DNA of 64,000 nt, taken from contig NC_134677.1 in the NCBI RefSeq assembly GCF_024713945.1, positions 3,041,001 through 3,105,000 on the forward strand, given 5' to 3'. Each line of letters starts with the position of its first letter. Position 1 is the stretch's first letter. Origin of the DNA: Dermatophagoides farinae (Eukaryota > Arthropoda > Arachnida > Sarcoptiformes > Pyroglyphidae). Shown here piece after piece: positions 1-64,000 of this stretch. The translations under genes and the position numbers were made by a program. A model generated the notes under the pieces. That model did not search any database. It was not told the origin of the DNA and saw only the letters and a list, made by a program, of their open reading frames with translations.

Positions 1-38
1 ATTTTTTTTATTCTACACGACCATCAACATTGATTGAG

Positions 39-2729
39 ATGAAAAAATTTCATTATGTACGAGAATATTCTTTGGATATGGAAAGTGATGATCATGATAA
101 TCATATTGGTGTCGTTGATAATAATAATAATGATGGCAATGCTGCTGGTGGTGGTGGTGGGCTAATAAAAATTCCATGCGATTCATTTCAACCAAGTGAA
201 GACATTTACTATTGTATTGTTTATTTAATCCTTCATAAAAGTGCTGTATTATATGAGAATATACCACATTGTATTCCAACTATAGATAGAAATATAGAAC
301 AAAATGGTCATGTCCAGTTGAATGGTTCAACAACATTATTCCGGAATATCTTTGTTGATGGTCAACATCGTGCTGTGTCATCATCGTCGTTGTCGTATCC
401 AAGTGAGATTAAATTCAATTATAACACTAACAACGATGAATCAGTGATGAGCAACAACAACAAAGAAACAGCAACAATAACTGAAACATTCAATGAAAAT
501 AATTCTTTTAACGAATACAAATCATTCATACAGAAGAATAGACTTGATGAAAATCATTCAATGTCAACATCAATCAACCACAATGCATTCATGGATGTAC
601 GAGCACTAAATAATTCATCAGTGAACCGGATTCCATCCAATATACGATTAATACAGAAGAAGCAAAACGCTTTTCAACCGATGAATCATGATTCAAGTAA
701 TTCACTTGGTGAAATAGAAACGGTCATTGTACAAACACATGCGTGTAGTTGTAAATTCGATTCAAATACTAATCATGTCAATCAAAAAATTCAAGAATTA
801 GATTTGAAAACTTTGAATGTTAACAATAAAAAAACAATCATTATAAATCTAATGATAACAACTTGTTCAAAAATTGTACGAAAAAAATTTTATGAATCTA
901 AATCAGCCTTACTAGATCATTATTTATTCAATCATATTGTTGATCCGAATGCTTATTCTGATGCTGATGTTGATGATGATGATGATGATGATGTGGAAGA
1001 AAAGAGACATTTGAAAAATTCAACCAAAAAGAAACAAAGAAACAAACGGAAAAAGAATAATAAAATAAGAATCGATCAAGCAAATAATAATAATAATAAT
1101 GCTGACAGTGAGAAACAAATCCCAATTCACAATAAGAATGATGACGAGAATAATAATAATAATACAAACATGGAAAATAAAATGAATGAATTTGACATCT
1201 ACAATCAAATAAATTCGAATGAATATTATCATAACAATCCTACTGTATGCATTATTTCAATTGACAAGCCAGAAAAATATTTATTTGAATTGAAAAATAT
1301 TGAACCAAGTATTGAATGGCTTTCTGAAAATCCAATGTTAGCTACATATTTTACTGAAACATTATTCAATAATAACGACAACCACAACAACAACAACAAC
1401 AACAATGTTGTCAATGATGAAGATTCATCGATCGATTATTCACATTTTTTAGTGGTCAGAAATGGCCGATCATCTATCGATCCACAGCTAAATATTGAGA
1501 ATCGTTCACAAATACATTATCTACAATCAAAACATATTCGTTTAGAGGCATTATCATCAATGAATTTAACGTTAAAATTTCAACAACGTTTGCTTTATCA
1601 TAAAGAACGAGATTATAATAATAATAACCATGATGATGATGATGATGATGATAATGATAAACATTTTTCAAATAACGACAATGATAATAAGCATTTATTG
1701 GATCATTTATTTGTGAATATATGTCGTGGATTCTATTCATGGATCAAACAAACCGTTTCAATGATAGCAGTAAAAGCATTTCGACTAAATAAATTGGCCA
1801 ATACACAAACTGTATCAACTAGAAAAATAACAACGTCCGTAACGTATGCATATACTTCAAATATTTTGTCCACAAACAATATTATTGAACAACAAAACAA
1901 TGAATTATCGATGATTAATATGCCTACATTTCATATAGTTTCAATCATATTGTCAATATTCATTGTATTGACATTTTTGATTTATGCGATAATTGCATTC
2001 TATGGCTATATGAATAATGATTATTCACACGAAAATATAGCCACAAAAACAACGACGACGACGACGACGACGACAACAACAAAAACCTTTGTTCGTGGAC
2101 ATACTGTTGTGACTAATAATAATGACCATATAGACAAAAGCATTAGAAACCACAACCAAAGGAATAAAAATAATGATAATGCCAATAATAATAGGAATTC
2201 TATTGTTGTTCACAATGGAATTAATTCAATTATTACTACCAGCAACGAAATTAAATCTATTGATGATGATGATTCGATTTCGATCGACTATCATCGAACA
2301 TGTGACAAACGACAACAACAATCTAGCCAACTTGATTATTATGATATATACGAACCATTGACGACGACGAAAACTATTGATGCTAGTAAATCCATCACGA
2401 ACAAAATTCCGTTTGTCAATGAACAACGACAAATTGTAATAAATTCGAATGATGGATCGACTACTTTTCAACATTCATTGAAACCATCTCCACCACCATT
2501 TCCACCATTGCTATCAACGGCGAAAACAGTAACAAGATTCGGTGGTTACAACAATGACCAAAATAATCATACACCATTTGATCATTATCGTTATTGTCAA
2601 AGTTTACCAATAAATCAGGATATCACAAAACAACAACAACAAACGTTGCCATCTAGTAATCACAATGATCATCATATCCAACCAGTTCACTTAAAAACAT
2701 TTATGAACGACCAAAATCATTACAAGTGA
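39..2729 (+). CDS. Low-complexity single-pass membrane protein, unknown family (5' end probably incomplete)
   Basis: Open frame of about 896 codons from the first ATG at 39 to TGA at 2727-2729. The frame is also open leftwards to the window edge, and an AG directly precedes the ATG, so this may be a 3' exon of a larger gene. Visible: an N-terminal part with short ordered patches (around nt 160-300, 715-945 and 1250-1370) separated by Asn, Asp and Ser runs; a basic patch near 1020-1065; one clear membrane segment at about nt 1920-2010 (hydrophobic, rich in Ile, Leu and Phe, followed by YGYMNN); then a Thr run (2041-2085) and a long polar tail with Gln and Pro clusters. With a single late membrane span, the N-terminal part is probably outside and the tail cytoplasmic (inference). 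I recognise no domain. Composition and codon use match other genes here, so I think it is real. Confidence 0.6.
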   Translation: MKKFHYVREYSLDMESDDHDNHIGVVDNNNNDGNAAGGGGGLIKIPCDSFQPSEDIYYCIVYLILHKSAVLYENIPHCIPTIDRNIEQNGHVQLNGSTTLFRNIFVDGQHRAVSSSSLSYPSEIKFNYNTNNDESVMSNNNKETATITETFNENNSFNEYKSFIQKNRLDENHSMSTSINHNAFMDVRALNNSSVNRIPSNIRLIQKKQNAFQPMNHDSSNSLGEIETVIVQTHACSCKFDSNTNHVNQKIQELDLKTLNVNNKKTIIINLMITTCSKIVRKKFYESKSALLDHYLFNHIVDPNAYSDADVDDDDDDDVEEKRHLKNSTKKKQRNKRKKNNKIRIDQANNNNNNADSEKQIPIHNKNDDENNNNNTNMENKMNEFDIYNQINSNEYYHNNPTVCIISIDKPEKYLFELKNIEPSIEWLSENPMLATYFTETLFNNNDNHNNNNNNNVVNDEDSSIDYSHFLVVRNGRSSIDPQLNIENRSQIHYLQSKHIRLEALSSMNLTLKFQQRLLYHKERDYNNNNHDDDDDDDNDKHFSNNDNDNKHLLDHLFVNICRGFYSWIKQTVSMIAVKAFRLNKLANTQTVSTRKITTSVTYAYTSNILSTNNIIEQQNNELSMINMPTFHIVSIILSIFIVLTFLIYAIIAFYGYMNNDYSHENIATKTTTTTTTTTTTKTFVRGHTVVTNNNDHIDKSIRNHNQRNKNNDNANNNRNSIVVHNGINSIITTSNEIKSIDDDDSISIDYHRTCDKRQQQSSQLDYYDIYEPLTTTKTIDASKSITNKIPFVNEQRQIVINSNDGSTTFQHSLKPSPPPFPPLLSTAKTVTRFGGYNNDQNNHTPFDHYRYCQSLPINQDITKQQQQTLPSSNHNDHHIQPVHLKTFMNDQNHYK

Positions 2730-3053
2730 ATTTCATTTTTTACAATTTTGATAAAATTTATTTTTTATATTTGTAAGGTCTTTCACCAAATTCATTTATT
2801 TGAATATGAAACTGAATTTTTATTTGAGTTAATATTAATTGAATGAAAAAATAAAAATAAATGAAAATTGAAAATAATCGGGAACAAATATATGAGATAT
2901 TCTAACAAATACAAATTCTACGACTTGATTTGAATGGAAAAAAATAATAGAATAGAAAAATCTACATGTGTGTTATATTATATGTGGAGAAAAAAAGGTG
3001 TGTGATTTAAATTGGTTATTTTCACTTAACAATATTCTGTTTATATATGGGTT
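2730..3053. other. Convergent 3' intergenic region
   Basis: 324 bases between the stop of the membrane-protein gene (+) and the stop of mitochondrial Hsp70 (-). AT-rich, with AATAAA-like motifs on both strands (for example the AATAAAAATAAA run near 2848-2862 on the plus strand), as expected for facing 3' UTRs. No gene seen. Confidence 0.6.
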
Positions 3054-5265
3054 TTAGTTTTTTTCTTCTTTTTTATCTTCATCTTTTGTAGTTGAATCCG
3101 ATGATGATGATGACGATGACGATGATGATGATGATTCACGATCAGCAGCCATCTGTATATCAATCAAGAAAATAAATGTTAAATATCTGTCTGAATATAT
3201 TTAAATTTAAAAAATTAACTCACCTTTTTATAAGCCATTTCGAATAATTTCAATGATGATTGTTGCAAATCATTACAAGTTTCTTTAATTTTTTCTGGTG
3301 TTTCATTATCTTTATTGGCCAATACTTCACGTGTTTTGGCAATTTTTTCCTTAAGTTTTTCATATTCTTCCGATGGTAATTGATCTTTGAATTCTTCCAT
3401 TTTACTTTCCGTATCATGAATAATGCCTTCGGCCTGATTAACTGTTTCGACAATTTCACGTTTTTTACGATCTTCTTCGGCAAACTTTTCAGCAGCTTTG
3501 ATCATATTTTCAATATCATCTTTGGACAAGCCACCACTAGATTGGATTACGATCTGATGTTCTTTTCCGGTTCCTTTATCACGAGCTGATACATTAACAA
3601 TACCATTGGCATCGATATCAAAAGTGACTTCAATTTGAGGAACACCACGCGGTGCTGGTGGAATGCCGACTAGTGAAAATTGTCCCAATAATTTGTTATT
3701 GGAAGCCATTTCACGTTCACCCTGAAAAACTTTAATTTCGACTTGTGTTTGTCCATCGGCAGCGGTTGAAAACACTTGAGATTTTTTCGTTGGAATTGTC
3801 GTGTTTCGGTTGATAAGTTTGGTCATTACTCCTCCCAATGTTTCGATACCTAAAGAAAGTGGCGTGACATCCAATAAAAGGATCTCGGTAACGTTACCAG
3901 AAAGAACACCACCTTGTACAGCTGCACCTACTGCTACAGCTTCATCGGGATTGACAGATTTACTCGGGGCCCGACCGAATGTTTCTTGAACTAATTCCTG
4001 CACTTTAGGCATACGAGTCATGCCACCGACAAGTATAACTTCTTTGATATCGGATTTATTAACTTCAGCATCAGCGATAGCTTTCTTACATGGTTCGATT
4101 GTACGTTTGATAAGATCAGCGACAAGTGATTCAAATTTAGATCGAGTTAATTTCAAATTCATGTGTTTTGGTCCAGCGGAATCCATTGTCAAATATGGAA
4201 GATTGATATCAGTCTGTAATGAAGATGATAATTCGATTTTGGCTTTCTCAGCAGCTTCTTTAAGACGTTGCATGGCCATTATGTCTTTTGTTACATCAAC
4301 TCCTTGGTCTTTTTTGAATTCATTAGCCAGATAGGTGACCAAAGCATTATCAAAATCTTCACCACCAAGAAACGTATCACCGTTAGTTGATTTCACTTCG
4401 AAAACTCCTTTTTGTATTTCAAGAATGGAAATATCAAATGTACCGCCACCCAAATCGTATACGGCCACAATTTTATCTTCACTTTTATCCATACCGTAAG
4501 CAATAGCAGCAGCAGTTGGTTCATTAATAACACGTAAAACATTTAAACCGGCAATTTGACCAGCGTCCTTAGTGGCTTGACGTTGTGAATCATTGAAATA
4601 AGCGGGTACAGTGATCACAGCATTCTTTATAGATTGATTAAGATAACCTTCTGCAGTTTCTTTCATTTTCATCAGGATAAAGGCACCGACTTGTGATGGT
4701 GAATACATTTTACCATGTGCTTCAACCCAAGCATCACCATTTGATGCTTTGACAATTTTGTATGATACAATTTTCATATCTTTTTGCACTTCGGCATCAC
4801 CGAATCGCCTACCGATCAAACGTTTTGTCGCATAGAATGTATTGGCAGCATTAGTGACAGCTTGCCGTTTAGCAGGCATGCCAACCAATCTTTCGCCATC
4901 TTTTGTAAAGGCAACAACTGATGGTGTTGTTCGTGAACCTTCAGCATTCTCGATAACCTTGGGTGTTTTTCCCTCCATAACGGCAACACAGGAATTGGTC
5001 GTTCCTAAATCGATACCAATAACATGACCTCTGACTTGTTCGGATTTCCATCTTTTATTGATTAACGATGAATTTTGATATTTTTGTAAAATAGATGACT
5101 AAAAGTATCGAAATAAAAGATTGTTATCCAAGTTCATCAAAAAGTGCGACTGAAATAACTTACATTTTGTTCAACAATCGAAACGTGTGTTCGAGCCGGC
5201 AATTTAAACATGGCTGAACTGATGTTTCGAGATAATAATCGTGATGCTTGAAGTATGGTAGACAT
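3054..5265 (-). CDS. Hsc70-5: Mitochondrial Hsp70 chaperone (mortalin / Hspa9 family), 3 exons
   Basis: ATP-driven chaperone of the mitochondrial matrix, which pulls preproteins through the TIM23 channel and folds them, and supports Fe-S cluster assembly (family knowledge). Exons read on the minus strand: 5265-5164 (34 codons), 5098-3224 (625 codons) and 3152-3054 (32 codons plus TAA). All joins are phase 0 with GT-AG, giving 691 residues; human mortalin has 679. The first exon and start of the second encode an Arg/Ser-rich, acid-poor presequence ([20 protein letters not shown]), the mitochondrial import signal. Then come the Hsp70 signatures [23 protein letters not shown] and [12 protein letters not shown], the interdomain linker [17 protein letters not shown] and a helical lid. 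The last exon continues LFEMAYKK with MAADRE, as mortalins do, then 11 serines and an acidic/Lys tail ending KKEEKN, with no KDEL. The ATG at 5265 is preferred because it alone gives the presequence. Confidence 0.95.
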
Positions 5266-5417
5266 TTTTAGATTTTATTAAATTGAAAATGAAATAAATT
5301 TTCGAAAAATAGTGAAAAATTTTGAAAAATGAATTAAAAATCGAAGCCGAACACAGCGAAAAAAAAATCTGGTGTGCTAATAAATGTCTCACATGCAATG
5401 CTTGAGCAATTCACATG

Positions 5418-5433
5418 TTCACGAAGAATTTTC
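5418..5433. promoter_or_regulatory. Candidate heat-shock elements upstream of mtHsp70
   Basis: Two abutting half-site pairs, TTCacGAA (5418-5425) and GAAttTTC (5426-5433), lie about 155 bases upstream of the mtHsp70 start codon. They resemble inverted nGAAn units bound by HSF, but the full three-unit 5-bp periodicity is not present. Such short motifs occur by chance in AT-rich DNA. Confidence 0.25.
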
Positions 5434-6906
5434 GAGACCTAGTGCTGCCCATATAGTATGTATCAATGTAATCAATGAATTTGTATCATCCGTCCTATTT
5501 GAAGAGCTAATGGTCGAATTGATGATTTAAAATTTAAAAATCATTATTATATATTTTTTTCACTAGATGGCGAAACAGTATCAGTATTTTTTTTGAATTC
5601 ATATTTCTTTGATTCCTGAGATTTTTCGATCAAAAATATTGGTCATAATTCCATAAAGAATTGCTTGATTCGATAATCAATGTGTGTATGTCATGGTTCA
5701 TCAAACAATATCATCTATCAATATCTTTTATTCAGTTCATTGGTCTTTTTTTTGTTTGATTTCGATTTCCTAAATACACGTTGGTATCATTGTTGTTGTT
5801 GTTGTTGCTGTCTGTAATCGATGATTGTTTTCAGTTTACAATAATTTTCAATCAAGCATGAGCGATCACCATTTTTAGATCAGTCAACTATCTCTATATT
5901 CATTTTAAACTTATTTATATACGTTCCAAAAGTCATTTCATGTCATCATCATCATCATTAGCAATGTAAGTAATATTACACAAACAATTCCGAAAAAACC
6001 AACCAAAAAAAAAAAAATCTAATGATGATGTGTCGAAGAGTTTAACATATAGACTTTTTATTTTTACTCCTCACAAATGATTTTTCAACAACAACACAAC
6101 AACAAAAAAATCGAATCGAAAAAAGCATTGCAATGAAAGAAACGAAAATTGGCCAATTGTTGCCCAGTTGTGAACAACACACTATCATTATTCCTTATTA
6201 TTTTTATAAAAAGGATTTCAAGTTATTTTAGACGAAGAAATATCCTATATAACTTATATAAAACGAAAGCGAAACACCTGGGTTCACTCCCAGTTCTTTA
6301 ATTTTTTCTTTTCTTTTCTCATTTCTCCATTTTATTTCGTGCATGTTTGTTTGTGTGTGTGTGTGTGCAACTCTATCCATTTTCCATTTTTTTTCTTTTA
6401 ATAATTCAAAACAAATGCAAACTCTTGCTGCAATCGGTTAAAAAAAACAATCAAAGACAATAATAATACTAAGCTGCCTGAATATTTTAGATTTTTTTTT
6501 CTTTCTCTCTACCAACCTGAACAAACTTTAGATAAACTTTTAAACAAGACTCTAGTTCCTTTTTGTTGTTTGTTGTTGATGATCATCATCATCATAATGA
6601 TAATTGTAATGATGATTATGATGATGTGATGCCGTTGTTGTTGTTGTTGTTGTTCTCGTCGTTGTTGTCATAATCATCATTATCATTATTGTATCTTCCC
6701 CATTTTTTAGTGGTTGGCAATTTTATTAATGATCACCATATTGACGTGGTTGGTGTATCTTCTTTGCTCCCTTTCTCTCTCTCTCTCCCTCTTTTTCACT
6801 ATCCCTCTTCAATTCGTATCGTATCTACTATTCGACACTTCAACGCTCCTGTGTCCTTTAAACAGGTTCACGCCAATGATAATTCCAAATGATGGTTGAA
6901 TGAGTT

Positions 6907-6956
6907 GAATGAATTGAATTGAATTGAATTGAATTGAATTGAATGGATGGATGGAT
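6907..6956. repeat. (GAATT)n followed by (GGAT)n microsatellite
   Basis: About seven tandem GAATT pentamers run directly into GGAT tetramers, a compound microsatellite in non-coding DNA. Confidence 0.9.
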
Positions 6957-8258
6957 GTCTTCAGCAACAAGTTTAATGGATTGTCTCTGTTCCACCTTTC
7001 CTTTTATTTTCCATTTTTTTCTCTCTTCCACTTCATAATGCTCATGTTTCAATGATGCAGATGAAACGATTAACGAATGTCAGAACAACAGATAATGGTT
7101 TTATCATCAAAAAAAAATTGTCAATTTAGTTCTATTCAATTCGGGCGCCATTTGATTCGATTCTATTTTCACTCATTTAGTTTTTAACATGAAAGCCGGA
7201 AATTATTTTACATTATACAAATATTATGATCAACTTCCTTTAATTGCAAAAGTATTGAAGTCTCGGAACAACAACAACAAAACAAAATTAAATGATATCA
7301 TCAAAAAACTTAAATTTACAAATTCATTCCTTTTACAAAGGTCAAGCGTTTATATAAATCATTTCCATATATTCATCATCATTATTATCATTTTTCTACA
7401 TTACTAGCATGAGTTGCGTTATAATGACAAATTCACAGTAAACGACAAGATCAATCATCATTTAGGAAATGAAATGTCCATTCATACCAATAACAATATA
7501 TCCAATAAGGTCGTCATCATCGTCGTTGTTGTTGTCATTCATCTCACTCATCTCATTCGCTAAAATTCCATAATACAATGAATAAATTGAATGAATAACA
7601 AAGATAACCTAAACAACAATTACTATTACTACTACTACGGTAAATCACTATTTCTCTCAAGTTCAAAAATTTTCAAAAAATGACAATTGAAGCGAATCAC
7701 CTGAATGATGCTGATGATGATGATAATAATGATAATAATGATGATAGTCTGACATACAAGTAAGTCATTGATCTTGGCAAGATAACAAGCATGTTATATA
7801 AAATGTCAACCAGTTAACTAATGTATGTGATAAGGATAATGGATGTAAAGAATCATGTTCCAATAGTGATTGATATTATCTATCATAACATAGCCAATAT
7901 GAACAATGAAAGTGATAATACGAGTCATTTCATACAAACACATACAAGGACAATCAACAAAAAGAAAAAAAAAAGGTTAATGGATCCAATCGTTACCATT
8001 TTTTTTTATATATCGGAAAATTAAATTGAAAAACTTTCTCGTTCCCAGCATTTTTATTTTGTTTTGTTTTGTTACCTGAATTTTTCTTCATTCAGTCAGT
8101 TTTGTCAAATCAAATGGGATCGATATTTTTTTTTTGTTTTTGATCAAAAATAAATTCTAATTGTTTCCATGTGTATCAACAAGTAGCAGCAGCCAAATAT
8201 CTGATTTGTACAATGAAAATCAAACTCTAAACAATTGAATGACACAATTGTCGTCAAA

Positions 8259-8281
8259 TGTGTGTGTGTGTGTGTGTGTGT
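8259..8281. repeat. (TG)n microsatellite
   Basis: About eleven uninterrupted TG dinucleotides; similar tracts recur at 11696-11719, 12239-12261, 16858-16875, 29453-29475 and 40628-40648. Confidence 0.9.
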
Positions 8282-8654
8282 TGTATTGGTTGGAAATTCA
8301 GATAACGTTGCACATTTTTTTTCCTTTTTTTACACAAATAATTTTGTCGACAGAATTAGAACAACAACAACAACAACAAATAAATTCAATCGATTGATAT
8401 GAACTATAAATAATCAGCTTTAAATTAGCTTCATGATGTCATTGTCTCGTTTTATTTTATCATGAATTGTGTGTGTGTGTGTCGGTGTTTTTTAAAATTC
8501 CATTTTCATCTTCTAATCATTTTTTTTCTGTTTATATATCAATGTGAAATCGTTGTTTGTTTGTATATGGAATAAAATTTGGTATATAATTAGCACTAAT
8601 CAATCAATTCAGATTAATTATAATATATATTAACTCGTACATTTCATTTTTTTC

Positions 8655-8675
8655 AAAAAAAAAAAAAAAAAAAAA
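8655..8675. repeat. Poly(A) tract of 21
   Basis: The longest homopolymer noticed in the window. No reading frame precedes it and no flanking target-site duplication was evident, so it does not look like a retrocopy tail. Confidence 0.85.
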
Positions 8676-11600
8676 CATCAAGGACAATGTCATTCAATAG
8701 TCATTCATTGATCAATGAGAATTTATTTAAAAAAAAACAAATTTAAAACCATGTTATAAATAATATTTTGAAATTCGATAACAATTTCCGTTTCCATTTT
8801 TTTTTGTTGTTGACATCCTTCAGTATTGTTATTTGTATTGGTTTGTTTTTCACTGTTGTTGTTGTTGTTGTTGTTGTTTCAAAAATAATTTGCCAACCAA
8901 AAAAAATGTGATTAATGTGATATTATCATTGAATTTAGATATCATATCATATCATATTGATTGATAGAATGAATGATAACAGTAGATGGAAAAATCAATT
9001 AACAATCGATTAATCAATCATGGCGTTTGTTTATTTATTATTTTATTTTTTTGTTTGTTTGTCTCATTTTATTTATCATTTATCGATGATGATGATGATG
9101 AGAGAAACAAAAAAAAATCATAATCATTCTTTCCGTAAATATGTATTTGTGTGATAGTGATTGACAAGGTTAATCCCAAACCATAGGTTTTTTTTGCTAT
9201 TTTTAATGACAATTTATAAATTTTTTTTTCAAATAAAAAAAATGTCATAGAAAATGTTTTTGACTATAGTGTTGTGAAATAAAATTTTTGATAAACTTGA
9301 AAACTAAACCAGTTTTTTTATTTACATCATCATCATCATCATTATGATATTATCTACAAACAAATTACACTTACAAACATAAATATAGCGAAAAATTATA
9401 TCTGCAATAAACCCTTTGTCGGTATTGAAAAAAAAACATCATCATCGTTAATGAATAATTAGGTTAATTGGTCATCTCTATCGTCATCATCAAAACAAAA
9501 ACAAAAAACAAAAAATTATTTTTTTTTTTACCAAAACAACATATTGGATTAGATATGAAACGAAAATAAATATCCAATTTTGGATTTGGATTTTTATTTG
9601 ATTCAATGGATTATTGATGAATTATCGACGATTGTCATCGATTCGGCCGGTGATTGCATATCAATCACATTTAATTTTGATGACAAACTACAACATAAAG
9701 AACAACGCAACAAGTTTAGCGAATGATATGATATATTGGTTGGATGGTGTTTGTTTGGTTATACACACACACACACAAAACAAACTTGAACTTACCGATC
9801 AATTTCGGCAAAAGACTATTCACCACCATCATCATCATCACCGCCTAAATCCAATGAACTATCATGGTTTCTGTTGTTGTTGTTGTTTACTACCTGATTA
9901 TTATGTATATAATATATTCGTTTATAAAGTTTCGAAAATATAGCAGGTTTTCTCTACTAATATATTCGTTCATTACAACCACATAAAAGGTCGAGGTATG
10001 TTCATATGTCTGTATGTTGTTTGTTTACGTATAGGTCAAACTCGTAATTCTCAAATTTTCATTTATTTATTTATCATCATAATCAACGACTTGATCAACA
10101 ACAACAACAACAACAACATTATTATTTCGTTTTTGAATAAATCTTTATCTCTTCTTTCTGTTATTGTTAAGAATTATTGCGACAACAATAACAAATAATG
10201 ATAATGATGATTAAAATGTAATTATAGGATATGTGAATCGATTGTCGAAAATCGATTCTGTTTAAAAATAAATCAAGAATATATTATCCTTTTAAACATA
10301 CACACAAACAAACATTTAATATATTTGATTGCAATGTCCAGTGTCCAGTGTTTTTATATATCATTTTCAACTTTGAATAAAAATTACTGCTAGTTTTATT
10401 AACAAATTGAATCGAGAATTCATTTTTTTTCTACTACTGCTGTAACATTCGTCAGATGGTAGCAATTGGAGCCATTTATATGAATATAAACACACACAAA
10501 CGATCCAACAATAAAAGTGAGAAAGAAAAAAGTTTTGTGATCCAATTTTTTCGTTGTTGAGTTGAATAACTAACTATCCATTAACCACGACATAAAATAT
10601 TTAATGTTTTTTTTGTTGTTCTGTTCTGTTCTGTTTAACACTACCCCATCATACAAAAAAAAACATGCACATGACAGACAATTCACCTCGATTCGATCGG
10701 ATTGTGTATGGTCAAATGTTTTTTTTTATCATTTATATACTTTTTGGTTCCAGAAACACAAAGTCACACCATAGTGGTTATGCTATATATGTATGATAAA
10801 ATTCAAACATAAAACAAACAAATTCATCGACATCTACCACATTAGTGTTTTTTTTGTTGTTGTTATAGTGGCATTGTATTATTATTATCATCATTATATA
10901 TATGATGAAAATCAATTGGTGGTTATAAATACTAGATCTGTTTCTCCTCGGTGATTTGAAATCTAAATCAAAACAAAAACAAAAAAAAATAGATTTCCTT
11001 TAAAACATATGGTGTAGTAGTGGTCGGTCCCAAAAAAAAAACTTTTTCTCTTTCCTTTCATCTTAAATTTTTTTTTTCACTTGTTTCTTTTCCCTCGTCA
11101 TTCGTGAAATTTAAATTTTTTTTCCTGGCTGTTCTTGATGATATAACGATGAAAGAATGATGTTTATTCATATCAGGTTGCTGTGGTAACCACAAACTAC
11201 AAACGCACACACACACACATCTCATCACATCGAATTTGAATCATTTTTTATTTATTTTGCATGAATATATATATATGCAACACCTATCATTCAGTGTATT
11301 TTTTTATTTTCAAATTGATTTTCGATTCGATCGGATCACCAAAAAAGATTTTTTTTTCTTCAATCAAATCATTCAAAATCAATGATTATAAATGAAACGA
11401 ATGAAAACGAGAAAAAAAAAGAAAATGATAAATTGATTTCCAATTTGAAGAAACTATCACATAAATAATCATTATCAATTGATGATTGAAAATGAAATAA
11501 TCATCATATATCGAATGAATCCAACAACAATAATAAAAGATGCTTTGATCTTTGCAACGACAATAACATCAACAGAAACCAACAAACTTGATGATTGAAA

Positions 11601-11695
11601 AAAGCCGATTCCATATGTACGATACATTTTTTTTCATGTTTCCAAAAAAATCATTAGATTGATCATTGGCCGACTGCTACTGCCAAGGATCAACA

Positions 11696-11719
11696 GACAC
11701 ACACACACACACACACACA
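11696..11719. repeat. (CA)n microsatellite
   Basis: Uninterrupted CA dinucleotide tract in non-coding DNA upstream of the first MARK coding exon. Confidence 0.85.
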
Positions 11720-12025
11720 TATATAAAGAGAGATTTAAATAAAGAAAAAAAAAACACGCAAGGACCCGTCAATGGTGAGTGGGAAGTAAAACTAAAGGCA
11801 CCATGGAAAAGGAAAAGAATCCCATCCATTGGATATATAATGTATTTTGTGGATTCAAATGAATTTCTACATTTTTCACTTACCTATTTCATTTCTTTTT
11901 TTTATATAGAAAGACAAAATAATAAAACAATAGAATTACAAAAAAATCCTGCTTTTGCTGATACTTTTTTGCATGTTACATATACACACACCACGTCCAT
12001 ATTGAAAATTATCAACCTCGATTCC

Positions 12026-12056
12026 TAGTAGTAGTAGTAGTAGTAGTAATAGTAGT
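12026..12056. repeat. (TAG)n trinucleotide repeat
   Basis: About ten TAG triplets with one TAA interruption, in non-coding DNA. In one frame this is a run of stop codons, so it cannot be a coding repeat on this strand in that frame. Confidence 0.85.
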
Positions 12057-12238
12057 TGGTATGCAACATTTAAAATTTTTGTAGTAGTAGTGCATATGAG
12101 ATGACCTATAGCCATTTCTTACTGCGCCTATCAATCCATCCGGGATAATGAAGAATATAAAAATAAGGTGTCGAAGAAAAAGTAGTAGCAGTAATAATAG
12201 CTGAGACTAGTTTTACCAGTAACACTCGCCCGTCATTA

Positions 12239-12261
12239 GTGTGTGTGTGTGTGTGTGTGTT
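12239..12261. repeat. (GT)n microsatellite
   Basis: Uninterrupted GT tract of about eleven units in non-coding DNA. Confidence 0.85.
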
Positions 12262-14982
12262 TGTTATTGAGAAATATCAGATCCTCTGAACTCCTACTTC
12301 AATTATTTGTTCTCTCTGTTCTCTCTTTGCATTATTTTTTTTGTGGATATTCATTCGTCGTTTTCTTTCTTTCATTCATTTTGGACATCCATTTTCTTTA
12401 TTCGTTTTTTTCTGGTTTTCTTTAGATCATCATCGTTATTATCATTACCACTACAAACTAAAATTATCATCATCATCATAGTCGTCGTCATCATCGTCAT
12501 CGCTATGTGTATGTATGTTGCGTTGCCAACACAAAATTCTGTTATATGTGTGTGTGTGTGATGGGCGAATATTTTGTGAAATATGTAATGTTGTATCTAT
12601 GATGATGATGATGATGTTTATGTTGATGACGAAGATAATATTCAATTTGATCCAATATAACGTAATGATGTTCCAATAAAAGTGTTTGTTTCGGGCCTTT
12701 CTTTCAAGAATTCACTACTACTACAAATTAATTTGGCCCTTTTTGATTCATTCATCTTAATATTATTGGGTATTTGAATGTGATAAGATGCAATGATGAT
12801 TAAAATGAACATCATTATCAACTATCATCATCAACAACAACAACGATATCATCCATAATTTGAAAATGATGTTAAATCTCTTGATTGATTGGGCCAACTA
12901 TATCGTTCATTTCGGATTAATTTCCAATTTTCATGCACATACACACACATCAATCAATACACAATATTGACGAATTGTGTGTGTGTGTCTTTTTCCAGGT
13001 TTAACTTTGAAAAAGAGGAAATAAGACCCATCTTTATGTTTACGGCTGATTCTTTTCATTTATTTTCATACCATTTAAAATCATCCAATTATCATCCAGC
13101 TTTTGTTATCAAATTTTCATTGTTGTGGGTAAAAATTCATCAGAAATTGAAAAGAATTCTATCGATTTCATGATTTGATTTGCGTGTCTGTGTTATTTCT
13201 CCTTGGATTTTGTGCTGTTATAATTGTTGTTGTTATGATTGTTTGAAGTTATAACAACAGCTTCTTATTTTTACGTCTACTCGATAAAAAAAAAATTTAA
13301 ATGAAAATAAAATACAATCTTTTTTATACCTGCAACGTACAAACCAACCAAAACAGACTAACCATCCATAAAAAGCCAAACATCAAACATCCATCTCTTT
13401 TTCTCACTGTGTGTCTCTTGCTATCGTTTTTTATCCATACACTATTTTTTTTTTTGATGCGAGTTTCGCTGTGTGTGTGTATCCTTGTCTCCTATGTTAT
13501 TATTATTATTATTTGCTCTGTATGTGTTGATTATCTTTTACCATCCTGGTTTTTTTTCTGTTGGCTCTTTGTGTATGTGTGTGTGTGTGTGTAAGCCATT
13601 GCTTATTCGTTCATTTACACAGCACATCAATTGCAATCTTTGCTTCTAATAATTCATCATTAAAAAAAGTTATTATTACTAAAAAGAAAAATTCAACATC
13701 AAACACCAAAGAAAAAATAATTCTTTACCTTCGATTCGATTATGTTTGTATGCGTGCGTATTGATTTCAATTTCATGTGCTCTTTCTCTTGTTTGATGTT
13801 TATAACGTTAAAATAATAATAATAATAATAATGATGATGATGACATTTATCAAATTTTCTGAGATCAAACAATCCGATTCTTATGATCGGAATAAATGAA
13901 TGGATTTCCGTTCGTCGTTTCATATTTCACTAATTCCAAATCTCAACAACATCAACAAAGTCATTCAATAATACTCAATACCAGCAACCAAATCTTATTC
14001 TTGCAATAAATTTTCAAATTTCAAAGGTTTACCGATTCTCATTTTACAAATATAGAATTTTTTTCATTAATTTCAAATTCTTAATCCTAATCTAGATTTC
14101 ATTTTTTTGATGCCATTGTTCATCATCATCATCATCATCACCATCAAATAGACAACAATCTTATTCGATTTATTATTTGATTGCAGACACGAAATTATCC
14201 CAAATAATCAGATTCATTTTTCATTCCAATTTATCGATAAAAAATTGAACGGTTTTTGAGAGGTATTTATTTAATGAAAAAACTGTCTGAATATTAAACA
14301 TATTTATCCCTTTTATTCTCTAGTTTCAATTTACTCATCGATCAATCAAGATTGAATTAACATCGAATTAGTGATATCCATCATTGAAATGGTTATCAAT
14401 ATATTAATCTTTATATTTGTTCATCATCATATTCATTATTGGCTCTAATCATAAAAATCTTATTCGTTCGTTATTTTTTTTCTCCACCGAAATGAAAAAT
14501 CCCTGAGAAAAGAAGAATCTGTGCTTAAAACTATTCTGAAAAATCTGCAGTTTTCATCCACCGCCTTTTGTTATTATTTGCAAATTGTTTCCGCCATTTT
14601 GTTCAGTGTGTTTCTATGATATCCAATTCAATATTGTCACGTTATTTTCATCTATTCAATTTAAATTATTATAATCAAAAGCTTATATAACACACACAAG
14701 TACGTCTACTGATCATCATTGTGAGATCATAAATTTGTTGTCATTATATTCTTTAGTGTGGAATTGCAAATTTTTTTATTACATTTGCTCGGCTTTTGAA
14801 GACCACGTAATAAATTGTTTTTATCATCATTATCATAAACAACAGCGCGAACAACATCCACATTGAAATCGAAACCACCTTCGCCGAATAATAACGGAAA
14901 AAACCAAAAATAAAATTGATAACCAATCAACTAAACCTTGATTTAACAACACAAACCGAATATATATTTGCAATAACCAACA

Positions 14983-28087
<13,105 letters not shown>

Positions 28088-28861
28088 CTGGGTGCCGATG
28101 TAGAGTTGGTCGAGGAAGATAGTCAGCAACAATGTTCACCCCAAAACACTGCTGTTGTTTTTGTTGGGAATGATGATAATGATGATGGAATTTCTAATAA
28201 CAAAAATCCTTCAAATATCATGACCATGTCTGATATAAAATGTTCAACATCCGCTCATCGAGGATCTGATCGTAGCAGTGCAAGCAGTAATCTGACAATC
28301 ACATCAAATGTCAGCAACATCAGTACATCTAATAGAATGACAGGAGTCGTGGAAAGAAGACTATCTGCTAACTATCGTACACCTGCTATCGATTTGTTGC
28401 CACCACCTCGAGCTTCATCCCAATCAATCACGAAAAAAATTTCGAATACCAGTTGTACCTCTTCTGGACATCATCATCATCATATAAAGAATCCATCATC
28501 ACGGGTCATCATTAATCGACAGCAATCGAACATATTGAAATCTGTCAAGCAACAAACAGACACTAGTCGAGGATCTGTCAATTCACAACAACAATCGTCG
28601 ACAGCTTCATTGGCTTCGTCAGCTTCATCGTCGACATCAGCTGCACCATTGACCTCTGCGGTGAATCAAAATCGTCATCGATCGGCACCTTCACAGCAAG
28701 TGATGGCAACACGTAATCATATCGAGATCTCGCCACAATCAAAAAATCGCCATCAAACAAAAATTATTCCATTGACAACAAGAAAAGGTGTCCATAAATG
28801 TATATTAGATAAATCGGTCAAATCATTTAGTAAAGGTGCACAATGCGACAATGTGAATTAA
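28088..28861 (+). CDS. In-frame open extension after the MARK stop (possible readthrough segment)
   Basis: Directly after the KA1-terminal TGA (28085-28087) the same frame stays open for 257 codons to TAA at 28859-28861. It starts CTG GGT GCC GAT and encodes LGADVELVEEDSQQQ, then Ser/Asn/Gln-rich sequence with VVERRLSANYRTP, a His run, and a C-terminus KCILDKSVKSFSKGAQCDN. The first in-frame ATG is only at 28220. I saw no AATAAA between the two stops; one lies immediately after the second, at 28862-28867. So the segment is probably in the MARK mRNA. Options: stop-codon readthrough (the TGA is followed by C, a leaky context in known cases), a base error or polymorphism at the TGA, or a separate coding unit. 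Composition matches the MARK linker, supporting real coding. Confidence 0.5.
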   Translation: MGADVELVEEDSQQQCSPQNTAVVFVGNDDNDDGISNNKNPSNIMTMSDIKCSTSAHRGSDRSSASSNLTITSNVSNISTSNRMTGVVERRLSANYRTPAIDLLPPPRASSQSITKKISNTSCTSSGHHHHHIKNPSSRVIINRQQSNILKSVKQQTDTSRGSVNSQQQSSTASLASSASSSTSAAPLTSAVNQNRHRSAPSQQVMATRNHIEISPQSKNRHQTKIIPLTTRKGVHKCILDKSVKSFSKGAQCDNVN

Positions 28862-30707
28862 AATAAATTGAATGTTGAATGGGATCTTTTCTCGACCAAC
28901 TCTCGACATGATTGGACATCGGTTTACCCACATTTCAATGAATATACCAATCATATCAAATTAAATTTGATTGATTGATTGATTGATTATAATAATTATT
29001 ATTATTGAAAATGCAACTTCTCCATAATATTATACATATACAAGTGATATATTTCTAGGAAACACAAAAAGGTATATATATAGATAAAAACATTTTCACA
29101 CATTTATCGCATGCACAAACACACACACACAAAGAGCTCTATTCTAAAAAATGATTAATATATCATCATCATCATCATCGCCATTGATAAAAAATAATTA
29201 TAACTTGTATATTTTATTTTTATATATGCGGCCCCTCTTTCTGATCATTGCATTTGCCCATTCTTTACCCAATTACCCACACACACACACACTTATTTAC
29301 GATTATCTCATCACATTTCATACACAAATCGTTATCTCATCATCATTATCGTCTTGAATCTCTCACAGTGATGAACCAATCAAACAATTTAATTCATTTC
29401 CATTTCTCATCTTTTATTGTTATGATTTTTTTATTTAGATGAACAAAAATTTACACACACACACACACACACACAGATACTTGAATGTATAACAAATATG
29501 CACAAAATTACATAATTTAAAAAAAACGATTCAAATTTCCTTTACACTATTAAAAAAAAGTACACATAGGTCTGATTTATAATATTTGACATTTTTTAAT
29601 CATTTTTTTTTGTTTTTTTTCAATAAGAATGACAATGACAACAATACCAATAAAACAATGAGATAATGTTCAAATCATACATTTAACACTGGAATTCCTT
29701 TATTATCGATGATTGATGCAAAGAAAAACTATTTATATAAACAAGAAAAAAAATGAAACAAATTTGTTCTTCGTGTAATAAAAAATGTTGTTATTATTAC
29801 AAATGTTATGATCAACATCGATATGAAAATGATGATGGCGATGAAAAGACTTTTTGTTATAATATCTTTTTTGTGTGAATCTGCAGATCAATTTTTCTCA
29901 CATAATGTATGTTTTTTTTTTAACCACAAACACACATAATCTCATCGAACAAATCGAATCTTTCGAGCTTCGATTTTATAATTTCATTTTTAATTGAAAA
30001 TTTTTGCATCCACTTACAATACATACACTAATGATGATGATGAACGTTTGTATACAGGTTTCTACCCCATTTTCATTATTATTATCATTTTTTTTTTGTT
30101 AAAAATCTTTTATTTGGAACTCATTCATTTTTTTTTCATTTCAAATTAATCATCATCATTATCATCATCAATCAACTAAAAACAAAAAAAAAACACGAAT
30201 CTCATTTTTTTTTCGTTCACAAAACGCGTTCATATTCAATTTATGACCAAGTCTGATTCATTCTCAAATGAACTAATTATTGTTCTTCAATTTTTATTCT
30301 TTAAAACGATTGTACAATTTACACATGCCTTCCTTGAATACATTTACAGACACACACACACATAATCCATTCATTGATATTTAAATGGATTAATTTATGT
30401 TGATTGGATTGTTGTCATTTCAAGCACACACAGATCCACAATCATAAACAAACAAAATCAAATCTCAGACCGCCGAAATATAATAAATCTACATGAATCA
30501 AACACATTGAACATATTGAAAGAAGAAAAAAAATTTATTAGGATTTGTTGTCAATTTCGATATTATATAAAAAATTGAAAATTAATTAAATTGAATTTTA
30601 TTAAATTTATTATTGCAATTTGAATATTGAATATTTATTGATGAAAAAAAATCTGAAATAGTTTTGTCATCGTTTTTTTTAGTTGTATATTGTTCTATTT
30701 AAAAAAA
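28862..30707 (+). other. 3' flank of MARK and intergenic region before the CK1-like gene
   Basis: AATAAA at 28862-28867, then AT-rich DNA with (ATTG)n at about 28967-28989, (CA)n at 29453-29475 and several T/A runs. Short frames here are translated repeats. No gene seen. Confidence 0.6.
28967..28989. repeat. (GATT)n microsatellite
   Basis: Five tandem GATT units in the MARK 3' flank. Confidence 0.85.
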
Positions 30708-31773
30708 ATGTCGGTCATATCCAGTCCTGTACTCAATGATCGTTACGTAATTAATAAGAAATTAGGATCCGGATCATTTGGATTTGTTTATTCGGGTGAG
30801 GATCGAGAAAATGTATTCCATATGATTGCCATTAAAATCGAAAAATTTAATTCTAATGAAACAAATTCTTATCATCTTAATAATGAATATAATGTTTATC
30901 GTTTTCTAAAAAATTATCATGGTTTTGCTCAATTTTATGTCTATCAAAAATCGCTTTATCATGGCCCAAGTTTCATTGTTATTGAACAATTATATAGGAA
31001 TTTGAATCAATTATTCGATATGTGTAATCAACGATTCACGTTGGATACAATATTGGAAATTGCCATACAAATTATAACCAGAATTGAAACATTGCATTCC
31101 ATTGGGTGAGTTTATGCTGGGGTTTATTGGTTTTGTTTTTAACAATCTACCAATCATTCACTCATTCATTCATAAATCATAGCTTTGTTCATAGAGATAT
31201 AAAGCCAGAAAATTTTATGATTGGATTTCCAAAATCCAAACAATATCGAACTATTCATCTAATTGATTTTGGCTTATGTAAACGTTATCGTAATCCACAT
31301 ACAATGGAACATTTTTCGCCTAGTAGCCATGATCGTATGGTTGGATCGGTTTTATTCATGAGCTGTAATTCACATTTTCAATTGAAACAATCTAGACGCG
31401 ATGATATTGAATCATTGGCATATTTATTGTTATATTTTTTGAATGGAAAAAATTTACCATGGTCTTTTGGTTCTGGCAACAATCTTGCCAAAAACAATCC
31501 ATTAGAACATTGTCGAAAAGTTGGCTCAATGAAACAATCATTGACATCAGATCAATTGTTTGAAAATCATTTAAAAGTATTTGCCAATTTACTCAGGTAA
31601 AAAAGTATCAATTTTTAATGTACAATATGTAAAAATAACATTTCATTCCATCTATGTACAAAAGTTATGCAAGGAATCTTGATTTCACTGATGAACCAAA
31701 TTATGAAATGATACGATCGGAATTTGCCAGATTTAAATCAAACAAAGAAACTGTTTTTTCATGGGAATTATAA
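30708..31773 (+). CDS. Divergent casein-kinase-1-like protein kinase, 306 residues, 3 exons
   Basis: Exons 30708-31105, 31183-31596 and 31665-31773; both introns (77 and 68 nt) are GT-AG and phases close to 306 codons plus TAA. The start ATG lies in an A-rich context. Kinase features: glycine loop LGSGSFGFVY (about residues 19-28), Lys43 in MIAIKIE, HRDIKPEN at 136-143, and IDFG with Asp161. The CK1-type signature QSRRDDIESLAYLLLYFL supports the CK1/TTBK/VRK group. The usual CK1 segment GTARYAS is replaced by GSVLFMSCN, so it is an outlying member, perhaps lineage-specific. All catalytic residues are present, so it is probably active. It stops just after the kinase core, without a regulatory tail. 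Its stop codon faces that of the minus-strand gene across one base. Confidence 0.85.
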
Positions 31774-31774
31774 A

Positions 31775-32129
31775 TTATTTTTTATCATTATTTTTATAAT
31801 TTTCAACATTTGAAGGACCGTTGTTTAACGTTTTAATAGTATGTTGAGGAGTATTTTTCAATTTATATCTAGTCATTCCAACGGTTAAATTATGCGCCAT
31901 AGTCAATAAAAGTATGAATTCCTCTTGATTATGTACTTTGAATGAATTCTGTTTGACAAAAAAAAATGAGAAAAAATTGATTCACACGCTAACAAAACAA
32001 TGTGTTAAAGCTTACAAGGTTTTTAATAGTATTGAAGGTTATTTGTACATTTCCATTCAGTAACTTTTGCAACTCTGGATTTTCATTAGTTGTTGTCGAA
32101 GGATCAGACTTTTCTTGAGGATCAGACAT
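31775..32129 (-). CDS. Small protein of 95 residues, unknown function, 2 exons
   Basis: Minus-strand exons 32129-32016 (38 codons) and 31948-31775 (57 codons plus TAA), with a 67-nt intron using GTAAGC and a T-rich ...AACAG acceptor, phase 0. The protein starts MSDPQEKSDPSTTTNENP and has a probably helical middle (QITFNTIKNLNSFKVHNQEE, then FILLLTMAHNLTVGMTRYKL) and a polar Lys/Asn tail. No signal peptide, no membrane span, no Cys. The shape suggests a small adaptor subunit of a complex, but I do not recognise it. The clean intron with matching phases and tail-to-tail packing argue that it is a real gene. Confidence 0.6.
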
Positions 32130-35100
32130 GATTGTATTGTAATAATAATAAAAAATTTAAAATTATAAATGAAAAAATGATAAATGTAAATCGAAAAAAA
32201 TAAATGAGCATCGCAAAGTGATGAACATGACAATCGATTTTCAAAATTCGATTGTTTAGCGCCAAACAAAGAATTTCCGATGTATCGATATAACTTTGAT
32301 ATTTGTGATTGTAGAGAACAATAAAGACTTGGTTATAATGGTTTGAATTCAAATATTTATTCAATTTCTATTCAAATTAATTTTCCATTAATGAATGATA
32401 ACAAAATCCTTATTGGCAACCAATTAAATGGCAAGTGAAGAAAATTTCTTATTGAAATTTCAATGTAATATAATTATTATCATGATTCGGGAGACACCAA
32501 TCCTCGAAAAATGTCTTAAATCATTCACGACCCAGTATAATTTTTTTTTCCACATCAACCATCATAAATATTTTTCATAATTTTTTTTTCAGTTAGAAAA
32601 TAAAAATCAACAAATCCCGAAGCATAACAAGAGTGTGTCCCAGATACACCTACGCACATATATGTCACGTTGTTTTTCATGATAAACATGATATATACGT
32701 GAAAATGGTTCATTTTTTTCTTGTCTTCTTTTATATGTCGATTGTAAGTGAAAAAACGGATTATTTAAGTTAGTTTCATTCACATTTTGGTTTTATTCGT
32801 TTTTTTTCTTGATGAACAATGAATTGAGATTCAATCCTTTTTTTTACCAATTAAATTAGAAATGGGGGTTCAGTATCTACCTTTTTTCCTTTTTCTAACC
32901 ATAATTTTCTTTCTTCGTTTATAATTCAATGCATATTCATTATTCTCATCAATGGCCATCAATAATAATCATTTTATAAAGAATGTATTGATTGTGTTGA
33001 TGAATGAAGCAAGGATACACACACACACTTTATCATCATAGCCATTATTATTATTTATGCCAGTTACAGTAGTATTGGATCGCCTACGAAACTTTTTTTT
33101 TCTCTTTCTCTCTGGACAAAATTTCAAACGAAGACGACTTGTTGCTGCTGCTGATGTTATATTGTTTTTGTAAAATTATTATTATACACTGGTAAATGTA
33201 AAGTTTATAGCGAGATATGAAGGCCTTTTTTTTACTACGACGAAAAAAGACGAATATATTTTTTTTCCACAACATTTGTTCTGTCTGTTTATTTCTCAAT
33301 CAATTTAATGTTCCGTTCAACGCCTATTCTCATCATCATTATCATTATCATCATAATTTTTTTTATATGATTCGACACATTTCATTTCAAATGACTTGGG
33401 AAACCTGTTGATTTCGTTCGAAAATACAAAATTGTAAAAAAAAATGAAAATATCATGAGATTTAAATCTTGTTTTTTTTTCTTTTCCAATTATTAACTGT
33501 CATCATCATAATCATTAGTTTGATAGTTTTTGGAACATTTAACATAAGAAAGACAAGAGAGGGTATGTATGCGTGATTTTTTATTTTAAATATAAAAAAA
33601 ATCTTTTGATGATTCTCATTAGTTGTCATTTTCAATTGGCTTCAGTTTTTTTTCAATCTATATTCAACATAGCAATAATGAGATGATGATGATGACGACG
33701 ATGATGAATGCAAAGACAGTGAAAATTAAAGAATTTTCTTCGATACCATGAAATATGAGGATGTTAGACTATCTTGGCAAATACTAATTTGGCAAAGTGT
33801 ATATCATTTGCCTGCATCATCATATCTCATCATCATATTCAAATCATCGTTGTCTTTTATTTTCATTTCTTCAAGTTTTTTTTTAGTTTAAGTTTTACCA
33901 TATAAACTTCGAAGGATCCTGTTGATCATCATCAACACAATGTTCCTGTTTTTTAAGAAAGTTACTGGTGTCAATTTATTTAAGTGTGTGTGTGTGTTTG
34001 TGTTTGTGTGTGCTTAAGATTTAGATATAGCCAAAAAAAAATATATATCCTCGCCACGCGAATGAAAGATTTTTGTTTTTGATGATTGCATCCAGCGACA
34101 ACTTTTTCATGTTGTTGATTATATGGCTTAATATATTTTTCATAAGGATTTCTTACGACGCCTTCGTATATATTCGAAATGAGAAATGAAAAAAAAATCG
34201 TCTCAATTTTGGTAAATGCTACCGCCACCACAAATCGCGCACAACAAGCGGCATCATCATCATCATCACCATCATTATTATCATCGAATTCATTCCGGCA
34301 TCAATTGTAGTCGGTGGTGGTGTTGAAAAAAAAAAATTTTTTTCTTCACAAACGCCTTGAAAACAATATCACGGCAATCAAATCATCATTTTGAATCTGA
34401 ATTTAAATTGATTATTATTTCAAATTAAAATTTCAATTCTAATTGTTTGTCAAAAATGTCTGATTTTTGTTAATGATAATAATGAATGGTGACAGTTTAA
34501 GTTTTATCTCAGATCTTTATGTCATCATCATCGATCGAAGGTAAACCACCACCATCACCATCAATTCAAAATTCATTGAATTCATCATTGTGATTTATTT
34601 GTGTTGGTGAAACCTGAATGATTTCATCCATTTATTCTTCTCATTTTTTCTTTTCATAATAAATAAAAAAAAGAAATTCTTGTGATGTAAATGTGATTTG
34701 TTTTTTCCCGTGTGATAAAATACAAAACAACTGGTTTCTTAGAATTCAAAACGAAAACAACTACATCAGGTTAATGACAGAAAATGTAAAACCCACATGT
34801 TATCCAACAACAAGTAGATATTTACCGTTATTTCTTCTTTTTTTCTTATCACAATTTTTTTTCATTCCCATTTCGTGAATGAATATTGAACCATTCATCC
34901 ACACATACACATGCATGCATAGTATCGTCATTCTATTTCGGATTTTTTTTGTTGATTTCTTTCGTTGAACTTCAATTCGATTGTGAATATAATCAGCTAC
35001 CATTCATCACTATATAACACAATAGCGAGAAAATTTTTGTTTTCTTGAATGAAATGAATTGATATATGTGAAATTCAAGTGCATTAAACCTTATCAAGTG

Positions 35101-36487
35101 TTGATCAATCAATCAATCATATAGGATTTGTCTATCGGAATCGACCATGCATCATAAAATCGATATATCTGGTATGTGATTTGTCATATCTAAACAATTT
35201 ATTTTTTTTATGTCATTGATATGATTATTATTAGCATTTGCTATGTGTAGCCTGTTTTATTTATTGATAATATCCATTTCAATTATCAATTGAATGAATT
35301 TGATATTCTTTGTTTTTGTGTTTTTCATCAATCTTCAATGATTGATTTGTTTTATTTTCATTTTTTTCATCATCATCATCATCATCATCATTTTATTATC
35401 CAATATTGAGTTTTTGCTTTTGTGTTGGTGGTTCCATTCAATTAACTAGAGATGCAATATATACACAAAAAAAACATATTTATTTAGTGAGAAGGTAAAA
35501 AAAATAAGAAAAAAATTGCATCATTTACACCCACACACACACACACGATCGGATATAAAAGATTTTTTTCGTTTTGGAAATGATCAATTTTTTTTTTTGC
35601 TGATCTCAAGAAGAAGATGATGAAGCAAAAAAAAAATGTTTATTCAAATTTTGGCCATACAACAACAACAACAACAACATCAACAGCAACCACTCCGGTA
35701 AAATATAATCGACAAACGACAATGATGATGATTGCCTTCTATGTCGTCATTGTGTATGCACATTATAAGTATCACATAAGAATTGTATATATTCATTCAA
35801 TATTCATAATGAAGATATTTTTATTTATTTATAACATTTTCTATCTATAATACAAAAGAAAAAAAAATATTTCTATGGTAAATGTTTGAATGTATATGAA
35901 ATTGTGGTCTTTCATGTGTTGTATATTAAGTGTGATAAATGTGGTGACATACATACATGCACATTTTGAATGAACAACAATATCGTGTATATGAAACAAA
36001 AAAAAGGAATAAGAATAAAAAGAAAGAGAAAATAAAGAAATAAGAATGAGTCAAGAAAGTCAAAGAAAGAAAGAAAAAAAATCAAAGAAGAAGATGATTG
36101 GAAATTTTTTCATTTTATTTCATTTTTTTTTTGTTTTTGTTTTTCTATATATACGAAAAATATAAATTCGTGTCACTTTGTGTTTCGTTGTTCTTTGTAG
36201 TCGGTTTTTTTTTGTTTTCATATTTCCTATTCATTCTTTTTTTCTGCAATATGTTTTGAATAAGCAATAAAAAACAAATTATCATCTGAAGATGTTTACT
36301 AATTGTTTCTTATTTCAAGTCAAATTCTAGTTAAAATATATTATTTTTAACTTTGAACCACTATACAACAGAATAACAATACCTATTGCCCTTTATTTGA
36401 TTGACTGTTTTTTTTTAAATTATTCTTACAAACGTTTCTAGGTTTGATCATCACTTGTTTCAATTTAATTGATTGGCCAAATTCCCA
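32130..36487. other. Intergenic region between the 95-residue gene (-) and FAK (+)
   Basis: About 4.4 kb of AT-rich DNA with CAT/GAT, GT and T runs. No gene supported. A short ATG-led frame with a Thr run (from about 35617) ends at CCG followed by GTAAAA and might be a 5' exon, but evidence is weak. Confidence 0.5.
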
Positions 36488-38495
36488 ATGAAGAATTTGA
36501 ATTTTATTTGGAATCATCAATTGTTCATGACAAAATCGGTTGTTGAAACGAATTTTAAAGTAAATGAAAATCATCATATCGAAGAATCCGGAGATTTTCG
36601 ATTTTCAAAAAAAATTAGCCAATCATTTCGTGATTTTAAATCATCATTTACAAATAAAACGATTTTATCACCATTTAAAAATAAACTATTTCGTCGTCTG
36701 TTATCATCATCAACACCTGTTCTTGAGACAACAAAAATTAATCAACATTATTGTTCTAACGATTCATTAACTGATTCATCATCATCTAGTTTCAGGGTTA
36801 ATTTACCTCATGAACACAAGGGCATACAATGTCTTCGAAAAAAACGTCGTTGTGATTTTGATAATTCAATATCCTCTTGTTCTACATTATCATTAAAATA
36901 TAATGACGATCATCATCATCATCATGCTACTAACGACAATAAATCAGATACGACAAACAACAACACCAACGGACAATTTTATCATCAGCTAACATACCAA
37001 CGACGAGCCATTTCCTGTTTTCAGATTGATAATATTAATAGTTTTGTGTCGATGTCGGTAGAAAAAACACCGCCCAACATAACAAAAAAATTGAATAAAA
37101 TAGAAGCTAAAACTAATCAATTGCAACAATCGTCTGTTTCATCATCAAAATCAACAACGTCGTCATTATATTGTCCATATTCGCAATCACAGCAACAAAT
37201 ACATCATAATAGATATCAATGTCGATGTAATGTTTGTTTATCACCATTTTCCGCGTATGTTGTTGGTAGTGGTTTGAATCTGTTATCAACAAAAAATATC
37301 GATATCATACGTGAAGAAGACGAAGACGAAGAATCATCATCATCATCATCATTATTATCATTATCATATGACAAACAAGAAGTGGATTCAAATGACAAAA
37401 TGTTTGTATCACAAAAAGAACCGATACGACCATTAAGATTTCGTCAACATAATAAACCATCGGATCGTATTGTACCGTTCCAAAAACCAGATGATTTAAA
37501 ATCATTTTGGCAAGAACCAAAAGAAACATTACATTTGGCTGTCAACAAAGAAAACGACGATAATCATGATGGTGATGATGACGATGATGTTTCGGCAAAA
37601 GTTTTACTACGACGTGATAGTAATGCAATGCCATCATCATCAAAGAATTTTATTCGATCAAATAATCTACGAAGTTCATGTCCACCGACATCACGTCGTC
37701 GAAAATCAGTGACCATTGATAATAATATGAAAATAAAATCACCTAGTCAGAATGTCAATATACAAAAATCATTAACCACCAATGGTTCGAATGATAGAAA
37801 TAGTTTAGGTTTAGTGGATACGATTCACACAAAATTCAATAATGCCGTACGTAAAAGTTGGCTATCATCATTTTTCCATTCATTCAATTCCAAGGTAAGT
37901 TTTACGGTGAAACAAGAAAAAAATATTCCTTTTTTGGTGATGACAAATTTTTTCACAATATTCGGTGTATACTTATTTAGGCGATGTTTTTTTTATAGTT
38001 TTTCAATGAGGAAATTATTTTTACAGCATCTATTTATTGTTCAAAAAGCCATTTATAGTAACCGAAATTTTTTTCTGTTAATCAAAACTACTAATTGACC
38101 CCTTATTTTTATGATTGATTAATTTTTTAGGAAAAACAATCCAAATGGAAAAAATCCGATGATTTTGAAGCCGAATTTTTTGATCGTCAAAATGATCTAA
38201 TGACTGAATCATTATTGAATCGTCGATCTCCATTATGTTTAGATTTCAATCGAAATAATGAACGAAAAAATCCACAGATGTCGTCATTGTCGCCAGTATC
38301 ATCTGTCGAGCCAAAGCAACAAGTGTATCCAAATCCCAATTCAAATAATAACAATAAAAATAAGAGTAATGATTTTCACTGGATCGAAAATTCAATCCAT
38401 GAACCAACGCCAACATCATTTATTCGTCCACATTCATCAGGTCTAATAAAGCCAAGACCTCGTTCAGCATGTTTAGATAACACTTACATGCTTAG
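36488..38495 (+). CDS. Long alternative 5' coding module of FAK (two exons, about 590 residues)
   Basis: Exons 36488-37894 (469 codons, ending phase 0) and 38131-38495 (121 codons plus 2 nt), GT-AG intron of 236 nt. ATG 36488 is the first after an in-frame TGA. The last exon ends CTT AG before GTAAGT in phase 2, exactly the phase needed by the FAK exon at 42515. Joining would give a protein of about 1905 residues. The sequence is basic and Ser/Asn-rich with His, Asp and Ser runs; more ordered patches are FSKKISQSFRDFKSSF, FKNKLFRRLLSSS, the Cys-rich YQCRCNVCLSPF and VRKSWLSSFFHSF. No domain recognised. It could instead be an independent gene whose later exons I missed, since the next FAK exon is about 4 kb away. 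Strand, order and phase favour FAK. Confidence 0.55.
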
Positions 38496-41400
38496 GTAAG
38501 TTGATATCCATTTTTTCTATAGATTAATTGATTGAATTTAATGAAAAAGAAACACAACGAAAGATGATTGACATTTTATGAATGAATCGATAATCATTAA
38601 AAGTTCGAAGACATTGGGAGTGAATTGAATTTATTGGTTTGTCAATAATCATTTGTAGTTTAGTTAGGATTAAATGCACAAACATTGGAAAAACAAAGCA
38701 AACAATTTTCATCATATATATAGCCAATATAGTTTTTTTTTAAATTGGATCTATTTTTGAACATCAATGATGATTTGAACAAACAAGAATGACATCATCA
38801 TCAACCATGCATCCATCTGTTCAGAAATTTTCGGAGAAATAGCAATGAATCATAGATGATTGCCATGATTGTATATATTTTTAGATATTCATTTGATGTT
38901 TTGTGGCTTTTCTAATTTATTTTAAATAGCAATTTTTTTTTGGTTTTAAAATTAATCAATCTTGTTCACTGTTGAGCTAAGAAAATTATTAAAGTTAGAG
39001 GTTGTTCCTCACAATGGGATGTTTGAGAAAAAAATTTTTTTTTGTCCCATAATCTTTATATCAATGATTAATTTAATGATGACAAAATTATCCAAATGTT
39101 TTGCTCGTTTTTTCTATATTTTTATCGTAAATAAAAAAAAATTATTATCGGACATTTGCCTACATCATTCACTCCTTTTTCATTGATCATCAGATGATAA
39201 ATATTATATTGATTGATGATTAAAATGAACAGTTTTTGGGTTTAGGATGAATGAAAAGACCTATTTACTTATGAATTTTTAGTGGTTCTTTGTTTGCGAA
39301 AAAAGGGTAGTGTTGATTTCAATTCAAATTTGAGTTCTGGTCGAGTTTTATGCTCAAAATTTTTACATTTGTTTATGAAAAATTTGTTGAATCTATTTTT
39401 GTTGATCAAAGAAAAGGTCTGTTTTCTTCAGAGCAAAATCTCCAAAAAAAACACCATAATATAAAAATTGACAGAAAAATGTCAGATATGAATTCTCCAT
39501 TTCTTTTCTAACAGCCACAAAAAATTGTATATTTCGCTTTAAATTTTTCTTCTTTTTTATGTTTTGTTTTTCGAATAGGATAGAAGTCATCCAGTATTTA
39601 GCATCCAATGATCAAATTTGGAAAGAGTGACTACAAAATATTATATCTTTCTCTCTCTTACTTTATATTTTTGTTTATCACTGCCTCTTAAGCTCAGAAT
39701 TTTTCTTTTTCCAGCAATAAATGAAATTCTAATATTGAAAAAAAATATTGTCCGCGTAGCTCACAGTGATACATTAAATAAATTTTCTTCACTAATTTCT
39801 CGTATCATTCATTTTGAGTGAATAATTTATATCACATTATATGTATATAATTTGCTGTGATCATATATTTTATTTATGTTTTTTTTTATTCAAGAAAAAA
39901 AGATTTAAATGTTTGATAAATCCAATGTTTTGATCCAAATGGTTATTTTGTCTATATTTGGCTAGCAATAATATAATATCATGGCAATCTTATCTTTTTT
40001 TTATTTGCTTAATGATTATATACCTTTAAAAATGATTTTATTAAACATTTAAAACATTTTTTTTCTTCATTTCGGGATTAACTTGATTTATTCGCAGATG
40101 TTTTTATGATGATAACATGGTTGTGGTTATCAAAGTTGATTTTACATCATTCAAGTTTTTCTGATGATTTGAATGTAAATAAAATTTTATTGATATCGAA
40201 TTTTTTGTTTTGTTTTGTTTTCTCAGTTTTATGATAATAACCCTAAATTTTTTTTTTAGTTGATCATCAAACCGCTAGTTATTAGTGCACAGATCGATAA
40301 AGAGGTGATCGATCTTTTTCGGGTTTTTTTTTTTGGTTTGTTTGTTTGTTTGCATCCAAACAGGAAAAAATTCCATTTTTTGATTATTTGATTTGAATAA
40401 TATTTGTATATATGGATTGTTTGTTTGATTTGTTTAATTATTATTATTATTATTATTGAATAAAATGAGGTTGGCCACCATCCCAACCATTATCATCATC
40501 ATCATTTTAATCATAATCATGAATTGCCTAACTGATGATTACCGATTAGCATATTTAGTGTGGATTCATCATTGAAAATTTATTTTATTTCTATGGGAAA
40601 TACCGTGAAAGGCAAATACTCATATTGCGTGTGTGTGTGTGTGTGTGTAGATCTATGGTTGTTGTTTGTATATTCAAACATCCTTATACACACACACACA
40701 CACACAAACACAAAAACATAGATTTATTATGTCTACCATTATTGTTTGTTGAGATTGTTGTTAGTTAGTTAGATTTGTTCCGCAATGTTTATACACACAT
40801 AACATTGATTGTCTGTTCTGTTATCCTTCAGATTCTAAACATTCATTGTATGTTTCAAATAACAGTATAACAAGTCAATGCATCCATTTAAATTTTGTAT
40901 GTTGTAAATGATGTGAAATAATAATTTCAAACTAGAATAACCTCATGAATACATACAAACACCAATATATAGACAATTGGCCAACGTCATCATCAATTCA
41001 CCAACACCCTTTTGGGCGCTTTTCATTCGACCCAAGAACATGAAATGAACAGTAATACACATACACACACACAAATAGACCTACTAACTTAGTTTATTTC
41101 AACCAAATAAATAATATTTGATAGTGATAAATATTCATAGGTTTGACGATTATGTTTTCAGTTTGATGAAATTCATTTCTCATCACCATCATCACCAAAA
41201 AAACTTGATCTTAAACATTATCAGTTGGCTTTTCTTCGAATTTATTTTTGTTGACAATTTTATGATCAAATTTTTTATTTTGTTTTTCCAATCATAACAG
41301 ATATTTGTGAAAGGAAGAGGATTATGACGATTGATCGTAAAAAATAGCTTTTACCACCCCAGAAGAATCAGGGTCAATTTGTGTGTGTGTTTGTGTGTGT

Positions 41401-42156
41401 GTGATGATTGTGTGTTTGCCTTATTTGTCTTGATCAAGCTAAAGAGAAAAATCCACTATTAATAAAAAAAATCATTCAACGAAACATTGTAGACAAATAA
41501 AAAAAAATTGAGTTCAATTGCGATATGGTGTTTCATAATATTTTTGTTTTGTTGATGTTTCGCGTTTAACTATTGTCCATTGACATTTGTTGTTGTTGTT
41601 GTTATTGTTTATGCTTTTCCGGAACAACGGGAACTAGTTTTTGACTCTTAATCTAATGAAATCCTTTGCATCCATTTAATTTTTCTTATGAAATTTAATT
41701 TAATTTGAGTGTTTCACATTGCCTTTTATTTTAATAAGTGTGTGTGTGCGTATGTTTGTATGTGTTCAACTTTTTCCCTTATAGATCAATGATCTGATTA
41801 ATTCCATTCATTTCACCATAATCCATCGATGATTTTCAATTTCCTTGTCGAATCTTATGATTTAACATAAGTAAGATTTATATAATGTGGCAACCAAAAA
41901 AAAAGCCATAGCATTGCTTTCATTTGTTGACAACCATTGTTTTTTATTGTTTCAAAATGATATTATTCCACTATTAATTGTTTGATGATGATGTTTGTTG
42001 TTTTTACATCTGCCATCATTTATTAAATAGCTGCCATTTAGATTAGAGACTCGTTACGTCTAATTTATTTCTATTGTCATTGAAAAAATAAATTTATATC
42101 ATCACTATCGTCCCAGTTTATTTCAATTTGTGTGTGTGTGTGTGTTGATCATCAAA
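38496..42156 (+). other. Intron or intergenic region between the two FAK 5' modules
   Basis: About 3.7 kb. Contains (GT)n at 40628-40648 and (CA)n at 40687-40706 facing each other across about 40 nt, plus T runs and CAT repeats. No convincing coding exon; an alternative FAK promoter for the 42157 start would lie at its right end. Confidence 0.55.
40628..40706. repeat. (GT)n and (CA)n tracts in inverted orientation
   Basis: A GT tract of about ten units and a CA tract of about ten units, separated by about 40 nt, can pair with each other as a long hairpin in RNA or single-stranded DNA. Confidence 0.8.
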
Positions 42157-46916
<4,760 letters not shown>

Positions 46917-47430
46917 CTTGAAAATGTTGACTGAATGAAAATAACATAACATTCCCATTTATGTTTGTCACATTATCTTTAACCTTGCTTTACTTGTATG
47001 AATTGATTCTTTCATTTAAAAAAAAATCTCATTTCATTTTATTGTGTCATTTCTATTGTATTGATGATTTTAAAAATACAACGCATCTTTGCATCTTATT
47101 AATCTGTGATTTACATGTATAATATAAAATTTTAATGACAATTTTTTCATTGATATGATATACTAATTATTTTTTGTGTTTGTTTCATTTTAAAAAAAAT
47201 TAAATACTTGAAATCGATACGATATTGTAATCATAATGCAATCAGATTTTATACGATGAGATTCACTTTAAATTCAATCATTTTTATCATTGAAAATGGA
47301 TATTTTCATTTGATTAAAGAAAAAATAATCAACACTTGAGCACCACGATATTGGATCGATATATAAATTTTATAATGTCAAAAACAAACATTCTATTCGA
47401 TTTTGTAAACTCAATCGATTGAATGTAAAA
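46917..47430. other. FAK 3' flank and phosphatase 5' flank
   Basis: 514 bases between two genes on the same strand. AT-rich; the 3' UTR of FAK and promoter of the phosphatase must share it. No further gene seen. Confidence 0.6.
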
Positions 47431-49172
47431 ATGTTTCAATTGAAATTTTTAATCGTTTGTTTTGCTTTCACCAAGCTTTCATTTGCATATCAAGAATATT
47501 TATCGCATGGACCAGAACAAGTTCATATTTCTTATGGAGGTAAAATTCATATAATAATTAAAAAATGTTTATGATTGATGCAAATTTCATTTACTTTTTT
47601 AGCTGGTCCTAGTCAAATGTATGTTACTTGGTTAACTCATGAACAACCATCTGGGCCACCAGTAGTAGAATATGGTATACAATCTGGAAAATATGAATTG
47701 AAAAAACATGGCAATATGACCAAATTTACAACTGCTTATTCACGATACATTTATCGAGTTGCACTCGAAGATCTTAAACCAAATACTACATATTGTAATA
47801 ATCCTACGATTTCAATTAGTGTTTATAATCTAATTAAAAATTTTTTTTATCAAAATTTTAGATTACCGATGTGGTTTCGAACAAGAATTGAGCAATGAAT
47901 TTAATTTTCGTACTCGTCCCAAAGATCAAGAAAATTGGAGTCCTCGAATCGCTGTCTATGGTGATATGGGTCTGGTGAATGGTCAATCATTTCCTTTGTG
48001 AGCTTTTAACTTAATAGATTTGATAAATTGATTTCATTTTGTGTTTGATAAGTTTAAAGCAACAGGTATCGAAAAATGCATATGATGCAATATTCCATGT
48101 TGGCGATATCGCTTATGATATGCACAGTGGAAATGGTTTATATGGTGATTTATTTATGCGTGAAATCGAACCTATTGCTGCGAATGTTGCCTATCAAGTA
48201 GTTGTTGGAAATCATGAAAACGATGGCTAGTATGTATATTTGATAATAATTCGAATTTAATAATAATTTTTACATTGGTTATTTAGTAATTTTACTGATT
48301 ATGATGGCCGTTTCACAATGATTGATGAAAATAGTGGGAAAATGAACAATATGTTCTATAGTTTCAATATCGGTCCAGCACATGTAATCGGATTTTCATC
48401 AGAATTTTATTATTATACCGAATATGGTGTTAGTCAAATTCATAATCAATTCGAATGGCTTGAACAAGATTTGATCGAAGCAAATAAGCCTGAAAACAGA
48501 GCTAAACATCCATGGATTATAACAATGGCCCATAGACCTATGTATTGCAGTACGGCTGATGATGATGATTGTACAGAAAACGAATCAATAGTAAGAGTTA
48601 ACAAGAATTTTTAAAATTATGAAACCAACATAATTTGTTATTTATTTATTTTTTACAGTTACGAAAAGGTATTCCAATCGTAAATGCATATGGACTAGAA
48701 GATTTGTTCTATAAATATGGTGTGGACATTATCTTTGGTGCTCATGAACATGTATGACATTTAATGTATCTGAATCTGAAACTAATTATTATTCATGATA
48801 GACATATGAAAGACTATTTCCAGTGTACAATCGCAAAGTTTACAATGGTTTAAACAATGATGCTTATGATAGACCAAAAGCGCCAGTACATGTTTTAGTT
48901 GGTTCAGCTGGATGTCCCGAAAAAATTGATCCATTTATTGCTAATCCTAAACCATGGAGTGCTAAACGTATTTCGAATTATGGCATCACAGAGATGTCAA
49001 TTCTTAATAAGACACATATTCGTTTTAGACAACGTGATACTACTTCGGTAATATTCGAGCCATATGATATGAATCTGTTATTTTTATTGTTAAATTTGTT
49101 TTTTGTAATATTCAGAATGGAGCTATGGTTGATGCATTCCATATAATCAAAGGACATTGGAATCAATATTGA
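47431..49172 (+). CDS. Secreted purple acid phosphatase (ACP7-like metallophosphatase), 437 residues, 8 exons
   Basis: Binuclear-metal phosphomonoesterase of the purple acid phosphatase family. Exons: 47431-47539, 47603-47794, 47862-47997, 48053-48229, 48287-48590, 48659-48751, 48802-49047, 49116-49172. Introns are 50-68 nt; phases close to 1314 nt. The 437 residues match animal ACP7 (about 438). The N-terminus MFQLKFLIVCFAFTKLSFA is a signal peptide, pointing to secretion or the lysosome. A fibronectin-III-like N-terminal domain (about 25-125, with MYVTWLTHEQ and RYIYRVALEDL) precedes the metallophosphatase domain. Metal-ligand motifs are in order: YGDMG, GDIAYD, GNHEND, a His-bearing TMAHRPMY and GAHEHTYER. 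The physiological substrate is unknown for this family. It follows FAK by 514 bases on the same strand with no functional link evident. Confidence 0.93.
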
Positions 49173-49884
49173 AATGAATAATCAAAATATTTCAATTGAA
49201 TAATAAAACAATTTATTTGATCGAATTAAATGGAAAATTTTTTTATATTCAATTTTAAAATCAAAAAATAGCGACCAGCGTTAAAATTCATAATTGAATT
49301 CAATTAAATTATAGAGCAAAAAAATTGGAAATTTTTCAAGTAAATTTTTTAAACTAAACAAAAAAATCATCAAAAGGCTCATATTCAAAGTATTGAGCTC
49401 CAAAAAAATTAAGAATTACAATAAAATTCATCAAAAAAGACTGTTCACAGATTGATAACAAAAAGAAATAACAAACAAAAATGAGAAAAAAAATTCTTAA
49501 AATCATATTATATGCCATCTTATGCACAATTTGGTACAAATTGTCAAGCCATTTTTTTGTATTAATTTACAATAATTTATCATTAGAAAACATCAAAAAA
49601 AAATGATTATAATATACATCAGTAGATCAAAAAAAAAAAATTATTTTCATTCGAAATATATTTTTGTCTTTTCTGATGTGTTATCATTTATTGATTGATG
49701 GAAAAAATTCGGATTGCAATACAAGATTGAAAATTACATGCTGTTTTTTTTTGCTTATTGCCTGTTATATTTATGTGTGAGTGGTGTGTGAATGAGAGTA
49801 GTGTTTGCATGGTAATAAATAATAATTTTTAAATCAATATTCATCAACGTTTTGTGTGATTAATTAATTGCAGTTATGAATTGA
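49173..49884. other. Convergent 3' region between phosphatase and palmitoyltransferase
   Basis: 712 bases, very AT-rich. Contains the facing 3' UTRs; a plus-strand AATAAA lies shortly after the phosphatase stop (49200-49205). No gene seen. Confidence 0.6.
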
Positions 49885-50949
49885 TTAAATATTATTTGAT
49901 GATGATGATTGTGAATGTATTGAATGTTGAAATGGCGGTGGTGGCTGTGGTTGTAAAAGAGCTTGTGGATAGTTTGAACTGGTCACATCACAAACTGTCA
50001 ATGAATTTGATTTATCAAACATGCCCGGGATCAATGGTAATTGATAATAATGACCATCACCCAAGCTATTATAGATAGGTAAAAACCAATATAATTTGTT
50101 ATCGCCAAACACTGATGTTAGATTACGTTTACATCCAAGATTAAAACGATAATAATCATATTCATATTGCTTGAATCGTGGAGTTTGGTATGATTCCAAT
50201 GTGGTAACATTCTTGCATACCAAATAGATATGATAGGTCAACAAAATCAAAATGCTCATGGAAAAAATGAAACAGAAAAGTACCAGGAAAAATACTTGAA
50301 ATTTTCCAGGATATGATTCATCTTTCCAGAATTTGAGGAATAAATTGACAGAGCTGAATACGACATATAGACAAGTAATTGAAGTATAGAAAAGAAATAG
50401 TATGAAATATTTGTAATTGTCGAATGCAACACAGTTGCTGACCCAATGGCAGTGATGATCCATTTTGCATATACATTTTCCACAAGTCGAACAATGATGT
50501 GCTCTATCTGGTTTCAATACCAAACATTTTGGACAAAAACGAACATGACCATTGTATGCTCGAGTAAATATTGGCAAATTTCTAGCCTGAATTAATGATT
50601 CAAAATTTTGATTACGTTCATCTTCGGTCATTTGATTCAATCGCATTACGTCAGTTATAGCAAATTCTGAAGCGATTGGTCGATGAGCAGAAAATACACA
50701 TTTTATGTATGAGATAAATGAAAGCAGATAGATTGGGATGAAAAAAGTGACCAACAATGCTTGAGCCCAGATTTGTGTATAATATTGATATATTATAAAG
50801 TACATATAGACATATATGCCCCAGATATAAAGTGAAAATATCAATGCAAATGGAAAATATCGGGCAAGGCGAATAAATTGACATAAACATTTGTACGAAG
50901 TACTGCTTAATCCATTTGAATGGTTATGACGATTTCGTTCGATATCCAT
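49885..50949 (-). CDS. DHHC-type protein S-palmitoyltransferase (ZDHHC2/15/20-like), 354 residues
   Basis: Integral membrane enzyme that transfers palmitate from CoA to protein cysteines through a Cys-acyl intermediate; this subgroup acts at Golgi and plasma membrane (family knowledge). Single coding exon. Two hydrophobic spans at about residues 31-82, then the cytosolic Cys-rich domain with FCPKCLVLKPDRAHHCSTCG and the catalytic DHHC at 164-167 in CKMDHHCHWVSNCVAF, then two more spans at about 180-250. A TTxE motif (VTTLES) follows the last span, as is usual. A C-terminal aromatic segment (YRFNLGCKRNLTSVFGDNK) fits the ZDHHC2/15/20 group. The tail is Pro/Gln/Ser-rich. Length is typical (337-365). 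The ATG at 50949 opens a polar N-terminus with no earlier in-frame ATG seen; an untranslated 5' exon may lie further right. Confidence 0.93.
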   Translation of the reverse strand: MDIERNRHNHSNGLSSTSYKCLCQFIRLARYFPFALIFSLYIWGIYVYMYFIIYQYYTQIWAQALLVTFFIPIYLLSFISYIKCVFSAHRPIASEFAITDVMRLNQMTEDERNQNFESLIQARNLPIFTRAYNGHVRFCPKCLVLKPDRAHHCSTCGKCICKMDHHCHWVSNCVAFDNYKYFILFLFYTSITCLYVVFSSVNLFLKFWKDESYPGKFQVFFLVLFCFIFSMSILILLTYHIYLVCKNVTTLESYQTPRFKQYEYDYYRFNLGCKRNLTSVFGDNKLYWFLPIYNSLGDGHYYQLPLIPGMFDKSNSLTVCDVTSSNYPQALLQPQPPPPFQHSIHSQSSSSNNI

Positions 50950-51920
50950 TTTTTCTTTGAAAATCTAACCAACCAATCTAAATGGAAAAAGGCAATGTAT
51001 TAGTAAATATTTCTTGGAAAGAATTTAAACATTAAATCTAATAAATAATATATACAAACAAAAAGATTTAAAATTGACATGACGAATTCTTACCAAAAAC
51101 TCACCAGATTCAATTGCAACAACCAAAAAAATAAAAATATAAGGATGATTTATGTTAAAACTATATTTACTCACAAGAGTCACACGAATCAAAATAGAAT
51201 TAAAATTGACGCGCCTTATTTAGGATTGTTTTGCTTGATTGTTGAAAATAATTTTTCCTAATTGAATTTTTGTGCTGAAATCAAAAATTTCCACAAAAGT
51301 TTGATCACTCTATTGACATTAGATAGAGAGAAACAAAACAAATGGATTAAATCAGTTCAAAATCTGGTGCCAGACATCAATAAAAGTCGAATGATGCTTG
51401 ATCGCGTCAACATAAATATGAATATTCTAGTTTTTTTGCTGTAAACTATTTCAAAAAATAAAATACATTTAAATAGAGTTATTAATTTTGATTTTTAATC
51501 ATGACGATAATGAAAAGAAATAAATGATGACAAAGTTATTGAAACATAACATTTCATGTCAATGATTTTTTTTTGTATACACTACGTATGTAATTAATTC
51601 CATAAAGCAAATTTCTATTTCGAATTTTTGAAAAAACAAACCGAGTGTGTAAAATAATGATTATAAATTAACGGGCAAATAAAGATGAATGGAGAATATA
51701 ACGGCTGAAATGAAAAAACAATTGTATCATGATGACTCGTGTGATCAAGCGAGAATCATTGTAATAAATGTATTGAGCACACACACATCATGGACCAATG
51801 ACCATAGAAATTTGACATTTTACATCATTACTTTCATTTGGTTTATCTTTACCGGAAATTAGAAATATTTCAATTTTCAATAAATAAGAAATTGATGAGA
51901 ATTAAAAAATATCGATATAA
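50950..51920. other. 5' flank of the palmitoyltransferase and upstream DNA of histone H3
   Basis: About 970 bases. A 60-codon open stretch at 51262-51444 (with ITLLTLDREKQNKWIKSVQN) looks mildly protein-like but has no recognisable family and no good gene context; left unannotated. Confidence 0.45.
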
Positions 51921-52020
51921 ATCCCGCCCACTGATTTTCCCTCCAAACTTAAATTTCGCGCTCTTTTCATGCTCCGCCTTCGAGTTTTGTCTTGTTCTGA
52001 TGGTCGACTATAAAAAAGCG
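51921..52020 (+). promoter_or_regulatory. Histone H3 promoter block, shared with H1
   Basis: About 100 bases that align without gaps to 54024-54123 upstream of H1 with about 8 differences. Contains AAATTTCGCGC (E2F-like core TTTCGCGC), CATGCTCCGCCTTCGAG, GATGGTCGA and a TATA box TATAAAAAA at 52009-52017, 94 bases before the H3 start codon. Conservation of this non-coding block between two genes marks it as a co-regulated histone promoter. Confidence 0.85.
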
Positions 52021-52096
52021 ATTCACACCAAGTCTCGTTACTCATTTGTTGATTGGTATTCGATACGTTCGTATTTTCAGATCGAAAACAAAATAA

Positions 52097-52513
<417 letters not shown>

Positions 52514-52559
52514 ATCTATCCATTTTCATTCTAATTTAATCCATCATTCATATACAAAC

Positions 52560-52575
52560 GGTCCTTTTTAGGACC
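52560..52575 (+). terminator. Histone mRNA 3' stem-loop of H3
   Basis: GGTCCT-TTTT-AGGACC: a perfect 6-bp stem with 4-nt loop 47 bases after the stop, matching the stem-loop bound by SLBP for non-polyadenylated histone mRNA ends. A backup AATAAA lies at 52640-52645. Confidence 0.93.
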
Positions 52576-53516
<941 letters not shown>

Positions 53517-54023
53517 TTCTGTTTTACATCATTTTACAATTTGCATTCATCCATTCATTTCATACTCATCTATATCGATCAAAAACGGTCCTTTTCAGGG
53601 CCACAATTGTAATTTAGATTAAGAGCTTTTTTTTAATATTTTTGTTTATGAATAATAAATTTTTGTATTGTAAAAAAATATCTGATTCTATGAATTTTAT
53701 TATGAAAATAAACTGGTAAATTTGGAATTAATAGCTGAATATCAAACAAGTATAAGTGCCTTGATATTTATCGTTAGAAATTGATAAATATTTTTGTCAA
53801 TTTGTCAAATTCAATTTCAACTATTCTGGTGAGCATTTGAACACGGAAAAGGAAATTGAAAAGATAAATGATCATCATATTGTTTTAAAATAAGATTTTT
53901 TCTGGCCATTTTGACATAGAATTTGTATAATAGATACCATTCATGTTTACAATCTTTTTGAGTTTCACGTTCTGGTTTGAAAACAAAAACGAACATTCGA
54001 TTTGATGAGTATTAGAAAAATAA
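53517..54023. other. H4-H1 spacer, with the H4 3' stem-loop inside it
   Basis: 507 bases, AT-rich. Apart from the stem-loop at 53587-53602 and AATAAA at 53654-53659 I see no gene or other signal. Confidence 0.55.
53587..53602 (+). terminator. Histone mRNA 3' stem-loop of H4
   Basis: GGTCCT-TTTC-AGGGCC, 6-bp stem with one G-U pair and a TTTC loop, 71 bases after the stop. AATAAA at 53654-53659 could serve as a backup polyadenylation signal. Confidence 0.9.
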
Positions 54024-54123
54024 ATCCCTCCCACTGATTTTCCCTCCAAATTTAAATTTCGCGCTCTTTTCATGCTCCGCCTTCGAGTATAGCTTTGTTC
54101 TGATGGTCGAGTATAAAAAAGCA
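54024..54123 (+). promoter_or_regulatory. Histone H1 promoter block, near-copy of the H3 promoter
   Basis: Ungapped match to 51921-52020 at a constant offset of 2103 bases. TATAAAAAA at 54112-54120 lies 106 bases before the H1 ATG. Differences cluster in a short segment (GTTTTGTC versus GTATAGCT) just downstream of the shared CTTCGA, while the TTTCGCGC core, CATGCTCCGCC, GATGGTCGA and TATA box are retained. Confidence 0.85.
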
Positions 54124-54217
54124 AGTTGAAGCAAGTTGAATCATCAATTTGGTTAGTGGCCTTTTTTTTTTTACGTCGTGAATTTCTCTCACTATTTTTC
54201 TCGAAACAACAACAACA

Positions 54218-54874
54218 ATGACCGAAGCTGAAGCAACTCAAGCTGCTCAGGCTAGCGAGCCAAAAAAAGCCAAAGCTGTCAAGCCAAAAGCACCAAAGGG
54301 CGAAAAGAAACCAAAAGTTAAGCCCAATCATCCACCAGTTGCATACATGGTGATATCGGCCATTAAAGAATTGAAGGACCGTAATGGATCATCCGTACAA
54401 GCCATCAAAAAGTATATCCAGGCCCACAACACCGTTGATATCGAAAAAATCACCCCGTTTATCCGAAAATATCTTAAATCTGGAGTGGTCAAAGGTGAAT
54501 TGGTTCAAGCTAAAGGCAGAGGTGCTAGTGGATCGTTCAAATTGAACAAATCGGCCAAAGGTGAAGGTGATAAACCGAAAAAAGTATCAAAGCCAAAATC
54601 GGTGAAACCAAAATCACCGAAATCAAAAGTTCCAAAAGTAACCAAACCATCGAAATCAGCTGGCGAAAAAAAAGTGAAGATGGAAAAGGAAAAGGCACCA
54701 AAAGCCAAATCTGCAGCCGTCAAAAAAGACAAGCCAAGCACACCGAAAAAGACAGCCAAACCAACTAAGGCTAGTAAACCTAAAGCAGAAAAGAAAAAAG
54801 CAGCATCGAAACCGGCTAAATCACCGAAAAAAGTAGCAGCCAAAAAACCAACATCGAAGAAGGCAAAGAAGTAA
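54218..54874 (+). CDS. H1: Linker histone H1
   Basis: Intronless, 218 residues. It binds linker DNA at the nucleosome dyad and compacts chromatin. Short acidic/Ala start ([15 protein letters not shown]) and a Lys/Pro patch, then the winged-helix globular domain at about residues 30-110 ([45 protein letters not shown]), followed by a Lys/Ala/Pro/Ser-rich tail with SPKK-type motifs. Length and layout are typical of arthropod H1. It shares its promoter block with H3 and has its own 3' stem-loop, so it is probably S-phase expressed. H2A and H2B are not in this window. Confidence 0.96.
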
Positions 54875-54918
54875 ATTTCATTCCATTATCTATTTATATT
54901 TTCATATAATCATAAAAC

Positions 54919-54934
54919 GGCTCTTTTCAGAGCC
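54919..54934 (+). terminator. Histone mRNA 3' stem-loop of H1
   Basis: GGCTCT-TTTC-AGAGCC, a perfect 6-bp stem and TTTC loop 45 bases after the stop; this is the metazoan consensus sequence itself. I see no AATAAA shortly after it, unlike H3 and H4. Confidence 0.93.
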
Positions 54935-55627
54935 ACAAAAATTTGTATGAAAGTTGCAATTTTTTTAATCACAAAACATTTTGTAAATATTTACGAAAAA
55001 AAAAATTCCATTTTTTAGCATTAAAATCAATTTGAAACATCATAAATTGTAAAACGGCCGTTTTTTCGAAAAAGCGCGCGAAATTCAAATCACAAATAGA
55101 TTTTTTTTACTACTAAAAACATATGATAAAGAAGATTGGTGTGTGACTGATTTTATTACCATAGTATGTTGCTAACATGAATTTCAAACATTTTGGTTGT
55201 ATATTACTTACAAAGGAAAATGACCATGAAAATATATGAATGTGGTGTTATCACATCTTGTTGACAAGCTTAACTTGTTGATTGACATTTTATTTAATCG
55301 AATGACAGTGTTCGACAATCGATTCTCAGTGGCTAAATTTCCTGTTAATCAATACGGTAGGAAAAATAGTTTAAGAATCGCTGACAAGTTTATGAACAAT
55401 TGATCATTGGATCTAGGCGATGGTTCGATAATGATAATGAATCAACATTAACATTAAGATTTATTGATACGCTCACCAGACATGATTTACAAGCTAATTA
55501 TTTATCGATAACGATTAATATGCCATATTGATTAGGATCTCACATATTTGGCGTCGAAACATGTTAATAACGGATGGAATGCAGATATAGATAATGATTA
55601 TCAATTTCATTTGATATTTTGATTCGG
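54935..55627. other. H1-SORD intergenic region
   Basis: About 690 bases. At 55051-55090 a CG-rich patch reads, on the minus strand, TTTGAATTTCGCGCGCTTTT, resembling the core of the H3/H1 promoters in opposite orientation. From about 55430 to 55610 there are several GATAA/TTATC motifs upstream of SORD. No gene seen. Confidence 0.5.
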
Positions 55628-55635
55628 TATAAAAG
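55628..55635 (+). promoter_or_regulatory. TATA box of the sorbitol dehydrogenase gene
   Basis: TATAAAAG, 124 bases before the start codon, in the right place for a core promoter; this is the only non-histone gene in the window where I see a clear TATA box. Confidence 0.6.
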
Positions 55636-55751
55636 CAGCTCATTATATCGTTGAATATATTATATTATTAATTCACACCATATTTGTGATCGTATTCATT
55701 TGGCATTGTTTTTCCATAATCCAATATCAATCATCATAATTTTAAGTGATC

Positions 55752-56908
55752 ATGAGTGCTGCCATACCAGAAGGATTTAAAAATGAAGCATTCATCTTGT
55801 ATGATAAGATGCAAGCTCGTTTGTCTCCACACCCTAATCCACCTGAACCTGGTCCAAATGGTAAAGAAATTATTATGAAATATAAAAATGAAAATTTCAT
55901 CATTATAATTTTACAGAGGTTTTAATACGTTCATTGTCAACGGGAATTTGTGGTTCGGATCTGCATTATATGCATGATATGGCCTTGGGAAACATCAAAG
56001 TAACATCACCAATCGTTTTGGGTCATGAAGCATCTGGACAAGTTGTGGCTATCGGATCTAAAGTGACAAAATTTAAGCCAGGTGATCGTGTATGTTATGA
56101 GCCATCGATCACATGTCGTCAGTGTGAATATTGTCTTCGACAAGAATACAATCTCTGTATTGTAGCTACTACCACTTGTCCACCGTATAATGGTAGTCTC
56201 ACTTATTATTACAATCATCATGAGGATTTTGTTTACAAAATTCCTGGTAATGTATCGGCCGAAGAAGGTGCATTAATTGAACCGTTGACCATTGCTGTAT
56301 ATGCTGCCAAACGTGGTGATCTTACTGTTGGTGATCGAATGTTGATTCTGGGCTCAGGTCCAATAGGTTTGTTAATGGTCATGATGGCAAAAGTTTATGG
56401 CTGTACTCGTACAGTGATCACTGACATTCGCGAAGATCGATTAGCAATGGCCAAGGATTTAGGAGCCGATGAAACCATTCTGGTTGATCGATCATGGAGT
56501 GAAGAGCAAACCATAGCTGAAATCCGTAAACGCTTCGAAGGAGATTTACCCAACAAATGCTATGAATGTTCGGGTATTGAAAAGAATTTTCGTCTTGCAT
56601 TTCGTGCTACCAAAGCTAATGGAACTTGCGTGTTGGTCGGTATGGGGCCAACCGAAATTCTGTTGCCCATTGCTGATGCAGCTAATCGTGAAGTCATCAT
56701 CAAAAGTGTTCATAGATCTAAAGGCTGTTTTCCGTTGGCCATCGAATTGGCTGCACAAAAAAAGGTAAACTTATCTAAATTAGTGACTCATAGGTTTACG
56801 TTGAAAGAGGCGGCCAAAGCATTCGAAACTGGATTCAAGGGCGAAGGATGCAAAGTGGTCATCAAAGTAGGAGAGGATACAATTGACAATAACAATAATC
56901 CATTGTAA
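55752..56908 (+). CDS. SORD: Sorbitol (polyol) dehydrogenase, zinc MDR family, 366 residues, 2 exons
   Basis: Cytosolic NAD-dependent oxidation of sorbitol to fructose, second step of the polyol pathway. Exons 55752-55860 and 55917-56908, with a 56-nt GT-AG intron, phase 1. Length 366 against 357 in human. Catalytic-zinc residues: Cys48 in GICGSD, His73 and Glu74 in LGHEASG, and the Glu of EEGALIEPL. A four-Cys lobe (TCRQCEYCLRQEYNLC) could hold a structural zinc, which human SORD lacks but several invertebrate ketose reductases keep. Rossmann fold: GSGPIGL, then TDIREDR with the Asp that selects NAD over NADP. The C-terminal half (LVTHRFTLKEAAKAFETG) is typical. Convergent with PPP4R2, with 194 bases between stops. 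Confidence 0.94.
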
Positions 56909-57102
56909 CTGAAAAAGAAATATTTTATTTAAATATTGTTTAATGAAATTAATTTTTTAAAAATACTACTGGTAGCAATTTCATAGCAATTCTTTGTTCA
57001 AATGATACATGTACGTCGATTATGTTGATGAGGTTGTAAAATTGATTGTTAAACCAAAATGCATAAAATCCAATTATTCGTTAATGTGTGTATACAATGG
57101 AT

Positions 57103-59462
57103 TTATTCCTGCTCCATTGGCTCTGACATTAATTGATCGTCAGATTGTTGAGACTGTTGTTGATTCGTAATATCAACATTCATTGGCTGTTGTTGGCCAC
57201 CACTGCCGACAACGACGACCATGTCTTCATCGGCCATCTTATCCACAGTCATAGAAATTGATTCCTGTTCCATGGATTGTTCGATAACGATAATCGAAGA
57301 CATTTGTTCATCTTCAGCAACATGAGAGTTGTTTGGTAGGCTTTCATTGATTAAAATGGCCGTGGATCCATTCTGGGCCATATCCATCGGTAATTCTGGT
57401 TGTTCAGTCGATTTATATTCTCTAGCACCATCGATGCTCGAATCACTGACCGGAACAATAACAGCCTCTTTTTCCTGCTTAAATTGTTGATTTGATTCCT
57501 TGATTTCTTGATCAAGTTTTAATTTTTTGTTAGATTCCTTGTCGATATCATCATCAACAAGTTGATCATGATCGACATCTGTTTTTTCATCAGTTCTAGA
57601 AGTAGTGCTTTCCCCTTCTTTCTGTTTTTCAGTATTACAAGTCTCCTCATTATCAGTTGGTTGTTTATGGTCATCGTCGATTGATGATTGCTTAGTGGTA
57701 GATTTTGGAATGGAATTTAATTGATCATCATCATTATCATCGATGAATTCATTGCATTTAGAGTCTGAATCACTGTTCTCAGATTCTTGATTCGTAGATT
57801 CCAGATTACTTTGACTATGATCATCAGCAGTGTTGCTAATGTCATCTGTGGATAAAATGCTGGCATCCGAGCGATTTTGAAAGACTGATCCATCATCATT
57901 ATGATCTTCGGTCGTCTGTGTATCATCATCATGTTGGTGATGATTGTCATGATGATGATGGCTATGATCGAAATCATCATCGACGACAACATCGATGTTC
58001 TCGTTCTCGTCACCGGCAGATGATTCGTCAGACGAAGATGATGAAGATGATGATGATGAAATGTGCTCTTGTTGAGAACTGTTCCACTCGCGATTCTGAG
58101 CAGAAGAAGCGGCCAGCGGTGATCGATTATTTGTTTGAGTACTATTCGGATGATTGTTCGATGTAAGATAACTTGAAGCTACAAATACACTGGTAAAGCT
58201 GTCCAATTGTTGTAATGGAGCTGTGGTATTCGAATTGTTTTCGTTGGTTTCCGATTCATAACTACTACTAGTGTGCTGTTGTTGATCCGATGACAAACTA
58301 GATGTTGTATCGTAAAATGCAGATGTTGACGACGAAGATGATGGAGTTTGGCCACCGTTAGAACTGGATAAATGTGCCAACGAATATGGATTTTGAGCAT
58401 CGAATGGAGAAGTTCCATTTGGTTGTGGTGAATGAAGTTGATGCGGTTGGTGATGAGTGACGGCATGATGGTGAACCAGATGATCGAATCCATTGGTCAT
58501 GCTGGATGTGGTAGTCGCAGTTACGGTCGCTTGCATTGAAGTCAATGATGATGAAGAGGGGGAGGTTGATCCAGGTGATGACGAAGAAGATGATGATGAA
58601 GACGAAGATGATGAAGATGATGTGGACGATGTTGATGAATTGGCCAAAATGATTGGTGGTGGCGACGAATGACCTGAGGTAAGTCCACCAATGAGACCAA
58701 TATTTCCACTACTGCTACGATTGGATAGAATTGATGAGATCGATGATGAACGACTTCGAGAGATTGATGGTGAAAGAGAGAATTGAGGATATAGATCACG
58801 AAATGTGGGCTGTTTTTCAATCCTAAACGGAAAGAAATGATTAATGATTAATTTAACGATAATTTCATTATGGTAAAGTTACGTTTCGGGCGTTGAGTAT
58901 TTATTCGGCTGTGGCTGTATGGTAGAAACAACAAGAACATTTTTTTCGATGCCTCGCATGAATTTATCGGTCCGTGTATAGTGACGATATGGCTCGATTA
59001 GTAATTCGCAAATTCGCTGTATGGTGAACGGAGCTGCACAGAACCAATCCATACCTTGCAGGATGTTCTTCTTGATGCCATCATAATCGAATGGATCACA
59101 ATTAGGCACACGAAGTTGTGATTCATTAAGAGGATATTTTTGATAAAAACTTTCCATGACCATTTCCATTTTACGACGTATGAACGGCTTTACTTTGCTC
59201 CATGGAAATCTGTTTATAAATCAATTTTATGAATAAAACAAACAATCAAGTCATCATCATAGTACTAACATTGTATCACCAGTTTTGGCTATGGTTCGAA
59301 GGTAATGTTCAAGAATCTCTGGGAATGGATTGCCAGGATCGGGATTTTTGGCTTGAACTTTGATTGAATGGATAAAGACAAAAATATTAAAAAGAATTTA
59401 GAAAAACCATCTCACTTACTTATCAATTCTTCTAAAACTCTATCATAATCAAGTTCGACCAT
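57103..59462 (-). CDS. PPP4R2: Protein phosphatase 4 regulatory subunit 2 (PPP4R2), 725 residues, 4 exons
   Basis: Regulatory subunit of the PP4 complex, involved in centrosome maturation and dephosphorylation of DNA-damage substrates (family knowledge). Minus-strand exons 59462-59420, 59357-59270, 59209-58883 and 58822-57103; GT-AG, phases close to 2178 nt. The conserved N-terminal part (about residues 1-155) contains ILEHYLRTIAKTGDT, FPWSKVKPFIRRKME, APFTIQRICELLIEPYRHY and TDKFMRGIEKNVLVVS, aligning with vertebrate PPP4R2. After a Ser/Pro segment with SISRSRSSSISSIL come a Ser run, Gln/His/Asn runs and a long acidic tail ending MSEPMEQE, close to the vertebrate end EPMEQD. It is longer than human (417) because of the low-complexity region. 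ATG 59462 opens directly into the conserved domain. Confidence 0.93.
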
Positions 59463-59610
59463 TTTTTTTATCAAGCAATTTCAACGATTCAACAAGATAT
59501 CAATATATGAAAAAATTATAAATTCTACAAATGATGATTTTAAAGTACCAAATATTTTTTTTCTTTGTTTGAATGATCGTCAATCGCGATGATGGTGTAT
59601 TGTGAGCAAT

Positions 59611-59750
59611 ATTTTCTCACAGAAAGACAAACAAAATGTTTTGCCAAGCGGGCGATTGCCACTACTTCTAACGATCTTTATGAAGTAATCATCGGGACGT
59701 CGGGCAGAAGCATAGAATTTTGTAAAATCAATTTTTGAATCACTATTCAT
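59611..59750. repeat. Duplicated block, copy 1
   Basis: Matches copy 2 at 60962-61168 in the same orientation, about 1.35 kb away, with very high identity over two stretches (ACAAACAAAATG to GGGACGTC, and GCATAGAATTTT to CACTATTCAT). Between them copy 1 has 8 bases where copy 2 has about 56. Confidence 0.85.
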
Positions 59751-59906
59751 ATATGATGATGATGATGATGATGATGAAGAATTTTTATTAAATCCAAATA
59801 TCGATGATGATAACGAATCTCCTTCAAATGTCGAAAATTTTAAAGGTTTGAAAATTAATTCAAAACTTCGATTCATATCTAATGAAATTTATATATAAAT
59901 TCAGGA

Positions 59907-60729
59907 GATGAAACAGCAAATATTCATGAATCTTTATTCCTAAACAATTTAATGAATTCGACATGGAAAGATTATTATGAAAAATTCTTGTTTGATATAA
60001 ATTGGTTACGATATGATGAAAATACTAATATGCAGACTATCATTAAAATAGTTCCAATGGTGATAAAGCATTGTCTTCATCCATTATCACAAAACACAAC
60101 TTGATGAGAGCCGGGAGATTTTCAATAACATGATAAGTCTTTCATCAAGTAAATATCATTTGGATAAATATATAGAAAATTTACCAACTTACATCCCGGC
60201 CGGTAAAGTATTCAAACTAAATTGATTGAAATGGTTTATTGATTTATTATTTATTCCACCAGTACATGAAGTTTGGAAAAGTAAAATTCCAACTACAAAT
60301 TCAGTTTTAAAATTTTCTTGGGTCAAGCCAAGTGACCTTTGTCGATTGATATTGTCGAATAAATCAATAGTTTCCCAATTGTTGTTGGAAAAAAAAATAC
60401 AAAGACGACAATTCAGATGAATTACGATACACTGAACATTTGCAATGTTCAGCTGAGCGTAAAAATCGTTTATTGGGAACACTCCAATTGGAGTTTGGAT
60501 TTGATGATTTCTCAATTGTCAATCAGCTCGGAGTCAAAAACAAAAATCACACATATATGGGACTCTATCTGACGTTTCCACATATCCCATTGAAAATGAG
60601 ACTGAAACAGAAGAACATCATGGTGATGTTATGAATCGAAAAGATATGAGAGAAAATGGTTACCAACTGGCTGATATTTTTCGGCCAGTCATCACAGATT
60701 TTAGCGATGAGAATTTCAATCGACAATAA
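59907..60729 (+). pseudogene. Decayed mobile-element-like reading frame
   Basis: Plus-strand protein-like sequence broken by at least three frame changes and internal stops: 59907-60101 (with MNSTWKDYYEKFLFDINW), a second frame from 60100 with a TGA at 60223 and another at 60418, a third frame to 60634, and a last frame to TAA at 60727. Two pieces resemble conserved parts of repetitive-element proteins found in many invertebrates: FGFDDFSIVNQLG followed by HTYMGLYLTF (compare the DDFE-NPLG...HK-GAIY pattern), then DMRENGYQLADIFRPVITDF (compare DLKKYGF-EILKPLV-DL). The order of the two agrees with that family. The assignment is from memory of the pattern and modest in confidence; decay itself is directly visible. 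Confidence 0.5.
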
Positions 60730-60961
60730 AAATTTCAAATATTAGCGCTATTTGCGGCGATAATAAGGGAACTTATGAATTATTGGGTATTGAATTGCTT
60801 ATAAATATATTAACACAAGTATTGATTATTTTAGGCTCAATACAGCTTTTCAAACCCGTTCATTCATATCGGGTATGTGGAGCCAAGGGGGTGAGCTTGG
60901 AATTGGCAAGCAAAGAATAAATTTTTCTAATATTTGCTAGACCAAATATTAAAAGAGCAAA

Positions 60962-61168
60962 ATATTTCTCACAGAAAGTAATTAATTTACTCTAACAAAC
61001 AAAATGTTTTGCCAAGCGGGCGATTGCCACTACTTCTAACGATCTTTATGAAGTAATCATCGGGACGTCAAAAATGATTTCAATACCAACAAAACGGCAT
61101 TCGAAATTCGAATGCTAAAGAATTTGCATAGAATTTTGTAAAATCAATTTTTGAATCACTATTCATAG
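60962..61168. repeat. Duplicated block, copy 2 (with two insertions)
   Basis: Same-orientation copy of 59611-59750. Relative to copy 1 it carries about 16 extra bases (TAATTAATTTACTCTA) after CACAGAAAG and about 56 bases in place of GGGCAGAA after GGGACGTC. The shared parts appear identical by eye, so the duplication looks recent relative to the decay between them. Confidence 0.85.
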
Positions 61169-61350
61169 ATGCAATAACGTTTTCTTACATTTTTATCACA
61201 TGAATGAAAAACAATTACAGGAAATAATAGTCTGAAGTGCTCAAGATCATCAGTCAATCAATTTTATTTAAAAAAATAAATTTATTATTTAGTGAATATT
61301 ATTTCAATTATTCAAAAGACGCGCTAGTTTGTCGTTGATATATTTTAAGG

Positions 61351-61467
61351 AATTTTATTCGTAAAAACCCAAATCATTAAAAAATAATATCGAATCAGAG
61401 GTAAAACAACTGTTTATCGAATGATGAATTTTATTCGTAAAAACCCAAATCATTTAATATCGAATCA
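61351..61467. repeat. Local tandem duplication of about 45 bases
   Basis: AATTTTATTCGTAAAAACCC...ATATCGAATCA occurs at 61351-61397 and again at 61427-61467; the first copy has six extra bases (an A-run with AATA) inside. It lies directly downstream (minus strand) of the LRP stop. Confidence 0.85.
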
Positions 61468-61519
61468 TGATGAGATCTTTTCGTTTATTTTTTTAATTAA
61501 TATCCGCATGTAGACAAGT

Positions 61520-64000
61520 TCAGTGATGATTACAATTTTGCTCATCACTATGATCATCATCACCACAATCAGAACGATGATCACAACGCCATTCTTGTGG
61601 TATACACAATGGCCGTTTTCGACACTGGAAATATCCATCCGGACAATGGAAATCTGGTGGTGATATAGCCTGACAAATTGTTCTTTCATCGGTTTGATCG
61701 TGGCAATCTTTGTGACCATCGCAAAGCCAATGATATGGTATACATCGTTGCCCATTGTCACATTGAAATTCCTTCTCGTGGCATTGTTTCTTCTCCGTTC
61801 CATGTTCATCGCTAGCGTCTCCATCATCACTGTCGTCTTTGGTTGGTTCGCCTTTTGGATAATTTACAGGTTAGCCTTTACTCTCATTAATCGAATATTT
61901 ATCAGCAATACAGCATTCAACATTTATATTTTAAGCACATTCTCAAGCATTACAAACTTTCACCATTTGTTATTTTATACACTTTATGAAAACTAACCTT
62001 CTACTGGCCCAACGGGACGAGATCGGTGACTTTTTGGTTTTCGAATGGAATTTTCTTGCTTCTCTTGAACGCATCTTCTGCCCCTACTCAAATAAACTTG
62101 ACTAGCTGTGCAAAACTTCTTCGACAATTGTTCAACTGATAATTGCCGACAATTTCCGTTATCAACAGATTCATAGTGATCATCGCATGCACATATCGAA
62201 TGACGATTACCAGATGTTCGTAATGTTAGCTGTTGGCAACTGTGTTTTCTTTTTCCGATTCTACCACCAAGACATACCTCTGACCGAGTATCATTATGTT
62301 TTGGAAGCCATACCTTGAGTTGAAATAAGGGTCCACGTTCTTCGTGTATGAAATGGCTAAGATTAGTTTTTAAATCAAATTGTTGAATGGAGCCATGTTG
62401 AATTTCAATCCAGAACAAAGTATTGTTAAAATAAACCAGTGAATTGGCTATATTAATGCGCGATGATTGCCATATTCGTTCTCGTCTCGGCATATTCTCT
62501 GTCAGATAATTCATTCGATTAATTGTCTTTTCGCCTGTATCAGTCCAATAAAGTAATGCCTGATCAATATCAATGGCTAATGAACTAACATAACTAGTGG
62601 AACGATCCAAATGTTCTCCAAAAATGGTCACCTGTGTTCCATCCATGTTGGCCTTACGTATAGCATATGGATACAACGTTGTAATCATGGTATCATCATC
62701 TCTTTCCTTATTATCAGTCATAATTGTAGCAGTGAAAAACATGAGACCACGTTTCGAATCTAAAACCAAGGCTCTTGGCTCAATAAGATTATTGATAAGA
62801 ATTTTTCGCCAAACTTGCCTCTCGGATTCAGCAACGAAATTGATCACCGAAATAGCAGATGATTCAAGTAGATAAACATTGTAATTACACCAATCAAATG
62901 AAATTGTTTCGATTTGTATAGGATGGTTTGTTGTTGTCGGAGTGAAAAATTTCAAATCGATTCTTTTGGTTCGATTCATGTGACTTATCTCTTCAATTGA
63001 TGATAATGATTGCGTAATACGTTGGCTAAGATCCTCATACAGAAGATTTGTTTTGAAATCGTCAAGATAATAAATATTGTTATCGAATGGATCAATATCG
63101 AATGTAGTGGGCGATCGACTAAATGTGATTGGCGACGCATTAATAGTTGTATTGTCGTTGTTACCTTGCTCATTGGATTTTCGGGCATAAGCTATTTGTC
63201 TAAATTGTATTAATCCTGGCTGTGAACGAGAATATATGAGAACTGGATCATAATGAGCTTTAAAGTTTTGATCATTATTCGAAATCATCAATTCGGTTAC
63301 ATTTTGATTTTTCTGTTTCTGTGTTGTGCTTATCAGTGTTGAATAAATCATCATCATATCACCGTATACACTTTGATCGCTTTGTCTCATAATCATCATC
63401 TGACCATCATTCTCATCCATCGTGATCAACGTCAAAGTCAATGTTATAATTGTATTTTTCATGGGTGTTGTGCTGTTTGATTTTAAAGGTATTTTTATAT
63501 TGCTCGCATTAGTGGGTGTTATCTTTTGATGTATCGTTTTCTTAGATGTTTCATTTCGACTCAACAAATAGAGTGAATTATCATTGGCAATCATAGCCAT
63601 GGATGCCATCTGTAACCAGCTTTCCATTGTATATCTACCCGAAGACATTATTGATCCAGTATGTTCGATTTTGAATCTGTATCGTTTATTACCGTCATAA
63701 TCGACTGATTGAAGAAGATCTATATGAAATTTTCGCCAACTTAGTCAACAATTATGTCAAGTTATTTCTTGCTTACCTAATTTAGTATCGATCCAATATA
63801 AACGCTGTTTAACATGATCTAATGCTAGATATTTTGGTTCGACTATAGAAATACTAACGATTCGTTTCATTTGTTTATATCGATCATCACCATCATTATT
63901 ATTTATTTGAAATCGTATAATTGCAGGTGATAATAATTGACTTGGTCGTTGCACTCGATCTCCTTGTCTTGATATAAACACAAATCCTTTATTTGAATCG
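61520..64000 (-). CDS. LDL-receptor-related protein, 3' part only (YWTD propeller, EGF, two LDLa repeats)
   Basis: Minus-strand exons: beyond 64000-63777, 63719-61998 and 61851-61520 (TGA at 61522-61520). Joins are GT-AG (GTAAGC, GTTAGT) and phase 1, with reading kept. YWTD beta-propeller repeats are visible (LALDHVKQRLYWIDTKLG; AIDIDQALLYWTDTGEK), followed by an EGF-like module (HSCQQ, SICACDDHYESVDNGNC) and two LDLa modules with six Cys each and the calcium-binding DxxSDE/DQTDE ends (FQCDNGQRCIPYHWLCDGHK; CIPQEWRCDHRSDCGDDD). Propeller, then EGF, then LDLa near the C-terminus is the LRP5/6 (arrow) order, but no membrane span or PPPSPxS tail follows before the stop. So it may be secreted, truncated, or spliced onward from a GTAATC at 61533. 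Subfamily unsure; membership in the LDLR superfamily is firm. Confidence 0.8.

Follow-up and report, generated by a model that had tools for sequence, protein, structure and literature searches.

Putative stop-codon readthrough in an animal MARK/par-1 gene and a predicted long-range stem around the extension

Readthrough in related genes and its known signals

MARK/par-1 is a central polarity kinase, and the par-1 gene of the fly is the ortholog of MARK. Ribosome profiling led Dunn et al. (2013, PMC3840789) to include par-1 of Drosophila melanogaster among the readthrough genes of their Table 2, with an extension at 2R:15370912-15371608 (696 nt with half-open coordinates), a PhyloCSF score of 654.90 and a predicted NLS. 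Among the literature matches listed this was the only statement on par-1 readthrough, and because of it readthrough of MARK/par-1 is not new in itself. The gene described here resembles the fly one in kind and in having an in-frame extension, of 771 nt without the TAA against 696 nt in the fly; the likeness is one of gene and extension length, and the fly stop may be another than the ELKL stop described below. Unlike the fly extension with its predicted NLS, the tail found here has none by simple motifs, a difference that counts against readthrough here. The passage of PMC3840789 on par-1 mentions no long-range stem.

Abundant readthrough was placed in insects and crustaceans by Jungreis et al. 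2016 (PMC5100048), where all other species tested earlier, one arachnid included, are said to have apparently had considerably fewer readthrough genes, which counts against a case like the present one. If the DNA is from a mite, readthrough of its MARK would be an outlying case relative to the insect/crustacean lineage. By title no report of readthrough in mites was found, and the term "translational readthrough" was absent in the best 15 of 653 literature matches on mites. Readthrough in both fly and mite par-1/MARK would suggest an old, useful recoding outside the lineage in which abundant readthrough has been placed.

Regarding the stop context, UGA-CU has been tested as a core motif and reported to be sufficient for readthrough in reporters of the fungus Ustilago (PMC4207609, which also has a section on human cells). 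The best motif after UGA is given as CUA G, and it is found in the mammalian readthrough genes OPRL1, OPRK1, AQP4 and MAPK10 (PMC4132726). The MARK stop shares the CU after UGA with these four genes but is followed by CUG G, so the stronger CUA G motif is absent, which counts against readthrough here; they differ also in that 12 nt past the stop are apparently enough there (PMC4132726).

Stems 3' of the stop, as predicted in the present case, have been described in the fly genes drifter (dfr) and headcase (hdc) (PMC13170385, PMC5100048). The dfr stem, at +9 to +59, raises readthrough, a shift away from the stop by 3 to 9 nt lowers it, and dfr stems of lower energy were reported to give more of it (PMC13170385). 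It is, however, a local hairpin, in contrast to the stem predicted here, which spans the whole extension. Signals of this long-distance kind are described in plant viruses. In the coat-protein readthrough signal of potato leafroll virus (PLRV) and in related signals of luteo-, polero- and enamoviruses an element just after the stop pairs with one some hundreds of nt further on in one simple helix (PMC9553062, PMC5893793), as predicted for MARK, and in PLRV this helix, with ~670 nt between its arms (763 nt in MARK), is reported to be essential for optimal readthrough (PMC9553062). Like the PRTE and DRTE of such signals, the sequence just 3' of the MARK stop is complementary to a distal element (-46 kcal/mol). 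PLRV (PMC9553062) differs from the present case in being a plant virus with a leaky UAG; the MARK helix is a predicted one that lies nearer its stop, and its distal arm belongs to the 3'UTR, beyond the second stop, a position shared with tombusviruses. Among the matches listed from the openly licensed literature, searched for insect, cellular and metazoan cases, we found no long-distance readthrough signal in a cellular gene, and the MARK stem, if true, would bring into a cellular gene a mechanism met there in viruses only.

The end of the MARK gene and the frame behind it

The window (the whole stretch of DNA analysed, 64 kb) contains a MARK/par-1 kinase gene, of which eight exons are visible (Table 1); their splice sites were picked by reading, and 5' exons lie further upstream. 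Joined, these exons give 1032 amino acids with one stop only, at the end. Kinase, UBA, a linker rich in Ser, Asn and Gln, and KA1 follow one another in a single protein that ends in ELKL, as is characteristic of MARK/par-1 kinases. Pfam matched Pkinase (5.1e-79) and UBA (7.2e-06) in the joined kinase-UBA part, and KA1 at 6.1e-21 with the end of its profile (45/45) on the last residue before the TGA. The four PDB sequences that match the MARK end, all MARK1 or MARK3 constructs, can be aligned up to the final residue of the query; three of them stop at this residue and the other, 1v5s, runs six residues further. To our knowledge all MARKs end at this position. The preliminary description of this DNA had said the same, and the statement holds for the four PDB sequences and for the Pfam KA1 domain, in a comparison that spans MARK1 and MARK3. 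By both KA1 and the MARK1/MARK3 chains, then, the TGA is the usual MARK end. At the start of the KA1 exon there is a tandem acceptor, AAG/TAG at 27760-27763 (by reading), and the frame is kept with either AG, with a difference of one residue.

Table 1 Features of the MARK locus (positions in the window)
Feature	Position	Strand	Basis or remark
MARK/par-1 kinase gene, visible part	23994..28087	+	exons joined, domains by Pfam
Exons 1-4 of the visible part	23994-24211, 24281-24689, 24749-24939, 25019-25231	+	splice sites by reading
Exons 5-8 of the visible part	25302-26341, 26831-27334, 27502-27702, 27763-28087	+	splice sites by reading
TGA stop, proposed readthrough site	28085-28087	+	sequence; context TTA TGA CTG G
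In-frame readthrough extension (proposed), 257 codons	28088..28858	+	coding score, composition
Second stop, TAA	28859..28861	+	sequence
AATAAA between second stop and distal arm	28862..28867	+	sequence
Proximal arm of predicted long-range stem	28089..28120	+	32/32 nt paired in fold; starts 1 nt after TGA
Distal arm of predicted stem, 3'UTR	28884..28930	+	22 nt between TAA and arm
Upper helix	28884-28903 with 28102-28120		19 bp, -27.0 kcal/mol
12-nt bulge in distal arm	28904-28915		
Lower helix	28916-28930 with 28089-28101		-18.0 kcal/mol

Behind the TGA the frame stays open in phase with MARK over the 257 codons that had been described, up to the TAA. The other frames of the same region contain 13 and 22 stops on the forward strand and 18, 11 and 18 on the reverse one. 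At the stop frequency of non-coding DNA the chance of 257 open codons is ~2e-8, and when 20,000 sequences were simulated with a Markov model of the dinucleotides of the extension itself, none remained open, in agreement with the earlier judgement that a chance frame in phase is unlikely. Stop-to-stop runs of at least 257 codons make up 10 of the 8240 in the window, and the MARK tail ranks tenth; by reading, recognisable genes or a MARK exon account for seven of the other nine, and no name could be assigned to the last two, which are rich in Ser and lie near 36470 and 58881. At nine other gene ends, picked by hand in the window, 2-47 codons are open past the stop.

The coding character of the tail was measured with a codon score, for which 4434 codons from the window's other frames served as the training set, MARK left out. 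The tail reaches 0.28 bits/codon, against a mean of -0.22 (sd 0.07, maximum -0.04) in 676 non-coding segments of equal length, which overlap; the exon and non-coding intervals behind the score were set by eye. The 13 training segments themselves, two of them frames without a name, span -0.03 to 0.62, with one near zero, so the score is an imperfect one. Of nine blocks along the tail seven lie at 0.18-0.64 and two are lower (0.024 at 28448 and -0.055 at 28718), an unevenness that counts against the reading, as does a reverse frame at 0.11. The G+C content by codon position is 43/48/29%, compared with 26-28% overall in six presumed non-coding intervals. The coding-like composition that had been noted for this frame is thus borne out, and it extends from the TGA up to the TAA. 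The first in-frame ATG is found 44 codons into the tail, and the 44 codons ahead of it score 0.35 bits/codon (-0.25 and -0.22 in the other forward frames), so the coding character begins near the TGA and not at the internal ATG.

From the sequence at hand, programmed UGA-CU stop-codon readthrough of MARK is the best reading of this arrangement, with a probability that we put at about 0.8. The preliminary description had proposed it, and it is supported by the coding frame from the TGA on, the usual MARK end, the UGA-CU context and the fly par-1 precedent. The leaky context had also been pointed out there; the TGA is followed by CTGG and so includes the readthrough core motif UGA-CU (PMC4207609). 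In most rounds of translation the ribosome would stop at the TGA, giving the normal kinase ending in ELKL, and in some rounds the UGA in its leaky UGA-CU context would be decoded by a near-cognate tRNA, with the ribosome going on for 257 codons to the TAA. The product would be a MARK isoform whose KA1 is followed directly by a long tail, mostly of low complexity. KA1 normally ends MARK, and a tail of 257 residues in this place, if true, would make a second kind of MARK.

A predicted stem spanning the extension

The sequence that follows the TGA is predicted to pair with the 3'UTR behind the second stop, a stem that the preliminary description does not mention. The duplex of the two arms has an energy of -46.0 kcal/mol. 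On its proximal side 32 bases in a row are paired, while its distal side carries bulges of 2, 12 and 1 nt. In a fold of 28040-28930 the whole proximal arm is paired with the distal one, and this stretch as a whole folds more stably than shuffled versions of it (z -2.6, 0/20). The pairing probabilities between the arms were 0.69-1.00 in contexts of 0.9, 1.3 and 1.9 kb. Long-distance folding of RNA inside cells is uncertain. When 27780-29700 is folded, 28077-28087, the closing codons of MARK plus the TGA, pairs with 29675-29686, beside the long stem; this pairing is AT-rich and perhaps due to chance.

Pairing of this strength is rare in the window. Dinucleotide shuffles of both arms gave nothing as strong (0/3000; mean -21.6, sd 3.3, z -7.4), nor did shuffles of the downstream kilobase (0/300). 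Among 236 stops that end runs of at least 60 codons the MARK stem is the strongest, the next one reaching -34.2. Sliding along the window, 1 of 3140 positions on the + strand and none of 1570 on the - strand were as strong. Furthermore, when the 12 proximal codons were recoded synonymously only 15 of 3000 versions reached the energy of the stem (mean -30.8); the pairing is thus strengthened by the choice of codons. The 38-nt window used in these tests was set after the stem had been noticed, which makes the stem statistics somewhat optimistic; their margin is large all the same. The single + strand position sampled with a stronger duplex is a CA repeat at 11681 (-54.6 kcal/mol), whose partner is presumably the GT repeat near 12221-12241. 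A transposon origin of the inverted repeat was considered and rejected: no target-site duplication was seen by eye, and stretches of 13 and 15 bases of the proximal arm (allowing up to 2 and 3 mismatches) have no copies in the window other than at the distal arm.

Whether such a stem could act on a ribosome depends on its distance from the stop. The lower helix, which is 1 nt away from the stop, should be opened by a ribosome standing at the UGA; the upper helix begins 14 nt after the stop. With 6 nt after the stop masked to mimic the ribosome 30 nt were still paired, and with 8-14 nt masked 22-23 nt; masking 8 nt already loses the lower helix and leaves the upper one. For long-distance signals a helix base ~7-9 nt after the stop is called necessary (PMC9553062), and the spacings of 1 and 14 nt found here differ from it and count against a neat fit. 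A ribosome pausing at the UGA would face the upper helix, formed by part of the 32 nt just past the stop and the 3'UTR element. The distal arm, placed past the TAA, would never be translated; a readthrough ribosome would open the stem from the proximal side only, and the stem could form again. As a stimulus of readthrough we regard the predicted stem as about evenly balanced between true and not.

The main competitor, a sub-case of the reading preferred here, accepts that readthrough is real and denies that the stem drives it, which we consider less likely than not. The stem would then be a chance or neutral inverted repeat or have another role in the 3'UTR (binding of double-stranded RNA proteins, localisation, circular RNA), and UGA-CU alone would leak. 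In favour of this, UGA-CU was enough in the Ustilago reporters (PMC4207609), and in flies and mosquitoes readthrough is reported to persist although its structures appear and vanish (PMC5100048). The spacing from the stop is unusual (PMC9553062), and the bulges are all in the non-coding arm, a pattern that an inverted duplication would likewise show if it decayed next to a coding arm. On the other side, the stem starts 1 nt after the stop and has its other arm a little beyond the second stop, none of the 236 stops has a stronger one, the codon choice of the proximal arm favours it (15/3000), and the proximal-arm stretches are found elsewhere in the window only at the distal arm.

If the stem does stimulate readthrough, its distal arm could be removed by the choice of poly(A) site. 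No AATAAA is present between the two stops, as the preliminary description had stated, and ATTAAA is absent there as well; the AATAAA that it placed directly after the second stop is indeed found at 28862. Other signals follow, ATTAAA at 28960 and more at 29549, 29649 and beyond. Predicted folds of mRNAs ending at 28877 or 28890 had no pairs to the distal region, and one ending at 28897 had 13, so that cleavage at the AATAAA at 28862 would take away part or all of the distal arm. Alternative polyadenylation, if true, would be a simple control of the extended MARK isoform. Together this makes a tentative picture, which we hold with a little less than even confidence: a virus-style long-distance signal in an animal gene, a stem that closes nearly the whole extension, the choice of the AATAAA at 28862 as an off switch, and MARK/par-1 readthrough that may be as old as the arthropods and predate the abundant readthrough placed in insects and crustaceans.

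Other origins of the tail and its possible role

Alternative splicing is an unlikely source of the tail, though with the question of the stem's role it is one of the two main doubts. With an acceptor just after the TGA the tail would be an ordinary alternative exon end, and in-frame GT/AG pairs that skip the TGA are in fact present (for example 27974 to 28106). A splice-site matrix, for which 7 MARK donors and 6 MARK acceptors were used (the 26831 acceptor left out), gives leave-one-out scores that vary too widely to decide against such pairs, with -6.6 to 5.8 for the true acceptors and -3.3 and -3.4 for the best candidates past the TGA. However, the six AGs from the TGA to 28240 have 27-47% pyrimidine upstream, in contrast to 53-73% at the seven true acceptor positions, and the best GT/AG pairs would remove part of KA1. 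Splicing would also give no account of the stem at the TGA or of the listing of fly par-1; splice isoforms without the stop are mentioned in the methods of Dunn et al. among the things considered (PMC3840789).

That the TGA at 28085 is a sequence error or marks a stop-gained allele, in a protein whose tail is normally always made, is still less probable. A single base decides the matter and one sequence is at hand, but the TGA coincides with the KA1 end in the Pfam profile and in 3/4 matched MARK chains, and this disfavours a base error, which would need to strike that one codon with the stem starting one base later.

Editing of the A to I, turning UGA into UGG (Trp) with the long duplex recruiting ADAR, has equally poor prospects. 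The duplex begins 2 nt from the A of the UGA, and in the fold reaching 29700 the UGA pairs with 29675-29677, but in the shortest fold this A is unpaired, and the G at its 5' side is a poor neighbour for ADAR. In flies editing was tested as a source of readthrough and found unsupported (PMC3840789).

We give no more credit to a separate protein begun within the tail, whether by reinitiation at a CUG, at an internal ATG or from a second promoter. A CTG, the commonest non-AUG start, comes directly after the TGA, and an in-frame ATG is available further on. A start at this ATG would leave the coding-like codons ahead of it unexplained, an objection that has no bearing on a CUG start. As for selenocysteine, the stop is a UGA but no SECIS was found in the MARK 3'UTR, with no SECIS family among five sub-threshold Rfam matches in 27500-30600 and a single match to a loose SECIS pattern (at 28853) whose fold was judged not of SECIS form, and we discard it almost completely.

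Under readthrough of the UGA, the best reading, the tail would be an appendix mostly of low complexity. Ser, Asn, Thr and Gln make up 42% of it, and its net charge changes from -8 over the first 40 residues to +20 over the remainder. The fly curators describe many of the longer readthrough tails as low-complexity regions with a disordered look, and the low-complexity MARK tail fits this remark (PMC4528330). Neither Pfam nor NCBIfam gave a match to the MARK tail with an E of 1 or less, and nine PDB matches with E of 0.11-0.94 were dismissed as chance. Relatives of the KA1-plus-tail protein were searched in bacterial/archaeal and viral contigs, where 17 and 3 stretches respectively matched the pattern and none encoded one. 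A simple motif search of the tail gave no classical NLS and one 14-3-3-like site, RHRSAP.

A single-sequence structure model of KA1 plus the tail has a mean pLDDT of 40, with residues 119-331 below 50, and tells little about the tail except at its very end. The last 35 residues of the tail (28754-28858), with block means of 59-73 and predicted strands, are its only part modelled with moderate confidence and could possibly be a small conserved motif. As to function, we would guess at an altered localisation of the kinase or at control via KA1.

In addition, a second kinase gene is found at 30657-31600, about 1.8 kb past the MARK tail on the same strand, and it is casein-kinase-1-like by reading; both of its pieces match Pfam Pkinase, one above and one just below the cut-off. 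Further along the window, histone H3, H4 and H1 genes (names by reading) lie close together on the + strand at 52097-54874.
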